Positions 1-64,000 of a stretch of DNA of 64,000 bases are shown piece after piece. The position numbers were made by a program, and so were the translations under genes. The stretch covers positions 1 through 64,000 of the forward strand of contig JAMXLM010000028.1 in assembly GCA_024280995.1 (NCBI GenBank), given 5' to 3'. Positions within the stretch are counted from its first letter, which is position 1. Each line of letters begins with the position of its first letter. The notes beneath the pieces were generated by a model, which was given only the letters and a program-made list of their open reading frames with translations, did no database searches and was not told the DNA's origin. The stretch is from Candidatus Dormiibacterota bacterium. Lineage in GTDB: Bacteria > Chloroflexota > Dormibacteria > Dormibacterales > Dormibacteraceae.

Positions 1-98
1 CGGTCGGCCGCAGCGCCATCCTCAGCGCGAACGAAGAGCGCGTGCTCAAGGTTCTGGCCGACACCGTCGCCTCGCTGCACAGCGTCTTCGACGCCTGA
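1..98 (+). CDS. C-terminal fragment of an unknown protein
   Basis: The frame entering from the left edge reads about 31 residues to a TGA at 96-98, ending in ASLHSVFDA. The fragment is predicted to be helical (motif ANEERVLKVLAD). It is too short to assign. It converges on the glycosyltransferase gene on the other strand with 34 bases between them, and no clear terminator hairpin is visible there. Confidence 0.45.
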   Translation, partial: VGRSAILSANEERVLKVLADTVASLHSVFDA

Positions 99-132
99 GG
101 CTTTACGCCGCGCCGACGATCACCAGCACAGC

Positions 133-2208
133 TCAGCCCTTGGTCGGGGACGCCGACGCCGAAGGCGATGGCGATGGAGAAGGAGAGGCGCTCGGCGACG
201 CTGAAGGCGATGGAGAGTTCCGGGTCGGCGAGGCGGTGCTGGATGGTGGCGGTGGCGCGCTCTGCGTCGGCTCGGTCGGCGCCGGCGGCGTCGCCAGCGA
301 CAGGAGCACCATCAGCACCAGGCCGATTGCGCCGACGGCCGCCGACATCGCGAGAGTGCTCGATCCACGCGCGGCAGGCCAGCGGCCTGTGCTCTGCGCC
401 GAGGTGCGGTACGCGCGCCGGAACGGCGTCAGGTGGATCCCTTCCGCGGCGGCACCGGCCCACGGCCCGTTCGCGTACACGACAGCCTGGAACAACAGCA
501 GAACCGCGAGCGCCAGGGTCGCGACCGACGGCACCCTGAGCAGCATGGCGGCCGCCGCTCCGAAGCCGGCGACGGCGAGCAGCGACTCCATCTGCGAGGT
601 GCGCAGCGCCTTGATGATCGAAGACTCGTTGTCCCTCGTCTTCGGGGTGCGGAGGAACGTGGTGTGGAATCGGATGAGGCCGCGGATGCACGCCAGGCTC
701 ACGACCCAGCTGAGCGCGAACCACACCTGCATGCCCGCGACCGCGTCTCGCCACGTGCAGCGCGCCTTGATCTTCATCGCCCAGACGGCGCGCATCAGTC
801 CGGACGCGAGAAACGCCAGCGGCAGGACCAGGGCGACACCCGTCAGCTGCCGGACCGGAAGCTGGTGGTGCATCGCCGTGGAGATCGCGGTCAGCAGCAA
901 GAGGACGGTGAAGCAGAGCATCAGCACGTCCCCGAACCACTGCACGTTGCCCAGCAGGTAGTGGATGCGCTGCGCCGCGGTCAGCTTCCCGCCCCGCCCG
1001 GGCAGCAGCAGGCGCGACCAGTGCAGGCGAAGGATCTGCACCCCACCGAGCGCCCATCGGAATCGCTGCTGCTTGAGCCCTTCGAAGGTGAGCGGCATCA
1101 GCCCGTGGCCGAAGGCACGCGGCTCGTACACACCGATCTGCCCGTCGGCGAGCATGCGCAGGCTCGCCTCGGCGTCTTCGGTCACGACCTCGGGGTTCCA
1201 TCCGCCGATCGCCTCGAGGGCTTGGCGGCGGATGACACCCATGGTGCCCGCGAAGATGATTGCGTTGCGGTGCGCGCGGGCGGGCATCGTGATCTGAAAG
1301 AAGTACGCGTAGCTGTAGTAGAGGCCCCGCAGGTACTGGTCGTCCTTCCAGTCCCGGTAGTTCTGCGGCGTCTGCACGAAGGCCACCTTCGGGTCGGCGA
1401 AGTGGCCGACAACCGCGCGCAGCCAGTCGGGCTTCACTACGTAGTCCGAGTCGACGACGCCGATCAGCTCAACGTCCTCGGGCAGCCTGCGCGTGGCCTC
1501 GTTCAAAGCCCCGGCCTTGAATCCCGGCCAGTTCTCGAGGTGCATGAACTGGAACCGGGGACCGAGCTTCTTACACAGCGCTTCGAGGGCGGTCCAGTTC
1601 TCTTGGTCGGGCGTGTTGTTGTCGACAACCTGGACGATCAGCTTCGGATAGTCGAGCGCGGCCAGCGCGTTCAGCGTCTCGACCATCACCTCGAGCGGTT
1701 CGTTGTAGGCGGGGACCTGGACCGCGACGTGTGGCAGGTATGACGGATCGACCCTGTGCGCGGGCTGCTCCCGCCGGCTGAGCGTGTCGACGATCTCGAA
1801 GAGGTATGACATCGACAGCGTCAGGGCTGCGATCTCGAGGAGCAGCAGCAGCGAGGACGCGACGAGGTAGAGAGGGTCGCGGCCCACGACATACGTGATC
1901 GACGCGGCGTAGAGAAGGTAGGCGCCGGAGCCGAGCAGCGCGGCCGTGAACAGCTGCGCGCCGAGCCAGCTCCACCTTCGCATCGCGAGCCGGACCAGGA
2001 CCGTGCCCACGAGCAGGCCCTCGAAGAGTCCGGCGTCGACGGTTCGGTCCTGGCTCATCTGCGCCGCCACGGCAGTTACGGCGCCGGCCAGCAGAACGCC
2101 GATGGGCAGTCCGATCCAGATCCGGGCGCGCATGATCCCCGGCACGAATGCCGAGATCGTCACGATCAGCGTCACAGCGCCGAAAAACAGCGCGCCGTGC
2201 AAAAGCAC
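133..2208 (-). CDS. Membrane glycosyltransferase family 2, cellulose-synthase-like
   Basis: A 691-residue processive-type GT2 enzyme that probably polymerises or transfers a sugar at the membrane. About five hydrophobic segments occupy residues 1-140. The GT-A domain follows: VQVPAYNEP near 163, the metal-binding DSD at 253-255, TED at 343-345 and the QxxRW motif at 381-385. More membrane helices follow. The C-terminus is a low-complexity Pro/Ser/Ala tail, the source of the GATGGCGA-like repeats at 140-230. The start is GTG. It is the last gene of a run with the aldo/keto reductase 13 bases upstream. The polymer made cannot be told from sequence; no PilZ domain is obvious. Confidence 0.85.
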   Translation of the reverse strand: MLLHGALFFGAVTLIVTISAFVPGIMRARIWIGLPIGVLLAGAVTAVAAQMSQDRTVDAGLFEGLLVGTVLVRLAMRRWSWLGAQLFTAALLGSGAYLLYAASITYVVGRDPLYLVASSLLLLLEIAALTLSMSYLFEIVDTLSRREQPAHRVDPSYLPHVAVQVPAYNEPLEVMVETLNALAALDYPKLIVQVVDNNTPDQENWTALEALCKKLGPRFQFMHLENWPGFKAGALNEATRRLPEDVELIGVVDSDYVVKPDWLRAVVGHFADPKVAFVQTPQNYRDWKDDQYLRGLYYSYAYFFQITMPARAHRNAIIFAGTMGVIRRQALEAIGGWNPEVVTEDAEASLRMLADGQIGVYEPRAFGHGLMPLTFEGLKQQRFRWALGGVQILRLHWSRLLLPGRGGKLTAAQRIHYLLGNVQWFGDVLMLCFTVLLLLTAISTAMHHQLPVRQLTGVALVLPLAFLASGLMRAVWAMKIKARCTWRDAVAGMQVWFALSWVVSLACIRGLIRFHTTFLRTPKTRDNESSIIKALRTSQMESLLAVAGFGAAAAMLLRVPSVATLALAVLLLFQAVVYANGPWAGAAAEGIHLTPFRRAYRTSAQSTGRWPAARGSSTLAMSAAVGAIGLVLMVLLSLATPPAPTEPTQSAPPPPSSTASPTRNSPSPSASPSASPSPSPSPSASASPTKG

Positions 2209-2221
2209 GCCACGAGAACGC

Positions 2222-2980
2222 TTAGCGGAGGGCTTCGACCTCCGCGTCGTTCAGGCGGATCTTCTCCGCTGCGAGGTTCTCCTTCAAATGTTCGAGGGAC
2301 AGCGTTCCCGGGATGGGCAGCATCACTGGGGAGCGATGCAGCAGCCATGCCAGGGTTATCTGCCGCCGCGTCGCACGGTGCACGCGTGCGATCTGGGAGA
2401 GCTTCACGCCGCCGTCGCCGCGCAGCGGAAAGAAGGGGACGAACACGAGGCCTTCGCCGGCGCAGTAGTCGATGACGTCGTCTGAGCGCCGCTCCGTGAG
2501 GTTGTACTCGTTCTGCACGGCGACGATCGGCAGCACTCGGCGCGCCCGCTCGATCTGCTCGATGCCGACCTGTGAGATCCCGACGTGCTTGACCACGCCT
2601 CGATCCTGGAACTCCTTGATCGCGCCGAGGCTCTCCTCGATGGGCGTCTCGGGGTCGACGCGGTGCAGGTAGTAGAGGTAGATGCTGTCCGTGCGCAAAC
2701 GACGCAGGCTCTCCTCGAGGTCCGCGCGCAGCACCTCGGGCCGGCCGCGGCCTGGGCCGCCGAAACCGCCCTTGCTCGCAACGACGACGTTAGGCGGAAA
2801 CGGCGAGATCGCCTCGCCGACGGTCTCTTCGCTTTCGCCGTGCGTGTAGAGGTGTGCCGTGTCGATCAGGCGCACGCCTGCGTCCACCGCCGCGCGGACG
2901 AACTCTACGTTCGCCGGCGTTCTGGTCAGCCGGTTCGTGCCGAGGCCGATTCGGCCGACCTCGATCTCACCGACCTTCAT
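2222..2980 (-). CDS. Aldo/keto reductase
   Basis: A 252-residue cytosolic (alpha/beta)8-barrel NADPH oxidoreductase. The family tetrad is visible: Asp in LIDTAHLY, Tyr in the same segment, Lys in VVVASKGGFGG and His in YLYYLHRVDP. The family reduces aldehydes and ketones; the substrate is unknown. At about 250 residues it is shorter than the typical 280-330. Its ATG overlaps the stop of the TrpB2-like gene by one base (TGATG), which suggests translational coupling and a shared transcript. Confidence 0.85.
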   Translation of the reverse strand: MKVGEIEVGRIGLGTNRLTRTPANVEFVRAAVDAGVRLIDTAHLYTHGESEETVGEAISPFPPNVVVASKGGFGGPGRGRPEVLRADLEESLRRLRTDSIYLYYLHRVDPETPIEESLGAIKEFQDRGVVKHVGISQVGIEQIERARRVLPIVAVQNEYNLTERRSDDVIDYCAGEGLVFVPFFPLRGDGGVKLSQIARVHRATRRQITLAWLLHRSPVMLPIPGTLSLEHLKENLAAEKIRLNDAEVEALR

Positions 2981-4347
2981 CAGGGCGTTACGGGAACTCT
3001 TGGCAGCTCCTCGATCGCGGCGTCGATCCGCGACTGCGAAAGCTCGACGTCCTCGAGCTTGCCGGCGAAGTACGCGTCGTACGCGGACATGTCGAAGTGG
3101 CCGTGGCCCGACAGCCCGAAGAGGATGACGCGCTTCTCACCCGCCTCACGCGCGGCGGCGGCCTCCTCGGCGACCGCACGCAGCGCGTGCGCCGACTCCG
3201 GCGCGGGGAGGAAGCCCTCCGTGCGCGCGAAACGCACCGCCTCGGCGAACACCTCGTTCTGCTTGTAGGCGCGCGGCTCGACCACCTTGTGGTCGACGAG
3301 CGCACACAGCGACGGCGCGTCGCCGTGGTAGCGAAGGCCACCCGCGTGGATGCGGTCGGGCACGAAGCTGTGACCCAGGGTGAACATCTTCACGACCGGG
3401 CCCATGCCGACCGCGTCGCCGAAGTCGAAGGCGTACACCCCGCGCGTCAAGGTCGGGCAGGCGGCGGGCTCGGCGGCAATGAAGCGTGTGTTCGCCACCC
3501 GGCCCTTCAGCCGGTCGCCGATGAACGGGTACGTGAGGCCGGCGAAATTGGAGCCGCCCCCCACGCAAGCGATCACCACGTCGGGATACTCGCCCGCGAT
3601 CTCCATCTGCTTTTTCGCCTCGAGGCCCATCACGGTCTGGTGCAAGAGCACGTGGTTGACGACCGAGCCGAGCGAGTACTTGGCGTCATCGTGGGTCGCC
3701 GCGTCCTCGACCGCCTCCGAGATCGCGATCCCGAGGCTGCCGGGCGAGTCGGGGTCGCCGGCGAGGATTCCACGGCCGGCGTTGGTGAGGTTCGTCGGTG
3801 AGGCGTAGACCGTCGCCCCCCAGGTCTCCATCATCGCCCGGCGGTATGGCTTCTGCTCGTACGACACCTTGACCATGTAGACGGTGACCTCGAGGCCGAA
3901 CAGCGCGCCGGCAAACGCGAGCGCCGAGCCCCACTGGCCCGCGCCGGTCTCGGTCGTGAGGCGCTTCACGCCCTCTTTGGCGTTGTAGTAGGCCTGCGGC
4001 ACCGCGGTGTTCGGCTTGTGCGAGCCGGCGGGCGAGACGCCTTCGTACTTGAAGTAGATGTGCGCCGGAGTGTCAAGCGCTTTCTCCAGCCGGTCGGCCC
4101 GGTAGAGCGGACTCGGCCGCCAGATCTTGTAGACCTCGCGCACCTCATCGGGGATCTCGATCCACGGCTCCGGCGAGACCTCCTGGGCGATGATCGCCTG
4201 GGGAAAGAGCGGGGCCAGGTCGGCGGGCCCCATCGGCTGCAGCGTCGCGGGATGCAGGTACGGCGCCGGCGGCGCCGGCATGTCCGGCAGGATGTTGTAC
4301 CAGCGCTCGGGGATGTCGGTCTCGTCGAGAAGGATCTTCTTGCTCAC
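2980..4347 (-). CDS. trpB2: TrpB2-like tryptophan synthase beta chain
   Basis: A 455-residue PLP enzyme of fold type II. The N-terminal extension before the catalytic core ([13 protein letters not shown]) and the length mark the TrpB2 subgroup rather than TrpB1. The PLP lysine is Lys111 in SHKPNTA, and the phosphate loop GGGSN lies at 263-267. TrpB2 enzymes condense indole with serine, often without a TrpA partner, and no trpA or other trp gene is seen here. The GTG start has a GGAGG Shine-Dalgarno about 10 bases upstream. The pairing with an aldo/keto reductase and a glycosyltransferase does not suggest a standard trp operon, so a salvage or modified role is possible. Confidence 0.88.
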
Positions 4348-4432
4348 GTCCCAAGCCTCCAGCGAACCCGGTTGTAAGGCGCCCCGCCTGCAAGCGTAGA
4401 CCCAACTCCTCTGGAACGGAAATTGGGGCCTG

Positions 4433-5455
4433 CTAAGAAGGTCCGCGTTGCGCGAGCGCTGGGTCCGGCGTCTCAGGAACTGGGCTCGGCCTCTTCGGCG
4501 AGTAATAGTCGCGCCAGATCAAGCGGTGGATCGGGATCCATCGCGGGATGTCGCGGAGGATCGGGATCAGCGGCACCGCCGCAAGCGCCGCGGTGAGCAC
4601 CGTCATCAGGATCACGATCACGAGGTCGGCGTTCGATGAGTTCACGCCGAGGAAGCCGTTCGAGCTCGTGAACGGCGGCACCTGGTACCAGGCGGTGTAC
4701 AGCCACAGCCACGTCTGGCCGGGGTACTTGCCGGTCTCGTTCATCATGCCCCACTGGTTTCCGAGCAGGTTCCAGGTCTGAGCTTGCCCGGACAGATAGC
4801 CTCCGTCGCCCATGAACAGCAGCGCCGGCGTGTAGTCGGTCTGGTAGAAGCGACCGTTGATCTGGAGGAGACCGTCGAGGGCGCCGGACTGTCCCATCTC
4901 CAGCAGGCTTGCCATCATCGTCGGAAGCGGGCCGTAGTCGCCATCCGCGACGACGACCTTTCCGTCCTTTGCCGTCGCGGTCGCAAGCGCCTTGGTGTAG
5001 GCGTCGGTCCATTTGCCCTGCTGGTCCGAGCCGGTCTTCCGCCATGTGTCGAGAGCTGTGGCGAGGTCGGCGTTGTTGATGGCGATGCGATTCAGAGGCT
5101 GGATGACGAACGTGTCAGCCGAATCGATCGGGATGCGCGTCCCCAACCAGGTCTGCGGGGCAATCGGTCCCCACTTCTGACCCGGTCCGTTTGTGTTGTA
5201 AGGGTTGCCGTAACCGGCGCTGGTCGTGGTTCCGGCAAGCTCACCGGTGGCGGTGGTCACGAAGTCGACCGGATCGTTCTGCGCCCACGCCGCGATCGTC
5301 ACCGACGGCACGTTAGGCGACGAGAGCAGCGCGGCGACCAGTAGGACCACGATCCCGACGGCGCCAACCGCGATGGAGAGCTCCTTCACGAGGTCGTACG
5401 GCACCGTCCGCACTCCGCGGTAGTACTCGTCCTGCGTCGCGCCCATCGGCTTCAT
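4433..5455 (-). CDS. Cytochrome b C-terminal (subunit IV)-like membrane protein with large extracytoplasmic insert
   Basis: A 340-residue partner of the adjacent cytochrome b half. One membrane helix lies at about 27-46, followed by about 225 residues of probable extracytoplasmic domain, a second helix at about 276-300 and a Pro-rich basic tail. The segment [18 protein letters not shown] around 244-261 sits where cytochrome b/subunit IV carries PEWY, but reads PGQT, so the Qo-site glutamate appears lost. The ATG at 5455 overlaps the upstream stop as ATGA; an open frame extends further upstream but runs inside the cytochrome b gene. Homology to subunit IV is inferred from position and topology, so confidence is moderate. 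Confidence 0.6.
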
Positions 5456-6075
5456 GACCGGGCGCCTCCCTCTGGATCGATCGGTTTGACGACCCCACGG
5501 GCGCGAACCATGACGATGTGCAGGACGATGAGAATCGTCACGCCAATCGGGAGCAGCATGATGTGCAGTCCATACATCTGCCCGAAGTTGAGGACGTTGA
5601 AGAATGCACCTACGCCTCCCGCGTTCATCGCGTCCTTCGCGTTGACCCCGATGAACTGTGAGTCGAAGTTCTGTTGCGAGAGGTATCCGGTGAAGGCGGT
5701 CAGGATGCTGACGCCGAAGATGACGACGCCGATAGCCCATGTCGCGGCGCGCCCGTGTCGCCAACCGGCCATGAAGTACTGGCCCCAGAGGTGCAGCACC
5801 ATGAAGATGAAGAAGAGCTGCACCGACCAGAAGTGGATGGAGTTCACGAAGTGTCCAAGACCCGAGTCATGCCACCACTGCGGGCCCATGAAGGCGAGGA
5901 CCACGCCGCTGGCGACGACCCACAGGAGGGCGGCGATCGTGACGACCCCGAAGACGTAAACCCATGAGCCGACGTAGTACGGCTGCCGGGTGGGGAGGAG
6001 ATGGTCAATCGGCAGCTGGCGGTCGATCGCGTCGCGCACCCGTTGCGTCCAGCTGTGCGGCTCAGCGGTCTCCAT
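5452..6075 (-). CDS. Cytochrome b N-terminal domain protein (b6-like)
   Basis: A 207-residue, four-helix dihaem cytochrome b corresponding to the N-terminal half of the bc1/b6f core. Haem-ligand histidine pairs are His81/His95 (14 apart) and His171/His186 (15 apart); the 14/15 spacing is that of b6, not mitochondrial cytochrome b. It would transfer electrons between quinol and haem across the membrane. It overlaps the 49-residue protein upstream by 14 bases and the C-terminal partner downstream by 4 bases. No Rieske iron-sulfur or cytochrome c gene lies in the window. Confidence 0.85.
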   Translation of the reverse strand: METAEPHSWTQRVRDAIDRQLPIDHLLPTRQPYYVGSWVYVFGVVTIAALLWVVASGVVLAFMGPQWWHDSGLGHFVNSIHFWSVQLFFIFMVLHLWGQYFMAGWRHGRAATWAIGVVIFGVSILTAFTGYLSQQNFDSQFIGVNAKDAMNAGGVGAFFNVLNFGQMYGLHIMLLPIGVTILIVLHIVMVRARGVVKPIDPEGGARS

Positions 6076-6211
6076 CGTCGTCCTTCTTTCCGTGTGGGAA
6101 CGGCACCACCAGGGCGACCGCGAAAAGCACGACCATGCCCACGATCACCAACAGGTTCGGCACTGAGATGACGATGAATCCCCAGTGGAAGTAGGCGGTC
6201 GGCGAATCCAT
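6062..6211 (-). CDS. 49-residue single-helix membrane protein leading the cytochrome b genes
   Basis: A short frame from ATG at 6211 starts MDSPTAYFHWGFIVISVPN, has one long hydrophobic helix (about residues 10-40) and ends in a basic/acidic tail (HGKKDDDGDR). Its stop lies inside the start of the cytochrome b gene (14-base overlap), the arrangement expected of a translationally coupled subunit. By analogy with the small Pet subunits of b6f it could be an assembly or structural subunit; that is inference. A longer frame starting at 6526 exists but would cross the divergent kinase gene and is unlikely. Confidence 0.6.
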   Translation of the reverse strand: MDSPTAYFHWGFIVISVPNLLVIVGMVVLFAVALVVPFPHGKKDDDGDR

Positions 6212-6300
6212 GGCCCTACTGTCGGAGATCGCGCTCTTCCCATCGAGGGCCGAACGGCCTTCCGGCCTCAGGACTTTCGGCCTGTTCGCCGCCGATGGCG

Positions 6301-6306
6301 TAGATT
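6301..6306 (+). promoter_or_regulatory. -10 box TAGATT for a leaderless sensor-kinase transcript
   Basis: TAGATT (TANNNT type) ends 8 bases before the ATG at 6315 and no Shine-Dalgarno sequence is present. The expected transcription start would fall on or next to the start codon. This supports the 6315 start over the upstream in-frame ATG at 6210, which overlaps the divergent gene. Confidence 0.5.
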
Positions 6307-6314
6307 CGCCGCGA

Positions 6315-7943
6315 ATGGCCGAGCTCAAGGACAGAAAGGACACGCTTCTGCAAGCCGGGCTGACCCTCGCCTCGGAGCTGTCCCTGCCAGTCGTGCTCCA
6401 GCGGATCGTGGACCTGGCCGCGGAGATATCTGACGCACGCTTTGGAGCCCTCGGGGTCATCGGCGAGGGCGACACGCTTGTCGAGTTTGTCACCACGGGG
6501 ATCGACGCCGAGGCCAGGCAGGCCATCGGCGCGCTCCCAACAGGACGCGGCGTGCTCGGCGTCTTGATTCACGACCCGCGGCCGATACGGCTGAAGAACA
6601 TCGCCGACCATCCGCGTTCGGTCGGTTTCCCCGCGCACCACCCGCCGATGAGGTCTTTCCTGGGCGCGCCGGTACAGGCGATGGGCCGTGTTTACGGCAA
6701 CCTCTACCTGGCCGACAAACGGGACGCGGAGGAGTTCAGCCCGGAGGACGAGGAGGCGCTGACGGTTTTGGCCACGCAGGCCGGGGTGGCCATCGCCAAT
6801 GCGGTGCTTTACGAAGAGGTCCGCTCGCGCGAGCGGTGGCTCGACGCCATCCGTCAGATAACGACAAACGTCCTGACCGGAGGCGATGAGGGCATGCTTC
6901 TCGGAAGCATCGCCGAGCGTGCGCGCGAGCTAGCGGGTGCAGACGCGGCGACGATCGTCGTCCACAGCGGCTCGCCGGGCGAGCTCGTGGTGGCCGCAGC
7001 GGCGGGGGCGAGGGCAGACGAGCTTCGGGGAGAGATCCTTCCAGAGGATGGATCCATATCGGGCGCTGTGATGCGCACGGGCGAAAGCCGGATGTTCGAC
7101 GACGTCAGTGCCGAAGCCCACGCGTACCAGCCGATCGTGGCGCTGGGTCGCCATGGGCCGTCGATCTACGTGCCGCTCCGCGTCCAGGGCGGTTCGGCAG
7201 GGACCCTGATGGTCGCGAACCTGAAGGGCGGCGCGCGCTTCTCGCCCGCCACGAAGGCGCTAGTCGAGAGCCTTGCCGACGCAGCATCCGTCGCGATCGA
7301 GTACGACCGCGCCCAGTCGAACCTTCGCCGGCTCGGGCTGATGGAGGAGCGCGAGCGGATCGCCAAGGAGCTGCACGACGGCATCATCCAGTCGCTGTTC
7401 GCCGTCGGCATGAGCCTTCAAGGCACAGCGTTGATGACCAAGGACGTCGAGATGGCCTCGCGAATCGAGCACGCCGTGGACGAGCTCGACGGCGTCATCC
7501 GCGACCTGCGGAACTACATCTTCGGGCTGCGTCCCGGCATACTCGCCGACCGCCAGCTCGAGCAGGCGCTTCGTGAGCTCGCGCGCGAAGTCGAGTCACG
7601 CGGAGGACCGGCCGTCGACGTGCAGGTCGACTCGGCGCTCGCGGCCAGGCTGACTTCGCGGTCGGCGGACATCGTCCAGCTTGCTCGGGAAGCGCTGTCG
7701 AACGTTGCGCGTCACGCGCGCGCGAGCAAGGCGACGTTGAGCCTCGAGAGGCAGGGTTCTCAGGCCGTTTTGACCATGAGCGACGACGGCGCCGGGTTCG
7801 ACGCCGAGCATCACGATGCAGGCGAGGCGGGCGGCAGCGGCATCCGCAACATGCGCGAGAGGGCGGCGACGCTCGGGGGCTCGCTCCGGATCGCCAGCCG
7901 CGCCGGCGAGGGAACGACCTTGACGGCGACGTTTCCGCAGTAG
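6315..7943 (+). CDS. GAF-domain sensor histidine kinase, DevS/NarX-like
   Basis: A 542-residue soluble kinase: GAF1 at about 20-165, GAF2 at about 185-330, HisKA_3 dimerisation box with phospho-acceptor His354 (ERIAKELHDGIIQSLF) and an HATPase domain (N box REALSNVARHARA, G boxes DDGAGFD and GSGIRNMRERA). In DevS/DosT the first GAF binds haem and senses O2, NO or CO, or redox state; the haem ligand cannot be placed confidently here. It lies head-to-head with the cytochrome b genes and 75 bases before its probable response regulator. Sensing the state of the respiratory chain is a reasonable inference. Confidence 0.88.
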   Translation: MAELKDRKDTLLQAGLTLASELSLPVVLQRIVDLAAEISDARFGALGVIGEGDTLVEFVTTGIDAEARQAIGALPTGRGVLGVLIHDPRPIRLKNIADHPRSVGFPAHHPPMRSFLGAPVQAMGRVYGNLYLADKRDAEEFSPEDEEALTVLATQAGVAIANAVLYEEVRSRERWLDAIRQITTNVLTGGDEGMLLGSIAERARELAGADAATIVVHSGSPGELVVAAAAGARADELRGEILPEDGSISGAVMRTGESRMFDDVSAEAHAYQPIVALGRHGPSIYVPLRVQGGSAGTLMVANLKGGARFSPATKALVESLADAASVAIEYDRAQSNLRRLGLMEERERIAKELHDGIIQSLFAVGMSLQGTALMTKDVEMASRIEHAVDELDGVIRDLRNYIFGLRPGILADRQLEQALRELAREVESRGGPAVDVQVDSALAARLTSRSADIVQLAREALSNVARHARASKATLSLERQGSQAVLTMSDDGAGFDAEHHDAGEAGGSGIRNMRERAATLGGSLRIASRAGEGTTLTATFPQ

Positions 7944-8005
7944 GGCCGAAAGACCCGGCCGCGGGAGGCACCCAGGCCCTGCCGCCGCGCGGAAGGAGGA
8001 TGAGA

Positions 8006-8022
8006 CCATGTTCGGAACATGG
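8006..8022. promoter_or_regulatory. Perfect 8+1+8 palindrome covering the response-regulator start codon
   Basis: CCATGTTC, G, GAACATGG: a perfect inverted repeat with a one-base centre. It spans the ATG at 8019, and the strong GGAAGGAGG sequence lies just upstream at 7991-7999. It could be a protein-binding operator or an RNA element around the start site. Confidence 0.45.
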
Positions 8023-8675
8023 CCGGCCGGCCGATCCGCATCCAGCTTGTCGACGACCACGAGGTGGTACGCGACGGCGTGAAGTCACTGATCAGCGCCA
8101 ATGACGACATGACCGTGGTCGCCGAGGCGGGCTCGGTCGCGGAGGCCGTCGTGCAGGCGGAACGAACGCGGCCCGACGTGGTCGTGATGGACGTGCGGCT
8201 CGCCGACGGCAGCGGAATCGAGGCCACGCGAGAGATTCGGGCGCGGCTCGAGAAGACTCAGGTCCTCATGCTCACGTCGTTCGCCGACGACGAAGCCCTG
8301 TTCGCGTCGATCATGGCCGGAGCCGCCGGCTACGTCTTGAAGCAGATTCGCGGCGGCGACCTGGTCCGGGCGATCCGCGAGGTGGCGGCGGGAAGGAACC
8401 TGCTCGATCCGGAAGTCACGAAGTCGGTGCTCGAAAGGCTTCGCAAGGGCAAGACGATGCGCGACGAGAAGCTGGCGCGGCTTTCGGCACAGGAAGAGCG
8501 AATCCTCACCCTGGTGGCGCGCGGCATGACCAACGGTCAGATCGGTGACGAGCTGCACCTCGCGGAGAAAACGGTCAAGAACTACGTCTCGACGATCCTC
8601 TCCAAGCTCGAGGTGGCGCGCCGGGCTGAAGCGGCGGCGTACCTGGCGCGGCACACGACCACGCCAGGTACCTAG
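8019..8675 (+). CDS. NarL/DevR-family response regulator
   Basis: A 218-residue regulator with an N-terminal receiver (acidic pair Asp12/Asp13, phospho-acceptor Asp58, Thr86, Lys108) and a C-terminal LuxR-type helix-turn-helix at about 150-205 (GMTNGQIGDELHLAEKTVKN). It is the likely partner of the upstream DevS-like kinase. The frame is closed by a stop at 8001, so ATG 8019 is the only normal start. The best Shine-Dalgarno lies about 20 bases away, beyond the palindrome. The neighbouring cytochrome b genes are candidate targets. Confidence 0.9.
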   Translation: MAGRPIRIQLVDDHEVVRDGVKSLISANDDMTVVAEAGSVAEAVVQAERTRPDVVVMDVRLADGSGIEATREIRARLEKTQVLMLTSFADDEALFASIMAGAAGYVLKQIRGGDLVRAIREVAAGRNLLDPEVTKSVLERLRKGKTMRDEKLARLSAQEERILTLVARGMTNGQIGDELHLAEKTVKNYVSTILSKLEVARRAEAAAYLARHTTTPGT

Positions 8676-8687
8676 AAGCCCTACAGC

Positions 8688-9314
8688 TCAGGCGACGGCC
8701 TTCTGCATGACCCTCATCTTCAAGGGGCGGCGCAGCGCCAGAACCTCGAACGTGAACGCTGCGAGCACGACCAGCGCCGCGAGCACGAGGCCGTATCCCG
8801 CGTAGATCGTGTAAGTGCCGACGGTCCACCAGCCGTACGCGTTGAGCAGGTTGCCGCGAAGCGTCTCGCCCTTGAACAGCGTGTCCCGCTGCGCGTTCGC
8901 CGTCGCGATCTGCTTCTGCAGGTCCGTGTACTGCGGGCTGCCACTCGGCGTCTGCGCCAGCTGAGCGTTCAGCTGCGTGATCTTGTCGCCGATCGATGCG
9001 TAGGTCAAGCCGCCCGCGATTCCGTGGAGATGGACATTAATGAAGTCGTTCGCGTAGATCCGGGCCTGGTTGCCGTCAGTCACCTGCTTGCCGGCCTGGT
9101 CCCTGATCTCCTGGGAGAACAAAGCCGGATCGAGAGCCCCGCCGGCCTTGATCTGGTCGGCGCCCGGGAAGTAGATCTGCTGAGCGGTCAGCTCTTCCTT
9201 TATCTGATTGGTCGTGAATGTGCCGACCGAGAATGCGAAGACCGCACCCGCCGCCAGCACGACCACCAACACCGCCTGGAGAACCATGATCCGCCACCTG
9301 ATCGCCTTGTCCAT
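8688..9314 (-). CDS. Two-helix membrane protein with extracytoplasmic domain, unknown function
   Basis: A 208-residue protein with an N-terminal helix (about residues 8-29), a 120-residue extracytoplasmic region and a C-terminal helix at about 170-195. The segment FINVHLHGIAGGLTYASI followed by a Gln-rich helical stretch resembles a group of actinobacterial membrane proteins often mislabelled LigA; the match is tentative. The start at 9314 is set by AGGAGG eight bases upstream; an in-frame upstream start lacks this. It converges on the response regulator with 12 bases between the stops. Confidence 0.6.
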   Translation of the reverse strand: MDKAIRWRIMVLQAVLVVVLAAGAVFAFSVGTFTTNQIKEELTAQQIYFPGADQIKAGGALDPALFSQEIRDQAGKQVTDGNQARIYANDFINVHLHGIAGGLTYASIGDKITQLNAQLAQTPSGSPQYTDLQKQIATANAQRDTLFKGETLRGNLLNAYGWWTVGTYTIYAGYGLVLAALVVLAAFTFEVLALRRPLKMRVMQKAVA

Positions 9315-9456
9315 CGCGATGCCTCCTGGGGACAACCCGTGATACGCACTTGATAGATCGGTCCCAGTGAAACGTCAATCGGCCCCCGAGGACAGTCCCA
9401 GGCGGCCCTCCGCGTAGGTGACTTTCGACCCTGGGTTACAGTCACGGGAAATATTT

Positions 9457-9479
9457 GCGGCGCTTAACGCCGCCTTAAC
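9457..9479. promoter_or_regulatory. Inverted and direct repeats upstream of the XRE regulator
   Basis: GCGGCG (9457-9462) and CGCCGC (9468-9473) form a perfect inverted repeat around CTTAA. In addition CTTAAC occurs at 9463-9468 and again at 9474-9479, 11 bases (one helical turn) apart. This is a candidate operator for the XRE protein or for the divergent membrane protein. Confidence 0.35.
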
Positions 9480-9498
9480 ATTAGGATCGGTTGCCGGC

Positions 9499-9903
9499 AT
9501 GCGGAGAGGGGCACGTGGGTCAGGAATCGCGGTCAATCCGGCCCGTGTGCGCGAGGCACGAATGGAAGCCGGGCTGAGCCTAGCCCAGGTGGCCGGCGAA
9601 GACGTTTCGCGGACGTTCATCCACTTCGTGGAGCAAGGACGGTCGCGGCCATCGCAAAGCGTGCTCGCCCTCATCGCGCGCAGGACCGGTAAGCCGGTCA
9701 GTTACTTCCTCGACACCACCGCACAAGAAGGACGAGGCTCAGGGCTGCCCGACGAGCTGATGCGGATCGCCGGCAGCGTGCGTCGTTTTGCGGCCTCCCG
9801 GCGCCTCAGTGCCGCGGAGCGCGAGGCAATGAAGCTCGTCGAGACGGCGCTGCAGCACGGCTCTCGAGTGGCCCGGGCAGTGGAGAAGAGCGCGGGCGCC
9901 TGA
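9499..9903 (+). CDS. XRE-family helix-turn-helix regulator
   Basis: About 134 residues. An HTH_XRE domain lies near residues 15-65 (VREARMEAGLSLAQVAG, then SRTFIHFVEQGRSRPS), followed by a helical Arg/Ala-rich tail (SVRRFAASRRLSAAER). It is probably a DNA-binding repressor with a small oligomerisation or sensing tail. The start is placed at ATG 9499; the frame is open up to 9418 but that stretch carries the repeats described above. The target is unknown; candidates are itself, the divergent membrane protein and the radical SAM gene downstream. Confidence 0.75.
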   Translation: MRRGARGSGIAVNPARVREARMEAGLSLAQVAGEDVSRTFIHFVEQGRSRPSQSVLALIARRTGKPVSYFLDTTAQEGRGSGLPDELMRIAGSVRRFAASRRLSAAEREAMKLVETALQHGSRVARAVEKSAGA

Positions 9904-10014
9904 CCCTGCCGCTCTCTCGCGCGTCCATATCTATATGCAGGGCGCGGTTTGATACCGAAATCGAGACCGGCCTGAGACTGACCTTGGCACGCATCCCGGC
10001 CCAGCATCCGGGCC

Positions 10015-11334
10015 ATGAAGATCGCATTGATCGCGTTGAGCGGAGTCCGAGCCTACAACGAGGAGCTGACCCGGCTGGGTATGACGCTGCCGGGCTTCGT
10101 CGAGCGCAGCAAGGTGATCGCGTCGCTGCCGAGCCTATCCCTGCTGACCATCGCGGGCGTGACGCCGAAACGGTTCGACGTCGAGTACCACGAGGTCGCC
10201 GACATCCGCAACCTCGACCGGCTGCCGGACTGCGACCTCGCCGCGCTGGCCACCTTCACCGCGCAGGCGAAGGACGCGTACGAGATCAGTCGCCGCTACC
10301 GCGAGGCCGGGATCAAGACCGTCATCGGCGGCCTCCACGCGAGCGCGGTGCCGGAGGAGGTGTCGCAGCACTGCGACGCCGTGGTGGTGGGGGAGGGCGA
10401 GCTGGCCTGGCCCCGCCTGCTCGAGGACTTCGAGGCCGGCCGGCTGCAGCGCCTGTACCGGTCCTCCGGCGTCGAGTTCAGCCTCGAGGACGCGCCGATG
10501 CCGCGCTTCGACCTGCTCGATCCCGAGCGCTACAACCGGATCACGGTCCAGACCCAGCGTGGCTGCCCATGGCGCTGTGATTTCTGCGCCAGCTCGATCA
10601 CGCTGACCCCGCGCTACAAGATCAAGCCGGTCGCCAAGGTGATCGCCGAGATCCAGGCGATAAAGTCAATCTGGCCTTCCCCCTTCATCGAGTTCGCCGA
10701 CGACAACACGTTCGTCAACAAGCGGCACTCCCGCGAGCTGATGCGTGCGCTCGCCAGGGAGCACGTGCCGTGGTTCACCGAGACGGATATCTCTGTCGCC
10801 GACGATCCCGAGCTGCTGCGCATGATGCGGGAGGCCGGCTGCCGGCAGATCCTGATCGGGCTCGAGAGCCCGACGGCGACAGGCCTCGATGGGGTGGAGC
10901 TCAGGAAGAACTGGAAGCGGGAGCGGCTGGGCGCCTACGAGGACGCGATCCAGAGGATCCAGTCGCATGGCATCGCCGTCAACGGCTGCTTCACCCTTGG
11001 CCTGGACGGCGATGGTCCGGACGTGTTCGACGCCATCTACAGGTTCGTCGACGACAGCGGCCTGCAGCAGGTGCAGATCACGGTCATGACCGCCTTCCCG
11101 GGCACGCCGCTTTACCGCCGCCTGAAGTCGGAAGGGAGGCTCATCGAGGAGACGGCCTGGGAGAAGTGCACCCTGTTCGACGTCAACATCGCGCCGCGCC
11201 ACATGTCAGCGCGGGAGCTCGAGGTCGGTCTGATGGAGCTCGGCAAGCGCCTTTACTCGGAAGACGCCAAGCGGCGCCGCAACCACAACTTCCGACGCCA
11301 GATGCGCGGGCAGAGGCTGCGCCTTGCGGGATAG
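10015..11334 (+). CDS. B12-binding-domain radical SAM protein
   Basis: A 439-residue enzyme with an N-terminal Rossmann-like B12-binding type domain (residues 1-150, with VIGGLHASAVPEEV and VVVGEGE) and a radical SAM core whose CxxxCxxC motif is Cys184, Cys188, Cys191 (GCPWRCDFCAS). It would cleave S-adenosylmethionine reductively. Class members include methyltransferases and cyclases for lipids, bacteriochlorophyll and hopanoids; the substrate cannot be told. The cobalamin-ligand DxHxxG motif is not evident, so B12 may not be bound. The upstream gap (9904-10014) holds an A/T-rich palindrome CATATCTATATG at 9926-9937, a possible promoter or operator. Confidence 0.85.
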   Translation: MKIALIALSGVRAYNEELTRLGMTLPGFVERSKVIASLPSLSLLTIAGVTPKRFDVEYHEVADIRNLDRLPDCDLAALATFTAQAKDAYEISRRYREAGIKTVIGGLHASAVPEEVSQHCDAVVVGEGELAWPRLLEDFEAGRLQRLYRSSGVEFSLEDAPMPRFDLLDPERYNRITVQTQRGCPWRCDFCASSITLTPRYKIKPVAKVIAEIQAIKSIWPSPFIEFADDNTFVNKRHSRELMRALAREHVPWFTETDISVADDPELLRMMREAGCRQILIGLESPTATGLDGVELRKNWKRERLGAYEDAIQRIQSHGIAVNGCFTLGLDGDGPDVFDAIYRFVDDSGLQQVQITVMTAFPGTPLYRRLKSEGRLIEETAWEKCTLFDVNIAPRHMSARELEVGLMELGKRLYSEDAKRRRNHNFRRQMRGQRLRLAG

Positions 11335-11755
11335 GGTCAGCCGCCTGGCGGTGACGAGCGTGGTCGCGCTCGGGCTCATCTTCGGGCTCTGGTCCGCCGC
11401 CAGGCCTGGCGGTGCGATCGCCGGCGCCGCGCTGGGAGCGGGCTGGGCGCTCATGCCGGCGACGCTGCTCCTGATGCTGCGAACGCCGAGAGCGCGCTTT
11501 GCGATGTTCGTCCCATCGTTTCTGGTCACCGCCGCGCTCGTGGACATTGCGCTGGTGTCGGGCGTGGCGGGTTGGGCCCTGATGGCCACCGGGGTGGTTC
11601 TGGGAGGGCTGCTGGGCGCATGGTTCTGGTTTCGCATCCTGCCGGTGCCGCCCGCGCTGCGTGACCCGTTCGGGCCTGGACGCTGGGCGCTGATCGCCGT
11701 GCACGTCAGCCTGATCGTCGCCGGCATGGCCCTTGTCGCCCTGACCGCGCTTTGA
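11324..11755 (+). CDS. Small four-helix membrane protein
   Basis: A 143-residue hydrophobic protein with about four membrane helices and Arg-rich loops. It starts at TTG 11324, overlapping the radical SAM gene by 11 bases; a GTG at 11351 is an alternative. The overlap implies co-translation with the radical SAM enzyme, so it may anchor or assist it. No family recognised. Confidence 0.55.
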   Translation: MRDRVSRLAVTSVVALGLIFGLWSAARPGGAIAGAALGAGWALMPATLLLMLRTPRARFAMFVPSFLVTAALVDIALVSGVAGWALMATGVVLGGLLGAWFWFRILPVPPALRDPFGPGRWALIAVHVSLIVAGMALVALTAL

Positions 11756-11769
11756 CGAAAAGTCGGTCC

Positions 11770-11798
11770 TTGACAAGTCTGCGGGCGTTATCGATAAT
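11770..11798 (+). promoter_or_regulatory. Sigma-70 promoter TTGACA-17-GATAAT for the LacI operon
   Basis: A near-consensus -35 TTGACA (11770-11775) is followed after exactly 17 bases by GATAAT (11793-11798). The -10 lies in a perfect palindrome TTATCGATAA (11788-11797). It is the best vegetative-type promoter noticed in the window and drives the LacI regulator and transporter genes. Confidence 0.8.
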
Positions 11799-11800
11799 CC

Positions 11801-11828
11801 GGTAAGCGCTTACCGGTAAGCGCTTACA
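11801..11828. promoter_or_regulatory. Tandem LacI-type operators
   Basis: GGTAAGCGCTTACC (11801-11814, a perfect 14-base palindrome) is followed immediately by GGTAAGCGCTTACA (11815-11828). The core GTAAGCGCTTAC, with a central CG, is a typical LacI/GalR-family operator. The sites lie right after the -10 box, over the transcription start, so binding should block initiation. The regulator gene begins 55 bases downstream, indicating autoregulation. Confidence 0.8.
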
Positions 11829-11882
11829 GACGCCCGGAGAGGTGTGGGACCCGGAGCCGTCAGGCGGTAGGCAGGAGCGCGG

Positions 11883-12956
11883 TTGGCACAGTCTCCGAAG
11901 CCCAAAAAGAACAGCAAGGTCCCGTCCAAGTCGACGCTGACCATCTACGACGTCGCCACCCAGGCCGGGGTCTCGATCGCGTCGGTCTCCCGCGTGCTCA
12001 ACGGCCAGGGCAGCCCGCGGGCGAGCACCCGCGAGCGCGTGATGCAGGCCGTCGACGAGCTCGGCTTCGTCCCGGACGGCGCCGCCCGAGCCCTTTCCAA
12101 CGGTCTGAAGGAAGTTGTCGGCGTCGTGTTCCGTCGCGGCGACGAGACACGTTTCGAGGACGAGGACGAAAGCCTGCTCTTCATCGACGTGATCAACCGC
12201 GGCATCGACGTGGCAGCCCAGCGCCGCGGTTTCGACGTGCTGATCAGCTCGGTGGGGTTCAGCGACGAGAACATGTCCGGCCGCATCGCCGCCGTCGCCG
12301 GCAAGGCCGACGGGCTGATCCTGCACGACCGCATGCTCTCGCCGAACAACATCACCCGCTTGAGCGGAATGGTCCCCGTAGTCACCCTCGCCGGCAGTCC
12401 GTCGCGCGGCGCGATGAACGTTCGGTGCGACAACGAAGCGGGAATACGGGCGCTGGTTCGTCACCTCGCCGTCGACCACGGCTACACGACCCTCGGCTAC
12501 GTCGCGGGCCGCTCCGACAGCCCCGACAACCGCGCCCGCGCGCGGGTGTTCGAGGCCGAGGCGCGCGCCGCGGGCGTCGAGATCTTCGAAGGGCAGGACT
12601 GGCAGGGCGACTACAGCGCCGCGGGCGGGGCGAACGTGATCGCCGCCCTGCTCGAGAAGCACGCCGAGCTGCCGCGCGCCATCGTCTGCGCCAACGACCA
12701 GACCGCGCTCGGCGTGATGCACGCGCTGGCGCGCAATGGCGTCAAGGTCCCCGAGACGGTGGCCGTGACCGGCTTCGACGACGTGCCGGTGGCGCGCCAC
12801 CTCCATCCGCCGCTGACGACCGTGCGCCAGCCGATGCTGGAGCTCGGCGCGACGGCATTCGACGTGCTCTACTCGCGAATCAGCACCGGCAAGGCCGACG
12901 CGGACGTCGTCCTGCCCATCCAGCTCATGGTCCGCCAGAGCTGCGGCTGCCGATGA
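11883..12956 (+). CDS. LacI-family transcriptional repressor
   Basis: A 357-residue regulator from a TTG start. The LacI helix-turn-helix is at about 20-45 (TIYDVATQAGVSIASVSRVL) and the periplasmic-binding-like effector domain fills the rest, ending in a Cys-containing QSCGCR tail. It heads the oligosaccharide operon (ABC transporter, GH3, secreted beta-helix protein) and has tandem operators upstream, so it probably represses the operon until a sugar from beta-glucan-like polymers binds. Its stop overlaps the permease start (ATGA). Confidence 0.92.
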   Translation: MAQSPKPKKNSKVPSKSTLTIYDVATQAGVSIASVSRVLNGQGSPRASTRERVMQAVDELGFVPDGAARALSNGLKEVVGVVFRRGDETRFEDEDESLLFIDVINRGIDVAAQRRGFDVLISSVGFSDENMSGRIAAVAGKADGLILHDRMLSPNNITRLSGMVPVVTLAGSPSRGAMNVRCDNEAGIRALVRHLAVDHGYTTLGYVAGRSDSPDNRARARVFEAEARAAGVEIFEGQDWQGDYSAAGGANVIAALLEKHAELPRAIVCANDQTALGVMHALARNGVKVPETVAVTGFDDVPVARHLHPPLTTVRQPMLELGATAFDVLYSRISTGKADADVVLPIQLMVRQSCGCR

Positions 12957-13945
12957 CCGCGCTGATTCGGCGGCTCGGCGTGTATTTGCTCGCGGCGTGG
13001 GTCGCCATCACCGTCAGCTTCCTGCTTCCGCGCGTGGTGCCCGGCAACCCGGTGGCGGTGGCGGTGGCTCGCGCGTCCGCCTCGGGCGACTGCAACGAGA
13101 AGTGCGTGGCCGCCGTCGAGGCGCAGCTTGGCTACAACGTCCACACCAGCATGTGGGATCAGTACGTGCAGTACCTCGGCAACCTGGCCCACGGCGACCT
13201 CGGACACTCGTGGACGGAGAACGCCCCGGTGGGCAGCCTCATACTGTCGTACCTTCCCTGGACCATCGTCCTCCTCGGCATCGCGACGACGCTGAGCTTT
13301 CTCGGCGGCAGCGTTGTGGGAACCTTGATCGCCTGGCGGCGCGGCTCGTGGACTGACCTCCTGATTCCGTTCTCGACCTTCTTCGCGGCGCTCCCGTACT
13401 TCTTTCTGGCGATCGTCCTGGTCTTGATCTTCGGGCAGACCGGAACGCTGCTCAAGTGGTTCCCGAGCCTGTTTGGCTGGGACATCTACACGACCAGCCC
13501 AGGCCTCAACCTCCCGTACATCCAGAGCGTCATAAGCCACGCCATCCTGCCGGCGGCGACGGTGATCCTCGCATCCATGGCTGGATTCATCCTTTCGATC
13601 CGCAACCAGGTGATCACCACGATGGACGAGGACTTTGTCATTGTGGCTCAGGCCAAGGGCCTTCCCGGACGAACGGTGATCTGGTACGCGGTCCGCAACG
13701 CCCTGCTCCCGGTCGTCGCCAACTTCACCATCGCAATCAGCCTGATCGTCGGCGGGCAGATCCTCGTCGAGATCGTCTTCAACTACCCGGGCATCGGCTT
13801 CCACCTGTACGACGGGCTGGGCAAGCTCGACTATCCGCTCGTGCAGGGCGTGTTCGTGGTGCTCACCCTGGTCGTCCTGGCCGCCAACCTCATCGCCGAC
13901 GTCATCTATGTCGCGATCGATCCGCGGGCGAGGCAGGCGGCATGA
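12953..13945 (+). CDS. ABC transporter permease, DppB family
   Basis: A 330-residue inner-membrane permease of the peptide/nickel/oligosaccharide (binding-protein family 5) type. About six helices; the family loop is AQAKGLPGRTVIWYAVRNA and the end reads YVAIDPRARQAA. The start ATG 12953 overlaps the LacI stop by 4 bases, and the next permease overlaps its stop the same way. With GH3 and a beta-helix protein in the operon, the substrate is more likely an oligosaccharide than a peptide. Confidence 0.9.
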   Translation: MTALIRRLGVYLLAAWVAITVSFLLPRVVPGNPVAVAVARASASGDCNEKCVAAVEAQLGYNVHTSMWDQYVQYLGNLAHGDLGHSWTENAPVGSLILSYLPWTIVLLGIATTLSFLGGSVVGTLIAWRRGSWTDLLIPFSTFFAALPYFFLAIVLVLIFGQTGTLLKWFPSLFGWDIYTTSPGLNLPYIQSVISHAILPAATVILASMAGFILSIRNQVITTMDEDFVIVAQAKGLPGRTVIWYAVRNALLPVVANFTIAISLIVGGQILVEIVFNYPGIGFHLYDGLGKLDYPLVQGVFVVLTLVVLAANLIADVIYVAIDPRARQAA

Positions 13946-16110
13946 CGATAGACAGCACGACGATCACGCAGACGACCGCGCCGCTTCGGCGAGCGCGGGT
14001 AATGCGACTGCCGCGTTCTCCGAAGGTCATCGCAGGGTTGGTCATCGTGGGCGTCTTCAGCGTGGTGGCGCTCGTCGGCCGCTTCTTCGAGCCTTATTCG
14101 CCCAACCAGACAGACACGCAGAACTGGGTCCAGCACGTGCTGGTGCCGGGCACCGGTGGCGACACCGGGTTGCCGGCCAACTTCTACCCGTTGCCTTTGC
14201 CGCCCTCCGCGGCGCACCTGCTAGGCACGACCGTGTTCGCCCAGGACGCCTGGTCCCAACTTCTGGCCTCGACGCAGGCGACGATGTTCGTCGGCCTGAT
14301 CGCGGCGGTGATCGCGACTGTGCTTTCGATCATCTTCGGCGTCACCGCGGGCTACATCGGCGGATCGACCGACGAGGGGCTCTCCCTGATCGCCAACGTC
14401 TCGCTTGCGATTCCGGGTCTTCCGCTGCTGATCGTGCTCGCCGACTACGTTCCGTCCGCCGGATCGAGCCTTCTAATCGTCGCCGCGATCATCGCCGTGA
14501 CGACCTGGGCGTACACGGCCAGGACGCTGCGCGCTCAAACGCTTTCTTTGCGCCACCGCGACTTCATCGAAGCCTCGCGGGTATCGGGCGAGGGCTCGCT
14601 CCGGATCATCGGCGTCGAGATACTTCCCAACCTCATCCCGATCGTGGCCGCGTCGTTTCTTTTCACCACGCTCTCCGCCATCTACGCCTACGTCGCCATC
14701 TCCTTCCTCGGCCTCGCCGGCTCCCCAACCGGGTCACCGGCGGGACTCTGGAACTGGGGCGAGATGCTGCGCGAAGGCTTTGCCAACAACGCAGTGCGTG
14801 GCGGTTGGTGGTGGTGGTGGGCACCTCCTGGAATCTGCGTCGCGCTCCTTGGGACCGGCCTCGCGCTGGTGAACTTCGGGATCGACGAGTTCATCAACCC
14901 CCGGCTGCGCACCGCGGGCCTGTCCGCGAAGGCGGCACGCAAAGCGGGTGCCCACGTGAGCACGACCCTGGGACTGACGCCGGTCATGCGCAAGGCGATC
15001 AGAGCGGCCGGCACCGCGCCGAGCATGCCCGATGCGGTGCTCGAGATCCGCGGTCTGTCGGTCGACTACGGCTTCGGCGACCAGGCGGTCCACGCCGTGT
15101 CCGACTGCGACCTGGTGCTGCGCCGCGGGCGCGTGCTCGGCCTGGCGGGGGAGAGCGGCAGCGGCAAGACGACGCTCGCGCTCGCCGCCACTCGGCTGCT
15201 CCGCGCGCCGGCGGTCATCACGAGCGGCCAGGTTCTCTTTCACTCGAAGCCGTTCACGGGTGACGGCCCGAAGGGCACGATCGACCTGGTGGCCGCGGGG
15301 CCGCACCAAATGCGCGAGGTGCGCTGGTCGGAGATCGCCGTCGTCCTCCAGAGCTCGCTCAACGCCCTGAACCCTGTAATCACGATCGGAGCCCAGTTCG
15401 ACGACATGCTCCGCGCGCATCGGCCCCACCTGGGTCCCGACGAGCGGCACTCACGGGCGGTCGAGCTGCTGGACATGGTCGGCATGAACGGAGATCGGCT
15501 GCGCAGCTACCCCCACGAGCTGTCGGGCGGTATGCGGCAGCGATCGATGATCGCGATGGCGCTGGCGCTCGAGCCGCAGGTGATGATCCTCGACGAACCA
15601 ACCACGGCGCTCGACGTCGTCACCCAGCGCGAGATCCTCGAGGAGCTGATCGGGCTCCGCGACCGGCTCGGGTTCGCAGCCCTGTTCATCACCCACGACC
15701 TGTCCTTGCTCGTCGAGCTGGCCGACGACATCGCGGTCATGTACGCAGGCCGCCTCATGGAGCAGGCCCCGGCCAACGCGTTGTTTCGGTCGCCCCGGCT
15801 TCCGTACACGCATGGGCTGCTGCATTGCTTTCCGCCCATGCATGGCAAGCGCGTCCCGATGGAGGGGATCCCAGGGTCACCTCCCGACCTGCGGGATCTC
15901 CCCTCGGGATGCGCTTTCCATCCTCGCTGCCGGTGGGCCCTCGACCGCTGCAAGCAGGAGGTGCCGGTCCTCGCGGCGATTCCTGGACGGAACCGCGAGG
16001 TCGCGTGTTGGCTGCACCGCGAGGGCGCGACCCCGCCGCCCGAGCTCTCGCTCCCCGAGCCGGAGGAGGTCTTCCGGGAACGGATGGCGCAGCAGATGAG
16101 CCCGCTGTGA
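13942..16110 (+). CDS. DppC-DppD fusion: permease joined to ABC ATPase
   Basis: A 722-residue natural fusion. Residues 1-330 form a DppC-type permease (EASRVSGEGSLRIIGVEILP coupling region, then helices). A linker leads to an ATPase from about residue 362, with Walker A GESGSGKTT near 402, signature LSGGMRQR near 528 and Walker B VMILDEPTTALD. The C-terminal oligopeptide/dipeptide-transporter motif CAFHPRCRWALDRC is present. No stop or frameshift separates the halves. The fusion fixes 1:1 stoichiometry of this permease and this ATPase. The second ATPase is the next gene (GTGA overlap). Confidence 0.92.
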   Translation: MTIDSTTITQTTAPLRRARVMRLPRSPKVIAGLVIVGVFSVVALVGRFFEPYSPNQTDTQNWVQHVLVPGTGGDTGLPANFYPLPLPPSAAHLLGTTVFAQDAWSQLLASTQATMFVGLIAAVIATVLSIIFGVTAGYIGGSTDEGLSLIANVSLAIPGLPLLIVLADYVPSAGSSLLIVAAIIAVTTWAYTARTLRAQTLSLRHRDFIEASRVSGEGSLRIIGVEILPNLIPIVAASFLFTTLSAIYAYVAISFLGLAGSPTGSPAGLWNWGEMLREGFANNAVRGGWWWWWAPPGICVALLGTGLALVNFGIDEFINPRLRTAGLSAKAARKAGAHVSTTLGLTPVMRKAIRAAGTAPSMPDAVLEIRGLSVDYGFGDQAVHAVSDCDLVLRRGRVLGLAGESGSGKTTLALAATRLLRAPAVITSGQVLFHSKPFTGDGPKGTIDLVAAGPHQMREVRWSEIAVVLQSSLNALNPVITIGAQFDDMLRAHRPHLGPDERHSRAVELLDMVGMNGDRLRSYPHELSGGMRQRSMIAMALALEPQVMILDEPTTALDVVTQREILEELIGLRDRLGFAALFITHDLSLLVELADDIAVMYAGRLMEQAPANALFRSPRLPYTHGLLHCFPPMHGKRVPMEGIPGSPPDLRDLPSGCAFHPRCRWALDRCKQEVPVLAAIPGRNREVACWLHREGATPPPELSLPEPEEVFRERMAQQMSPL

Positions 16111-17156
16111 GCTCGACCGCGCCCATTCTCGAAGGCCGCAACCTGTCCAAGTACTTCTGGGTCAGGCAGGGCCGCGGACCGTTCGCGCGCAAGGTGCCCG
16201 TGCATGCGGTTGATAACGTCTCCGTCAGCCTCGAGGCCGGCAAGGTGACCGCGTTCGTCGGCGAGAGCGGCGCCGGGAAGACAACCGTCGCGCGGATCCT
16301 GGCCGAGATCATCAAGCCCGACAAGGGCACCGTCCTCCTGGACGGAAAGCCGGTGCCTCCCGGACGGCCGCGCTCCTATGCGCGCCAGGTCCAGATGGTT
16401 TTCCAGGATCCGTTTGGTTCGCTGAACCCAGTGCACCGCGTGCGCCACAACCTCAAGCGGCCGCTGGAGATCCACCATCTCGCGGACGGCAATTCGGACG
16501 CGGTGATCGACGCTCTGTTGGCGCGGGTCGCGCTCAGGCCGCCGGCGCATTTCGCGGACAGGTTTCCACATGAGCTGTCTGGCGGGCAGCGGCAGCGCGT
16601 CGCGATCGCCCGCGCGCTTGCGGTGAGGCCGCGGGTCCTCATCGCCGACGAGCCTGTCTCGATGCTCGACGTCTCCATCAGGCTGGGCGTGCTCAACCTG
16701 ATCGCCGACCTACGCAAAGAGGAAAACCTGGCCGTCCTCTATATCACCCACGACATCGCGTCCGCGCGCTATCTCGCTGACACGATCGTCGTGATGTACG
16801 CGGGGCAGCTGGTCGAGGTCGCGCCCAGCACCGAGCTCACCGACAACCCCGCGCATCCCTATACGCAACTCCTGCTCTCCGCTGCGCCCGATCCGGAACG
16901 GGCTCAGCCACCACATCTGAAGGACCGGGGAGCTCCACCGAGCCTGCTCGCGCCGCCAAGCGGGTGCCGGTTTCACCCGCGCTGCCCGTTCGCGATGGAC
17001 GTGTGCAAGCGGCAGGCGCCACCCAGCGTGGCGATCGCCGAGGGCCACGTCTCGGCGTGCTGGCTGCACGTGGACCCGGCCCAGAGAGACACGAGTCAGA
17101 ACGGCGTGCCGGCGTTAACCGGCGCGATTGCGGACAAAGCAGAAGAAAAGAGGTGA
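16107..17156 (+). CDS. ABC transporter ATP-binding protein, DppF family
   Basis: A 349-residue second ATPase for the family-5 transporter. Walker A GESGAGKTT, signature LSGGQRQR, Walker B VLIADEPVSMLD and the C-terminal Cys-rich motif CRFHPRCPFAMDVC are visible. The GTG start overlaps the preceding stop by 4 bases. A 133-base gap follows before the binding-protein gene, which has its own strong GGAGGTGA ribosome site. Confidence 0.92.
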   Translation: MSSTAPILEGRNLSKYFWVRQGRGPFARKVPVHAVDNVSVSLEAGKVTAFVGESGAGKTTVARILAEIIKPDKGTVLLDGKPVPPGRPRSYARQVQMVFQDPFGSLNPVHRVRHNLKRPLEIHHLADGNSDAVIDALLARVALRPPAHFADRFPHELSGGQRQRVAIARALAVRPRVLIADEPVSMLDVSIRLGVLNLIADLRKEENLAVLYITHDIASARYLADTIVVMYAGQLVEVAPSTELTDNPAHPYTQLLLSAAPDPERAQPPHLKDRGAPPSLLAPPSGCRFHPRCPFAMDVCKRQAPPSVAIAEGHVSACWLHVDPAQRDTSQNGVPALTGAIADKAEEKR

Positions 17157-17289
17157 GGAAATTTGGGATGGAGCCTGTCGTTTCGGTCCCCGCCGGCTGC
17201 GGTGGAGAAGAGGTGGGTGGTGTTGCCGTCGGTACGTCAAGAGTGCACGAGCCTTCTCCGGCGCGTGCGTCAGTGGAGGTGACTGATCT

Positions 17290-19062
17290 ATGAAATGGAG
17301 AGTTTTGCCGAGCTTGCTCGCGCTGGTGACGCTGGTCGCCGCGGGCTGCTCTCAGGGTTCGAACACCGCGTCGACGAGCGGCGGCAAGGTGCTGATCGCG
17401 GAGCCGACGACCGGGGTGACGTTCTCCCAGGACTTCAACCCGTACGACTCGAACTCGGTCGCGTCCAGCATGGGCACTCGAAGCATCGTCAACGAGCCGC
17501 TGGTCGAGTTCGATGAGCTCGACCCGACGGCCGCCGGAACCCACCCGTGGCTGGCGACAGCCTTCCAGTTTGCCAACGGCGGCAAGGACATCCAGCTCAC
17601 CATTCGCCAGAACGTGAAGTTCAACGACGGCTCTTCCTTCGGGCCGGCCGACGTTGCCGCGACCTACAAGATGCTTCAGAACCCGAAGGCCGACGCCTTC
17701 GGCGTCCCCGACCAGGCCTCTGACCCGACGGTCTCGGGCAACACGGTCACACTTCACTTCAAGTCAGCGCAGTACACCAACCTCTTCATAATCCTGGCCA
17801 AGACCTACGTCCTCAAGGCATCGGTTGCGGCGCAGGTGGCGGCGAACCCGACCATGACGATCGCCAAACCGGTCGGCACAGGTCCATTCATGCTGGCGAG
17901 CTACTCGAGCTCGCTGATCAAGTGGAAGCCAAACCCGAACTACTGGGGCGGCACTCCACCGGAGTCTGAGATCGACACGCCGTCCATCGCCACGAACGCT
18001 GCCGCGAGTGACGCGCTCATCAGCGGCCAGCTCGACTGGGCCGGCAACGACATTCCGAACGTTTACGCGAACTACGTCAACCTCAACCCCCTGACCAACC
18101 ACGCGTGGTTTGCCTCAGGGTCGACTGTCACCCTCTACTTCAACCTGAACTCCGGCAACGGCGGCGCCACCGGAATCGACGAGGCCGCGGTTCGCAAGGC
18201 AGTGAGCTACGGCGTCGACCGCAACGCGCTGGCGCTTCTCGGCGAGTCGGGCTACGAACTGCCCGCGAAGTCGTCGAGCGCGCTCATCCTTCCGAACCAG
18301 AAGGCGTTCTTGGCCACTGAGCTGAACAACGACCTCTCCATCAGCGGCAACGTGCCCGATGGCGCGACGGCCAAGGCCCAGAACCTTCCCTCCGGCGACG
18401 ACGTCTACGACATCCTGAAGAACGCCGGCTGGAGCCCACCCGCGAGCTCGCACTACGATTCCTCCACGTCGACCTTCAAGTCCGGCGGCAACTGCGACGG
18501 CAGCAACAACGCCAACTGCTGGACCAAGGGCGGCAAGATCATCAAGTTCTCGATCTACGACCCGGTCCCCTTCTCCGACTACTGGGAGAACGCCGCGTTG
18601 ATGTCGCAGGAGCTCCAGCCGCTTGGCATGGACGTGACCACCAAGCCGGCCCAGGGCTACTCGGACTGGAACACCACCCTGTCGTCAAACCCGGCGGGAT
18701 GGCAGACCATGATTCACTGGGGCAACGGCGGCAGCATCCCGTACACCCAGTTTTACGACTGGTTCCAGGGCACGGCCGCCGGCCAGGTGGGCTACAAGAA
18801 CGCCGACGCCGCCGCGGCCCTCGACGCGTACGCGAGCACCGACCCCAGCGACACGGCATCGCTCTACCCGACCGTTCAGAAGCTCGAGAAGATCATGGCC
18901 ACGGACGTGCCTTACGCTCCGCTTCTCTACGGAGCTGACTGGAACGTCTACAGCAGCGCCAAGTACACGGGTTGGCCGAACCAGTCCCACCCGTACATGA
19001 ACCCGTCCCCGAGCGATCCCCAGATGCCGTACATCCTCATGCAGCTCAAGCCGGCGTCCTGA
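17290..19062 (+). CDS. Lipoprotein solute-binding protein, family 5
   Basis: A 590-residue lipoprotein with signal peptide and lipobox LVAAGC (lipidated Cys20), followed by an SBP_bac_5 fold (DFNPYDSN near the start, VGTGPFMLASY mid-domain). It captures the substrate for the upstream permeases and ATPases. GGAGGTGA lies 6 bases before the ATG, consistent with higher expression than its neighbours. A perfect 10-bp hairpin follows the stop. Confidence 0.9.
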   Translation: MKWRVLPSLLALVTLVAAGCSQGSNTASTSGGKVLIAEPTTGVTFSQDFNPYDSNSVASSMGTRSIVNEPLVEFDELDPTAAGTHPWLATAFQFANGGKDIQLTIRQNVKFNDGSSFGPADVAATYKMLQNPKADAFGVPDQASDPTVSGNTVTLHFKSAQYTNLFIILAKTYVLKASVAAQVAANPTMTIAKPVGTGPFMLASYSSSLIKWKPNPNYWGGTPPESEIDTPSIATNAAASDALISGQLDWAGNDIPNVYANYVNLNPLTNHAWFASGSTVTLYFNLNSGNGGATGIDEAAVRKAVSYGVDRNALALLGESGYELPAKSSSALILPNQKAFLATELNNDLSISGNVPDGATAKAQNLPSGDDVYDILKNAGWSPPASSHYDSSTSTFKSGGNCDGSNNANCWTKGGKIIKFSIYDPVPFSDYWENAALMSQELQPLGMDVTTKPAQGYSDWNTTLSSNPAGWQTMIHWGNGGSIPYTQFYDWFQGTAAGQVGYKNADAAAALDAYASTDPSDTASLYPTVQKLEKIMATDVPYAPLLYGADWNVYSSAKYTGWPNQSHPYMNPSPSDPQMPYILMQLKPAS

Positions 19063-19082
19063 GGACCAGGTAAGTCGACGAC

Positions 19083-19107
19083 GCGGCCGGCGGATTTCGC
19101 CGGCCGC
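19083..19107 (+). promoter_or_regulatory. Intercistronic hairpin after the binding-protein gene
   Basis: GCGGCCGGCG (19083-19092) and CGCCGGCCGC (19098-19107) form a perfect 10-bp stem with a five-base loop. No U-run follows, so it is not a typical terminator. It more likely protects the binding-protein mRNA from 3' decay, as in malE-malF, or gives partial termination. Confidence 0.7.
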
Positions 19108-19144
19108 ACCCCCTCCAACTTCGATTCATGCGAGGAGATCACTC

Positions 19145-21598
19145 ATGACCAGCGCGACCGTCGGCAGCCGCAGCGACGAATCACGACTCGTGGCGCGGCT
19201 GAGCCTCGAGCAGAAGGTGCGCCTCTTGACGGGCTCCGACAGCTGGTCGCTGTATCCCGAGAGCGCTGTCGGGCTCCGAAGGCTCGTGATGTCCGATGGT
19301 CCCGCGGGCGTGCGCGGAACGCACTTCGACGCCTCCGATCCGTCCAGCTCGCTCCCGTGCCCGGTCGCGATCGCGGCCACGTGGGACGTCGAGCTGGTCG
19401 AGCGGCTCGCCGCCGCGCTGGGCCGTGAAGCCCGCTCCAAGGGCATCGACGTGATCCTCGCGCCGACCATCAACATCATCCGCACCCCGCTCAGCGGGCG
19501 TGGGTTCGAGTGCTTCTCCGAAGACCCGCTGCTGACCTCGCGCATCGCGGTCGCCTACGTGCGCGGCGTGCAGAGCGTGGGCGTCGGCGCCACCGCCAAA
19601 CACTTTGTCGCCAACGACTCCGAGACCGAGCGCCGCACATACGACGCTCGGATCACCGAGCAGGTCTTGCGCGAGGTCTACCTGCCACCGTTCGAAGCGT
19701 GCGTCCTGGAAGCGGACGTCTACCTCGTCATGGCCGCGTACAACTCGGTCAACGGCGCGACCATGACCGCCAACGAGCCGCTGCTGCACGGGCTGCTCAA
19801 GGGCGAGTGGGCTTTCGACGGCCTCGTCGTGTCGGACTGGTCCGCCACGACCTCCACGGCGCCAAGCGCGCGGGCCGGTCTCGACCTGGTCATGCCCGGG
19901 CCCGACGGTCCGTGGGCTGGGCACCTGGTCGAGGCGGTCCGGGCCGGCGAGGTCGCCGAGTCCGCGATCGACGACAAGGTGGCGCGCCTGCTTCGGCTGG
20001 GCCGCCGCGTCGGCGCGCTCAACGGCTCGATCGACGCGTTGCCTTCGCCCGAGCGCGAGCTGGTCGATCCCGCGTTTCTGCGTGAGGTCACGGCCCGTTC
20101 GTTTGTCGTCCTGACCAATCCGCGCGGCGTGCTGCCGCTCAAGGCCGCGAACGTGCGCAGCGTCGCGCTGATCGGCCCGAACGCGGTCGACCCGCAAACG
20201 CAGGGCGGCGGAAGCGTTCGCGTTCTTCCGCCTGACCACGTCGACGTTGCGGCGTCGGTGCGCGCAGCGATGCCGCGGGCCGATGTCACCGCGAGCGCCG
20301 GGTGCGTGATCAGCTCGACGGTGGCCGCGCCGCGCCCCGGCGCTCTGCGAGACCCGGTCAGCGGCAGGCCTGGTGTGCGCCTCGTCATCCGAAGCGCCGA
20401 CGGCGAGACCGTCTACGACGCGCCCTTCCCGCGGAGCGTGGCGACCTGGTGGGACGGCCTGCCCCTGTCGGTGCACGAACCCGGCGCCGAGGTCCACATG
20501 CTCGCCCAGTACACGCCGGACGCGGACGGTCCCCACGTCATCGGGGCCGCGGGCGTCGGTGCCCTTCGCATCTCGTCCAACGGCAAGGTGCTGGCCGAGG
20601 CGACGCGGGGGTTCGAGCGCGACGTTGTCGAGGCGCTGTCACTTCCGCCCGAGCTTCGCGCCTCGATGCCGCTCGAGGCCGGTCGCGACGTCGAGGTCGA
20701 GGTTGAGCTCGTGCCAGATCAGCGTTTCGTGACCCTCCGCCTCGGCATCGCACCCGATGTGAGCGACGACGAGCTCATCGAACAGGCGGCGCGCTCGGCG
20801 AGCGACGCGGACATCGCGGTGGTCGTGATCGGGTCGGCGGACGGGACGGAGAGCGAGGGTTACGACCGCCGAGACCTCGCCCTGCCAGGCCGGCAGGACG
20901 AGCTCGTCACGCGGGTCGCGGCCGCGAATCCGAACACGATCGTCGTCGTCAACTCCGGAATGCCCGTGCTGATGCCGTGGGCAGACCATGTCGCCGCGAT
21001 CATCCAGGCGTGGTTTGCGGGCCAGGAGTTCGGTGGTGCTTTGAGCGACGCTTTGCTGGGTGTCATCGAGCCCAGCGGCCGGCTGCCGCTGTCGATGCCC
21101 AGGAACGAGGCCGACTCGCCCGTCCTGCACGCGCTGCCGAGCGAGGGCGAGCTTCCCTACTCGGAGGGACAGTTGGTCGGCTACCGCGGTTACGACCGCG
21201 CCGGGGTGGAGCCGCTGTTTCCCTTCGGCCACGGTCTGGGCTACACGACGTGGGATTACGAGTCGATCACGGCCGGCGCCGCGCAGGCCGGCCAGGACGT
21301 CGAGATCAACGTGGTCGTGCGCAACACCGGCGGCCGCGCGGGCCGAGAGGTCGTGCAGGTGTACGTCGAGGCCCCGGACGTGGATCCCGCTGACCCGCTG
21401 CGGACCCTTGGCGCTTTCGCGGTCGTGGACGCCGGCGCCGGCCAGCCGGTCGAGGCGAGGATGACGATTCCCGCCCGGGCCTTCATGCGGTTCGACGAGT
21501 CCAGCAGCGGCTGGGAAACCCGCGCGGGCACGTATACCATCAGGGCGGGAAGGTCCTCGCGGGATCTCAGGCTGAATCTGCGGGTGGAGGTTGGATAG
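19145..21598 (+). CDS. Glycoside hydrolase family 3 beta-glucosidase-like enzyme
   Basis: An 817-residue GH3 enzyme without signal peptide, so probably cytoplasmic. The N-terminal barrel carries KHFVAND, and the nucleophile Asp lies in GLVVSDWSA (about residue 237). It continues into the (alpha/beta)6 domain, a PA14-like insert (about 400-510) and a C-terminal fibronectin-III-like domain. It probably cleaves imported beta-linked oligosaccharides. AGGAG precedes the start, and the beta-helix gene begins directly after its stop codon. Confidence 0.92.
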   Translation: MTSATVGSRSDESRLVARLSLEQKVRLLTGSDSWSLYPESAVGLRRLVMSDGPAGVRGTHFDASDPSSSLPCPVAIAATWDVELVERLAAALGREARSKGIDVILAPTINIIRTPLSGRGFECFSEDPLLTSRIAVAYVRGVQSVGVGATAKHFVANDSETERRTYDARITEQVLREVYLPPFEACVLEADVYLVMAAYNSVNGATMTANEPLLHGLLKGEWAFDGLVVSDWSATTSTAPSARAGLDLVMPGPDGPWAGHLVEAVRAGEVAESAIDDKVARLLRLGRRVGALNGSIDALPSPERELVDPAFLREVTARSFVVLTNPRGVLPLKAANVRSVALIGPNAVDPQTQGGGSVRVLPPDHVDVAASVRAAMPRADVTASAGCVISSTVAAPRPGALRDPVSGRPGVRLVIRSADGETVYDAPFPRSVATWWDGLPLSVHEPGAEVHMLAQYTPDADGPHVIGAAGVGALRISSNGKVLAEATRGFERDVVEALSLPPELRASMPLEAGRDVEVEVELVPDQRFVTLRLGIAPDVSDDELIEQAARSASDADIAVVVIGSADGTESEGYDRRDLALPGRQDELVTRVAAANPNTIVVVNSGMPVLMPWADHVAAIIQAWFAGQEFGGALSDALLGVIEPSGRLPLSMPRNEADSPVLHALPSEGELPYSEGQLVGYRGYDRAGVEPLFPFGHGLGYTTWDYESITAGAAQAGQDVEINVVVRNTGGRAGREVVQVYVEAPDVDPADPLRTLGAFAVVDAGAGQPVEARMTIPARAFMRFDESSSGWETRAGTYTIRAGRSSRDLRLNLRVEVG

Positions 21599-23416
21599 AT
21601 GAGACGTGCACTTGCGTCTGTCGTCACGCTCTTTGCGGTCGCCGTTGCATCGATCGGAATCGTCACGACCGTTCATGCGGCGCCGCCGGCCAAACCGGAC
21701 CTGGGCCCCAACGTGCTGATCTTCAACCCATCCATGCCACAGAGCGTCATCCAGACGGCGGTGAACGCCGTCGCCACGCAGCAGGTTCCGAACCAGTTCG
21801 GCACGCAGCGCTACGCGCTCCTGTTCGAGCCGGGGACGTACGGGACCGCGACGAATCCTCTCAACTTCCAGGTCGGTTACTACACTTCGGTGGCCGGCCT
21901 CGGCCAGTCGCCCTCGGACGTCGTGATCAACGGCTCGGTGTTCGTTCGCAACCAGTGCCTGGGCCCCGACGGGACCAACTGCATCGCGCTGGTCAACTTC
22001 TGGCGCTCGCTGTCGAACCTGACGATCAACGTTCACACACCGGGATTCGGTTGCTACAACGGCGAGTTCTGGCCGGTGTCGCAGGCGTCGCCCATGCGCC
22101 GCGTGCACGTCAACGGCTTCACGACGTTGATGGACTATTGCACGCCGCCCTCATTCGCGAGCGGCGGGTTCATCGCCGACTCGGCCTTCGACGGCAGCGT
22201 CGTGGTCAACGGCTCGCAGCAGCAGTGGTTCACACGCAACAGCCGCGTCGACGTCTGGACCAACGCGGTGTGGAACCAGGTGTTCTCCGGTGTGACGGGC
22301 GCACCCCAGCAGAGCTTTCCGAACCCGACCTTCACGACTCTCGCCACCAGCCCGGTGACCCGTGAGGCGCCATACCTCTACGAGGACGCGACGGGCGCGT
22401 TCAACGTCTTCCTGCCGGGGGTGCAGCACGACTCGTCAGGCACGACGTGGTCGGCCGGCGCCACGCCAGGCACTTCACTGCCGATCGACCAGTTCTTCAT
22501 CGCCAATCCCGACGATTCCGCGGCGACGATCAACTCGGCCGTCCAGCGCGGGAAGAACCTGATCCTGACCCCGGGCGTCTACCACCTGGACCAGAGCATC
22601 GACATTCAGCGGCCCGACAGCGTCGTACTCGGGCTCGGGTTTCCGACCCTGGTGCCAACGGCGGGCAATCCCGCGATGACCGTGGCGAGGGCCAAGGGCA
22701 TGCTGATCTCCGGGATCCTCTTTGACGCCGGTTCGACCAGCTCGCCTGTGCTGCTGCAGGTAGGGACGGCCGACCGCCCTCGCAGCGATCTCGAGGCGGA
22801 CGACCCCAGCGTGCTCAGCGACGTGTTCTTCCGCGTCGGCGGCGCGGCCGCCGGAAGCGCCACGACGGCGCTGGTCGTCAACAGCGACAACGTCATCCTC
22901 GACGACATCTGGGCCTGGCGCGCCGACCACGGCACCGGGGTGGGGTGGACTGTCAACACCTCCGACACCGGCGTCATCGTCAACGGCGACGACGTGACCG
23001 CGTACGGGCTCTTCGTCGAGCACTTCCAGAAGTACGAGGTGATCTGGAACGGCAACGGCGGGACCGACGTCTTCTTCCAGAACGAGATGCCCTACGACCC
23101 GCCGAGCCAGGCGGCCTGGATGGAGGCGCCTGGTGTCGACGGCTACGCCGCCTTCAAGGTCGCCGACGGCGTGACCAGCTTCCATGGATTCGGCATGGGG
23201 AGCTACTCCTTCTTCAACCAGGGCGTTGACATCTTCGCCGAGCGCGCGTTCGAGGTCCCGACCTCGCTCCCCGCCGGGAGCCTCCAGGACCTCCTGACGA
23301 TCTTTCTCGACCCGTCCCACGGCAAGGGCGGGATCCTGCACGTGGTCAACGAGTCCGGCGGCTCTTCGACGGTCGCCAACCCGGACACCCCCGTCACGGT
23401 CGTCAGCTACCCGTGA
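21599..23416 (+). CDS. Secreted right-handed beta-helix protein
   Basis: A 605-residue protein with an N-terminal signal peptide (cleavage after VHAAP or nearby) and repeats typical of the pectate-lyase fold (GLGFPTLVPT, VLLQVGTADRP, DDIWAWRADHG). Close relatives in Streptomyces are commonly annotated as adenylyl cyclase or coagulation-factor-type proteins, with no support visible here. In this operon, a polysaccharide-active enzyme that feeds the ABC transporter is the better guess. The ATG follows the GH3 stop with no gap. A terminator lies 15 bases past its stop. Confidence 0.75.
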   Translation: MRRALASVVTLFAVAVASIGIVTTVHAAPPAKPDLGPNVLIFNPSMPQSVIQTAVNAVATQQVPNQFGTQRYALLFEPGTYGTATNPLNFQVGYYTSVAGLGQSPSDVVINGSVFVRNQCLGPDGTNCIALVNFWRSLSNLTINVHTPGFGCYNGEFWPVSQASPMRRVHVNGFTTLMDYCTPPSFASGGFIADSAFDGSVVVNGSQQQWFTRNSRVDVWTNAVWNQVFSGVTGAPQQSFPNPTFTTLATSPVTREAPYLYEDATGAFNVFLPGVQHDSSGTTWSAGATPGTSLPIDQFFIANPDDSAATINSAVQRGKNLILTPGVYHLDQSIDIQRPDSVVLGLGFPTLVPTAGNPAMTVARAKGMLISGILFDAGSTSSPVLLQVGTADRPRSDLEADDPSVLSDVFFRVGGAAAGSATTALVVNSDNVILDDIWAWRADHGTGVGWTVNTSDTGVIVNGDDVTAYGLFVEHFQKYEVIWNGNGGTDVFFQNEMPYDPPSQAAWMEAPGVDGYAAFKVADGVTSFHGFGMGSYSFFNQGVDIFAERAFEVPTSLPAGSLQDLLTIFLDPSHGKGGILHVVNESGGSSTVANPDTPVTVVSYP

Positions 23417-23430
23417 GCTGATCGGCAAAG

Positions 23431-23463
23431 GCCGGCGGCTCCCGGGCGCAGGGAACCGCCGGC
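23431..23463 (+). terminator. Intrinsic terminator of the LacI operon
   Basis: GCCGGCGG (23431-23438) pairs with CCGCCGGC (23456-23463). The stem extends inward after one mismatch by TCCC/GGGA, leaving a seven-base loop. The trailing sequence TTCCCC gives only a weak U-tract, so efficiency may be partial. An imperfect palindrome around TAGCGCTA follows at 23468-23483. Confidence 0.65.
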
Positions 23464-23487
23464 TTCCCCGTTAGCGCTAGCGGACCA

Positions 23488-24219
23488 GTGCGCCCAGCCG
23501 TCCCGTCACGCCCGATCGTTGAGCTGCACTCCGTGAGCCGCGCCTACGGCTCTCGGCTTGCCGTTGACGGCGTCGACCTGAACCTGCATTCGGGCGAGCT
23601 GACCTTCCTGGTCGGGCCGAGCGGCGCGGGCAAGACAACACTCCTGCGGCTCATCAACCGGGAGATCCGGCCCACAGGCGGCGAGGTGAAGGTCGACGGA
23701 ATCCCGGCCCACGCGATCAAGGCTTCGCACGTCGCGGAGCTGCGGCGCCGGGTGGGCGTCGTCTTCCAGGACTACAAGCTCTTGCCCCGTCTGACGGCGA
23801 TGGAGAACGTCGCGTTCGGGCTCCAGGTCGCCGACCTGCGCATCTCGGACGACGAAGCCCGCGAGCGCTCCCTCGACGCCCTCGAGGCGGTCGGGCTCGG
23901 CGACCGCGGCAATGCCTTTCCCAACCAGCTCTCCGGCGGCCAGCAGCAGCGCGTGGCGATCGCCCGGGCCGTGGTGGCGCAGCCGCCGGTCCTGATCGCC
24001 GACGAGCCCACGGGCAACCTCGACCAGGACACGGCGTGGGAGATCATGGACCTCTTCGAGGACATCGCCGCGTGGGGCACCGCGGTGCTCGTGGCGACCC
24101 ACAACGTCGACATCGTCACGCGCCTTCAGCGGCGCGTCGTGACGCTGGTCCACGGCCGGCTTGTGCGTGACCAGCCCGCGGGACAGACGGGGAGGATGGC
24201 ATGGCTGGCGAGCTCGTGA
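23488..24219 (+). CDS. ftsE: Cell-division ATPase FtsE
   Basis: A 243-residue ABC ATPase of the FtsEX complex: Walker [11 protein letters not shown]-loop VFQDYKLLP (typical of FtsE), signature LSGGQQQR and Walker [13 protein letters not shown]. FtsE uses ATP to change the conformation of FtsX, which switches on a cell-wall hydrolase at the septum. GTG start. It overlaps ftsX by 19 bases. Confidence 0.95.
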
Positions 24220-25148
24220 AGGCGCGCTTCCCGCGCCGCCATCTTGTCCGGGTGGTGGCCGCGAACCTCGGACGCTTGCTGTTCGGAACCGCGAGCCGCA
24301 ACTGGGCGCGCAACATCGGCAGCACCGCGCCGGCGCTCATCTCCATGGCGCTCCTCCTGCTCATGTCCGGCCTGATCGGCCTGACCGCGTACACGCTCCG
24401 CAACGTCGAGGTCCAGCAGGCGACCCAGGCGTCCCTGCTCCACGTCTACCTCCGTGACGACGCTCCCCAGTCGGACGTCGACACGCTGTCGAGCCGGCTG
24501 CAGGCCGACCCGCGCATCACCAAGGTCGAGTTCGTCTCCAAGGCCGAGGCTCTGGCACGGGCGCAGAACACGCCCGGCCTCAACGACCTCGCACAGGCCT
24601 CGGAAAGCAACCCGTTTCCCGCAAGCCTCGACGTTCAGGTCAAGAGCATCAACGACGTCGGCGCGATCGACGCGATGGTGCGGGGAGAAAGCGTGGTCGA
24701 TCCCGCGCAGCCGACCTCTTACGACCAGGGCGCGTACCAGCGCCTGCAAGCGGTCCTGTTCGGCATCGCCCTCGCCGGCCTTGGCTTCCTCGGCCTGCTC
24801 GGGTTCGTCGCCATCACCGTGACGATGAACAGTGTCAAGGCCGCGATTCACGCGCGCCGCGACGAGATCGGGATCATGCAGCTCGTCGGCGCTTCGCGCT
24901 GGATGGTGCGTGGGCCCTTTGTGATCGAGGGCGCGATCACAGGCGGCGTCTCCGGCGCGCTGGCCGGGACGGCCACCTTCGGCCTCGCCGCGGCTGCTAT
25001 CGCGCTCGGGTCGGACAGCTTCGCCCAGTTCGCGCCGGGCGTCACGATCGCCGTGGCTGCGATCGCCGCGGCGCTTGTGGTGGTGACCGGTCTGGCGCTC
25101 GGGTCTGGGTCTTCGCTTCTGACGTTGCGCCGGCACATGGAATCGTGA
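24201..25148 (+). CDS. ftsX: Cell-division permease-like protein FtsX
   Basis: A 315-residue membrane protein with the FtsX layout: cytoplasmic N-terminus, first helix (about 45-65), extracellular domain of about 120 residues with the SLLHVYLRDD start, then three helices (about 190-310). It relays FtsE ATP hydrolysis to the hydrolase encoded next, whose GTG overlaps its stop by 4 bases. Confidence 0.95.
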   Translation: MAGELVKARFPRRHLVRVVAANLGRLLFGTASRNWARNIGSTAPALISMALLLLMSGLIGLTAYTLRNVEVQQATQASLLHVYLRDDAPQSDVDTLSSRLQADPRITKVEFVSKAEALARAQNTPGLNDLAQASESNPFPASLDVQVKSINDVGAIDAMVRGESVVDPAQPTSYDQGAYQRLQAVLFGIALAGLGFLGLLGFVAITVTMNSVKAAIHARRDEIGIMQLVGASRWMVRGPFVIEGAITGGVSGALAGTATFGLAAAAIALGSDSFAQFAPGVTIAVAAIAAALVVVTGLALGSGSSLLTLRRHMES

Positions 25149-26407
25149 GAAGGGCGCTCGTCGCCCTGGCGCTGGCCTTGATGGTCCTCAGCGCCGGCCG
25201 CACCGGGGCGACCGCCGGCAGCCCCCAGCCCGACCCGGCGACTCAGCTGGCGCTGATCGACCAGATCCGAGCTCAGCTCGGCAGCAACCTCGCCGATGCC
25301 CTCGCCGCGCAGCAGCAGCTCCGCCAGTCGCTCGAGGACAACGCGACGCAGCAAGCACAGGTCTCGGCGAAGATCGAGGACGCGAAGGCGCAGATCGCCG
25401 TCCTCGATGACCAGATCGCCCAGGACCAGCAGCAGGAGTCCTGGCTTTCGGAGCGAATCGCCACCGAGCAGGCCCAGCTCCGCCAGCTCGCCCGCGCGGC
25501 ATACGAGTCTCCTGGCTCGGTGCTCGTGATGCTCGCCGAGTCTCGCAGCCTCAGCGACCTGTTCACGCGCGTCTCCGACCTCAACGTCGCGGGCTCGCGC
25601 GCGTCCTCCCTCAAGTCGTCGCTGGACAGCGACATGGCGCGGATGCAAGCGCTGCTCTCCAAGGAGCAGGCGGACCGGGACCAGCAGGTGACCCTCGAGG
25701 GTCAGCTCACCGCCCAGCTGGCGCAGCTCCAGGACCTCGAGGCGCAGCAGCAGAAGGCCGAGTCGGACCTCGAGGTGAAGATCGAGCAGACCCGCACAGA
25801 GATGTACCTCCTCAGCCGGCAGTCCGCGCAGCTGGCCCAGGAGGTCACGGACATGCTGCAGCAGCAGCAGGACGCGATCATCGCCGCCGCCATGCAGTCG
25901 GTGTGGGCGCAGCTGCAGCTGTGGCTGCAGGCCAACAACGTCGGCCAGATACCGACCAGCTCGGGCCACTCCACGAAGTACCGTTTCATCTGGCCCGAGC
26001 CGACCTCGCTGATCTCGCAGGGCTTCGGGCCGTCGACATTCTGGTTCGAGCCGCCCTACGGTGGCTATCCGCACTTCCACACCGGCCTGGACCTGGTCGC
26101 GCCGTTTGGTACTCCGGTTTACGCGGCCGACGATGGAGTGGTTGCACTCGTCGGCAGCTCGAGCAGCGGTTACGGCAACTACGTGGTGATCGCGCACGCG
26201 GGCGGGTTCGACACCCTGTACGGGCACCTCTCGGCGGCGCTGGTCAAGGCCGGGCAGTCGGTGACGCAGGGCACCGTGGTGGGCCTGGAGGGATCGACGG
26301 GCAACTCAACCGGCCCGCACCTGCATTTCGAGCTGCGGATCGGCCAGAGGCCCATCGATCCGACGCCGTACCTGCCGCCCGGGGAGCCGTCCGCCTTCCG
26401 CGGCTAG
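25145..26407 (+). CDS. FtsEX-linked coiled-coil M23 peptidase (EnvC/RipC-like role)
   Basis: A 420-residue secreted protein: signal peptide (about 1-25), long Gln-rich coiled coil (about 30-245) and a C-terminal M23 (LytM) domain at about 310-410. Zinc-site motifs are intact (HFHTGLDLVAPFG and GPHLHFEL), so it may be an active peptidoglycan endopeptidase, unlike EnvC, which is catalytically inactive. Overlap with ftsX and the coiled coil indicate direct control by FtsEX. The 46-base gap to the convergent gene holds a GC hairpin (CCGGCGC/GCGCCGG, 26423-26443) without a U-run. Confidence 0.92.
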   Translation: MRRALVALALALMVLSAGRTGATAGSPQPDPATQLALIDQIRAQLGSNLADALAAQQQLRQSLEDNATQQAQVSAKIEDAKAQIAVLDDQIAQDQQQESWLSERIATEQAQLRQLARAAYESPGSVLVMLAESRSLSDLFTRVSDLNVAGSRASSLKSSLDSDMARMQALLSKEQADRDQQVTLEGQLTAQLAQLQDLEAQQQKAESDLEVKIEQTRTEMYLLSRQSAQLAQEVTDMLQQQQDAIIAAAMQSVWAQLQLWLQANNVGQIPTSSGHSTKYRFIWPEPTSLISQGFGPSTFWFEPPYGGYPHFHTGLDLVAPFGTPVYAADDGVVALVGSSSSGYGNYVVIAHAGGFDTLYGHLSAALVKAGQSVTQGTVVGLEGSTGNSTGPHLHFELRIGQRPIDPTPYLPPGEPSAFRG

Positions 26408-26453
26408 AAGTTTTTCGCCGAGCCGGCGCCTCAGTCGCGCCGGTCGCCGGGCT

Positions 26454-27455
26454 TCAGACCAGGAACCTTCCGTTCTCCATGATCTTCCGGCCGTCCACGG
26501 TCACGGTCGCGTGCGAAGCGAGCGCGTCGACATGCGACGGGCACTCCCAGTCCGCCTTCGTCTCGAACGCGTACGGGTCGCCGAACGCGATGTGCACACC
26601 GGGGAACTTCTCGTCCTGCAAGAAGTTGCCGACGATGCGCGTCAGCCCGACGTTGGTGCCGATCGCGAACTCCCCGACGCGGTTCGAGCACGGATGCTGG
26701 GCAAGGTAGGCGCGAAATTCGGCGCCCAGCTGCTCGTTCGGAGTCTCCACCGAAGCCACGCGCCCGCCTTTGATCACGATCCGCACCGGCGGCGACAGCA
26801 CGCGGTACTTCTCCGCGAACCAATCGCCAAGCTCCTCGGCCGCGAGCACTCCGTCCACCGACTGCGGACACGTGAACGTCTCGCCCTCGGGAAGATTGCC
26901 CCAGCGTCCCTGCTCCCAGAACCGGCCGTCGCTCGGGATCCACTTCAGGTTCGGTGAAAAGGTCGCCACCAGGTCGGTGCCGAGCGAGGTCTGCACCGCG
27001 ATCGTGCCGGCGTGCCTCGCGATGTCGTAGATCTTTTGCGTGACGCGATAGATCTCCTGGTAATCGCCGGCCATTCCGTCCCGCATCAGCTCGTCGTCGA
27101 TTCCGATCATGTGGCCGTGGCGGCACCGCAGATCGTCGGCCAGCAGGGTCAGCATCGGTTTGCGAAAGCCAAGCTCTCCGGGCTGCCCGGTACCGACATA
27201 GAAGGACGCGGTGGGCTTGAAGCGATGAATCTCCTCGCCGAGCTCACGCGGAAACGAAGTCGCCGGCCGGCTCATGTGGTCCTCCATCGTCCACGCCTTG
27301 ACCGTCGCCCCGGTGGACCGGACCTCTTCCTCGATGGCTTCCGCGATCTCCATTCGCGGCCGGTCGCGGATGATGAACACGCGATCGTCGGGGCCGATGT
27401 TGAGGCACACGCGAACGGCGTTTCGCGTGCCCGCGGCGAGGTCTGAGCGGATCAC
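26454..27455 (-). CDS. M29-type metallo-aminopeptidase (aminopeptidase T family)
   Basis: A 333-residue cytosolic peptidase of the thermophilic aminopeptidase family (COG2309). Expected metal-site segments are present: PEGETFTCP, NRVGEFAIGTN, PGVHIAFGDPY and CPSHVDALAS. It releases N-terminal residues from peptides. The start is set at GTG 27455 (IRSDLAAGTRNAVRVCLNI); a longer frame upstream runs into the preceding gene. It follows the pseudo-hydrolase gene by 17 bases and is probably in the ECF sigma operon. Confidence 0.85.
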   Translation of the reverse strand: MIRSDLAAGTRNAVRVCLNIGPDDRVFIIRDRPRMEIAEAIEEEVRSTGATVKAWTMEDHMSRPATSFPRELGEEIHRFKPTASFYVGTGQPGELGFRKPMLTLLADDLRCRHGHMIGIDDELMRDGMAGDYQEIYRVTQKIYDIARHAGTIAVQTSLGTDLVATFSPNLKWIPSDGRFWEQGRWGNLPEGETFTCPQSVDGVLAAEELGDWFAEKYRVLSPPVRIVIKGGRVASVETPNEQLGAEFRAYLAQHPCSNRVGEFAIGTNVGLTRIVGNFLQDEKFPGVHIAFGDPYAFETKADWECPSHVDALASHATVTVDGRKIMENGRFLV

Positions 27456-27472
27456 ACCAAAAGGGTACCGGC

Positions 27473-29080
27473 CTACGCGGGGTAGTCGGACGAGCACACC
27501 GTGCCCGTCGCCGGCAGCACGAGCTTGGCCAGGTACGAGTTGACGGCGAGGCGGACACATCCACTGTTCACGTAGGAGAACACCCCGTAGCCATCCCGAG
27601 TCAGAAGCACCGAGCCCGGCAGCTCGGCGTGCACCGCCTGCGCTGCAGCGAGCGAGTAGTACGGGTCATTGGTTCCCCCGATGAGGAGGGCCGGCGGCGC
27701 ACCTAGCGCAGGCAGCGGGCCGGGCGCGGATCTCGCCTTGACCGGCCACGGCGCGCATTCCAGCGGGACGTACTGGAAGGCTGGGCCGAAGATCGGGGAT
27801 GCCTTGCTCAGGGCCTGGCCGAGAGCGCCGTACTGGAGCACGTCGCCCGAGACCTGGTGGTCCGCGCAAAACTGGGCGAGGAACGCTTCGCCCGGCGTCG
27901 CGTAGGCGCCGTCGGAATTCCTACCGGAGTACTGATCCGCCAGAGCGAGCAATCCCGATCCGTCGCCCCCGGCCGCGTCGTCGAGGGCGGTCGCGAGCTG
28001 GTTCCAGTTGTGCGGATCGAGCCCGAGGATGAGGCCGGCGATGACAAGGGTGCGGCTCAGCGCCCTCGAGCCGACCCGGAGTGGGGCCCTGTCGACCGAC
28101 TGCATGAGGCCGCCTAACCGGTCGGCAGGGTCGCCGCCCCGCGCCAGCGGGCAGCTCGCGGAGGAGCGGCAGTACGCGAGGAAAGCCTGCAGGCTCGCCT
28201 CGTAGCCGGCGGCGCGCAGGCGCCATTCGGCGGCCGCGCTCGCTGCAGGGTCGAGCAGGCCGTCGAGCGCGATCGCGCGGACCCGGGTGGGGAAGAGGTG
28301 CGCGTACATCTGGCCGAGGAAGGTGCCGTAGCCGTAACCGAGATACGTGATCCTCGACTCGCCAAGGGCGGCGCGTATCGCGTCCACATCGCGCGCGGCG
28401 CTCGCGGTGTCGACAAAGGGAATGATCCTCCCGGCCTTCTGCTGACACGCCTCCGCCACCGCCTGGTTGGCCTGCAGGAACACGCGTTGCTCGCTGGGGT
28501 CGTCGAGTACCGTGTCGACCTCGTTGATCGCATCTCTCTGCGCGTCGGTGAGGCACTGCACCGGCGAGCTCCTGCCGAACCCGCGCTGGTCGAACGCGAC
28601 CAGATCGAAGCGTTTGAACTGGTCGGCGTAGAAAACGGAGTTCTTCCGCAGGAAATCGACGCCGGCGACAGTAGCGCCGATCAGCAGCGATCCTATCCTG
28701 TGCGCACTGTCGGTCGCGGGTTTGCGGATGACGGCGACGCCGATCGAGCCCGCAGCGGGGTGCGAGTAGTCCAGCGGGACTGTGACGGTGCTGCATTGGA
28801 ACTCGCCACCGCAGCCGCTCCACACCGTGGAGGGTGCGCCGAAGAAGTGCTGCACGGCCAGGAAGGCACCTGTGGCCGCGATAAGGAGCAGGACGATGAG
28901 CACGGCGGCAAGCAGCTGCCGGCCCGGACCGGTGGGGATGGCGAGACGCCGGCCGACCGGTCGCTTGACCTCCGCGGAGCCGAGAGCGGCCATCGTGCGG
29001 CCGAGAAGGCGTGCATCCGGAAAACCCGGGCCGGGGTCGAACGCGTCCGCGAGCCTGCGCCGCAGGATCTCTTCAGCCAT
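27473..29080 (-). CDS. Membrane-anchored degenerate S33-type alpha/beta hydrolase, probable anti-sigma factor
   Basis: A 535-residue protein: N-terminal cytoplasmic segment (about 1-54), one membrane helix at about 55-78 and a large extracytoplasmic domain resembling tripeptidyl-aminopeptidases of family S33. The catalytic machinery looks lost. The nucleophile motif reads GYGYG at 248-252, with Gly250 in place of Ser. The catalytic His position in RDGYGVFSYVNSGCV is Val500. The oxyanion loop normally NPGGPG is replaced by IGATVAG. The Asp of GGTNDP remains. It overlaps the ECF sigma gene by 8 bases. Together this suggests a membrane anti-sigma factor whose outer domain senses a ligand; function is inferred. 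Confidence 0.75.
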   Translation of the reverse strand: MAEEILRRRLADAFDPGPGFPDARLLGRTMAALGSAEVKRPVGRRLAIPTGPGRQLLAAVLIVLLLIAATGAFLAVQHFFGAPSTVWSGCGGEFQCSTVTVPLDYSHPAAGSIGVAVIRKPATDSAHRIGSLLIGATVAGVDFLRKNSVFYADQFKRFDLVAFDQRGFGRSSPVQCLTDAQRDAINEVDTVLDDPSEQRVFLQANQAVAEACQQKAGRIIPFVDTASAARDVDAIRAALGESRITYLGYGYGTFLGQMYAHLFPTRVRAIALDGLLDPAASAAAEWRLRAAGYEASLQAFLAYCRSSASCPLARGGDPADRLGGLMQSVDRAPLRVGSRALSRTLVIAGLILGLDPHNWNQLATALDDAAGGDGSGLLALADQYSGRNSDGAYATPGEAFLAQFCADHQVSGDVLQYGALGQALSKASPIFGPAFQYVPLECAPWPVKARSAPGPLPALGAPPALLIGGTNDPYYSLAAAQAVHAELPGSVLLTRDGYGVFSYVNSGCVRLAVNSYLAKLVLPATGTVCSSDYPA

Positions 29081-29618
29081 TCGCCCTGACCTCGCCGGCT
29101 TGAAGGGCCGGACGCAGCCGCTTCAGCGCTCGGTGGATTCTTGTCTTCGCGCCGGCCTCGGAGATGCCGAGCGCCGCCCCGACGTCGTTCAGCGACATGT
29201 CGAGGTGGAAGTGAAGGAGGAGGGCGACGCGCTGAGCGTGCGGAAGACTCGCCACCGCGCGGCGCAGCTCCTCGCCCTCGAGCCAGCTCGCCGTTTCGTC
29301 GGCCGCACTCGGAGCCGGAACTTCGGGCACGCGAATCATCTGCCACCACCTGTCCCGGCGGAGCTCCCGGCACTGGTTGGCGACGATGCCCATGAACCAG
29401 GGCTGGAACCTTCTGCCCACGCGTATGTTTTTCATTCGCCGCCAGGCCCGCAGCGCCGCTTCCTGGAACGCGTCCTCGGCCTCAGAGCGATCGCGCAGCA
29501 TCGCGAACGCGAGCCTGGTGGCGGGACGGACCGCGGGCTCGAGCAGTCGCTCATACGCGCCCCGATCCCCGGCCCTGGCTCGGGCGATGAGAGCTTGCTC
29601 GGCTTCATCCGCGGTCAC
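29073..29618 (-). CDS. ECF-type RNA polymerase sigma factor
   Basis: A 181-residue sigma factor with region 2 (RLAFAMLRDRSEAEDAFQEA) and region 4 (LPHAQRVALLLHFHLDMSLNDVGAALGIS, with the second recognition helix following). GTG start. Its stop lies inside the start of the membrane pseudo-hydrolase gene, the usual layout of a sigma/anti-sigma pair. It probably controls its own operon and an envelope or nutrient response. Confidence 0.93.
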   Translation of the reverse strand: MTADEAEQALIARARAGDRGAYERLLEPAVRPATRLAFAMLRDRSEAEDAFQEAALRAWRRMKNIRVGRRFQPWFMGIVANQCRELRRDRWWQMIRVPEVPAPSAADETASWLEGEELRRAVASLPHAQRVALLLHFHLDMSLNDVGAALGISEAGAKTRIHRALKRLRPALQAGEVRANG

Positions 29619-29702
29619 CTGTCCATCGCTCTACATCCGTCCTACGGGCCGGGCGCCCGCGAGGGTGTCAGGTGCGACTCGCGGTGGCACAATCGAGATC
29701 TG

Positions 29703-29951
29703 ATGGCCGGGCTAGAGGAGCGCGACCTCCGGAGCCTGGAGCGAAGGAGCATGTACTCCATCTTCGCCCCGCTCGACGGCAGCGACGGGCTCTCGCGAGA
29801 GCTCGAGCTCGACGACGAGGCCAACCCGACCCGCGCCGGCGAGCTCGCCGTGTGGGGATTCATCCGCCGCCGGTTGCGCCGCCGGCGCAAGCCTGCGATC
29901 GACGACGCGTGGGCTTCGGCGATGTTCGTCTTCGTCCGCCGATTTCGCTAG
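29703..29951 (+). CDS. Small basic hypothetical protein
   Basis: An 82-residue frame beginning MAGLEERDLRSLERRSM, with an Arg cluster FIRRRLRRRRKP in the middle and a hydrophobic C-terminus (SAMFVFVRRF). Codon third positions are G/C-rich, as in real genes here. It is divergent from the sigma factor and overlaps the HNH gene tail-to-tail by 4 bases. A competing frame on the opposite strand (29642-29890) is less convincing. No family recognised. Confidence 0.5.
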   Translation: MAGLEERDLRSLERRSMYSIFAPLDGSDGLSRELELDDEANPTRAGELAVWGFIRRRLRRRRKPAIDDAWASAMFVFVRRFR

Positions 29952-30505
29952 CCACCCGACCAGCGGATGAGCCGGCCCTGGTCCTGGCAGCGCCTGCATA
30001 CCATGGCCGGCTTCTTCGCCCAGCGCCCGCAACCCGCGGCGCACGGCTGCAGATGGTGGTGGCACGCGAAGCAGAGCACGAGCAAGTTCGTCTCGGAGTC
30101 GTCGCCCCCGCGCAGGATCCCGAGGCGGTGGTGGACGTCGAGCTGGCGGTCAGAGCCTGAGACGCCGCAGATCTCACAGCATCCTCCGCGCTCGGCGATG
30201 AGCTTGCGGCGCCGGGCCGCGTTCAGCGGCAGCGCGCCCGAGCGCCGGTTGTTCGCCGCGCGCATCCTCTCGCGGAGCGTCGGCTGGCTGAGGAGAGGCG
30301 CGAACGGCCCCGGGCGAAGGGCGGAGCAGGCGCCGCACAGGGCGACCAGGTTGGCGCTCGAGGCCGAACCCCCTTCCTCCACGGCGAAGAGATAAAGCGC
30401 CCAGGGCCATTCGAGGCCGCATCGCTCGCAGGACCCGCGCGAACGCTTGAACACGACGGCGCGCGCGCCGCCGCTGACGTGCAAGCGATCCCCCACCGAA
30501 CGCAC
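29948..30505 (-). CDS. HNH-type nuclease with repeated zinc modules
   Basis: A 185-residue protein. Residues about 105-155 form an HNH/McrA-like site: CEICG, then LDVHHRLGILRGGDD, then NLLVLCFACHH. An earlier module (about 25-65: CERCG, then NLVALCGAC) has the same Cys spacing but lacks the HH pair, so it looks like a degenerate duplicate. A third cluster near the C-terminus (CAAGCGRW, CRRC) resembles a zinc ribbon. Family members are nicking or restriction-type nucleases. It follows the secreted-protein gene on the same strand by 31 bases. No methylase or other defence gene is adjacent. Confidence 0.78.
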   Translation of the reverse strand: MRSVGDRLHVSGGARAVVFKRSRGSCERCGLEWPWALYLFAVEEGGSASSANLVALCGACSALRPGPFAPLLSQPTLRERMRAANNRRSGALPLNAARRRKLIAERGGCCEICGVSGSDRQLDVHHRLGILRGGDDSETNLLVLCFACHHHLQPCAAGCGRWAKKPAMVCRRCQDQGRLIRWSGG

Positions 30506-30536
30506 GTTCGAGGGGCGTAGTCTACCGCGTCAGGGC

Positions 30537-31079
30537 CTACCTGACTGCGGACACCTTGCCGTTGCCGTCGATGTAGAAAGTGAACAGCTGGCTGTGATCC
30601 TGCTGCGTCTGGCCCGTGATCTCGGCCCACGCCGCACCGAGGTCGTGCGGCTCATTCCACGCCGCCGAGATGTCGCCGTGGCGCACGTCGGTGCTGGTTT
30701 TCGGCAGGCCGAGCGCGACCATCGCGCCCTTGAACCTGTCGTGGGGCTGCAGCGGGCGGTCGAACTCGTAGACATAGCCGCCGTCCGCGGTCTTCTGGAC
30801 GAAGTGGTATTCGCCGTTCTGACCGATCTGCGCGGCGAAGCTCTGGTCTGAGCTCACGCCGACGGTGTGAAGACCCATCTGCAAGTTCGAGTTGAAGCAG
30901 CCGAAGCTTCCATTGACCGTGCTGTCGCTCGAGACGGCGTGCATGACCTTCTCCGCGCAGGCTGGTCGATCCCATACGTTCGTGACCTGAGGCACCCCGC
31001 CCGCGAGCAGGGCACCGAACATCGCCGCTCCGAAAACGGTGATGACAGGTCGCTTCGATTTAGGCAGGTGAATTTGCAT
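30537..31079 (-). CDS. Secreted or membrane-anchored protein of unknown function
   Basis: A 180-residue protein beginning MQIHLPKSKRPVITVFG, with a hydrophobic N-terminal helix (about 12-30) and a polar C-terminal domain ending TFYIDGNGKVSAVR. Two or three Cys (PACAEKV, GSFGCFNS) could form a disulfide. An in-frame upstream start at 31202 gives a non-signal-like extension and is less likely. No family recognised. The 226 bases upstream to the divergent PBP hold a CCGGAT/ATCCGG inverted repeat (31096-31126) and a possible -10 CATAAT at 31250-31255. Confidence 0.6.
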   Translation of the reverse strand: MQIHLPKSKRPVITVFGAAMFGALLAGGVPQVTNVWDRPACAEKVMHAVSSDSTVNGSFGCFNSNLQMGLHTVGVSSDQSFAAQIGQNGEYHFVQKTADGGYVYEFDRPLQPHDRFKGAMVALGLPKTSTDVRHGDISAAWNEPHDLGAAWAEITGQTQQDHSQLFTFYIDGNGKVSAVR

Positions 31080-31306
31080 CCAGCATGTGCTCCCCCCGGA
31101 TGATGCGACCGAATACGAATATCCGGTCTTAGAAGCAACGGCTGAGGTAGCGATTCCGGCGTGATTGCTTACTCGGCCACCTGAAGGCGTTTCCATCTTC
31201 ATGAGGATCGAGGGCGGCTCGCGTCAAGCTGAGCGAGATCGAGCCGATTCATAATCCGGGGGTTGAGCGGGTACGCGCTGAGATTGCGCGCATCTTGCCG
31301 AGAACG

Positions 31307-33331
31307 ATGAAGCGACGCGGTGGACTCATGGTTCGCGCAGCTCTTCTCTTCGTGCTGCTCATTCCCGCGTTGTTCGCTTCGCCGTGGTTCATCGCGTATT
31401 CGGCGCCGCTGCCCGACGTCTCCAACCTGGACAACGGGCTCCCGGGCGACACGATCCTCTTTGCCGGCGACGGCACCAGCGTTCTGGCCGACCTGCACAC
31501 GCCGGGATACCAGCACTACGACGAGTCGCTGTCGGCGATGGGTCCGATCCTGCCCGAAGCGGTGGTGGCGATCGAGGACAAGAACTTCTACAACGAGCCC
31601 GGCATCGATCCGGCGGGCATCGCGCGCGCCGCGTTCATCGACCTCCGCGAGCACAACACGCAGCAGGGCGCGTCGACGATCACCCAGCAGCTCGTGAAGG
31701 TGCGTCTCCTGGGCAACCAGCCGACGTTCCAACGCAAATTGACCGAGGCGCTGCTGGCCTTCGCCGTCGAGCGCCACTACACGAAGTCGCAGATCCTCGA
31801 GATGTACCTGAACAGCGTCTCGTTCGGCAACTCGGCGACCGGTACGGCCGCAGCCTCGTCGATCTACTTCCACAAGAAGACGAGCGAGCTCGACTTGGCC
31901 CAGGCGTCGATCCTTGCCGGCATGGTTCGCGGTCCAACGCTCTACAACCCGTTCACCAACTGGACGGTGACCAAGGCGCGGCAGCACGAAGTGCTCTCGG
32001 CAATGGTCGACGCCGGTGACATCTCGCAGTCGAACGCGGACAAGGCGTTCAAAGAGGATGTAAGCCCGCCGAATCACATGTATCCGCCGATGAACCGAGT
32101 GGTGGCGCCGGGGTTCGTGAGCTACGTCACCAGCGAGCTCAAGCAGACGTACGGCAGCCACACCCTCTACAGCGGCAGTCTTCGCATCTACACGACGCTG
32201 AGCATCCCGCTGCAGAACATCGCCCAGGCTTCGATCTCGGGCACGCAGCGCGACCTCGCGTGGCGCAACGTGCAGCAGGGGGCGTTGGTGGCGCTCGACC
32301 CGACCTCGGGGGCGATTCTGGCCATGGTCGGATCGGCCAACCCAGGCGGCTCCGGCGGCCAGTACAACCTGGCGGTGTGGCCGCCGCGCAACCCCGGTTC
32401 GTCGATGAAGATCTACACGTACTCGGCGGCGATCGCCAGCGGCAAGTTCACGATGACGACGCCCATCCGTGACTCGCCTATCACAGTCAGGATCCCCGGG
32501 CAGCCTGACTACCGGCCGATGAACTACGACGGCTCGTTCCACGGAACCTGCCAGGTGCAGGCCTGCATCGGCAACTCGTTGAACGTGCCGGCGGTCAAGG
32601 TCGAGATCGGTACCGGCATACCGAACGTCGTCGACATGGCCCGTGCGATGGGGGCGCCGCCCTGGCAGCAGAACCCCGACGGAAGCTTCTCGAACAACGA
32701 CGACCCGAACAGCTTCGGCCCGTCGCTGACGCTGGGCGGCTACGGTGAGACGCCGCTGCAGATGGCCACCGGCGCGTCGGTGCTAGCGTCACGCGGTGTG
32801 CTGCATCAGCCGTACGCGATATTCAAGGTGGTGAGCGGCGGAGCGACCGTCTACGAGCACCAGGCTTCCACCGGGCAGCAGGTCATCGATCCGAGGGTCG
32901 CTTTCATCATGTCGGAGATGCTCACGCGCGACCAGAACCGGGCGCTAATCTTCGGCCGCGACTCGCAGCTGGTCATCCCGGGTTGGAACGTCGCGGTCAA
33001 GACCGGGACGTCGGACAGCTTCGCCGACGCCTGGACGGTCGGCTACACGCCGAAGCTGGCGGTGGCCGTGTGGATGGGCAACCCCGACTGGCGCCAGAAG
33101 ATGACCGAGGGCTCAGACAGCTACTACGTCGCCGTGCCCGCGTGGCACCGGTTCATGGTGCAGGCGCTGCCGATCATGGGCTCGGTGGACTGGGGCGCGC
33201 CACCTCCGGGACTGATCTCCGCGTGGGGCAACTACTACCTGCCCGGCACGCAGCCGTCGTCGCAGCCGGGAGCGACGTCTTCGGGCGGTGGAGGCGGCGG
33301 CGGCGGTCACCACAAGAAGGGCGGCGGCTGA
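31307..33331 (+). CDS. Class A penicillin-binding protein (transglycosylase/transpeptidase)
   Basis: A 674-residue bifunctional peptidoglycan synthase: N-terminal anchor (about 8-30), GT51 domain with the catalytic Glu in EDKNFYNEPGID (about 90) and QGASTITQQ (about 120-128), then a transpeptidase domain with SxxK in PGSSMK (about 364), SxN in GNSLN and KTGT (about 565). The C-terminus is an unusual run of Gly with HHKK. The start is set at ATG 31307. It polymerises and crosslinks peptidoglycan outside the membrane. Confidence 0.93.
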   Translation: MKRRGGLMVRAALLFVLLIPALFASPWFIAYSAPLPDVSNLDNGLPGDTILFAGDGTSVLADLHTPGYQHYDESLSAMGPILPEAVVAIEDKNFYNEPGIDPAGIARAAFIDLREHNTQQGASTITQQLVKVRLLGNQPTFQRKLTEALLAFAVERHYTKSQILEMYLNSVSFGNSATGTAAASSIYFHKKTSELDLAQASILAGMVRGPTLYNPFTNWTVTKARQHEVLSAMVDAGDISQSNADKAFKEDVSPPNHMYPPMNRVVAPGFVSYVTSELKQTYGSHTLYSGSLRIYTTLSIPLQNIAQASISGTQRDLAWRNVQQGALVALDPTSGAILAMVGSANPGGSGGQYNLAVWPPRNPGSSMKIYTYSAAIASGKFTMTTPIRDSPITVRIPGQPDYRPMNYDGSFHGTCQVQACIGNSLNVPAVKVEIGTGIPNVVDMARAMGAPPWQQNPDGSFSNNDDPNSFGPSLTLGGYGETPLQMATGASVLASRGVLHQPYAIFKVVSGGATVYEHQASTGQQVIDPRVAFIMSEMLTRDQNRALIFGRDSQLVIPGWNVAVKTGTSDSFADAWTVGYTPKLAVAVWMGNPDWRQKMTEGSDSYYVAVPAWHRFMVQALPIMGSVDWGAPPPGLISAWGNYYLPGTQPSSQPGATSSGGGGGGGGHHKKGGG

Positions 33332-33361
33332 GCCTCCAAAAGCTGCTACGGTGATTGAGCT

Positions 33362-33445
33362 GTGACCGAATCGATGTCCGTTCGCATCCTCACCCGGCGG
33401 CGCGCGATCGACAACGGCCGGTGCAGCACCTGCCTCTGTAGTTAG
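33362..33445 (+). CDS. Cysteine-rich leader peptide upstream of carbonic anhydrase
   Basis: A 27-codon frame from GTG 33362 (or 23 codons from ATG 33374) ends in GRCSTCLCS, with three Cys in its last seven residues and a preceding TRRRAID block. A -10-like TACGGT at 33347-33352 lies 9 bases before the GTG, so the transcript may be leaderless. Actinobacterial leader peptides with Cys-rich ends sense cysteine supply by ribosome stalling and control downstream sulfur genes. The carbonic anhydrase starts 52 bases later behind AAAGGAGG. The frame, the Cys cluster and the spacing are direct observations; the attenuation role is inference. Confidence 0.6.
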   Translation: MTESMSVRILTRRRAIDNGRCSTCLCS

Positions 33446-33497
33446 CCCGACCCAAGCCGTTTCGGACTGACTGAACACAAAAAGGAGGCCGCTCGCC

Positions 33498-34004
33498 ATG
33501 AGCGTTACCGACGAACTCGTCCGCAACAACCAGTCCTACGCCGGCTCATTCAAGAAGGGAGACCTTCCGCTCCCGCCGGCCAAGCAGGTGGCTGTGCTCG
33601 CGTGCATGGACGCACGCCTGGACGTGCACAAGATCCTCGGCCTGCAGGAGGGCGACGCGCACGTGATCCGAAACGCCGGAGGCGCGGTGACAGACGACGC
33701 CATCAGGTCGATCGCCATCTCGCAGCGATTGCTCGGCACGAAGGAGATCGTCCTCATCCACCACACGGGCTGCGGCATGCTCACGTTTCGCGACGACGAC
33801 CTGAAGCGCAAGATCGAGGAGGAAACCGGCATCCGGCCCGCGTTCGCCTTCGAGGCGTTCGGCGATCTCGACGAGGACGTGAAGCAGTCGATCGCGCGCA
33901 TCATGGCAAGTCCTTTCATCCCCAACAAGTCGAGCGTCCGCGGGTTCGTGTACGACGTCACCACGGGGCTCCTCAACGAGGTCGGAGTCCCGGCCGCGGT
34001 CTAA
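33498..34004 (+). CDS. Beta-carbonic anhydrase, Rv1284-like
   Basis: A 168-residue zinc enzyme interconverting CO2 and bicarbonate. Zinc ligands: Cys36 in CMDARLD (with the Asp38/Arg40 dyad), His89 and Cys92 in HHTGCG. From memory it is strikingly like Mycobacterium Rv1284 in length and motifs, a gene next to sulfate-assimilation genes there. AAAGGAGG at 33481-33488 is a strong ribosome site. It lies downstream of the Cys-rich leader and overlaps the GH3 lipoprotein gene tail-to-tail by 4 bases. Confidence 0.92.
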   Translation: MSVTDELVRNNQSYAGSFKKGDLPLPPAKQVAVLACMDARLDVHKILGLQEGDAHVIRNAGGAVTDDAIRSIAISQRLLGTKEIVLIHHTGCGMLTFRDDDLKRKIEEETGIRPAFAFEAFGDLDEDVKQSIARIMASPFIPNKSSVRGFVYDVTTGLLNEVGVPAAV

Positions 34005-35116
34005 GCAGGCGCTTGCCGGGTCGGCCGTAATGCAGTCAGGGCCGCCACCGCCTCGTCGAGTCGCGATCGAGGCAGGCGGCCCGACTCGACCGCCGCCTTG
34101 ATTGCGTCGAAGGTCCTGCCGGCGACGTCCAGGTGGTGGGCGATCATCACCATGTCCCCACCGGCGATCAGGTACTCCACCGCGGCCTCCGGCGCCGGCG
34201 TGCTGTTGGTGATCGCGCCCATCTCCATGTCGTCCGAGAGGATCGCGCCCTTGAAGCCAAGCTCCTGACGCAGCAGCTCCGTCGTCGCCGGCGAAAGGTC
34301 GGCGGACCGATGCGGATCGAGTGCGGGGTAGAAGAGGTGGCCGAGCAGGACGAAGTCGGTACCGTGTCCGATCGCCGCCGCGAACGGCGGCAGATCGCGC
34401 GACCGAATGGTGGCCAGTGACTCGTCGATTCGAGGCAGTCGCGTCTCCGAGCTGACGCTCGTGTCCCCGTGCCCGGGGAAGTGCTTCGCCGCCGAAAGAA
34501 GGCCCGCGGCGTGCACACCGTCGACGACCGCGCCGATCGCCGGCGACACGGCCGCGGGGTCGGTGCCGTAGCAGCGCCCCCACATGATCGAGGCCGTCCC
34601 CGAGCAGACGTCGGAGACGGGACCGAGGTCGAGGTCGAAGCCGATGGACTTGAGGGCCGTCGCCATGGCTGTCGTGGCCGACTCACCAACCGGCATCGCG
34701 TCGCACGGCACCGTGCTGACGGCGATGCAGACCCCGCCACCCTCCTGGTCGGTGGCCGCGATCAGGCGATGCCGGTCGACGGCACGCAGACGGCTGATCA
34801 CGGCGCTGATGTCGGAGGCGCCGGCACCGTTGTGGTTCAGGTTGACGATCAGAAGTCCGCCGTACTGGTGCGTGGTCCAGTCGGCGATCACCGAATCGGT
34901 GAGCGGACCCTCGAACCCGACCATCATCACCGCTCCCACCTCCTCGTCCAGCGTCATCCCGGCGGTCGGGCTCGCGACCGGCGAGGGAGAAGGCGCGGGC
35001 GTGATCTGCGCCACCGGCTGCGCGCCGCAGGCGCTCAGCACAACGAGAGCGAGGACTCCCGCGATCCGCCTAGCGATGATCCTGTTCGCCGAGCACCTCG
35101 TCGACCGCGTCGACAA
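34001..35116 (-). CDS. GH3 NagZ-like lipoprotein with altered catalytic dyad
   Basis: A 371-residue lipoprotein from a TTG start. The lipobox LSAC is followed by a Pro/Ser linker and a GH3 N-acetylhexosaminidase barrel. KHFPGHGDT and the nucleophile Asp in AILSDDMEMGAI are present. The segment that normally reads TSVDSHxxLP is TSVSSETRLP, so the Asp-His acid/base pair of NagZ is replaced by Ser and Glu. The enzyme may be inactive or use another mechanism or substrate. Its start overlaps the aminotransferase gene by 47 bases; no later start precedes the lipobox apart from a GTG next to it. Confidence 0.85.
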   Translation of the reverse strand: MSTRSTRCSANRIIARRIAGVLALVVLSACGAQPVAQITPAPSPSPVASPTAGMTLDEEVGAVMMVGFEGPLTDSVIADWTTHQYGGLLIVNLNHNGAGASDISAVISRLRAVDRHRLIAATDQEGGGVCIAVSTVPCDAMPVGESATTAMATALKSIGFDLDLGPVSDVCSGTASIMWGRCYGTDPAAVSPAIGAVVDGVHAAGLLSAAKHFPGHGDTSVSSETRLPRIDESLATIRSRDLPPFAAAIGHGTDFVLLGHLFYPALDPHRSADLSPATTELLRQELGFKGAILSDDMEMGAITNSTPAPEAAVEYLIAGGDMVMIAHHLDVAGRTFDAIKAAVESGRLPRSRLDEAVAALTALRPTRQAPA

Positions 35117-36395
35117 ACAGCTGGATGTCGTCCTCGCCCATGGGCGTGGAGAGCGCCCCCATCAGCCGCGGGGCCATCATCACGCCGTGGTTGAGCAGGC
35201 CGAGGAACAGGTCGCGCGCCTTCCTCTTGTCCGCGGCGGCCATCGTCCTGTAGTCGACCACCGGCTGCTCGGAGAAGTGGAGCGCGAACATCGATCCCGC
35301 TCCGTTGACCTGGACGGGCACGTCGTGTGAGGCGAACACCTCGACGAGCTGCTCGCATACGCGAGCGCCGCGGCGGTTGAGATCCTTGTAGACGTCGGGC
35401 GTGAGCTCTTTCATCGTGGCGAGCCCGGCGGCCATGCCGATCGGGTTGCCGTTGTAGGTCCCGCCCTGGGAGATGTGCGGCTCGTGCCGCGGGTCGAGCA
35501 TCTCCATCACGTCCGCCCGGCCGCCGAAAGCGGCCACCGGCAGACCGCCGCCGATGATCTTGCCCATCGTCGTCAGGTCAGGTGTGACGCCGTAAAGCTG
35601 CTGCGCACCGCCCGGCGCAACGCGTAAGGAGATGATCTCGTCGAAGATCAAAAGGATTCCGAGCTCGCGGGTCACGGCCCGTACCCGGGACAGGAATTCC
35701 GGCGTCGCCGCGATGACACCGCCCGAGCCGATGATCGGCTCGAGGATCACGGCGGCAAGGCTCGACGCCTCGCGCCGGATGATTCGCTCGGCGGCGTCGG
35801 GGTTGTTGTAAGGCAGCACGACGACGTTCTCGAGCACCCACTGCGGGGTTGCCATCGAATCGGGTCGCGGCGTGGGGTCGTCGATGGGGCCAGCCTCGGC
35901 GACCAGGGGTCGTGTGCTCACCTCAGCGTACTCGTGGGTGCCGTGGTAGCCGCCCTCCATGCGGGCGATCTTCGGCCTGCCGGTGAAGGCCCGAGCCAGG
36001 CGCATCGCGAACATCGTCGCCTCGGTGCCGGAATTGCAGAAACGCACCGCGTCGAGGCTCGGCACCCGCTCGCACAGCAGCGTCGCAAGCTCGACCTCGA
36101 GCGGGTTCGCGGCCGCGAACGCCGTGCCGCGGGCGGCCTGACGTTCGATCGCTTCGACGACCTTCGGGTGGGCGTGGCCGAGGATCATCGAGGTGTAGTT
36201 GCCGATCATGTCGAGGCGCTCAGTGCCGTCCGCGTCCCAGACCCGACATCCATCACCGCGGTCGATGTAGAGCGGGTAGGGCTCGAAGTAGGTCGTGGTG
36301 CGGGTGGTTCCGCCCGGCATCACCTTGACGGCGCGCTCATGGAGCGCGCGTGAGGCCGGCGTCGTCTCGCGGTAGACGGCTTCGGGGTCGATCAC
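35070..36395 (-). CDS. Class III aminotransferase, glutamate-1-semialdehyde aminomutase-like
   Basis: A 441-residue PLP enzyme. RFCNSGTEATMFAMRLARA, the Asp of LLIFDEIISLR and the PLP lysine in TMGKIIGGGLP match the HemL group. The family moves amino groups within or between small molecules. There are no haem genes nearby, and many HemL-like paralogues have other substrates. The GTG start is preceded six bases upstream by TATCGT, suggesting a leaderless transcript. It overlaps the downstream GH3 lipoprotein gene. Confidence 0.88.
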   Translation of the reverse strand: MIDPEAVYRETTPASRALHERAVKVMPGGTTRTTTYFEPYPLYIDRGDGCRVWDADGTERLDMIGNYTSMILGHAHPKVVEAIERQAARGTAFAAANPLEVELATLLCERVPSLDAVRFCNSGTEATMFAMRLARAFTGRPKIARMEGGYHGTHEYAEVSTRPLVAEAGPIDDPTPRPDSMATPQWVLENVVVLPYNNPDAAERIIRREASSLAAVILEPIIGSGGVIAATPEFLSRVRAVTRELGILLIFDEIISLRVAPGGAQQLYGVTPDLTTMGKIIGGGLPVAAFGGRADVMEMLDPRHEPHISQGGTYNGNPIGMAAGLATMKELTPDVYKDLNRRGARVCEQLVEVFASHDVPVQVNGAGSMFALHFSEQPVVDYRTMAAADKRKARDLFLGLLNHGVMMAPRLMGALSTPMGEDDIQLFVDAVDEVLGEQDHR

Positions 36396-36419
36396 GTGGC
36401 TACGATAACGGCCGCGCTC

Positions 36420-36827
36420 TCAGATCCGTTTCGTGGCGAGGACGGACGTCAGCGACGGCGACGAGTAGACGATGACGCACAGGCCGCGACCGAAGTAGCC
36501 TGACGGCGCGGAGATGGAGCCCGACCCTCCGCTCACGACCAGGCTCTGCACCACGATGATGTGGAACTGCTGCGAACCACTGCAGACCGAGTGGATGTGG
36601 ACCGGGAAGGTCCCGTTCGGGAGGCCGGAGAACGAGACGGTCATAGTGCCCGGCTGAGCGGGCGCGGCCGGTGATGGCGAAGGCGACGGGGACGGAGACG
36701 GCGCCTGAGCCGTGGGGCTCGGGGTCACCTGGGTGGTCGGGGACGGAGCGGAGGAAGTGGGCCCGTTCGGTGTCCCGCATGCGACGAGCGCCAACGCTGT
36801 CAGCACGACAAGCCGTGTAATTCTCAT
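36420..36827 (-). CDS. Small lipoprotein with Cu/Zn-SOD-like fold segment
   Basis: A 135-residue lipoprotein: signal peptide and lipobox LVACG, a long Pro/Ser/Thr linker, then about 75 residues with GLPNGTFPVHIHSVCSG. The last segment resembles the copper-site strand of Cu/Zn superoxide dismutase (GLxxGxHGFHIHE) and CHRD domains. Two Cys could form the usual disulfide. The domain is shorter than SOD (about 150) and most metal ligands cannot be found, so SOD activity is doubtful. It is divergent from the threonine synthase-like gene. Confidence 0.65.
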   Translation of the reverse strand: MRITRLVVLTALALVACGTPNGPTSSAPSPTTQVTPSPTAQAPSPSPSPSPSPAAPAQPGTMTVSFSGLPNGTFPVHIHSVCSGSQQFHIIVVQSLVVSGGSGSISAPSGYFGRGLCVIVYSSPSLTSVLATKRI

Positions 36828-36865
36828 ATGGAGGGTCTACCGCCGCGGTTACAGCTGGATCGGCC

Positions 36866-38080
36866 CTGACCCACCTGGAGGGTGGGCTTTCGGGCAAACG
36901 GTACGACGCCGACCGCTTGATCGGGCTCGATCCTTCAGACCAGCGGCCGCTGCTCGCGCGCTATGACCTGGCGGCCGCCGCGAAAACGCTGACCCGCGAT
37001 TCGATGGCCGCGCGACGATCGGGGGGCCTGTGGCGGTGGCGCGAGCTGCTCCCGGTGCGTTCAGACACGTTCATCACGTCTCTCGGGGAAGGCGACACGC
37101 CCCTCCAGCCGGTGCGGTGGCCGGGCCTCTCGCGGGTCCTGGTCAAGCGGGAGAGCCTGAATCCGACGGGCTCGTTCAAAGCCCGCGGGATGGCGGTCGC
37201 CGTCAGCCGCGCGGTGGAGCTGGGCGCCAGGCACTTTGTCGCTCCCTCGGCGGGCAACGCGGGCGGCGCGCTGGCCGCGTACGCGTCGGCGGCAGGCGTC
37301 CCCGCGACCGTGATCATGCCCGCGGACGCGCCGGCCATCAACCAGGTCGAGGTGGTGGCCACGGGCGCGCGGATGATCCTTCTCGACGGCCTCATCTCGG
37401 ACTGCGGCCGGCTCGCGGCTTTGATCCGCGACGAGCTGGGGGCGTTCGACCTGAGCACCCTCAAAGAGCCGTACCGCATCGAGGGCAAGAAGACGATGGG
37501 CTTCGAGCTGGCCGAGCAGCTCGACTGGCGGCTGCCCGACGCCGTCGTCTATCCGACCGGTGGTGGCACCGGCCTGGTGGGCATGTGGAAGGCGTTCGAC
37601 GAGCTCGAGACGATGGGCCTGATCGGCGCGGAGCGGCCGCGGATGTACTCCGTCCAGGCGGATGGCTGCGCCCCGATCGTGCGTGCGTTCGAGACGGGTG
37701 AGCGGTTTGCCAGGCCGTGGGACGGCGCGCATACCGCGGCGGCCGGATTGCGCGTCCCGTCGGCGGTCGGCGACTTCCTGATCATCGACGCTCTGCGCAA
37801 GTCGGGAGGCTCGGCCATCGCGGTGCCCGAGAACGAGATCCTCGAGTGGCGACCGCGGCTGGCCTCGCTCGGGTTCGGCTACGCCGGCCTGGAGACCGCC
37901 GCCGCCGTCGCGGGACTGGACGCGCTGCGTGAGGCGGGTGCCATCGGCGCTGACGAGACGGTCGTCCTGTTCGACACGGGCGCCGGCTTCAAATCCGAAC
38001 CGCCGGCGTTCGAATCACCCAGGCCGGTGCCGAACGATCCAGGCTTCTGGAGGGAGAAGGTGATTCCAGGCCTGGCCTAA
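36866..38080 (+). CDS. Threonine synthase-like PLP enzyme, start uncertain
   Basis: A fold-type-II PLP enzyme of about 390-404 residues. The PLP lysine lies in NPTGSFKARGM, the substrate loop SAGNAGGALAAY follows, and the phosphate loop is PTGGGTG. Threonine synthase converts O-phosphohomoserine to threonine. The first standard start is TTG 36917, but the in-frame sequence upstream (LTHLEGGLSGKRYDADRL) matches the usual threonine-synthase N-terminus. The true start may therefore be CTG at 36866, the position given here. The Cys of the N-terminal zinc knuckle found in relatives are absent. It overlaps the methyltransferase gene tail-to-tail by 4 bases. Confidence 0.82.
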   Translation: MTHLEGGLSGKRYDADRLIGLDPSDQRPLLARYDLAAAAKTLTRDSMAARRSGGLWRWRELLPVRSDTFITSLGEGDTPLQPVRWPGLSRVLVKRESLNPTGSFKARGMAVAVSRAVELGARHFVAPSAGNAGGALAAYASAAGVPATVIMPADAPAINQVEVVATGARMILLDGLISDCGRLAALIRDELGAFDLSTLKEPYRIEGKKTMGFELAEQLDWRLPDAVVYPTGGGTGLVGMWKAFDELETMGLIGAERPRMYSVQADGCAPIVRAFETGERFARPWDGAHTAAAGLRVPSAVGDFLIIDALRKSGGSAIAVPENEILEWRPRLASLGFGYAGLETAAAVAGLDALREAGAIGADETVVLFDTGAGFKSEPPAFESPRPVPNDPGFWREKVIPGLA

Positions 38081-38724
38081 GCGGTTCGGCGCATGGCGGT
38101 GACAGTCCACAGGAAGCCGCGCTCGTCGAGCACCTTCCGGAGCCCGTGGCTCTCGGAAGTGGCCACGATCTGCCTCGGCGGGTGCAGGAAGATGTGGAAC
38201 CCGCGGCGCGTCGCCCACAGCATCGCATTGGCGATCCCGAGGCCGACGATCGTCCACCACGCCCGCTTGGGATAGCTGAGGACCAGGACCTGCCTTGCGT
38301 GGTCGGCCGCAGTGCCGGCCAGTCGCGGCATGTCCCAGTAGCAGCAGATGACCCGGTTCAGGACCACGTAATCGGCGCCTTCCACGGCGGCGCCGGCCTG
38401 GGCGAAGTCCATCACCTTGCGTTCCACCCGATCCGACACGCCCGCCTCGCTGATCAGCCGGCCCGCGACCGCCTCGTAGTTCGGCGTGAGCTCCACGCTG
38501 ACGGCGCGCGCGGCGCCCGCCTTGAGGAGCTCGAGCTGGATCGCGCCGATCCCACCGCCGACCTCCAGCACGGTGCGGCCCTCGACCCCCTGCTTCTTCA
38601 GGAACTCGACGATCCGCCGCGACGTTGCGTCCAGGCCCTTGCGCCGGTAGCGGCGCGCGTCGGACTCGGCCATCTTCTCGCTGAAGACCCAGCCGTAGCC
38701 CTTGGGAGTGCAGCAGTCGCTCAA
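38077..38724 (-). CDS. Class I SAM-dependent methyltransferase
   Basis: A 215-residue enzyme with motif I VLEVGGGIGAIQ (about 53-64), an acidic motif II (SVELTP) and a later VLNRVICCY. Layout and the hydrophobic WWTIVGLGIANAML segment resemble magnesium-protoporphyrin O-methyltransferase relatives, but no pigment gene is near. TTG start, directly abutting the CorA stop. Last gene of a five-gene overlapping cluster. Confidence 0.82.
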   Translation of the reverse strand: MSDCCTPKGYGWVFSEKMAESDARRYRRKGLDATSRRIVEFLKKQGVEGRTVLEVGGGIGAIQLELLKAGAARAVSVELTPNYEAVAGRLISEAGVSDRVERKVMDFAQAGAAVEGADYVVLNRVICCYWDMPRLAGTAADHARQVLVLSYPKRAWWTIVGLGIANAMLWATRRGFHIFLHPPRQIVATSESHGLRKVLDERGFLWTVTAMRRTA

Positions 38725-39687
38725 CTAGAGCCAGCCGCGGCGCTTGAACAGGTACAGCTGGATCAACACCGCCACCAGCATGGTCCCCACTCCAAATGCA
38801 AACGCTGCGTAGGGGGTCTCGAGGATTTGAGTCAGGTACGCGAAGTTCATCCCGTAGAAGCCGGTGAGGAAGCTCAGCGGCAGGAACAGGCTCGCGATGA
38901 CCGTCAACGCCTTGGTGGTCTGGTTCAGGCGGTTGGAGACGGTGGACAGATAAACGTCCATCGCTCCCGTGAGCAGGTCGCGCAGCGAGTCGACCGTCTC
39001 GTACTGGCGGACGATGTGGTCGTAGACGTCGCGGTAGTAGAGGGTCATGTCCGACTGCTGCACGTGGATGCCGTGCGTGATCAGCGCCTGGAAGACGTCG
39101 CGCTGCGCGCCGAGGAATCGCCGCAGCTCGGTGACCGTGTGCTTCAGGCCGTAGATGCGCTTGAGCTGGTCCTCCGTCGCCTTCTCGGTGATCTCGTCCT
39201 CGAGCGCGTCGACCTCATCGTCGAGCTTGTCCAGGACGGGGAAGCTGGCGTCGACCAGGGCGTCGATCACCATGTAGGTGAGAAACGCGGGCTTGCCGTG
39301 GGTCAGCTCCGGGCTCTTGTGGATGCGCTCCTGCAGCGCCTTGAGCTGCGGCGAAGGCTCGTTGTGGACGGTGACCAGGTAGTGCGGGCCGACGAACAGG
39401 TGGTGCTCCCGCATCGCGATGTCATCGCCCGTCCATTCGGCGACGAAAAGAACGGTGAAGTTGTAGCCGGCGTACTCGTCGACCTTGGGTCTCTGGTTCT
39501 GGTGCTGGATGTCCTCGATGGTGAGCGGATGAAACTTGAAGACGTCTTGCAGGAGATCGAAGTCCGCCTGGTCGGGCGCTTCGATGTCGAGCCAGAACCC
39601 GCTCTCGTGCGCCTCGTTGAAGCACCTGGTGATGTTCTCGACCCTGGTGGCCGGCGTCTGGCCGGCGACGGTGAGTAGGGTCCTCAC
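38725..39687 (-). CDS. corA: CorA-type magnesium/cobalt channel
   Basis: A 320-residue protein with a long soluble N-terminal funnel domain and two C-terminal membrane helices. The selectivity motif is GMN in LTGFYGMNFAYL, between helices (about 275-290). It imports Mg2+ or other divalent cations. The GTG start overlaps the LysE-type exporter stop by 4 bases (GTGA). Confidence 0.93.
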   Translation of the reverse strand: MRTLLTVAGQTPATRVENITRCFNEAHESGFWLDIEAPDQADFDLLQDVFKFHPLTIEDIQHQNQRPKVDEYAGYNFTVLFVAEWTGDDIAMREHHLFVGPHYLVTVHNEPSPQLKALQERIHKSPELTHGKPAFLTYMVIDALVDASFPVLDKLDDEVDALEDEITEKATEDQLKRIYGLKHTVTELRRFLGAQRDVFQALITHGIHVQQSDMTLYYRDVYDHIVRQYETVDSLRDLLTGAMDVYLSTVSNRLNQTTKALTVIASLFLPLSFLTGFYGMNFAYLTQILETPYAAFAFGVGTMLVAVLIQLYLFKRRGWL

Positions 39688-40304
39688 CGTTCTTTGATCC
39701 CGCTCGCGGCGGCCGCCACGCCGAGGGCGACGTAGGTCGCGGCGGCCACGCGGCCGGTACGCCGCTGGACCGTGCGGCCGGCGAGGAACCGCTTCGAGAT
39801 CGCCGAGGCGGCGAGAACGTACGACGTGTCGACGGCCACGGCGATGGCGATGTAAACAACCCCGAGGACGGCGACCTGCGGCGCGATCGGCTCGGCCGGG
39901 TTGAGGAACTGGGGAAGGAAGGCCACGAAGAACACGGCGACCTTCGGGTTGAAGATCTGGGTGACGAATCCCTGGGCGAAGATCGCGCCCAGTGGAGCTC
40001 GCCCCGGCGCGGGCGGCGTCTCGGCCTGGCGCCAGCGCTGGATCCCGAGGTAGACGAGATAGGCGGCGCCGGCCCAGCGCAGGATGCCGAGGGCGGCGGT
40101 GGAGGCGGAAAGCAGGGCGGCGACGCCGGTGGCCGCGGCGGCGATCCAGACCACCTCGCCGGACTCGATCCCGAACATCGACACAAAGCCCGCGGCGCGA
40201 CCCTGGGAAAGAGTGCGAGCCGTGACGTACAGGACGCCGGGGCCCGGCGAAACCGTCAGCAGGAAGGTGGCGAGGGCGAAGAGCAGGACGGTGGTCACGC
40301 TCAT
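39684..40304 (-). CDS. LysE/RhtB-family amino-acid exporter
   Basis: A 206-residue membrane protein with about six helices and the family start FLLTVSPGPGVLYVTARTLSQGRAAG-like region (SPGPG at about 19-23), plus QIFNPKVAVFF mid-protein. It exports amino acids or related small molecules. ATG 40304 overlaps the GrpB gene by 4 bases (ATGA); an upstream in-frame ATG at 40334 is less likely. Confidence 0.9.
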   Translation of the reverse strand: MSVTTVLLFALATFLLTVSPGPGVLYVTARTLSQGRAAGFVSMFGIESGEVVWIAAAATGVAALLSASTAALGILRWAGAAYLVYLGIQRWRQAETPPAPGRAPLGAIFAQGFVTQIFNPKVAVFFVAFLPQFLNPAEPIAPQVAVLGVVYIAIAVAVDTSYVLAASAISKRFLAGRTVQRRTGRVAAATYVALGVAAAASGIKER

Positions 40305-41038
40305 CCCGGCGTCCAGCCCGAGCGGAGTGCCCATGCTTCCGCTCTCACGAGGATCTTGCCGACGATCTCCGTCTTGGCTTCCGTATAGGCGATCCTATCG
40401 TCCGCCCATCGAGCGGCGGCAAGCTCCTTGTCGCGCACGTACTCGGCCCTCGCCGCAGCGTCATGACGGAGGTACGACGCGAACAGCAGGTCCTTACGCG
40501 CCCACTCGCTGCCGAGATTGCAAACGTGGATGTGCACATCGCGGGGCCTATCCGCAAAAGGGCGGAAGAATCGGTGGTCGTTGTCGCGACTGCGCAGCTG
40601 CACTCCCAGCGCCTCGATCTGGGGAGCGTACAGATCTTCCCGATTCATGTCGTCGACGCGGATCTGGACGTCGATCACGGGTTTGGCCGGGGTGCCCGGC
40701 ACGGAGGTCGAGCCGAAATGGTCGATGCGGCGCGCTGTCGGGCCCAGCGCCGCGGCGAGCTTGCGCCGCCAGGCCTCGAAACGAAGTGGCCACTCCGGGT
40801 CGTAGGAAACGAGCTCTATCGGGTCCAGCGGGCGGTCGCTGCTCGAAGTCACCTCGAATCCGGGTTGAACGACTTGCATGTAGCGATGGGAGAGAGCAGC
40901 CCGTTCCGCGGCCGGCAGCTCAGATGCCTCAAGACCCCGCGCCCGGGCCACCACTTCATACAGATCGAAGAGCGTTGCCGTCTGGTCGCCCGTGCGGCGC
41001 CGCTCTGCCCAGGTTTCGAAGACCAGGTCGTCGGTCAG
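40301..41038 (-). CDS. GrpB-family (UPF0157) nucleotidyltransferase-like protein
   Basis: About 245 residues: an N-terminal segment (TDDLVFETWAERRRTGDQ) then a GrpB domain from IELVSYDPEWPLRFEAW, with the nucleotidyltransferase-like pattern HFGSTSVPGTPAKPVIDVQ. Activity is unknown; some members act on nucleotides or in antibiotic modification. The natural N-terminus appears to begin at CTG 41038, with GGAGAG nine bases upstream and overlapping the preceding stop. A longer frame to 41149 lies inside the neighbouring gene. The next ATG is about 60 codons in. Confidence 0.78.
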   Translation of the reverse strand: MTDDLVFETWAERRRTGDQTATLFDLYEVVARARGLEASELPAAERAALSHRYMQVVQPGFEVTSSSDRPLDPIELVSYDPEWPLRFEAWRRKLAAALGPTARRIDHFGSTSVPGTPAKPVIDVQIRVDDMNREDLYAPQIEALGVQLRSRDNDHRFFRPFADRPRDVHIHVCNLGSEWARKDLLFASYLRHDAAARAEYVRDKELAAARWADDRIAYTEAKTEIVGKILVRAEAWALRSGWTPG

Positions 41039-41541
41039 TGCCGATCGCTCTCCGACATCTCGTCGATCGCGATGGCGATGCACAGCATCAACACCTCGTC
41101 CTGGCCGGGAGCGATGGAGATGCCGTATATGAGGTCGCCTACGAACCACTGGCGCGACACCGTCGCGACCGCCTGGTCGCCTGAGGTGATCTGGAACTCG
41201 TGGTTGAGGATGTCGCCGTGCGCCTGCAGCTCGCCGTCGCCTGCGATGTCGACGGTGAAGCTCTGGCTCAGGATGTTGAACAGGGCTTTGCGCACGGTCG
41301 CAACCACCTGGCCGCCGCGCTCGACGTCCATCGTCCGGCGCAGCTGGAACATCTCCGCGCTCATCCGGGCGAGCTCGTTGCCACTGGCGTCCTGCAGCGC
41401 GAAGGTCTGCGTCAGCGTCAGGACCTTGCCGTCGAGCTTGTAGACGTTTTCACCCTGGGCGTTCTGGACCCAGAAGTCCTCTCCGATCGCGAGCAGCTGC
41501 CGGCGCAGCTGGTAGGTCGTCCATCCCGCGGTGACAGCCAT
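41035..41541 (-). CDS. LURP-one-related / phospholipid-scramblase-like protein
   Basis: A 168-residue beta-rich protein with the LOR/Tubby-like pattern (DFWVQNAQGENVYKLDGK, then ALQDASGNELARM). The role in bacteria is not established; membrane or ligand binding is suggested by the fold. The -10-like TAGACT lies 10 bases before the ATG with no Shine-Dalgarno. It is the first gene of the overlapping cluster that ends at 38077. Confidence 0.78.
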   Translation of the reverse strand: MAVTAGWTTYQLRRQLLAIGEDFWVQNAQGENVYKLDGKVLTLTQTFALQDASGNELARMSAEMFQLRRTMDVERGGQVVATVRKALFNILSQSFTVDIAGDGELQAHGDILNHEFQITSGDQAVATVSRQWFVGDLIYGISIAPGQDEVLMLCIAIAIDEMSESDRH

Positions 41542-41586
41542 GTCGGGGATGAGTCTATTCGTGTCGCGGCGTCTCGACCGCGCCGT

Positions 41587-43686
41587 CTACAACAGCTCGG
41601 CGATCGATTCCGCGGCCCGTGCCGCGGTGCCGCGCTCGATTGGCGCGAAGTCGACTGGTTGGGAGAGAAGCGACTCGACCCCGGTGGCGAGCGCCTCGGG
41701 GGTGGCCTCCTCGAAAGTCATGCACCGGCCGGCGCGGTAGCGATCCAGTCGGTGCCGCACGTGAAAGTTCTGCTCGCAGTGATCGCGCAGCGGGAAGTAG
41801 ATGAACGGGCGGCGCGCCGCCACCAGCTCCATCGTCGTCGTGAGGCCGCCCTGGGTCAGCGCGACGTCGCAGGCCGCAAGGTGCAGGTTGAGGTCGGGCA
41901 CGAACGGTCGCACCTCGACCCCGTCGACCCGGGGAAGGCTTGCCGGGTCGATCCGGGGCCCCGCGACCGCGATCATCCGCAGCCGCGGGACGCGCTGCCG
42001 CATGGCGGGATAGCTCTCGATGAGTCGGGCGAGCAACCCCGCCCCGACGCCTGAACCACCCACCGACGCGATGCAGACCGTCTCATCCTCGCCGTACTCC
42101 AGCCGTGCGCGCAGCTCCGCCCGGTTCTCGATCGCCGCCGGGTCGGCGCCAAGGATGTAGCCCCCGGTGAAGTCGTAATAGCGCTGTGTCCATTCCCGGA
42201 TCGCCGGCAGGCCCTGGCCAAACGCGTCCGGGACGATGTCCTCGGGCTTGCCGATGAAGATCGCGCGGTCGCGCAGCCGCGGGTAGCGTTCGACGTGCTC
42301 GATCATCTCGGCGTTGTAGTCGGCTGTGAGAAACGCATCGCGGTCCCCGAGGTCGGGCATGGGCAGCCAGCCGACGAAATCGGTGAGCCACACGTACGCG
42401 GCACGCTTGAGCTCGGGGTTCTCGTGCAGGTAGTGATCGACCTCCCAGGCCTCGTCCCCGATCCACACGTCGTAGTCGTCCCGGCGAACCGCCTCGAGGA
42501 AGACCATGAAGTTGGCCAGCAGGATCTCGTCCATTCGCCGCCACGCCTCGAAGACGTGAAGGCGGTGGCCTTGCGTCTCCGACTCGATGTGCGTCGACTC
42601 GTTTGCGAGCTGAGCGCTCAAGGGGTGGATCCGCTCGCGGCTCACCTGAAGAACCCTCGTCACCGGGTCCTGCGCCAGCCAGTCGATCTCGAGGCCGGGC
42701 ACCAGCCTGCGAAGCTCGCGTGCGATTGCGACGTCGCGGTGCGCGTGGCCGAGGCCTATCGGTGATGAGACGTACAGGGCGCGGCGTTTCCGCAGCGGGC
42801 CGCGGCGTCGCGCCTGCGCCTGGCTTGGCCGGAGCACGAACTCACGCACCGCCTGGTTGAAAGCGACCGGTTCGCGAAGGTGGGGGCAGTGGCCGGTGCC
42901 CTCGAAGGTCAGCAGCTGTCCGCCGGTAAGCTCGGCCAGGTTGGCTCCGTTGGCGTGAAGCACTATCTCGTCCTCGTCGCCGTGGATCACGAGCACCGGG
43001 CACCGGACCTTCCCCGTCAGCTCCGTCGCGCGGCTCTCAGACAGCTCCGGCGCTCGAGCCGTCGCGATCAGCACCTCTGGTGTCGTTTCGAGCCCGTAGC
43101 CGACGGCGTCCTCGATGGGCTTGGTGGAGTGAGGTTCGGGCAGCGCGCTCTTGAAGAAGAACTCGAGGAAATCGCGAAAGTGCTGCCGCCAGTAGCCCGC
43201 GTTGTAACGGAGCCACCCGTCGTGTTCCGGCAGGTCCTCTTCGAAGATCTCCATCGCGGCCTGGCGGACGGGGTTCCAGTTCGAGAGGCGGACGGCGGGT
43301 GACACGAAGACGACTGACGACACGCGCTCCGGATGGTTGGCGGCGAGGCCGAGCGCCCACCTGGCTCCCGCCGAGAAGCCGACAACCGCCGCGGAGGCGG
43401 TACCGCTGGCGTCCATCACCGCGAGCGCGTCGGCGACGTACTCCTCGTCCGCGTAAGCGGCGGGATCCAGGGGGCGGTCCGACTCGCCATTGCCTCGCCC
43501 GTCCATGACCAGGACGCGGCAGTCGCGGGCCAGGTCGGCGACCTGGAGCTTCCACTGGCGCGCATGGACGATCGACCAGGCGGGCAGGAAGAAGACGGTC
43601 CGGTCTCCGGAGCCGAAGAGCTCCCAGTGCACGCGGACGCCGCCTCGTTCGATGGCTCCCTCGAGGTCCGGCTGTCGCGCTCTCAT
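41587..43686 (-). CDS. Alpha/beta-hydrolase fused to a UGT/MurG-like glycosyltransferase
   Basis: A 699-residue fusion. Residues 1-290 are an alpha/beta hydrolase with Ser105 in GFSAG, Asp in HGDEDEIV and His in GTGHCPHL, so the triad is intact. Residues about 305-699 are a GT-B glycosyltransferase (SSPIGLGHAHRDVAIARE at the start, ASVGGSGVGAGLLARL linker, ALTQGGLTTTMELVAARRP donor site). One protein may glycosylate and deacylate or activate a metabolite. TAGGCT sits 8 bases before the ATG, suggesting leaderless expression. No other secondary-metabolite genes are adjacent. Confidence 0.88.
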   Translation of the reverse strand: MRARQPDLEGAIERGGVRVHWELFGSGDRTVFFLPAWSIVHARQWKLQVADLARDCRVLVMDGRGNGESDRPLDPAAYADEEYVADALAVMDASGTASAAVVGFSAGARWALGLAANHPERVSSVVFVSPAVRLSNWNPVRQAAMEIFEEDLPEHDGWLRYNAGYWRQHFRDFLEFFFKSALPEPHSTKPIEDAVGYGLETTPEVLIATARAPELSESRATELTGKVRCPVLVIHGDEDEIVLHANGANLAELTGGQLLTFEGTGHCPHLREPVAFNQAVREFVLRPSQAQARRRGPLRKRRALYVSSPIGLGHAHRDVAIARELRRLVPGLEIDWLAQDPVTRVLQVSRERIHPLSAQLANESTHIESETQGHRLHVFEAWRRMDEILLANFMVFLEAVRRDDYDVWIGDEAWEVDHYLHENPELKRAAYVWLTDFVGWLPMPDLGDRDAFLTADYNAEMIEHVERYPRLRDRAIFIGKPEDIVPDAFGQGLPAIREWTQRYYDFTGGYILGADPAAIENRAELRARLEYGEDETVCIASVGGSGVGAGLLARLIESYPAMRQRVPRLRMIAVAGPRIDPASLPRVDGVEVRPFVPDLNLHLAACDVALTQGGLTTTMELVAARRPFIYFPLRDHCEQNFHVRHRLDRYRAGRCMTFEEATPEALATGVESLLSQPVDFAPIERGTAARAAESIAELL

Positions 43687-43737
43687 TGGGTGAGAGCCTA
43701 GGCCCGGGCGGTGTCAGGTCGCATCGGGAGCCCCACC

Positions 43738-43771
43738 TAAAAAACAAGACGGGCGCCACAGCGCGCCCGTC
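43738..43771 (-). terminator. Intrinsic terminator after the GlsB-type gene
   Basis: GACGGGCGC (43748-43756) pairs with GCGCCCGTC (43763-43771) in a perfect 9-bp stem with a six-base loop. Read on the minus strand, the stem is followed by TTGTTTTTT, a good U-tract. It lies 25 bases beyond the stop of the GlsB-type gene and shields the hydrolase-glycosyltransferase gene from it. Confidence 0.88.
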
Positions 43772-43795
43772 CATGTTGAAGCTCGGAGCCTCTTG

Positions 43796-44056
43796 CTAAG
43801 TGGTCCGGATCGACTCCCGGCGGATCATGTGCACGATCGCCACGAGGACGACAGCCCCGATCAGGGCGACGATGAACGAGATGATCAACCCTGTTGGCGC
43901 CGTGCCGAAGATGAGCGAGAAGACGAGTCCGCCGACGAACGATCCGACGATGCCGAGGACGATGTCCCAGATGATGCCGTAGCCGTGGCCGCTCATGATC
44001 TTGCCGGCGAGCCAGCCGACTATGGCCCCCATGATCAGAAACCCAATCAGATGCAT
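43796..44056 (-). CDS. GlsB/YeaQ/YmgE-family stress-associated membrane protein
   Basis: An 86-residue membrane protein with three helices and the family pattern MHLIGFLIMGAIVGWLAGK plus GIVGSFVGGLVFSLI. Relatives are transglycosylase-associated, envelope-stress-induced proteins of unknown mechanism. The start at 44056 is set by GGAGGTCGGAG just upstream; the frame extends to 44203 without a better start. It is a single gene with its own terminator. Confidence 0.88.
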   Translation of the reverse strand: MHLIGFLIMGAIVGWLAGKIMSGHGYGIIWDIVLGIVGSFVGGLVFSLIFGTAPTGLIISFIVALIGAVVLVAIVHMIRRESIRTT

Positions 44057-44129
44057 CTCCGACCTCCAGCGTGGGTGCAATGCGGCCGGTCCACCCGGCC
44101 TCGATCTGTAAACCCGGTGGGGATGGGGA

Positions 44130-45170
44130 CTACCTGACCGTCGCGCCCTCGTCAACTCGCGGAACCTCGAGATCGGAGGTGGCGACGTGGCAGGCCGCCT
44201 CATGCGCGGGCCGAAGCAGCCGGAGCTTCGGCGTCACCCGCCCGCATTCCTCGATCGCGTAGGGGCACCGAGAGCGGAACCGGCAGCCCTCGCCCGGGTC
44301 GATCACACGCGGGGGCTCCTGCACCTCGCCGGTGGCGGGCAGGGAGATCGGCGCCCGCGGGTCGGGCACGGCCGACAGAAGAAGCTGGGTGTACGGGTGC
44401 TTGGGGTGCGCGAGCACGTCCTCGACCGGTCCGCTTTCCGCCACCTGGCCGGCGTACATCACCAACAGGCGGTCGGCGACGTACCGGGCGCTGGCGATGT
44501 CGTGGGTGATGTAGAGGAATGAGATGCGCTCCCGGCGGCGCAGCGTGGCCATCAGGTTGAGGACTCCGATCCGCACCGACACGTCGAGCATCGAGACCGG
44601 CTCGTCGGCAAGGATCAGCTCGGGGCGGCACGCGAGCGCCTGGGCGAACCCGATGCGCTGGCGCTGCCCGCCACTCAGCTGGTACGGGAACTTGCCGAGG
44701 AAGTCGAGGGCCGGGGTCAGGCCGACCGCCTCGAGCAGCCTCGCGGCCTCGTCCTCGCGGCCCTGCCGGCTCAGGTCGGGCCGGTGCAGCTTTAGCGCGC
44801 GCGTGATCCCGTGCGACACGCGGTAGACCGGGCTCAGCGAGCCATACGGATCCTGGAAGACCATCGGCACGTCGCCGCGGTACTCGAGCACGTCGCGGTG
44901 CGACCGGATGCTCGACAGCGTCCGTCCGCGATGGAAGATCTCACCGGCGGTCGGCGTGTAGACCCGCGCGATCAAGCGGGCGATCGTGCTCTTGCCGGAT
45001 CCGCTCTCGCCCACGAGGGCGACGATCTCGTCTTCGTGGATCGACAGATTGATGTCGTCGACGCCATGCAGGTAGCGGCGGGACAGAAAACCACCCAGGC
45101 GGAAGTGCTTGGTCAGCCCCTCCGTGCGGATGAGCTCCACGCCCCGCGGGCGCGCGGGCATCTCAAGCAT
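44130..45170 (-). CDS. ABC transporter ATP-binding protein, DppF family
   Basis: A 346-residue ATPase with Walker A GESGSGKST, signature LSGGQRQR, Walker B LILADEPVSMLD and the C-terminal CRFRSRCPYAIEEC cluster. The start is placed at ATG 45170, overlapping the other ATPase by 8 bases; the in-frame start at 45215 would overlap by 53. It is the last gene of the ROK-controlled family-5 transporter operon. Confidence 0.92.
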   Translation of the reverse strand: MLEMPARPRGVELIRTEGLTKHFRLGGFLSRRYLHGVDDINLSIHEDEIVALVGESGSGKSTIARLIARVYTPTAGEIFHRGRTLSSIRSHRDVLEYRGDVPMVFQDPYGSLSPVYRVSHGITRALKLHRPDLSRQGREDEAARLLEAVGLTPALDFLGKFPYQLSGGQRQRIGFAQALACRPELILADEPVSMLDVSVRIGVLNLMATLRRRERISFLYITHDIASARYVADRLLVMYAGQVAESGPVEDVLAHPKHPYTQLLLSAVPDPRAPISLPATGEVQEPPRVIDPGEGCRFRSRCPYAIEECGRVTPKLRLLRPAHEAACHVATSDLEVPRVDEGATVR

Positions 45171-46140
45171 CGGAGTCAAAGAGGAAGCACCGGATGAGGT
45201 CGCCCTCTTCGGCATAGAACTCCGGCTCCTCCATATGGCATCGGTCCATCACCTTCGGGCAGCGTGGATGGAAGCGGCATCCCGCCGGCGGACGCGCGAG
45301 GTCGGGCGGGCTGCCCGGAATTCCCGCGAGCGGCTGCAGCTCGCCTCTGATCGAAGGGAACGAGCGCATCAGCCCGACCGTGTACGGATGCTTTGGTTCG
45401 GCGAACAAGCGCGCGGTCTCGCCGATCTCGACGATCTGCCCGGCGTACATGACTGCGAGGCGGTCGGAGAAGTGACTGACAAGCGACATGTCATGGGTGA
45501 CGAAGATGGTCGCGAAGCCGAACTCGCGTTGGAGCTGCTTGATCTTCAGCATCAGGGAGCGCTGCGCGACGACGTCGAGTGCGGAGGTCGGCTCGTCCAT
45601 GATCACGAGCTCGGGCGTGAAGGCGAGCGCCATCGCGATCATCGCCCGCTGCCTCATGCCTCCGCTGAGCTGATGGGGGTAGCTCCTCAGATGCACGGGA
45701 TCGATTCCGACGATGCGCAGAAGCTCCTCGGAGCGCGCGGTGATCTGACGGCCGGTGAAGCGCTGGTGAGCGTCGAAGGCGTCGCGCAGCTGCTCACCGA
45801 TGTTCATCACGGGATTCAGCGCGTTCATCGCGCTCTGCATCACGACCGAGTACTGCTTCCAGCGGTAATGGCGGAGCTCCGAATCCGACATCGAAACGAG
45901 ATCGTGGCCGTCGAACCATATGTCGCCGGACGCGATCTCCGCCGGCGGCGTCAGCAGCCTCGCTATGGAGTAGAGCAGCGTCGACTTGCCGCAGCCCGAC
46001 TCGCCGACGACGCCGAGGAACTCGCCGCGCTGCACCTCGAGCGACACGCGGTCGACTGCCCGTACCGCGCCGCGGTCGGTGAGGTAGTCGACGCTCAGAT
46101 CCTTGATCTCGAGCAGCGGCCGGGTGGCGGTCGCGATCAC
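45163..46140 (-). CDS. ABC transporter ATP-binding protein, DppD family
   Basis: A 325-residue ATPase: Walker A GESGCGKST, signature LSGGMRQR, Walker B LVIMDEPTSALD and CRFHPRCPKVMDRC near the C-terminus. GTG 46140 overlaps the permease stop (GTGA). It pairs with the DppF-type protein to energise the transporter. In the first operon the equivalent domain is fused to the permease; here it is separate. Confidence 0.92.
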   Translation of the reverse strand: MIATATRPLLEIKDLSVDYLTDRGAVRAVDRVSLEVQRGEFLGVVGESGCGKSTLLYSIARLLTPPAEIASGDIWFDGHDLVSMSDSELRHYRWKQYSVVMQSAMNALNPVMNIGEQLRDAFDAHQRFTGRQITARSEELLRIVGIDPVHLRSYPHQLSGGMRQRAMIAMALAFTPELVIMDEPTSALDVVAQRSLMLKIKQLQREFGFATIFVTHDMSLVSHFSDRLAVMYAGQIVEIGETARLFAEPKHPYTVGLMRSFPSIRGELQPLAGIPGSPPDLARPPAGCRFHPRCPKVMDRCHMEEPEFYAEEGDLIRCFLFDSDA

Positions 46141-47057
46141 TGGCGCCTTCTCCTCACCGGACGCAGCGCCGGGTTGCCGATCTCGTCGAAGGCATAGTTG
46201 ACGAGCGCGAAAGCGCCGCCGAGGAGCGCGATGCAGAGTCCGGGTGCGATCGCCCACCACGGCGAGCCCGCGAGCAGCGCGCCGTTGTTCTCGGCCCAGA
46301 AGAGCATGGTTCCCCAGCTCAGGTCGTTCGGGTCGCCCAGTCCGAGGAACTGGAGGCCGGCGGCGGCGAGCACGGCGTACACGGCTGCGCCGAGGAAGTT
46401 GGCCACGATCAGCGAGGTCATGTTGGGCAGGATCTCGGCCAGGATGATGTAGACGTTGCGCTCGCCTCTCACGCGGGCGGCTTCGAGGAACTCGCGCTTG
46501 CGCAGCGACAGGGCCTGCGAGCGCAGCTGGCGAGCGCCGTATGACCACCCGGTGATGACGATCACGAGGATGATCACGAACACCCCGCCGCTTCGCGCGT
46601 ATGCGGCGATCACGATCATCAGGGGCAGCGTGGGGATGACGAGGAACACGTCGGTGAAGAGGTTCAAGACGTGGTCCGGTATGCCGCCCAGGTAGGCGGC
46701 CGTGACGCCGACTATCACCGATATCACGGTGGCCGCGGCGCCCGCCAGGATGGCGATCACCAGCGACTGTCGAGTGCCCCAGAGCAGCTGCGAGAAGATG
46801 TCCTGCCCGTTGCCTGTGGTGCCGAGCAGGTGCTGCGCGGAAGGCGGAAGGATCTGCCCGAAAAGGTCGGCCTGCGGCGGGTACGGCGCGATGACCGGGG
46901 CCAGCAGCGCCACCAGGGCGAAGATGACCAGCACCGCCAGGCCGGTCAACGCCTTGCGGTTCGACACCAGCGCGCGCGCCAGGTTGCCGAGGACACGGGA
47001 CCGCGAGCCGACGGGAGCCGCGACGCGGCTCTGGTCGGCGACGAGGTTGAGGCTCAT
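46137..47057 (-). CDS. ABC transporter permease, DppC family
   Basis: A 306-residue permease with six predicted helices, the N-terminal family segment HLLGTTGNGQDIFSQLLWGT and the coupling loop FLEAARVRGERNVYIILAEI. It follows the DppB-type permease by four bases. Confidence 0.9.
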   Translation of the reverse strand: MSLNLVADQSRVAAPVGSRSRVLGNLARALVSNRKALTGLAVLVIFALVALLAPVIAPYPPQADLFGQILPPSAQHLLGTTGNGQDIFSQLLWGTRQSLVIAILAGAAATVISVIVGVTAAYLGGIPDHVLNLFTDVFLVIPTLPLMIVIAAYARSGGVFVIILVIVITGWSYGARQLRSQALSLRKREFLEAARVRGERNVYIILAEILPNMTSLIVANFLGAAVYAVLAAAGLQFLGLGDPNDLSWGTMLFWAENNGALLAGSPWWAIAPGLCIALLGGAFALVNYAFDEIGNPALRPVRRRRQ

Positions 47058-47061
47058 CTCG

Positions 47062-48045
47062 TCAGTCCGCCGCTCGCGTGCGGGGGTCGAGCAGCGCGGT
47101 GAGGAAGTCGGCCAGCAGCACCGCGACCAGGACGGCGACCGTGATCAAAAGGAACAGTCCCTGCATCAACGCGAAGTCCTCGTTGTTGACGGCCTGGAGA
47201 AGCATGTAGCCCAGCCCGGGGTAGTTGAAGACGATCTCGACCAGGATCGCGCCGCTGATGACAAATCCGAGCGACATCGCGAATCCGGTCAGGTTGGGCA
47301 GGATCGCGTTGCGTCCCGCGTACATGAACATGATGCGGACCGGGGACAGGCCCTTTGCGCGGGCCATCTTCACGTAGTCCTCGGCCAGCGTCGTGATCAT
47401 CGTGTTGCGCATCGTCAGGATCCATCCGCCGATCGAGGTGATGACGATGGTCAGGGCCGGGAGAAAGCCATGCCAGATCGCGTTGCCGATGAAGTCCCAC
47501 GAGAGCTCGATGTGCTGGTGGAGGTCGTAGCCGAAGCCGAGCGGAAACCAGTTCAGGGTGAAGGAGAAGATGAGGATCGCGACCAGCGCGATCCAGAAGT
47601 AGGGGAACGCCGAAACCATGATGAAGACGGTCGGCAGGGCGCCGTCGAGGATCCCGCCTCGCCGCCACGCGCTCAGCATCCCCACGAGAGTCCCGAGGAC
47701 GAAAGCGATCACCGTCGACAGTCCGACCAGGCCGACCGTCCACGGCAGCCCGACCATGATCGCCTTGCCCACCGACGACGGGAAGAACGTCAGCGACGTG
47801 CCGAGGTTGAGGTGGGCCATGTTCCAGAGGTACTCGCCGTACTGCTGGAGGAGGCTCTCGTCGGTGTGAAAGCCGAGAGCGATCTCGATCGTGCGGATGG
47901 TCTGCGGGCTGGCGCGGCCGTGAAAGCGGACCAGCATCGCCTCGGCCGGGCTGCCGGGCATGACGCGCGGGATGATGAAATTCATCGTCAGGGCGGCCCA
48001 GAGCGTGATCGCGAAGAACTCGAGTCGCCGGATCAGGTAAGTCAT
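47062..48045 (-). CDS. ABC transporter permease, DppB family
   Basis: A 327-residue permease with MTYLIRRLEFFAITLW at the start and coupling loop MARAKGLSPVRIMFMYAGRN. It forms the channel with the DppC-type partner. It lies 52 bases after the binding-protein gene, with a strong hairpin between them. Confidence 0.9.
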   Translation of the reverse strand: MTYLIRRLEFFAITLWAALTMNFIIPRVMPGSPAEAMLVRFHGRASPQTIRTIEIALGFHTDESLLQQYGEYLWNMAHLNLGTSLTFFPSSVGKAIMVGLPWTVGLVGLSTVIAFVLGTLVGMLSAWRRGGILDGALPTVFIMVSAFPYFWIALVAILIFSFTLNWFPLGFGYDLHQHIELSWDFIGNAIWHGFLPALTIVITSIGGWILTMRNTMITTLAEDYVKMARAKGLSPVRIMFMYAGRNAILPNLTGFAMSLGFVISGAILVEIVFNYPGLGYMLLQAVNNEDFALMQGLFLLITVAVLVAVLLADFLTALLDPRTRAAD

Positions 48046-48058
48046 GGGTTGTGGGGTT

Positions 48059-48085
48059 GGCGGCGAGGCATCACACCTCGCCGCC
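48059..48085 (-). promoter_or_regulatory. Intercistronic hairpin after the second binding-protein gene
   Basis: GGCGGCGAGG (48059-48068) and CCTCGCCGCC (48076-48085) form a perfect 10-bp stem with a seven-base loop, directly after the binding-protein stop on the minus strand. No U-tract follows in the direction of transcription. Position and form mirror 19083-19107. Confidence 0.7.
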
Positions 48086-48097
48086 TGGACGCAATTC

Positions 48098-49765
48098 TCA
48101 GCTCGTCTTGTAGAGGTGGATGAGCGTGACGCCCCAGTCGGGTAGGTTCCACGGCGCCGGCGCCGAGAACGGGTCGCTCTGGGTCGGCCATCCGCCGATG
48201 CTCTTCGTGGAGTACTCGTACCACGCGACTCCCTCCGTCACCGGGATGACGGGGACGTCTTCAAGCATCGATTTCTGGATCTGACTCATGAGCTGGTGCT
48301 GCTTCGCCGAGTCGGTGCTCGCGGCGAACTGGTCGAAGAGCGCATCCACCGACGGGTTCTTGTACCGCTCGTAGTCGCCGCCGGCGATCTGGCCGATGTC
48401 GGCCGTGGTCTGGCTGTCGAGCGTGTTGCGCAGCTCGTAGAAGGGCGATGGACCGGGCGAGGTCGAAAGCGAGCCGTACGCCAGCTGGTAGTTCCCGGTG
48501 TAGAGGTCGTTCGCGTAGTCGTTCTGGTTCAGGTCGTGCTCTTTGATCTCGATTCCCATCGACTTCAGGTTCTGCGCGACCACCTGCAGGGATGCCGTCC
48601 AGTCCGTGTAGCCCGAGATGCTGATGATGTCGAAGGAGAGTCGCTTGCCCGAGCTGTCCGCGTAGATCCCGTCCGACCCTTTGGTGTAGCCGGCGGCCTG
48701 CAGCACCTGCGCCGCCTTGTTGGGATCGAACTTGTACCCGTACTTGTTGAGCTGCGATTGGTCGACCCAGCTCGAGAAGGTCGGCGTGAGCACTCCGGTC
48801 TGGTTGCCGGCCGGCTCGTAGCCGTACTCGCCGTTCTGCGACACCTTGGACCGGTCGATCCCGAAGGCCATCGCCTGGCGCACCGCCTTGTCGCTGAGCA
48901 GAGGCCGCGTCTGGTTGATCCAGATGTTGATGTTGTCGATCGGCGGGAACCAGTAGTGGTTGTGCGTCTTGTCCTTGTTGAGGTAGTAGGTCTGGATGTT
49001 GGGGATGAACTGGCCGCCCCAATCCGCGTTGCCGGCAGCCAGGAACTGGTTGGCGGGGTCGTTGTCGGTGAACGCGGGGTAGTCGACCTCCTGAATGTAC
49101 GGAAGGCCCTTCTGCCAGTAGGTGGGGTTCTTCAGGTACTTGATGTTCTGGGGCGTGCAGTCGCTCATCGTGAACGGACCCGTGCCGACCGGCTTGGGCA
49201 CGGCGGCGGTCGGGTCGCTCAGCGTCGACCAGATGTGCTTCGGCACGATCGGCGTCTGGGCGGCCACCTGGTAGAAGTCCGGGACGGCGGCGGACTGGAA
49301 CGTGAAGACGATCTTGTCCGTGCCCTGCTCCTGGACATCCGACAGAAGAGACCACGCCGACTGCAGGTCGAGCGACGAGTTCTTCTTCAAGAGCTGGAAC
49401 GAGAACAGGACGTCGTCGGCGCTGAACGGCTGGCCGTCGCTCCACTGCACGCCGGACCGGATGGTCACCGTCAGCGTCTTGTTGTCGCTGCTCCATGAAT
49501 ACGCGCTCGCGAGGTAGGGCGTCTTCTTGTCCGTCAGGAGGTTGTCGTAGACCAGCGGCTCGTAAACAGTCCCAAAGGAGAGGAAGTTCACGGCGCCGTT
49601 GTACGGGTTGAAGTCGCAGGTCCACGTGGTGCCGCTCTCGTTGTCGATCGTGACGGTGCCACCCGCCTGGCGCTGCACGTTGGCGGCCGGCGAGCTGCCG
49701 CCGCAGGCAGTGAGCAGCAGCATCCCCGCCGCCAGGCCGCTTGCGAATCGCCGAGGTCCCCTCAT
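48098..49765 (-). CDS. Lipoprotein solute-binding protein, family 5
   Basis: A 555-residue lipoprotein with lipobox LLTACG and an SBP_bac_5 fold (SGVQWSDGQPFSADDVLFSF, PKPVGTGPFTMSDC). It delivers the substrate to the following permeases. The neighbouring ROK regulator, GH4 enzyme and kinase point to a glycoside rather than a peptide. The ATG overlaps the ROK gene by 4 bases. Confidence 0.9.
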   Translation of the reverse strand: MRGPRRFASGLAAGMLLLTACGGSSPAANVQRQAGGTVTIDNESGTTWTCDFNPYNGAVNFLSFGTVYEPLVYDNLLTDKKTPYLASAYSWSSDNKTLTVTIRSGVQWSDGQPFSADDVLFSFQLLKKNSSLDLQSAWSLLSDVQEQGTDKIVFTFQSAAVPDFYQVAAQTPIVPKHIWSTLSDPTAAVPKPVGTGPFTMSDCTPQNIKYLKNPTYWQKGLPYIQEVDYPAFTDNDPANQFLAAGNADWGGQFIPNIQTYYLNKDKTHNHYWFPPIDNINIWINQTRPLLSDKAVRQAMAFGIDRSKVSQNGEYGYEPAGNQTGVLTPTFSSWVDQSQLNKYGYKFDPNKAAQVLQAAGYTKGSDGIYADSSGKRLSFDIISISGYTDWTASLQVVAQNLKSMGIEIKEHDLNQNDYANDLYTGNYQLAYGSLSTSPGPSPFYELRNTLDSQTTADIGQIAGGDYERYKNPSVDALFDQFAASTDSAKQHQLMSQIQKSMLEDVPVIPVTEGVAWYEYSTKSIGGWPTQSDPFSAPAPWNLPDWGVTLIHLYKTS

Positions 49766-51021
49766 GCCGATACCTCCTGTATGTGCCGCGATGGTGTACG
49801 TGCGAAAACCCTGTCCCTGGCAACCTCGAGCGCGGTGGCTATCGCCCCGCGCAGAACAGCGTCGTCTCCGAGCGCCGAGACCGCGACCCTCGGCCGGAAC
49901 GGAAGGAGCTGGCGCAGCTCGCGCTCAATCGGATCCACGAGCAGGTCGCCGTTGCGGCCGATGCCGCCGCCAAGGATCACGAGCTCGGGATCGAGCACCG
50001 GTGTGACCGTGGCGATCGCCATCCCGAGCATCGCGGCCTCGGCCAGGACCACGCGGGTCGCCGTCGCGTTTCCGCGCCGTGCGGCGACGAAGATCCGCTC
50101 GGGCGTCAGAGGCGCTTGCATGCCGAGCCGTCGAGCGGTGCGGACGATGCCGGCCGCGGCGGCCGCCTCCTCGAACGCGCCGCGCCGCCGATTGGACGGG
50201 TCGCGCGGGTCGCCCTTGCCGAGAGGCATGTACGCGACCTCGCCCGCGGCGCCGTGCGCCCCACGGTAAAGACGGCCGTCGATGACGAGCGCCATCCCGA
50301 CGCCTGTGCCAACCGACAGGAAGACGAAGTTGTGCACGTTGCGACCGAGGCCGTCGGCGCGCTCGGCCAGGGCGGCGAGATTGACGTCGTTCTCAAAGCT
50401 GACGTTTGTGCCGAGCTCCTCGCGCACCGCCTGGACCAGCCCGCTTCGGCCCCAGCCCGGCAGGTTCGGCGCCATGGCCACGTAGCCGTGCGCCGGGTCG
50501 AAGACTCCGGGGCTGCCGACCGTCGCGTGGGTGACCTGCGACCAGTCGACGCCCGCCTCCGAGGCCAACCGTCGCGCGATTCCTCCGAGCTGGCCGATGA
50601 GGCTCCGGGCACTGGCTACCCGGGCGCGCTCGTCTCGCCTCGCCACGACGGTGCCGGCGATGTCGGCGATCGCGGCGCGGACCCACTTGCGTCCGATGTC
50701 GACGCCGACGACCCATCCGGCTGAGGGGTTGAGCTCGTAGAGCAGGGCGCTGGGCCCTCGCTCGCCCCGCGAGCGGCCGACCTCGCGTACGAGGTGGGCG
50801 TCGAGCAGGCCGCCGAGGGCGAGCGAGACGGTCGGCTTGGAGAGGCCGCTGACCCTCGCCACCTGCGCGCGCGATAGCGGGCCCTGGTGGTGGATCAGGT
50901 CGAGGACGGTCCGCTCATTGATGGCGCGCAGAAGGCTCGGGGTGCCGACCGTGATCGGCGCAGGCCCGCGCAGCCCTCCGTGCTGAGGCCTACGCCCGAT
51001 GGTCGCCTGGGCTCCATCCAT
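49762..51021 (-). CDS. ROK-family transcriptional regulator
   Basis: A 419-residue protein: N-terminal winged helix-turn-helix (about 30-85: LIHHQGPLSRAQVARVSGLS) and a ROK sugar-kinase-like domain (VVGVDIGRKWVRAAIAD, GSPGVFDPAHG, GTGVGMALVIDGRLYRGAHG). The Cys-rich zinc motif of true ROK kinases is replaced by RRGAFEEAAA, so it should be a repressor, not a kinase. A candidate operator lies just before its start. It heads the operon down to 44130. Confidence 0.9.
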   Translation of the reverse strand: MDGAQATIGRRPQHGGLRGPAPITVGTPSLLRAINERTVLDLIHHQGPLSRAQVARVSGLSKPTVSLALGGLLDAHLVREVGRSRGERGPSALLYELNPSAGWVVGVDIGRKWVRAAIADIAGTVVARRDERARVASARSLIGQLGGIARRLASEAGVDWSQVTHATVGSPGVFDPAHGYVAMAPNLPGWGRSGLVQAVREELGTNVSFENDVNLAALAERADGLGRNVHNFVFLSVGTGVGMALVIDGRLYRGAHGAAGEVAYMPLGKGDPRDPSNRRRGAFEEAAAAAGIVRTARRLGMQAPLTPERIFVAARRGNATATRVVLAEAAMLGMAIATVTPVLDPELVILGGGIGRNGDLLVDPIERELRQLLPFRPRVAVSALGDDAVLRGAIATALEVARDRVFARTPSRHIQEVSA

Positions 51022-51026
51022 AGTTA

Positions 51027-51041
51027 GTAAGAATTCCTTAC
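51027..51041. promoter_or_regulatory. Candidate ROK operator
   Basis: GTAAG (51027-51031), AATTC, CTTAC (51037-51041): an inverted repeat beginning 6 bases before the ROK start codon and within 63 bases of the GH4 stop. The half-sites are the same GTAAG/CTTAC seen in the LacI operators, but with a five-base rather than two-base centre. Confidence 0.55.
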
Positions 51042-51084
51042 CGTGAGACCTTAACCCCTGCCGGTGATCTCGTCAAGGAGGTGC

Positions 51085-52365
51085 TCAGCCTCGGGTGAAG
51101 AAGCGCGGGAGATGGTCGCGGTTCGCCTCGAGGAGCGCGTCGAAGAGCGGCCGAGCGACGTTGTACCGCGCGACCAACGGGTTCGCGAGCAGAGCCTTCA
51201 GTCCGGCTTCGCGGTCCCCGTCGACCGCGGCCTTCACAGTCAGGCGTTCGTAAGCCTTGACCTGCTGGACGAGGCCAAGCATCTCCGGGGCGAGCGCATC
51301 AAGGGCGTCGGCTTTTGCGCCGTCCGCGCCCACGTTCGCGGGGATCTCGACCACAGCGTCGTCGGGGAGGTCGGGCAGCGCCCCGTCGTTGCGCACGTCC
51401 ACGACCTGGACGTCGCCGGTGTCCGCGTGAAGTGAGGCGATGAGCTGGGCCGCGGCCTCGCTGTAGTAGGCGCCGCCGCGCTTCTCCAGCAGCGCCGGCT
51501 TCTCGGCCAGGTTGGTGTCGCGATACATCTCGAGCAGACCGCGCTCGATGGCCATGACCTCCTCCGCCCGCGATCGCTTCGCGCCCGAGATCTGCTCGCG
51601 CAGGACCTCGTCGGTCGAGTAGTAGTAGCGCAGGTAGTAGGACGGCACCGCCTTGAGCAGGTGGATCAGGCCCACGGGGATGCCGATCTGGCCGGCGACC
51701 TCGTCCGCGTCACTCTCGATCAATTCCGGCAGCCGGTCCTCGCCGTCGAGCAGCACCTTGCGCTCCCACGTCAGGTGGTTGAGGCCGACGTGGTCGAGCT
51801 GGACCCTTTCGGGCGCGGCATCGAGCAGTCGCGCGAACTGGCGCTGGAAGCCCATCGCCGAGTTGCAGAGCCCGATCGCGCGGTGGCCCTGGTCCAGCAG
51901 CGCCTGCATCACGATGCCGACAGGGTTCGTGAAGTCGACCAGCCAGGCGCCTCTCGCGCCGCGTCTCTCAGTCTCCTCGGCGATGTCGAGGACCACCGGC
52001 ACGGTGCGGAGGGCTTTGGCAAAACCGCCTGGGCCCGTCGTCTCCTGGCCGATGCATCCGAACTCGAGCGGCAGCGTCTCGTCGACGAGCCTCGCCGCCT
52101 GGCCGCCGACGCGGAGCTGGACGATGACGAAGCTCGCGCCGTCCAGGGCCTTCGCGCGATCCTTCGTGGTCACGAGCCGGCCCGGCCATTCGTGCTTCTC
52201 CAGGATTCGCCGTGCGAGGCCGCCCACGACCTCGAGGCGCTCGTCGTCGATGTCGTGGAGGACGAGCTCATCGACCGGTATCCGGTCGCGGCGAACGTGG
52301 AAACCCTCGATGAGCTCTGGCGTGTAGGTGCTGCCGCCGCCGACGACCGCAATCTTTACCCCCAC
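51085..52365 (-). CDS. GH4 6-phospho-glycosidase (6-phospho-beta-glucosidase-like)
   Basis: A 426-residue NAD- and metal-dependent glycosidase. The nucleotide-binding loop is VVGGGSTYTPELI (8-19), followed by GQETTGPGG near 106-114, VDFTNPVG, the metal ligand Cys167 in GLCNSAMGF and His197 in GLNHLTW. GH4 enzymes hydrolyse by oxidation-elimination, and this subgroup acts on 6-phosphorylated glycosides. The substrate would need phosphorylation after ABC import; the divergent BadF-type kinase is a candidate. GTG start with TACGAT 8 bases upstream. Confidence 0.92.
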   Translation of the reverse strand: MGVKIAVVGGGSTYTPELIEGFHVRRDRIPVDELVLHDIDDERLEVVGGLARRILEKHEWPGRLVTTKDRAKALDGASFVIVQLRVGGQAARLVDETLPLEFGCIGQETTGPGGFAKALRTVPVVLDIAEETERRGARGAWLVDFTNPVGIVMQALLDQGHRAIGLCNSAMGFQRQFARLLDAAPERVQLDHVGLNHLTWERKVLLDGEDRLPELIESDADEVAGQIGIPVGLIHLLKAVPSYYLRYYYSTDEVLREQISGAKRSRAEEVMAIERGLLEMYRDTNLAEKPALLEKRGGAYYSEAAAQLIASLHADTGDVQVVDVRNDGALPDLPDDAVVEIPANVGADGAKADALDALAPEMLGLVQQVKAYERLTVKAAVDGDREAGLKALLANPLVARYNVARPLFDALLEANRDHLPRFFTRG

Positions 52366-52373
52366 AGCGCGGC

Positions 52374-52379
52374 ATCGTA
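52374..52379 (-). promoter_or_regulatory. -10 box TACGAT for a leaderless GH4 transcript
   Basis: TACGAT on the minus strand ends 8 bases before the GTG at 52365, with no Shine-Dalgarno between. Only 23 bases separate this start from the divergent kinase start at 52389, so both promoters must overlap coding sequence. Confidence 0.4.
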
Positions 52380-52388
52380 CGCGAGAAT

Positions 52389-53429
52389 ATGGACAAATTG
52401 TTAGGGAAGTTTCCAGATAAGGCCAAGGCGATCCTTGCGGTCGATGGTGGAGCGTCGAAGGTCGACGTCGCGCTCATCGACGTCGAGGGCAACGTGCACT
52501 CGGCGGTTCGCCGCCACGGTCGTTTCAATTTCGGCCTGGGCTCGAACGGCTCGTTCGACGGGCTGGCGGGCGCGGTCAGTGCCGCGACGGATGGTCAGGT
52601 ACCGGGGCTGGGTGTTTTTTGCGTCGCCGGCGCGGACCTGGCGCTCGACGACCGGCGCATCGAGGCCCAGCTCGTGGGTCACGGGTGGACCACGAGGACC
52701 ATCGTTCGCAACGACACTTTCGCGGTCCTGCGCGCCGGCACCGACAGGAAGTGGGGAGTGGCCGTGGTGTGCGGGACGGGCATGAATTGCGCGGCCGTCG
52801 GCCCAACCGGCCGGTCGGTGCGGTTTCCATCGTTCGGCGAGCTGTCAGGCGACCGCGCGCACGGAGGCGGCTGGCTGGGCCGCACCGCCCTCGGCGTGGC
52901 CATCCGGGCACGCGACGGGCGAGGACCGCGGACCATGCTCGAGGAGCTGGTGCCGGCCTACTTCGGCATGTCGCGGCCGCACGCGGTGATGGAGGCGGTC
53001 TACGTCGGCACGCTGAACATCCTCAGGCTCGCCGAGCTGGCGCCACTGGTGTTCAAGGCCGCTCGCGCGAAGGACGAGGTCGCGCGGGGCATGATCGACG
53101 AGATGGCGGATGAGATCGTCATCACGGCGAATGCGGCAATTCGCCGGCTGCGCCTGACGCGGAGCGACGTGCAGGTGGTGCTCGGAGGAGGGGTTCTGCG
53201 CGCGGCGGACAAGAAGCTCCTCGGCCGGATCCGTGAGGGGATCGTGGCGCTGGCGCCACGTGCGCAGATCGTGCAGCTGGAGGCGCCTCCGATTCTGGGC
53301 GCGGGCCTGATAGGGCTCGATCTGATGCAGGCGCCGGCCGCTGCGCGAGAACGGCTGCGGCGCTCGCTCACGCACTCAAGGCTCGCCGGACGATCCCGGG
53401 GACATCGCCCGAAAGATCCGATGCGGTGA
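52389..53429 (+). CDS. BadF/BadG/BcrA-family sugar kinase
   Basis: A 346-residue ASKHA-fold protein: phosphate-1 loop LAVDGGASKVDVALID (about 17-32), phosphate-2 VVCGTGMNCAAVG, GGGWLGRTALG and adenosine motif VVLGGGVLRA. Related proteins phosphorylate GlcNAc or other sugars. Divergent from GH4, it may make the 6-phospho-glycoside GH4 needs. Its last 62 bases overlap the DUF559-type gene tail-to-tail, and the basic tail beyond about residue 325 may be dispensable. Confidence 0.85.
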   Translation: MDKLLGKFPDKAKAILAVDGGASKVDVALIDVEGNVHSAVRRHGRFNFGLGSNGSFDGLAGAVSAATDGQVPGLGVFCVAGADLALDDRRIEAQLVGHGWTTRTIVRNDTFAVLRAGTDRKWGVAVVCGTGMNCAAVGPTGRSVRFPSFGELSGDRAHGGGWLGRTALGVAIRARDGRGPRTMLEELVPAYFGMSRPHAVMEAVYVGTLNILRLAELAPLVFKAARAKDEVARGMIDEMADEIVITANAAIRRLRLTRSDVQVVLGGGVLRAADKKLLGRIREGIVALAPRAQIVQLEAPPILGAGLIGLDLMQAPAAARERLRRSLTHSRLAGRSRGHRPKDPMR

Positions 53430-54141
53430 AACGCGGAACGCGGTAGCCGGCGTTGGTCAGGCGATTCTGCCGCCGATTGTCGGCGACCAGGCTGTCGCGA
53501 TGACTGCCGCCGTCGTACTCAATGACGAGTCGCTGATCGGGGTAGTACAGGTCGACGCGAGCGATGAAGGGGTCGCCGAGCGTGACCTGAACACGAGGTC
53601 GTGCTAGGCCCGCAAGTACCAGCTTGAGACGCAATCTCGTCTCCATCGGGCTCTCGGTCGCAGACTCGCACAATTCCGCGAGACGTCCAGGGAGGCGGTC
53701 TCGACTGACGACTCTCCGGTGGAGGGCCATGTCGGAGATGACCACCGCCTCGACCAGCGGGAGCTTCTTCGCGAGGTCCGCAATCGTGCGTAAGGCCGAA
53801 GTAACTCGGAGTCCGTGCCGGGTTGTCACGTCGTCTGCAGTCAGAAGAGATCGCCGGATCTTCATGCCCACGCGGCGCGACACGGGGGGTCTCACGGTCG
53901 CTTCGATGACATCGAGTTGCGAGATCAGGCCATGAAGGAATCCAGCCGTACGCCCGGAGAAGACAGCGTCGTCTGGAAGGCGTAATCGTGCGGCTTTGAG
54001 CCTGACCATCGGGTCATCGGCAATCTCGCGCCTTGCGTAGACGCGCGGCCCGAGGCGCCGCCATCTCGCTCCCAGGAGCTGTGCCCGAGTCAATCCGTGG
54101 CGCCGCGCTTCTTCCAGGTCGACAGGGTCTGAACTGAGCAT
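53368..54141 (-). CDS. DUF559/AbiEi-like protein with nuclease-fold C-terminus
   Basis: A 257-residue protein. The N-terminal half resembles the AbiEi-type winged-helix and following domain (LEEARRHGLTRAQLLGARWR, RVYARREIADDP). The C-terminal half (about 165-257) has the PD-(D/E)xK/Vsr-like pattern: ESPMETRLR, then ARVDLYYPDQRLVIEYDG. Such proteins are common in actinobacteria, sometimes beside toxin genes, but no partner is seen here. It lies between two sugar loci and converges on the kinase with a 62-base overlap. Confidence 0.75.
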   Translation of the reverse strand: MLSSDPVDLEEARRHGLTRAQLLGARWRRLGPRVYARREIADDPMVRLKAARLRLPDDAVFSGRTAGFLHGLISQLDVIEATVRPPVSRRVGMKIRRSLLTADDVTTRHGLRVTSALRTIADLAKKLPLVEAVVISDMALHRRVVSRDRLPGRLAELCESATESPMETRLRLKLVLAGLARPRVQVTLGDPFIARVDLYYPDQRLVIEYDGGSHRDSLVADNRRQNRLTNAGYRVPRFTASDLSGDVPGIVRRALSA

Positions 54142-54197
54142 TCGGAAGCAGGTTGAACGCGCCGGGGCCGCAATTCAACCCTGCCCGTTAATGGCGA

Positions 54198-54246
54198 ATG
54201 TGCGCTCTGATCGGTCCGCTCCGAGAAAACACCTAACAGAGCGCAC
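54198..54246. repeat. 11-bp inverted repeat in the GntR upstream region
   Basis: TGTGCGCTCTG (54198-54208) and CAGAGCGCACA (54236-54246) are perfect complements separated by 27 bases, and the spacer holds a smaller TCGG/CCGA pair. It lies between the divergent DUF559-type and GntR genes, upstream of the dre-like site. Possible roles are a second operator pair or an RNA hairpin on an upstream transcript. Confidence 0.5.
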
Positions 54247-54264
54247 ACTCTCGGCCGATCCTAA

Positions 54265-54301
54265 AAGTGGTATTGACCACTTAGCCAGTTTGTGCTTAAC
54301 T
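54265..54301 (+). promoter_or_regulatory. dre-like operator overlapping the amino-sugar operon promoter
   Basis: AAGTGGT-ATTG-ACCACTT (54265-54282) is a perfect 7+4+7 palindrome close to the DasR/NagR site (TGGTCTAGACCA core). A -35 TTGACC (54273-54278) lies inside it, and TTAACT (54296-54301) follows after 17 bases as the -10. Binding by the GntR protein should block the promoter. Confidence 0.75.
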
Positions 54302-54328
54302 GCCCTCCTGTGAAGTCGGGGAGGGCAG
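54300..54328 (+). promoter_or_regulatory. 5'-leader hairpin before the GntR gene
   Basis: CTGCCCTCC (54300-54308) pairs perfectly with GGAGGGCAG (54320-54328) around an 11-base loop. A further CTTAAC (54295-54300) can pair with GTTAAG (54338-54343) outside it. It lies in the probable untranslated leader, 23 bases before the ATG. Confidence 0.6.
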
Positions 54329-54351
54329 TACCACTTGGTTAAGGCGAATCG

Positions 54352-55179
54352 ATGAGCAAGCAGGAAGAGACGCGCGACCGCGTCCTTGACCTGGTCGAAT
54401 CTCTCGAGGTCGGACGGCCGATCCCGGCCGAGCGCCAGCTCGCTGTCGACCTCGGCGTCTCCCGCCTCACGGTCCGCGCCGCGCTCGATGAGCTGGTCCG
54501 GGACGGCTACCTCGACCGCCGCCACGGCAGCGGCACCTACGTCACCGAGCCGAAGATCGCACAGCCGCTCACGTTGACCTCCTTCAGCGAGGACATGCGC
54601 CGGCGCGGGATGACGCCCGGAAGCCGGACGCTCGAGCTGACCACCACGACCGCCGGCGCGCGCCTCGCCCACAGGCTCGGGGTCTCGCCCGAGGCCAGGC
54701 TTGTGCGAGTCAAGCGTCTTCGCCTCGCCGACAACCAGCCGATGGCGATGGAGGTACTGCACGTCCCGGAGGCCCTGGTCCCGGGACTGACCAGGCAGGA
54801 CTTCGAGGACCACTCGTTCTATGAGCTGCTCAGGGAGCGTTACAGCATCACCATCGCGAGCGGCGCACAGTCCATCGAACCCACCGTGACCAGCGAAGAG
54901 GAGTCAGAGGTCCTGAACGTCCCTCTTCACACGCCTGCATTTCTCTTCGAGCGGACGACTGCCTCCGAGTCAGGGCGGATCGTCGAGTTCGTCCGCTCCA
55001 TCTATCGCGGCGACCGTTATCGCCTGGTCGCCGACCTCGTACCGCAGCGAAGCCGCAACGGGCGCTCGGCCGGCGCCCCCCGCGCGGACGCAAGCGGGAG
55101 CCCGAGGGAACGTCGAGGCGACCACCACGATGGCGCTCCCGCGCCGCATTCATCCAACAGGGGGAAAAACGCCAGATGA
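54352..55179 (+). CDS. GntR-family (HutC/DasR-like) amino-sugar repressor
   Basis: A 275-residue regulator: winged helix-turn-helix at about 5-65 (IPAERQLAVDLGVSRLTVRAALDELVRDGYL) and a UTRA effector domain (about 75-230), as in DasR/NagR, which sense GlcN-6-P or GlcNAc-6-P. It is about 40 residues longer than the family because of a polar, probably disordered Arg/Gly/His tail. It heads the amino-sugar operon and has a dre-like site over its promoter. Its stop overlaps the binding-protein start (ATGA). Confidence 0.92.
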   Translation: MSKQEETRDRVLDLVESLEVGRPIPAERQLAVDLGVSRLTVRAALDELVRDGYLDRRHGSGTYVTEPKIAQPLTLTSFSEDMRRRGMTPGSRTLELTTTTAGARLAHRLGVSPEARLVRVKRLRLADNQPMAMEVLHVPEALVPGLTRQDFEDHSFYELLRERYSITIASGAQSIEPTVTSEEESEVLNVPLHTPAFLFERTTASESGRIVEFVRSIYRGDRYRLVADLVPQRSRNGRSAGAPRADASGSPRERRGDHHDGAPAPHSSNRGKNAR

Positions 55180-56462
55180 ACCTACGGAAACGTTGGGTGG
55201 CCGGCCTCTCGGTCACCTTTGCGCTCGTGGCCGCTGCTTGTGGCTCCACAAGCACCGGCAGCAACAACTCGGCCAACCAGACGGGCACCTTGACCGTTTG
55301 GCTCATGAACGGGAGCGCGCCGGACAGCGTGGTCAACGAGACCAACGCCGACTTCAAGGCGAAGTATCCGAACGTGACCGTCAAGGTCGAGATCCAGCAG
55401 TGGAGCGACGTCACGACCAAGCTCGACACCGCGTTCCAGGGCAGCAGCCCTCCGGACGTGATGGAGCTCGGCAATACGCTGGTTGCCAAGTACGCCGCGG
55501 CCGGGGCGCTGCTTGACATCACCGGCCAGAAAGCGAGCTTCGACAACTCCTCGACCTGGCTGCAGTCTCTGACCGACTCCTGCACCCAGGGCAGCAAGCT
55601 GTACTGCGTCCCGTACTACGCGGGCAGCCGCGCGATCATCTACCGCAAGGACCTCTTCGCCTCCGCCGGCGTGAGCGTGCCGACCAGCATGGACGACCTC
55701 CTGACGGTCGGCCAGAAGCTGATGACCGCCCACGCGTCCGACCCCAACTTCTCGGCTCTCTACTTCCCCGGCAAGTACTGGTACGCGGCTCTTCCGTTCA
55801 TCTGGGACTTCGGCGGCGACATCGCCACCCAGTCGGGCGGCAAGTGGTCCGGGGCCCTGGACTCCAGCAACGCTGAGCAGGGGCTGACGACGCTGACCAA
55901 CCTCGTGAGCAAGCTCTCGCGCGCCGACAAGACCGGCGACGAGGCCAAGCAGGACGCGGCCTTCGCGCAGGGCCACATCGCGATGATCATCGCCAACGGT
56001 TGGGAAGTCGGAGTCATCCTCGACCCGAAGTCCGGCAACCCGGCGTTGAAGGACCAGCTCGGTGCGTTCCCGATTCCGAGTCACACCCAGGGGCAGAACG
56101 CGCCGGTGTTCCTCGGCGGATCTGACCTCGGAGTCGCCGCGCACAGCAAGCACCAGGACCTGGCCAAGGCCTGGATCGCGCTGCTGACCGGCAACAAGCA
56201 CATGGCCGAGATGGCGACCGTGGGCGGGGTGATCCCGAACACGACCTCGATGCTCAACCTCGGCACCGGCATCAACGCGACCTTCTACAACGCGGCCGCG
56301 AACAGCAAGTTCGTGCCGAACTCGCAGAACTGGGCGAGCGTGGAGAGCGCGAACGTGCTTCCCGACATGCTCGTCAAGATATTCACCAAGCAGCAGGACA
56401 TTCCAACCGCGACCACTGCGGCCAGCAATCAGATCAGCTCGATCTTGAACGGCGGCAGCTAA
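55176..56462 (+). CDS. Lipoprotein sugar-binding protein (family 1, DasA/NgcE-like)
   Basis: A 428-residue lipoprotein with lipobox VAAACG and an SBP_bac_1 fold (LTVWLMNGSAPDSVVNETNADF, VPYYAGSRAIIYRKDLF). It probably binds N-acetylglucosamine, chitobiose or muropeptide-derived sugars, judging from the operon. ATG overlaps the GntR stop; 25 bases separate it from the first permease. Confidence 0.92.
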   Translation: MNLRKRWVAGLSVTFALVAAACGSTSTGSNNSANQTGTLTVWLMNGSAPDSVVNETNADFKAKYPNVTVKVEIQQWSDVTTKLDTAFQGSSPPDVMELGNTLVAKYAAAGALLDITGQKASFDNSSTWLQSLTDSCTQGSKLYCVPYYAGSRAIIYRKDLFASAGVSVPTSMDDLLTVGQKLMTAHASDPNFSALYFPGKYWYAALPFIWDFGGDIATQSGGKWSGALDSSNAEQGLTTLTNLVSKLSRADKTGDEAKQDAAFAQGHIAMIIANGWEVGVILDPKSGNPALKDQLGAFPIPSHTQGQNAPVFLGGSDLGVAAHSKHQDLAKAWIALLTGNKHMAEMATVGGVIPNTTSMLNLGTGINATFYNAAANSKFVPNSQNWASVESANVLPDMLVKIFTKQQDIPTATTAASNQISSILNGGS

Positions 56463-56487
56463 GCAACAAATAAGGGGGCTGGCTCAA

Positions 56488-57426
56488 ATGGGATTGGCGA
56501 TCACAGCGCCTGACCAGGGGCCAGCCCTCTATTCACGTCTACGGCGCCGGCTCTTTCCCTATGCCCTGATCACCCCGAGCGTCGCCGTGATCGGGGGCAT
56601 CCTGGCCTTCCCGCTCGGCATGCTGATCTGGATCTCGCTCCAGCACTACGGGCTACGGGAGCTGATCAACCACCAGGGTGAGTGGGTCGGGCTCGGCAAC
56701 TACCAGAAGATCCTGGTCGATCCTCTCTTTCACGCAGTCATCGTCCGGTCGCTGGCCTTCACGTTCACGTGCGTGTCCCTGACCGTCGCCTTGAGCACGC
56801 TGATCGCGCTCCTGCTCTTGAAGGTGCGCCGGGCGGTCCGCGTGCTGGTGATGAGCGCGCTCGTGTTTGTGTGGGCCACGCCGGTCGTCGTCACGGTCGA
56901 CATCTGGCAGTGGATGTTCGATTACGAGTTCGGGATCATCAACTACCTGCTCACGCAGCTGCATCTCGGCAACTTCATCCACCACAACTGGTTCGACAAC
57001 CCTGTGCAGGGATTCGCCGTGATCGTCGCGATCGTCGTCTGGTACTCGATTCCGTTCGTCACCATCACGCTTTTCGCGGCGCTTCTGCAGATGCCCAGCG
57101 ATGTCGAAGACGCCGCCCGCGTCGACGGCGCCGGCTCGTGGCGGCGTTTCTGGTACATCACCGCGCCGATCCTGAAGCCGATCTTCCTGATCGTCATCTG
57201 CCTCTCGACGATCTGGAACTTCGGCATCTTCAACCAGATCTACATCCTCCTCAATCAGCGGCCGAGCTCGGACTACTTCACGATCGCGATCTACTCGTAT
57301 CGCGAGTCGTTTGGCGTGACGCAGTACGGGCTCGGCGCCGCGATCGCCGTCGTGATGGTGATCGTGCTCGTCATCGTGACGTTGTTCTACGTCCGTGAAA
57401 CGGTGAAGGTGGCCGAGATTTCGTGA
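56488..57426 (+). CDS. Sugar ABC transporter permease (MalF type)
   Basis: A 312-residue permease with six predicted helices and the coupling motif DAARVDGAGSWRRFWYITAP (EAA loop). It partners with the next permease, overlapping by 4 bases. No ATPase follows, so a shared MsiK-type ATPase encoded elsewhere is probably used, as for DasABC in Streptomyces. Confidence 0.92.
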   Translation: MGLAITAPDQGPALYSRLRRRLFPYALITPSVAVIGGILAFPLGMLIWISLQHYGLRELINHQGEWVGLGNYQKILVDPLFHAVIVRSLAFTFTCVSLTVALSTLIALLLLKVRRAVRVLVMSALVFVWATPVVVTVDIWQWMFDYEFGIINYLLTQLHLGNFIHHNWFDNPVQGFAVIVAIVVWYSIPFVTITLFAALLQMPSDVEDAARVDGAGSWRRFWYITAPILKPIFLIVICLSTIWNFGIFNQIYILLNQRPSSDYFTIAIYSYRESFGVTQYGLGAAIAVVMVIVLVIVTLFYVRETVKVAEIS

Positions 57427-58328
57427 TCGCGCCAGGAACAGCCCAGGGCATTCGGACGCGCACCGAGCGCGAAGCGGTGAGCGCCGGGCTCAGCGTCAAC
57501 GTCTGGCGCCGCGTGTCGCAGCTCGTCTACGACGGAGTGGGCATAGCGGTCGCGGTGGTGATGCTGTTCCCCATCTACTGGATGGTCATCACCGCGTTCA
57601 AGCCCGGCCGCGACATCCTGACCCTCCAACCGAAGTGGTTCCCAGCACCTTTCACGCTCGACAACTTCAAGGACGCGATCGCTCGACCCTTCTTCCTCGA
57701 CGACGTGCGCAACAGCGTGATCGTCGTCGCCGTGATGCTGGCCCTTGCGCTGGTCGTCGCGTTCCTCGCCGCGGTGGGAACCGCCCGGTTCGGATTCCGG
57801 GGACGCACGGCGTTCCTCGTGATGATCATCGGCGTCCAGATGGTGCCCCTGAACGCATTGATCATCCCGCTCTACATGCTGCTCGACAGCGCGGGCCAGA
57901 TCGACGCGCTGCCGGGTGTGATCGCCATCTACCTGGCCGTCGTCCTTCCTTTCATGATCTGGACGCTGCGCGGGTTCGTGGCCAACATCCCGGTCGAGCT
58001 CGAAGAGTCCGCGATGATCGACGGCTGCACGCGCGTCGGCGCGTTCTTCCGGATCACGTTTCCACTTGTCGGCCCGGGCCTGGTGGCGACCGCCATCTTC
58101 GGTTTCATCCAGGCCTGGAACGAATACATCATCGCCTACGTCCTTCTCTCGAGCCCGAACAACCAGACGCTGACGGTGTGGCTCGCGTCCTTCACCACCA
58201 ACCACGGCCCGGAGTGGGGCCCGCTGATGGCGGCGGCGACTCTGACCGGCCTTCCGGTCGTGGCGTTCTTCCTGCTTCTCCAGCGCTACCTCGCCGGCGG
58301 GCTGACGGCCGGTGCCGTGAAGGGATGA
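57423..58328 (+). CDS. Sugar ABC transporter permease (MalG type)
   Basis: A 301-residue permease with the EAA-type coupling segment ESAMIDGCTRVGAFFRITFP and typical C-terminus (QRYLAGGLTAGAVKG). GTG start overlapping the previous stop; the following NagZ gene overlaps its own stop as ATGA. Confidence 0.93.
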   Translation: MIAPGTAQGIRTRTEREAVSAGLSVNVWRRVSQLVYDGVGIAVAVVMLFPIYWMVITAFKPGRDILTLQPKWFPAPFTLDNFKDAIARPFFLDDVRNSVIVVAVMLALALVVAFLAAVGTARFGFRGRTAFLVMIIGVQMVPLNALIIPLYMLLDSAGQIDALPGVIAIYLAVVLPFMIWTLRGFVANIPVELEESAMIDGCTRVGAFFRITFPLVGPGLVATAIFGFIQAWNEYIIAYVLLSSPNNQTLTVWLASFTTNHGPEWGPLMAAATLTGLPVVAFFLLLQRYLAGGLTAGAVKG

Positions 58329-59659
58329 GCGCGGTCGAGCGTCTCGCCTTGCGCTGCCTTCTGCCCGGGTTCGAGGGCACCGAAGCACCCGACTGGGTGA
58401 TGCGCCGCGTCGCGGACGGGCTCGGCGGCGTGGTCATGTTCGGTCGCAACGTCGAGTCGGATGAGCAGGTCCGCGACCTGTGCGCCGCGCTCCACGCCGA
58501 GCGCGAGGACCTGGTGATCGCGATCGACGAGGAAGGCGGCGACGTGACCCGGCTCGATTCGCGGACAGGCAGCCGCTACCCGGGCAACCTCGCCCTCGGC
58601 GCGACCGGCGACCCTGGGCTCACGGCAAGGGTCGCGGCCGAGATGGGCGCGCGCCTGGCCGCCGTCGGCATCGACCTCGACCTGGCGCCCGTAGCGGACG
58701 TGAACACCAACGCGAACAACCCGATCATCGGGGTGCGGTCGTTCGGCTCTGACCCGGATCGCGTCGCCGAGCACACCGCGGCCTGGGTCGAGGGGATGCA
58801 GGGCGCCGGGGTGGCGGCGTGCGCGAAGCACTTTCCCGGTCACGGCGACACGTCCGTCGACAGTCATCTGGCCTTGCCGGTGGCAAGGGAAGAGCTGCGG
58901 CCTTTCAAATCGGCGATTGCGGCCGGTGTTCGCGCGATCATGAGCGCCCACATCGTGGTTCCGTCCATCGACGATCAGCCGGCGACGATCAGCCACCCGG
59001 TCATGACCGGGCTCCTCCGGGGCGAGCTTGGCTTCGAGGGCGTCGCGGTCACGGACGGGTTGGAGATGGGCGCCCTCACCGGAGCCCGGAGCCTTGGCGA
59101 GGCCGCGGTGCTGGCACTCGCGGCGGGATGTGACGCCCTGCTCGTCGGGGGAGGCCTCAGCGGCGAAGGCGTCGTCGACGAGCTGGTGGCGGCGATCGTG
59201 GCGGCCGTAAACACGGGTCGCATCGACGAGGACCGGCTCACCGAAGCCGCCACGCGCATCGATCGTCTGAAGATCCAGCCACCTTCAGCTGTGGCCGCGC
59301 GCCGAGCCGTCCATGCCGATGGCGACGTCCACGTCGGCGGGGAGGCGACCGTCATCCGCCTCGATTCGCCCAGCACGATCGCCGCCGGTGACGTGCCTTG
59401 GGGCATGGCCGACGCGCTCGCGGCGCGCGGCGTCAGGGTCGGGGAAGGCGGTCGTCGCGTCGTCATCGCCGTTCGCGACCTCCACCGCCAGCCCGCAAAC
59501 CAGGCTCGCGTCGCCGAGCTGTTCGATCGACACCCCGACGCAGTCCTCGTCGAGATGGGCGTGCCGATCTGCCGGCCGCGGCAAGCCCGCAACTACGTCG
59601 CTACCCACGGATCGGCACGCGCCTGCGCCGACGCGGCCGCGGAGCTCATGACTAGATGA
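58325..59659 (+). CDS. nagZ: Cytoplasmic GH3 beta-N-acetylhexosaminidase (NagZ-like)
   Basis: A 444-residue GH3 enzyme without signal peptide. The NagZ signature is complete: KHFPGHGDTSVDSH, including the Asp-His acid/base pair, and the nucleophile Asp in VAVTDGLEMGAL. A C-terminal domain of about 110 residues follows the barrel. It releases terminal GlcNAc from imported chito-oligosaccharides or muropeptides. Compare the lipoprotein at 34001-35116, which lacks the Asp-His pair. Confidence 0.93.
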   Translation: MSAVERLALRCLLPGFEGTEAPDWVMRRVADGLGGVVMFGRNVESDEQVRDLCAALHAEREDLVIAIDEEGGDVTRLDSRTGSRYPGNLALGATGDPGLTARVAAEMGARLAAVGIDLDLAPVADVNTNANNPIIGVRSFGSDPDRVAEHTAAWVEGMQGAGVAACAKHFPGHGDTSVDSHLALPVAREELRPFKSAIAAGVRAIMSAHIVVPSIDDQPATISHPVMTGLLRGELGFEGVAVTDGLEMGALTGARSLGEAAVLALAAGCDALLVGGGLSGEGVVDELVAAIVAAVNTGRIDEDRLTEAATRIDRLKIQPPSAVAARRAVHADGDVHVGGEATVIRLDSPSTIAAGDVPWGMADALAARGVRVGEGGRRVVIAVRDLHRQPANQARVAELFDRHPDAVLVEMGVPICRPRQARNYVATHGSARACADAAAELMTR

Positions 59660-59834
59660 ACGCCCCGCCGCGGTCGACGGAGCTTCGGCGCCCATGCGCG
59701 CCATCTGCGTTGTTGCCTCCTGCGCTCCTCACTTACGCATCGACGGTGCGCTCGCTGCGGTGCTCGTCGGCGCCTGGCATCTGGCGCGCCTGGATCACCG
59801 AATCTCTCGCCGCCCGCGGCAGGTCGCTCATCGA
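59660..59834 (+). other. 175-base gap inside the amino-sugar operon
   Basis: This is the only sizeable gap in the operon. The MurQ frame stays open through it back to about 59694 (starting MRAICVVASC), but the predicted residues do not resemble MurQ. A second frame (59656-59838) overlaps the NagZ stop as ATGA and has an improbable composition. No hairpin or promoter was recognised. It may be a non-conserved extension or remnant coding sequence. Confidence 0.3.
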
Positions 59835-60614
59835 ATGAGCGAAGACGTCCACCCGCGCGCCGACGAGCTCGACTCGCTGAGCACCATCGAGCTCGTGAAC
59901 GTCATGCATGCCGAAGACCGGGGCGCGGTCGAGGCGATTCAGCCGGCGCTGGAAAGCGTCGCTCGCGCGGTCGACGCGATCACGGCCCGCATGCGTGCGG
60001 GTGGCCGCCTTCATTATTTCGGCGCGGGAACGAGCGGCTGGGTCGCGGCCATGGACGCCGCCGAGTGCCCGGCGACGTTCGGCGTCGCCGCCGAGCTGGT
60101 CCAGGCGCACCGCGTCGCCGACGAGGCGGAGGACGATCGCGGGGCCGGCCAGGACTCCGTGCGAGCGGCGGCCATCGGTCCCGGCGACGTCGCCGTCGGC
60201 ATAAGCGCGAGCGGACGCACCGCCTTCGTGCTCGGCGCGCTCGAGGAGGCGACCGCGCGCGGAGCGCTCACCGTCTCGCTCACCTCGAACGCACGCTCTC
60301 GCATGGCGCGCGGCGTCGACTTCGCCATCGAGGTCGAGACCGGTCCCGAGGTGATCGCCGGGTCGACGCGCCTCAAGGCGGGCACCGTGCAGAAGCTCGT
60401 CCTGAACATGATCAGCACCGCCGTGTTCACACGGCTCGGGCGCACGCACCGCGGCCGCATGGTCGGAGTCGCGGCGAGCAACGAGAAGCTCCGCGAACGC
60501 GCCGCGCGGATCGTCTCCGACCTCACCGGCATGCCCATCGAGGAGGCGCGCGAGCGGCTCAGGATGTCTGGCGGCGACATCAGGGCGGTGCTCGGCGAGG
60601 GACAGCGAGCATGA
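59835..60614 (+). CDS. murQ: N-acetylmuramic acid 6-phosphate etherase (MurQ), short form
   Basis: A 259-residue SIS-fold lyase that converts MurNAc-6-P to GlcNAc-6-P and lactate. HYFGAGTSGWVAAMDAAECP carries the catalytic Glu, and SASGRTAFVLGAL and GSTRLKAGTVQKLVLNM match the family. It is shorter than E. coli MurQ (298) because the C-terminal UBA-like segment lacks about 25 residues (TGMPIEEARERLRMSGGDIR joins directly). ATG 59835 aligns with known MurQ starts. NagA overlaps its stop by 4 bases. Confidence 0.9.
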   Translation: MSEDVHPRADELDSLSTIELVNVMHAEDRGAVEAIQPALESVARAVDAITARMRAGGRLHYFGAGTSGWVAAMDAAECPATFGVAAELVQAHRVADEAEDDRGAGQDSVRAAAIGPGDVAVGISASGRTAFVLGALEEATARGALTVSLTSNARSRMARGVDFAIEVETGPEVIAGSTRLKAGTVQKLVLNMISTAVFTRLGRTHRGRMVGVAASNEKLRERAARIVSDLTGMPIEEARERLRMSGGDIRAVLGEGQRA

Positions 60615-61741
60615 AGACGCTGCTTCGCGGTGAGCTGCACGGCCCGGACGGCGCCGACTCGATACTGGTCGACGGCGACGTGATCACGTGGGTCGGTGCA
60701 GGCCGGCCCCCCGAGCGACCGGAGGAAGAGATCGTCGCGGGGCCGGGCGAGACGATCGCCCCCGGCTTCATCGACCTTCAGGTGAACGGGTTTGGCGGTC
60801 ACGACGCGGCCGAGGGCGCCGACTCGATCGCGGCCATCTCCAAGGCCCTGCCCGCGACCGGCGTGACCGCGTTCCTGCCCACGATCATCTCCGAGCCGGT
60901 CGAGGTCGGCGCGGAGTTCACCGCCGCGGTCGGCGCCGCCGCCGAGGCGCCTGGCGCGCGGGTGCTCGGCGCGCACGTGGAGGGACCGTTTCTCAACCCG
61001 TCGTTTCGCGGCGCCCACCTCCGCTCGAACCTCGCGGAGCCGAGCTCCAAGAACGTCGACGTCTTCATAGCCGCGCGGCCGCGCCTCATCACGCTCGCTC
61101 CGGAGCTGCGCGGCGCGCTCGAAGCGATCCAGCGACTGCACGACGTCGGGGTGATCGTATCGGCCGGGCACACCGGCGCCGACTACGAGCAAGGACGTAA
61201 GGCGATCGAGGCCGGCGTCACATTCGCGACGCACGTCTACAACGCGATGCCGCCGGTTCATCACCGCCGGCCTGGGATCGCGCTGGCCCTGATCCTTGAT
61301 CGCCGCGTGACCGCGGGCCTGATCGCCGACGGCGAGCATGTCCATCCGGCCGTGTGCGAGCAGCTCGTGCGAGTTCGGGGCGCTTCGCGGATCGCGCTCA
61401 CCACCGACCAGACCGCGGCCGCGGGGGCGGCCCCAGGGGAATTCACGCTGTCGGGCCGGACCGTGATCAGCGACGGCCGGGTCGTGAAGCTCCAGGATGG
61501 GACGCTTGCCGGAAGCGCCGCCACGATGCCGGACCTGGTGCGCCTGATGGCCCGGCTTCCGGGGATGAACGCGTCGCGCGCGATCGGTCTCGCGTCGGCC
61601 GAGCCTGCTCGGGTGCTCGGCGAACGCCGGCTCGGGCGGATCGCCGTGGGCGCGTGCGCGGACCTCGTCGTCCTGGACGCTGAGCTTCGGCCGAGGCTGA
61701 CGATGATCCGAGGAGCGGTCAAATTCCAGCGACCCTCCTAG
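60611..61741 (+). CDS. nagA: N-acetylglucosamine-6-phosphate deacetylase (NagA)
   Basis: A 376-residue amidohydrolase removing acetate from GlcNAc-6-P. Metal and catalytic segments are present: PGFIDLQVNG, HVEGPFLNP (Glu), VSAGHTGADY (His), FATHVYNAMPP (His) and LTTDQTAAAG (catalytic Asp). ATG overlaps murQ (ATGA). The kinase gene appears to start inside its last 19 bases. Confidence 0.94.
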   Translation: MKTLLRGELHGPDGADSILVDGDVITWVGAGRPPERPEEEIVAGPGETIAPGFIDLQVNGFGGHDAAEGADSIAAISKALPATGVTAFLPTIISEPVEVGAEFTAAVGAAAEAPGARVLGAHVEGPFLNPSFRGAHLRSNLAEPSSKNVDVFIAARPRLITLAPELRGALEAIQRLHDVGVIVSAGHTGADYEQGRKAIEAGVTFATHVYNAMPPVHHRRPGIALALILDRRVTAGLIADGEHVHPAVCEQLVRVRGASRIALTTDQTAAAGAAPGEFTLSGRTVISDGRVVKLQDGTLAGSAATMPDLVRLMARLPGMNASRAIGLASAEPARVLGERRLGRIAVGACADLVVLDAELRPRLTMIRGAVKFQRPS

Positions 61742-62586
61742 GCCTGGACGTCGGCGGTTCGTCCAGCCGGGCGCGGCTTCGCCGGGGAAAGGACGTGACC
61801 GACGTGATCGGACCGGGGGCAAACGTGGCGACCGTCGAATGGCGCCTCGTCGAGGAGCGCCTGTCGACGCTGCTGGACGAGCTCGGGGCCGTCGCGCCCG
61901 ACGCATGCTGCGCCGGCGCGGCCGGGGCGGAGGTGCCGGCGGCCGGGGCCCGGTTGCACGAGCTGCTCGCCCAGCGATTTCCCGGGAGCCGGGTTTGCGT
62001 CGTCCACGACAGCCGGTTGATCCTCGCGGCGGCGGGCCTCGACGCCGGGATTGCGCTCGTCGCCGGCACCGGCTCCGTCGGGTACGCCCGCGCCCGCGAC
62101 GGCCAGGAGGCGCAGCGTGGCGGCTGGGGCTGGATGGTCGGCGACGAGGGAAGCGGGGTGTGGATCACCCGCGAAGCGGCCCGCCTCGTCATGACGCGCG
62201 CGCAGAACGGGTACCCCATCGGGACCCTGGGCGACGCGCTCCTCGCGTCGACCGGCGCAAGCGACCCGGCGCAGCTGATCGCCAACCTTCACTCGATGCA
62301 CGAGGCGATGGAGTGGGCCGCTCTCGCGGAGACGGTGTTCGCGACGGAGGACTCCGACGACGGTTCAAGGGAGATCGTCCATCGCGCGGCGAAGGCGCTG
62401 AGCGAGCTCGTGGTGCCTCTGCTTCGGCGCTGTCCGGACGGTCCGGTCGTGCTCGCGGGCGGGATTCTCCTCAATCGACCGACGCTCGAAGCCGGCGTGC
62501 GGAAGATGGTCCCGGTCGAGTGCGTCCGCCTCGAGGCGCCGCCCGTCGAAGGCGCGCTGCGTCTCGCCGAGGGCCTGTTGCGATGA
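61723..62586 (+). CDS. GlcNAc/MurNAc-type kinase (BadF family), apparent ATT start
   Basis: A 287-residue ASKHA kinase if started at ATT 61723. The essential phosphate-1 loop LLGLDVGGSSSRARL begins only six residues after that codon, and AGGAG (61711-61715) lies 7 bases upstream. The first standard start (GTG 61795) would delete the loop. Other motifs: ALVAGTGSVGYARA, GGWGWMVGDEGSG and the adenosine loop VVLAGGILLNRP. With MurQ and NagA, it should phosphorylate MurNAc and/or GlcNAc, as MurK does. Confidence 0.85.
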   Translation: MPATLLGLDVGGSSSRARLRRGKDVTDVIGPGANVATVEWRLVEERLSTLLDELGAVAPDACCAGAAGAEVPAAGARLHELLAQRFPGSRVCVVHDSRLILAAAGLDAGIALVAGTGSVGYARARDGQEAQRGGWGWMVGDEGSGVWITREAARLVMTRAQNGYPIGTLGDALLASTGASDPAQLIANLHSMHEAMEWAALAETVFATEDSDDGSREIVHRAAKALSELVVPLLRRCPDGPVVLAGGILLNRPTLEAGVRKMVPVECVRLEAPPVEGALRLAEGLLR

Positions 62587-63575
62587 ATCGTTTCCGGAGC
62601 GAGATCGCCGAGCAGCCGGAGGTGGCGACGAGGCTCTTGGCCCACGGTCGCCGGAGCGCCGTCCGGATCGCAGCGGCAATTCGCGAGCGAGACGTGCGCG
62701 GGTTCACCATCGCCGCGCGCGGCAGCTCGGACCACGCCGCGCTCTACGCGAAGTACCTGTTCGGTGCGCGCAACCGAGCCCTCGTCGCGCTCGCCGCGCC
62801 ATCGCTCTTCACCCACTACGCAAGCCCGCCGCGACTTGACGGGCAGTGCGTGATAGGAATCTCGCAGTCAGGCGAGTCGCCGGACGTGATCGCCGTCATC
62901 GAGGAGGCGCGACGCCAGGGATGCGTGACGGTCGCGATCACAAACGTCGCCGGCTCCAAGCTCGCGCGGGCCGCGGAGCTCGTGCTCGAGCTGGAAGCGG
63001 GACCGGAGGTCAGCGTCCCGGCCTCCAAGACCTACACCGCGAGCGTGCTGGCGATGGCTCTGATCTCCGAAGCCCTCGACCCCGACCCTGCGTTCCAGGC
63101 GGCGCTCGACGGCGTTCCCGCGGCCATCGGTCGCGCGCTCGAGCGCAACGGCGACCTGGACGCGCTGGTCCATCCATTGATGGGCCCGCGTGCGGTGGTG
63201 CTCGGCCGGGGATTCAACTTCTCGACTGCAGAGGAGATCGCATTGAAGCTCAGCGAGACGAGCTACGTGCTTGCCCGCGCGTGGTCGGTGGCGGACTTCG
63301 AGCATGGGCCGATCGCGATCGCCGAGGCCGGGCTTCCAGTTTTGATCGTCGACGGAGGGGGGCTGGTCGTCGAAGACCTCGAGTCGGTCCGCGCGCGACT
63401 GGAGGCGAAAGGCGCAACGGTGCTTCACCTCTTCGACGTCTCGGGTCTCCCCGAAGAGTTGACGCCGATCCCCCTGGCGGTGCTCGGCCAGCTGCTCGCG
63501 CACGACGTGGCGGTCGAGCGCGGCATCGACCCGGACCAGCCGCGGACGATTCAGAAGGTCACGCGGACCTGGTGA
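62583..63575 (+). CDS. SIS-domain GlcN-6-P deaminase/isomerase-like protein
   Basis: A 330-residue protein of two SIS domains, resembling the isomerase half of GlmS without the glutaminase domain. Sugar-phosphate loops are AARGSSDHAALYAKYLF and GISQSGESPDVI. In operons lacking nagB such proteins act as GlcN-6-P deaminases (NagB-II), giving fructose-6-phosphate. ATG overlaps the kinase stop. Its end overlaps the convergent CheY-like gene by 17 bases. Confidence 0.9.
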   Translation: MNRFRSEIAEQPEVATRLLAHGRRSAVRIAAAIRERDVRGFTIAARGSSDHAALYAKYLFGARNRALVALAAPSLFTHYASPPRLDGQCVIGISQSGESPDVIAVIEEARRQGCVTVAITNVAGSKLARAAELVLELEAGPEVSVPASKTYTASVLAMALISEALDPDPAFQAALDGVPAAIGRALERNGDLDALVHPLMGPRAVVLGRGFNFSTAEEIALKLSETSYVLARAWSVADFEHGPIAIAEAGLPVLIVDGGGLVVEDLESVRARLEAKGATVLHLFDVSGLPEELTPIPLAVLGQLLAHDVAVERGIDPDQPRTIQKVTRTW

Positions 63576-63930
63576 TCCGGTCGACCTCCTCACCAAGGAG
63601 GTCGAGGTCCACGGGCTTGGACAGAAACGCGTCGATGTGGCCGGCGTCGAGCGCGCGGCGCACCGAGTCGGACAGATCGCCCGTCACCGCGATGACCTTG
63701 ATGGGGTGGAGCAGGTGGCGCTTGCGCAGTAGCTCGAGGACCTCGACGCCGTCGTACTGCGGCATGTGCATGTCGAGGATCACGAGCTGGAACTCGCCGG
63801 TGGCACCCATCTCGACGGCCTGGTTGCCGTCGGGCGCGGTCACGACCGAGTAGCCGCGCGACTCGAGGAAGTAGGTCAGGAGCTCGGCGCTTGCGGGGTC
63901 GTCGTCAGCGACGAGCACCCGTGCCGTCAC
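63559..63930 (-). CDS. Stand-alone CheY-like response regulator receiver
   Basis: A 123-residue receiver domain with no output domain: acidic triad at DDD (residues 9-11), phospho-acceptor in VILDMHMP (about 53), the Thr of AVTGD and the Lys of LSKPVDL. GTG start overlapping the upstream gene by 4 bases (GTGA), so it probably works with the protein encoded there. Confidence 0.9.
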   Translation of the reverse strand: MTARVLVADDDPASAELLTYFLESRGYSVVTAPDGNQAVEMGATGEFQLVILDMHMPQYDGVEVLELLRKRHLLHPIKVIAVTGDLSDSVRRALDAGHIDAFLSKPVDLDLLGEEVDRITRSA

Positions 63931-64000
63931 TGGGCGACCATTCGACGGTCGCCCTGAGACATGCGGATGAACTCGCCCACCGTGGTGCCGAACGTATGGG
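63927..64000 (-). CDS. C-terminal fragment of the gene upstream of the CheY-like receiver
   Basis: The frame ending in TGA at 63927-63929 reads back off the right edge (HTFGTTVGEFIRMSQGDRR, then four more residues). It is too short to identify. The overlap with the receiver gene suggests a two-component partner, such as a histidine kinase. Confidence 0.45.
   Translation of the reverse strand, partial: HTFGTTVGEFIRMSQGDRRMVAQ

What the first reader, a model, noticed from the sequence alone, without database searches (positions are those of the whole stretch)
26454..29618. ECF sigma factor paired with a membrane-anchored pseudo-hydrolase, plus an aminopeptidase
The sigma gene overlaps a protein with a short cytoplasmic segment, one membrane helix and a large outer S33-type alpha/beta-hydrolase domain. 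The nucleophile Ser is Gly250 (GYGYG), the catalytic His is Val500, and the oxyanion loop is rewritten. A dead hydrolase fold on the outside of an anti-sigma-like protein looks like a sensor: it could bind a peptide or ester that an active homologue would cleave, and release the sigma factor. An M29 aminopeptidase follows by 17 bases and could process the ligand. I know of no described sigma/anti-sigma pair of this type.
Basis: partly seen in the sequence, partly recalled or inferred. Interest (0 to 1): 0.78.

Follow-up and report, generated by a model that had tools for sequence, protein, structure and literature searches.

The report
Anti-sigma factor with dead-hydrolase sensor head
In a soil bacterium of the phylum Dormibacterota, a gene switch (a sigma factor) appears to be held by a membrane protein whose outer part is a peptidase-like enzyme that has lost its cutting residues, most likely so that it can bind and report an outside molecule; it is one head among many that these bacteria have put on the same kind of holder.

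Summary
An ECF sigma gene (29073-29618, minus) overlaps by 8 bp a 535-residue protein with a two-helix cytoplasmic segment, one membrane helix and a Hip1-like (S33) alpha/beta-hydrolase outside. The nucleophile is Gly250 and the catalytic His is Val500. Four such sigma-linked proteins were found in one genus. All four have lost Ser and His, form one clade (100/99) and are under purifying selection; all 31 unlinked relatives scored keep Ser and His. Two more genomes carry the orthologous sigma, the same cytoplasmic segment and the same promoter (TGACACC-N16-CCGTAG), but a beta-propeller as outer domain. Related sigma genes, up to a dozen per genome, are followed by single-pass proteins with still other outer domains. 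Best reading: an anti-sigma factor with an exchangeable sensor head, here a pseudo-hydrolase. Sigma contact and ligand are inferred. Verdict: new variant of a known kind.

The parts
29073..29618 (-). ECF sigma factor, 181 aa, GTG start, regions 2 and 4
   Evidence: Pfam Sigma70_r2 and Sigma70_r4_2 over cut-off; orthologues 68-74% identical in 5 other genomes
27473..29080 (-). anti-sigma-like membrane protein with pseudo-hydrolase outer domain, 535 aa
28925..29080 (-). cytoplasmic segment, residues 1-52; predicted helices 2-13 and 23-35 (low confidence when modelled without partner); MAEExLRRxLxxAFDPGPxFPxxxLLxRTMAxL
   Evidence: conserved core in 6 orthologues; helices in model; profile of paralogous segments scores it above all but 1 of 18000 shuffles
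28844..28924 (-). transmembrane helix, residues about 53-79
   Evidence: hydropathy maximum at residues 56-74, mean 2.88; helix 53-79 in the model
27476..28825 (-). outer pseudo-hydrolase domain, residues 86-535, Hip1/S33 fold
   Evidence: PF00561 and PF08386; Hip1 E 5e-54; pLDDT mostly above 90; Foldseek TMt 0.88 to Hip1
28331..28333 (-). codon 250, Gly in place of the nucleophile Ser (Hip1 Ser228)
   Evidence: Gly in 4 of 4 sigma-linked, Ser in 31 of 31 unlinked
27581..27583 (-). codon 500, Val in place of the catalytic His (Hip1 His490)
   Evidence: V/F/T/A in sigma-linked, His in 31 of 31 unlinked
27656..27658 (-). codon 475, Tyr (Trp in the other three) in place of an invariant Thr (Hip1 Thr466)
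   Evidence: Hip1 T466A is a solved mutant
27665..27667 (-). codon 472, the triad Asp, kept
29642..29670 (-). predicted ECF promoter of the sigma gene: TGACACC (29664-29670), 16 bp, CCGTAG (29642-29647)
   Evidence: identical motif and spacing upstream of all six orthologous sigma genes, also where flanking DNA is unrelated; the only exact match in the window's genome

Best explanation
This is a self-regulated ECF sigma / membrane anti-sigma pair. The short two-helix cytoplasmic segment of the 535-aa protein holds the sigma factor at the membrane. The outer Hip1-like domain has lost catalysis and now binds, without cleaving, the kind of molecule that the active paralogues cleave (a peptide with a free N-terminus or an ester). 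Binding, directly or through regulated proteolysis, releases the sigma factor, which then transcribes its own operon from TGACACC-N16-CCGTAG. The pair belongs to a lineage-wide repertoire in which related sigma factors carry the same kind of holder with different outer heads. Shown: gene order, domains, loss of Ser and His, co-segregation with sigma linkage, single clade, purifying selection, outer-domain swap, conserved promoter-like motif. Inferred: sigma binding by residues 1-52, ligand binding, the release step, autoregulation.
For: Ser and His lost in 4 of 4 sigma-linked and 0 of 31 unlinked homologues; one clade 100/99; dN/dS about 0.2-0.4 by NG86 for the dead domain; the fold is kept. 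The N-terminal segment is strongly conserved in exactly the six genomes that carry the orthologous sigma gene (120-149 bits against 23 for the next), whether the outer domain is a pseudo-hydrolase, a PD40 or a BNR/Ycf48 propeller. Of 46 sigma/next-gene pairs read (the window and the 45), 43 have a single-pass protein with a 37-70-residue N-terminal segment. The promoter motif is identical in six genomes. Precedents: Tt-TolB (39-residue N-terminus binds sigma in yeast two-hybrid, one TM helix, propeller outside; promoter tGTTAC-N16-CGTC; PMC3397946); CnrY, two helices embrace sigma (PMC4598750); RsgI6, GH10 head binds but hardly cleaves (PMC4711584); Hip1(S228A) folds as wild type and seems to bind GroEL2 more strongly (PMC4022732). 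M50 (site-2-protease-type) genes occur in the genome.
Against: No contact between the segment and the sigma factor is shown: modelling of the window pair was not accepted, and a paralogous pair gave pTM 0.45 with a low-confidence segment. The segment matches no Pfam anti-sigma family and no solved anti-sigma chain. Exact promoter copies beyond the operon are absent from the window's genome, so no regulon points to a ligand. Only four pseudo-hydrolase cases, all in one genus.
Confidence: 0.66

Rival explanations
1. Anti-sigma factor whose outer pseudo-hydrolase does not bind a small ligand but docks a protein partner (for instance an active Hip1-like paralogue or an exported protein) or only shields a cleavage site, with signalling by proteolysis of the stalk.
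For: Many outer heads of the sister pairs are propellers and other likely binding folds; in RsiV of B. subtilis a protein (lysozyme) is the bound signal (PMC4183432 abstract); M50 proteases are present.
Against: Sites invariant or nearly so in the unlinked enzymes and changed here include the nucleophile, the catalytic His and Thr466 of Hip1 (250, 500, 475, with 474 and 165), which hints at a changed pocket more than a new surface; not decisive.
Confidence: 0.2
2. The outer domain is a decaying enzyme without function; the protein works only through its N-terminus and membrane helix.
For: Four different residues replace the His at 500 (V, F, T, A), as expected once it is not needed.
Against: dN/dS about 0.2-0.4 over the domain, no frameshift or stop in the copies read, Gly250 fixed in all four, high-confidence fold.
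Confidence: 0.08
3. One reading: the following M29 aminopeptidase processes the ligand and belongs to the system.
For: M29 follows the pair in the window, G014 and G005.
Against: In G008, G011 and G013 the M29 gene and the small ORF adjoin each other with no sigma pair between; M29 is cut down to a 48-aa remnant in G003 while the pair is intact; no M29 gene was found in the two genomes with propeller-type pairs.
Confidence: 0.05

Closest known systems
Tt-RpoE1 / Tt-TolB of Thermoanaerobacter tengcongensis (PMC3397946)
   Same: ECF sigma gene followed at once by a single-TM protein with a ~39-residue N-terminus that binds sigma and a large outer domain; sigma reads its own promoter with a 16-bp spacer and a CGT core in the -10 element
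   Different: outer domain is a TolB propeller, not a former S33 enzyme
CnrY, class II anti-sigma factor of Cupriavidus metallidurans (PMC4598750, PMC7406223)
   Different: no sequence similarity found; CnrY is signalled through the separate sensor CnrX
RsgI6 of Clostridium thermocellum (PMC4711584)
   Same: anti-sigma factor whose outer sensor is a degenerate hydrolase (GH10, very low activity, binding kept)
   Different: pairs with SigI, has an RsgI_N domain, senses polysaccharide; here S33 fold with Ser and His replaced and an ECF sigma factor
Hip1/CaeA (Rv2224c) and related S33-type enzymes (TnmK1/K2)
   Same: fold, domain order and Asp of the triad
   Different: nucleophile Ser and His lost; membrane helix behind a sigma-linked cytoplasmic segment in place of the usual export signal
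RsiV of Bacillus subtilis (PMC4183432 abstract)
   Same: the anti-sigma factor itself is a receptor for an outside molecule
   Different: outer domain not compared here; ligand known (lysozyme)

Membership tests
ECF sigma factor | sigma regions 2 and 4 only | tested here: met
   PF04542 and PF08281 over cut-off, 181 aa
ECF sigma factor | autoregulated bipartite promoter | tested here: inconclusive
   TGACACC-N16-CCGTAG conserved upstream of six orthologues; no transcription data
Class II (CnrY-like) anti-sigma factor | short cytoplasmic segment of two helices, then membrane helix | tested here: inconclusive
   predicted helices 2-13 and 23-35 (low confidence), TM 53-79
Class II (CnrY-like) anti-sigma factor | binds sigma regions 2 and 4 | tested here: inconclusive
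Class II (CnrY-like) anti-sigma factor | sequence similarity to CnrY | tested here: not met
   profile search of PDB chains gives no anti-sigma chain
Class I and RsgI-type anti-sigma factors | Pfam anti-sigma domain at the N-terminus | tested here: not met
   no such domain at E 0.1
S33 / Hip1 peptidase | Hip1-type alpha/beta-hydrolase fold | tested here: met
S33 / Hip1 peptidase | catalytic Ser in GxSxG | tested here: not met
   Gly250
S33 / Hip1 peptidase | catalytic His | tested here: not met
   Val500
M29 aminopeptidase (following gene) | Pfam M29 over cut-off | tested here: met
   44.9 bits, cut-off 27, C-terminal part only
M29 aminopeptidase (following gene) | metal ligands and peptidase activity | not tested
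   candidate E/E/H/H/D motifs seen by eye only; solved AmpS only E 0.1

The most novel reading that the evidence does not exclude
A serine-peptidase fold has been turned into the sensor head of an anti-sigma factor by loss of Ser and His, as one member of a repertoire in one bacterial family (Dormibacterota) in which a sigma/anti-sigma cassette takes up different outer heads (propellers, AMIN-like domains, a pseudo-peptidase). It would be the first pseudo-peptidase anti-sigma sensor known to me and a natural record of receptor-head exchange on an orthologous sigma factor with holder and promoter unchanged.
Probability: 0.5. Interest if true: 0.7.

Novelty: new variant of a known kind. Interest (0 to 1): 0.56.

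Why it matters
It links loss of catalysis to gain of a signalling role with a clean comparison set: four dead sigma-linked copies against 31 intact unlinked ones, and two genomes where the same sigma and holder carry another head. This makes the question of how enzymes become receptors testable with few residues (250, 475, 500) and a predicted promoter as read-out. It also points to a large unstudied set of outside sensors in a soil phylum known mostly from metagenomes.

Tried and rejected
Joint model of a paralogous pair (L118, stop read as a residue): well-folded sigma domains but low-confidence segment and pTM 0.45, so no contact claimed. Regulon by promoter pattern: exact matches only at the sigma genes, apart from one inside an amidase gene in G026, and matches with one mismatch not far above the control counts, so no regulon claimed. 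M29 as part of the system: rejected on the adjoining arrangement without the pair and on the remnant. Profile of the segment against solved chains: nothing. Literature: no paper in the library with anti-sigma, pseudoenzyme and ECF sigma together, none on Dormibacterota sigma factors among the listed hits; the ECF re-classification paper (10.1093/nar/gkaa1229) is not held, so no ECF group number is given.

Full report
Setting. The window is part of contig C28 of a 3.0-Mb draft genome in 46 contigs. Named relatives of the N-terminal segment in GTDB are metagenome genomes filed as Chloroflexi or Candidatus Dormiibacterota.

The observation. The sigma gene (29073-29618, minus), the 535-residue protein (27473-29080, minus; 8-bp overlap) and the M29-like gene (26454-27455, minus; 17 bp further on) are as described. 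The outer domain is most like M. tuberculosis Hip1, E 5e-54. AlphaFold2 with 20 aligned sequences gives mean pLDDT 85, mostly above 90 outside, and the model matches Hip1 structures with TM 0.88 by target length and 2.5 A rmsd. Hip1's triad is Ser228, Asp463, His490 (PMC4022732); the same columns here read Gly250, Asp472, Val500.

Do sigma linkage and triad loss go together? In the relatives searched, four genomes hold a sigma-linked copy: the window, G003, G014 and G005 (split over two contigs). All four have Gly for Ser and V, F, T or A for His; 31 unlinked homologues all keep Ser and His (five of these lie near a contig end, so the absence of a sigma gene is not fully testable for them). 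Thr475 (Hip1 Thr466) is also lost, to Tyr or Trp, together with Ala474 and Pro165, which are nearly invariant elsewhere. The four form one clade with support 100/99. Pairwise NG86 dN/dS is about 0.2-0.4 for the outer domain (dS near 1 in most pairs, 0.64 in the closest, so rough). So the domain is kept by selection while its catalysis is gone.

The holder stays, the head changes. A profile of the N-terminal segment finds six strong matches in 110 genomes of the class (120-149 bits, next 23), exactly where the orthologous sigma gene is (65-81% identity among the six). Four have the pseudo-hydrolase. G033 has a PD40 propeller and G026 a BNR/Ycf48-type propeller. Upstream of all six sigma genes lies TGACACC-N16-CCGTAG with identical spacing, also in G033 and G026 where the surrounding DNA does not align. 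It is the only exact match in the window's genome, and one-mismatch matches are not far above control counts. This fits an autoregulated ECF promoter; autoregulation itself is inferred.

A repertoire. Family genomes carry up to 12 sigma genes of this kind at E <= 1e-20 (G022). For 45 sigma genes, the five orthologues included, the next gene was read; with the window, 43 of 46 pairs show a 37-70-residue N-terminal segment and one membrane helix. Outer domains named by Pfam are BNR/Sortilin/Ycf48 propellers, Vgb lyase, NHL, AMIN-like and DUF4232, with one weak kelch match; several have no name. A profile built from 34 paralogous segments scores the window's segment above all but 1 of 18000 composition-preserving shuffles, and those of three other orthologues above all but 2 to 5; the remaining two do less well (31 and 115 of 18000). 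So the segments are probably one family, though the similarity is weak.

The aminopeptidase. M29 occurs in 19 of 42 family genomes. In G008, G011 and G013 the small ORF that flanks the sigma gene in the window (29703-29951, plus) and the M29 gene are direct divergent neighbours, and the short spacer between them resembles both flanks of the sigma pair in the window. So the pair either was inserted there or left cleanly; the direction is not settled. In G003 only a 48-residue remnant of M29 is left. M29 is therefore a neighbour, not a part.

How it most likely works. Tt-TolB of T. tengcongensis has the same plan: residues 1-39 bind the sigma factor in yeast two-hybrid, residues 39-61 span the membrane, a propeller lies outside, the full protein inhibits transcription, and the sigma factor reads tGTTAC-N16-CGTC (PMC3397946). 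CnrY shows how two short helices can embrace an ECF sigma factor (PMC4598750, PMC7406223). RsgI6 shows a degenerate hydrolase as sensor of an anti-sigma factor (PMC4711584). Hip1(S228A) keeps its fold and appears to bind its substrate GroEL2 more strongly (PMC4022732). Together these support a receptor that binds without cleaving. Release could be direct or by proteolysis; M50 proteases are present but none is linked to this locus. Contact with the sigma factor is not shown here: the window pair could not be modelled, and a paralogous pair gave no confident docking.

Novelty. The architecture and the idea of a degenerate enzyme as anti-sigma sensor are known. A pseudo-S33 head, its strict co-segregation with sigma linkage, and the exchange of heads on an orthologous sigma factor were not found in the library searched. 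I file it as a new variant of a known kind.

Noticed in passing
family genomes, e.g. L101, L105, L114, L122, L124, L134, L140: Repertoire of related ECF sigma genes (up to 12 matches per genome at E <= 1e-20, in G022), nearly all followed by single-pass proteins with diverse outer domains (propellers of several types, AMIN-like, DUF4232, several unnamed).
   Followed up: partly
window 29703-29951 (+): Small conserved ORF (82 aa), divergent to the sigma gene in the four pseudo-hydrolase loci and directly next to M29 in G008, G011 and G013.
   Followed up: partly
L145, L146, L147 against window 27456-29702: Sites without the sigma pair: the short spacer between small ORF and M29 resembles both flanks of the sigma/anti-sigma pair, so the two genes look like a clean cassette; insertion or loss is not settled.
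   Followed up: yes
L032:5179-5502: M29 gene reduced to a C-terminal remnant of about 48 residues in G003, with a GrpB-like gene behind it (named by eye).
   Followed up: no
L037:2203-3123 (-): The propeller-type pair of G026 is followed by an esterase of the PHB-depolymerase/carboxylesterase kind; the G033 pair is followed by further PD40 proteins.
   Followed up: no
L023 (G008:C22): Two tandem Hip1-like hydrolases with intact triads in one genome.
   Followed up: no

Follow-up and report, generated by a model that had tools for sequence, protein, structure and literature searches.

In a Candidatus Dormiibacterota bacterium, a short open reading frame (ORF) with a cysteine-rich end stands directly 5' of a beta-carbonic anhydrase (CA) family gene. 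Two questions follow from this arrangement: does the ORF govern the gene according to the supply of cysteine, and which reaction of the enzyme would such control serve? The original prediction answered yes to the first, and for the second supposed that CO2/bicarbonate chemistry is tied to cysteine status. We analysed the window (the whole stretch of 64,000 nucleotides) together with related genomes.

Layout of the leader and the carbonic anhydrase gene

The leader ORF of the window is real. It spans 27 codons from the GTG at 33362, or 23 from an in-frame ATG at 33374, and its C-terminus, GRCSTCLCS, is followed by a TAG ending at 33445. The gap of 52 nt between the leader stop and the CA ATG (33498) contains the Shine-Dalgarno sequence AAAAAGGAGG. 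The predicted frame, peptide end, position between the penicillin-binding protein (PBP) stop and the CA gene, and ribosome site are thus all present. The features of the locus are as follows.

31295-33331, + strand: class A PBP gene, the upstream neighbour, with its stop at 33331 (TIGR02074, 3.6e-134)
33347-33352, + strand: -10-like box TACGGT, putative leader promoter (TANNNT spacing kept across leader loci)
33362-33445, + strand: leader ORF, 27 codons, GTG start, MTESMSVRILTRRRAIDNGRCSTCLCS (read from the sequence, HMM match and conservation)
33422-33439, + strand: putative control Cys codons TGC (33422), TGC (33431) and TGT (33437) (codon comparison)
33432-33437, + strand: predicted anti-Shine-Dalgarno arm GCCTCT, inside the Cys-Leu-Cys codons (invariant in 6 congeners; local folds)
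33439-33473, + strand: predicted inner helix, arms 33439-33445 (TAGTTAG, across the stop codon) and 33467-33473 (CTGACTG) (folds)
33484-33489, + strand: Shine-Dalgarno GGAGGC of the CA gene, predicted to pair with the anti-Shine-Dalgarno arm (sequence and folds)
33498-34004, + strand: beta-CA family gene, clade-D type, 168 aa, putative carbonyl sulfide (COS) hydrolase

The PBP gene also lies upstream in 4/5 congeners examined and is not thought to be part of the leader-CA unit. A short ORF with Cys codons adjoining its stop, directly 5' of the CA gene, has the layout of the cysteine-responsive leaderless attenuators, and its assignment to that class as a putative leader for the CA gene is well supported by comparison with relatives.

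The spacing from TACGGT to the leader GTG is exactly 9 nt, as had been predicted, and because only these 9 nt separate box and start codon, the transcript is probably leaderless. TANNNT was found 6-10 nt 5' of the chosen start in 17/19 leader-bearing loci against 0.46 expected, a figure made slightly favourable by picking the start codon by eye in a few loci. Five distant loci of family f2 also have TTGACC at 18-nt spacing. A sigma-70 scan of the window region gave no full promoter; within the window, only the -10 box and its spacing are supported.

Conservation and relatives of the leader

Conservation of the Cys codons and the frame in relatives, the check that the original prediction had proposed, bore it out. 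Searching in frame for LT[RQW][RC]..D...C (in summary form LTRRxxxDxxxC...C), we found the motif upstream of the CA gene in 20/30 Dormibacteria orthologues, where dinucleotide shuffles gave an expectation of 0.005 per 30. All 20 leaders share L10, T11 and D17, and R12, C21 and C26 are almost as constant; close to the stop, nearly every leader retains one Cys codon or more. Among 301 genomes spanning the phylum the leader was confined to Dormibacteria, although orthologous CAs do occur outside the class. None of the 69 CA orthologues from other phyla was preceded by the motif, and Cys-tailed ORFs stood before them at the chance rate (3 versus 2.7 expected). The actinobacterial orthologues examined and those of Dormibacteria family f3 were without the leader. 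In the CA tree, leader presence is clustered yet patchy, with five changes, which is consistent with an old link between leader and CA that was lost several times; at one locus (L012) a degenerate version of the leader lies upstream of CA. At another, L026 (G100:C180), the promoter TTGACC...TACCGT is retained and the leader ORF is apparently deleted; this is possibly a natural leader-free CA gene or an assembly fault.

A second CA paralogue of the same family (L033-L042, 38-48% identity) has no leader and may have the housekeeping role; the window's own genome gave no sign of it. A search of that genome for a second cysteine leader gave only weak other matches (C44), which we read as chance.

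The closest described systems are the polycysteine leaderless small ORFs of mycobacteria. PMC4633059 and PMC13236596 (citing Canestrari 2020) describe these as attenuators, Ms5788A lying upstream of cysA2 and others upstream of nirA and Rv0485, and propose that a stalled ribosome makes the following gene's ribosome site accessible. The window leader resembles them in being a short, probably leaderless ORF whose Cys codons lie at the C-terminal end and, by HMM, in similar residues; like theirs, leaders of its kind stand before sulfur genes. It differs in that its Cys codons are spaced (C..C.C) rather than in a run, in the phylum of its host, and in that the gene behind it encodes a beta-CA family enzyme. 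NF042933, the NCBIfam model of the Ms5788A Cys-rich leader peptide, matched the window leader at 22.8 bits (E = 5.5e-5), below the curated cut-off of 45 bits, so that the leader is not a member of this family; 8/20 Dormibacteria leaders matched it at E <= 1. NF042934, a 'putative leader peptide' (cis_reg_atten), has the same residue pattern and matched 6/20 Dormibacteria leaders at E <= 1 (best 4e-5); the window leader scored 11.8 bits, under the cut-off of 27. The actinobacterial parallel that had been drawn thus holds for the type of leader; it fails for the host, a Dormibacterium (Chloroflexota, taken broadly).

Codon choice and predicted pairing with the ribosome site

In 19/19 leaders the final Cys codon is TGT, compared with 20% TGT among Cys codons of the window genes; the p value for this bias is optimistic owing to the shared ancestry of the leaders. 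Earlier Cys positions are mostly TGC, which makes the preference position-specific. The stretch CTGCCTCTGTAGTTAG does not vary among six congeners while the spacer otherwise diverges, keeping the 3' partner CTAAC(T) or CTGACT in 5/6 congeners, plus GGAGGC. In local minimum-energy folds the Cys-codon arm pairs with the CA Shine-Dalgarno in 6/6 congeners, and shuffling the spacer alone gave a combined p = 6e-5 for this pairing, a value that overstates independence, the six congeners being related. When a stalled ribosome was modelled, the Shine-Dalgarno came clearly free in L001 and L006, to some extent in L004 and L005, and hardly at all in L002 and L003. Leaders of the sulfite reductase type have an exact TGCGCC:GGCGCA complementarity in 15/19 cases, TGCGCC standing at the codon that opens the Cys cluster and GGCGCA at the ribosome site. 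We considered anti-Shine-Dalgarno pairing as a mechanism for the whole class and set it aside: it is clear in genus g1 only and was not seen in other families of Dormibacteria.

Such pairing potential between Cys codons and the CA ribosome site in six congeners suggests translational attenuation of CA that would be relieved by stalling. RNA polymerase would start at or beside the GTG, and ribosomes would load on the 5' end of the transcript. With Cys-tRNA charged, the ribosome would complete the peptide and depart, 33432-33437 would pair with the Shine-Dalgarno at 33484-33489, and CA translation would stay low. When cysteine is short, the ribosome would stall at the terminal Cys codons and cover the arm, leaving the Shine-Dalgarno free, and CA would be made.

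Other ways in which the ORF could act were weighed against this scheme. The leader might control transcription of CA, through a terminator or Rho, instead of its translation. Between leader and sulfite reductase, L156, L158, L160 and L161 have terminator-like hairpins followed by T-rich tracts, which may mean that transcription attenuation also acts on the sulfite reductase operons; control of termination by Rho and an upstream ORF is also known in mycobacteria, according to PMC13236596 citing D'Halluin 2023. The leader-CA interval of the window, however, has no intrinsic terminator on the + strand, and in genus g1 the only structure that is conserved takes in the Shine-Dalgarno, so we regard transcriptional control of CA as unlikely. 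We give about the same low weight to an arrest peptide, in which LTRR..D would sense cysteine or another sulfur metabolite from within the exit tunnel and the Cys codons would be only part of the signal. The conserved leucine, threonine, arginine and aspartate do lie well upstream of the last Cys codons, and similar residues recur in Streptomyces leaders; against it, nearly all leaders retain a Cys codon close to the stop, and the uniform TGT of the last Cys codon points to sensing by tRNA or RNA. That the ORF encodes a small protein with an independent function, such as metal or redox binding, and has no part in CA regulation is very improbable: its residues and cysteines are conserved, as such a protein would have it, but the ORF sits directly upstream of sulfur genes and is constrained at synonymous sites, and PMC4633059 and PMC13236596 (the latter citing Canestrari 2020) have similar leaders proposed or shown as cis attenuators.

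The enzyme and its proposed place in sulfur metabolism

The window CA matched Pfam Pro_CA (1.2e-14; 55.3 bits against a cut-off of 25.7). Its PDB matches were 1ylk (Rv1284 of Mycobacterium tuberculosis; 3.4e-66), 3vqj (carbonyl sulfide hydrolase, COSase; 3.5e-39) and 3ten (CS2 hydrolase; 1.5e-24), in agreement with the predicted Rv1284-like enzyme. The Pro_CA domain, the zinc motifs, the small size and the best PDB matches are those of a clade D beta-CA, the clade that also includes COSase and CS2 hydrolase (PMC8209446). Zinc ligands and the Asp/Arg dyad are intact (CMDAR...HHTGC, the CxDxR and HxxC zinc site). The COSases of Thiobacillus thioparus THI115 (3vqj) and of the fungus Trichoderma (clade D) belong to the same enzyme family; COSase and the window CA align over the zinc site and its flanking segment (E = 2.4e-33 over residues 2-107). 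By score the window CA is nearer Rv1284, its closest solved relative, than T. thioparus COSase, and Rv1284 is an active CA that hydrates CO2 well (kcat/Km 3.7e7; PMC6834203). The redox-sensitive Cys61 of Rv1284 (RNAGC) is a Gly in the window CA (RNAGG), as in COSase. We rejected phylogeny as a guide to the substrate, as the tree fails to place COSase, which sits on a long unresolved branch.

The sulfur metabolism of the host was then read from its genome, which is 94% complete. Sulfite reductase (NIR_SIR), PAPS reductase/CysD (PAPS_reduct) and ATP-sulfurylase were not found in it, and the search for CysE gave no true copy, only weak hexapeptide matches. A CysM-like cysteine synthase, a CBS-like gene and Cys/Met PLP enzymes are present, which makes for an unusual cysteine route. 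Nine other genomes with leader-CA likewise have neither sulfite nor PAPS reductase. In family f1, absence of sulfite reductase tracks leader-CA (p = 0.007), and outside f1 the relation is reversed (p = 0.03); with no association overall, complementarity of leader-CA and sulfite reductase was discarded as a general rule and kept for f1 only.

Profile A1, built from the Dormibacteria leaders, was used to search sister genomes. The leaders found there precede an assimilatory sulfite reductase (PRK13504, 7.5e-184) and then CysH; further targets are TauE/SafE with sulfite reductase, a rhodanese-type sulfurtransferase, and sulfide:quinone reductase (SQR). In Streptomyces the leader profile finds leaders before sulfite reductase-like and rhodanese-like genes (named by eye), the targets expected from mycobacterial work (PMC4633059). 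Nearly every other identified leader target in Dormibacteria is a sulfur gene. In G070 the order is leader-CA-cysK, with the cysteine synthase A gene cysK (TIGR01139, 376 bits, cut-off 351) beginning 2 nt past the CA stop, and in G078 cysK overlaps the CA stop, also behind a leader; both genomes have what by its layout is a translationally coupled leader-CA-cysK operon. A CysD/CysN-like pair (named by eye) about 0.9 kb downstream of the orthologue in a mycobacterial relative (L114) fits the suggested link between this CA and sulfate assimilation.

A sulfur substrate accounts better than CO2 for the leader's occurrence before sulfur-assimilation genes, for the coupling of CA to cysK and for the membership of COSase in the family. 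The CO2-bicarbonate point of control in the original prediction is probably wrong; more likely, the CA serves cysteine synthesis by hydrolysing carbonyl sulfide. The enzyme would convert COS + H2O to H2S + CO2, and the sulfide would pass to cysteine synthase. COS hydrolysis yields sulfide without reduction, in an organism whose genome has no sulfate reduction genes. That the leader responds to cysteine, that control runs in the stated direction and that COS is the substrate are what we infer from these comparisons. On balance we favour, with some confidence, a cysteine-sensing leader that attenuates CA translation, the useful reaction of CA being COS hydrolysis for cysteine. The main alternative keeps the leader and takes the enzyme for an ordinary CA giving bicarbonate or protons needed at cysteine shortage. 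Its intact active site and the activity of Rv1284 speak for it; the sulfur genes behind nearly all other leaders and the coupling to cysK speak against it, and cysteine synthesis does not obviously require bicarbonate. We hold this alternative to be rather unlikely.

Carbonyl sulfide is the commonest sulfur gas in air. A wider proposal, for which we would claim a little less than an even chance, is that Dormibacteria use atmospheric or soil COS as a sulfur source, switched on by the leader at cysteine shortage, and that this may be a main cysteine route in members without sulfate reduction. Escherichia coli given COSase can grow on COS; what purpose the breakdown of COS serves in heterotrophic bacteria has been termed unknown (PMC10880591). 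In Thiobacillus COS is an energy source, and no cysteine control is described for its COSase. Our literature search, mostly outside subscription papers, found none that brings COS together with Dormibacteria or with this leader. Expression of clade D beta-CAs correlates with COS uptake by soil, a process to which these enzymes are tied (PMC6330096) and which bears on carbon-cycle models in which COS serves as a photosynthesis tracer. A cysteine-sensing leader and a cysK partner would be genetic evidence that COS breakdown serves sulfur nutrition in at least one soil lineage. If COS is indeed the substrate, bacteria would have a genetically regulated pathway of gaseous-sulfur assimilation, and leader plus clade D gene would give a simple marker for bacteria that may assimilate COS. 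The leader itself would extend cysteine attenuation by leader peptides outside Actinobacteria.

The SQR-like gene stands behind the leader L150 (G083:C10:27489-27554) and would consume sulfide, not supply it. At L180 (G029:C89, about 2511-2585, minus strand) the leader LTQRRVVDFSHCTSAACK lies before a cysteine dioxygenase type I (PF05995, 1.7e-19), a single exception that is the opposite of the expected logic. The leader LTLVRRLWLDNGQCGSAICPLH of L174 (G093:C76:40517-40582) precedes a gene for a small, membrane-like protein that matches nothing in Pfam or NCBIfam. In Streptomyces sp. MBT65, like leaders (L207, L212) stand before ABC transporter substrate-binding-like lipoproteins, which are not obvious sulfur genes.
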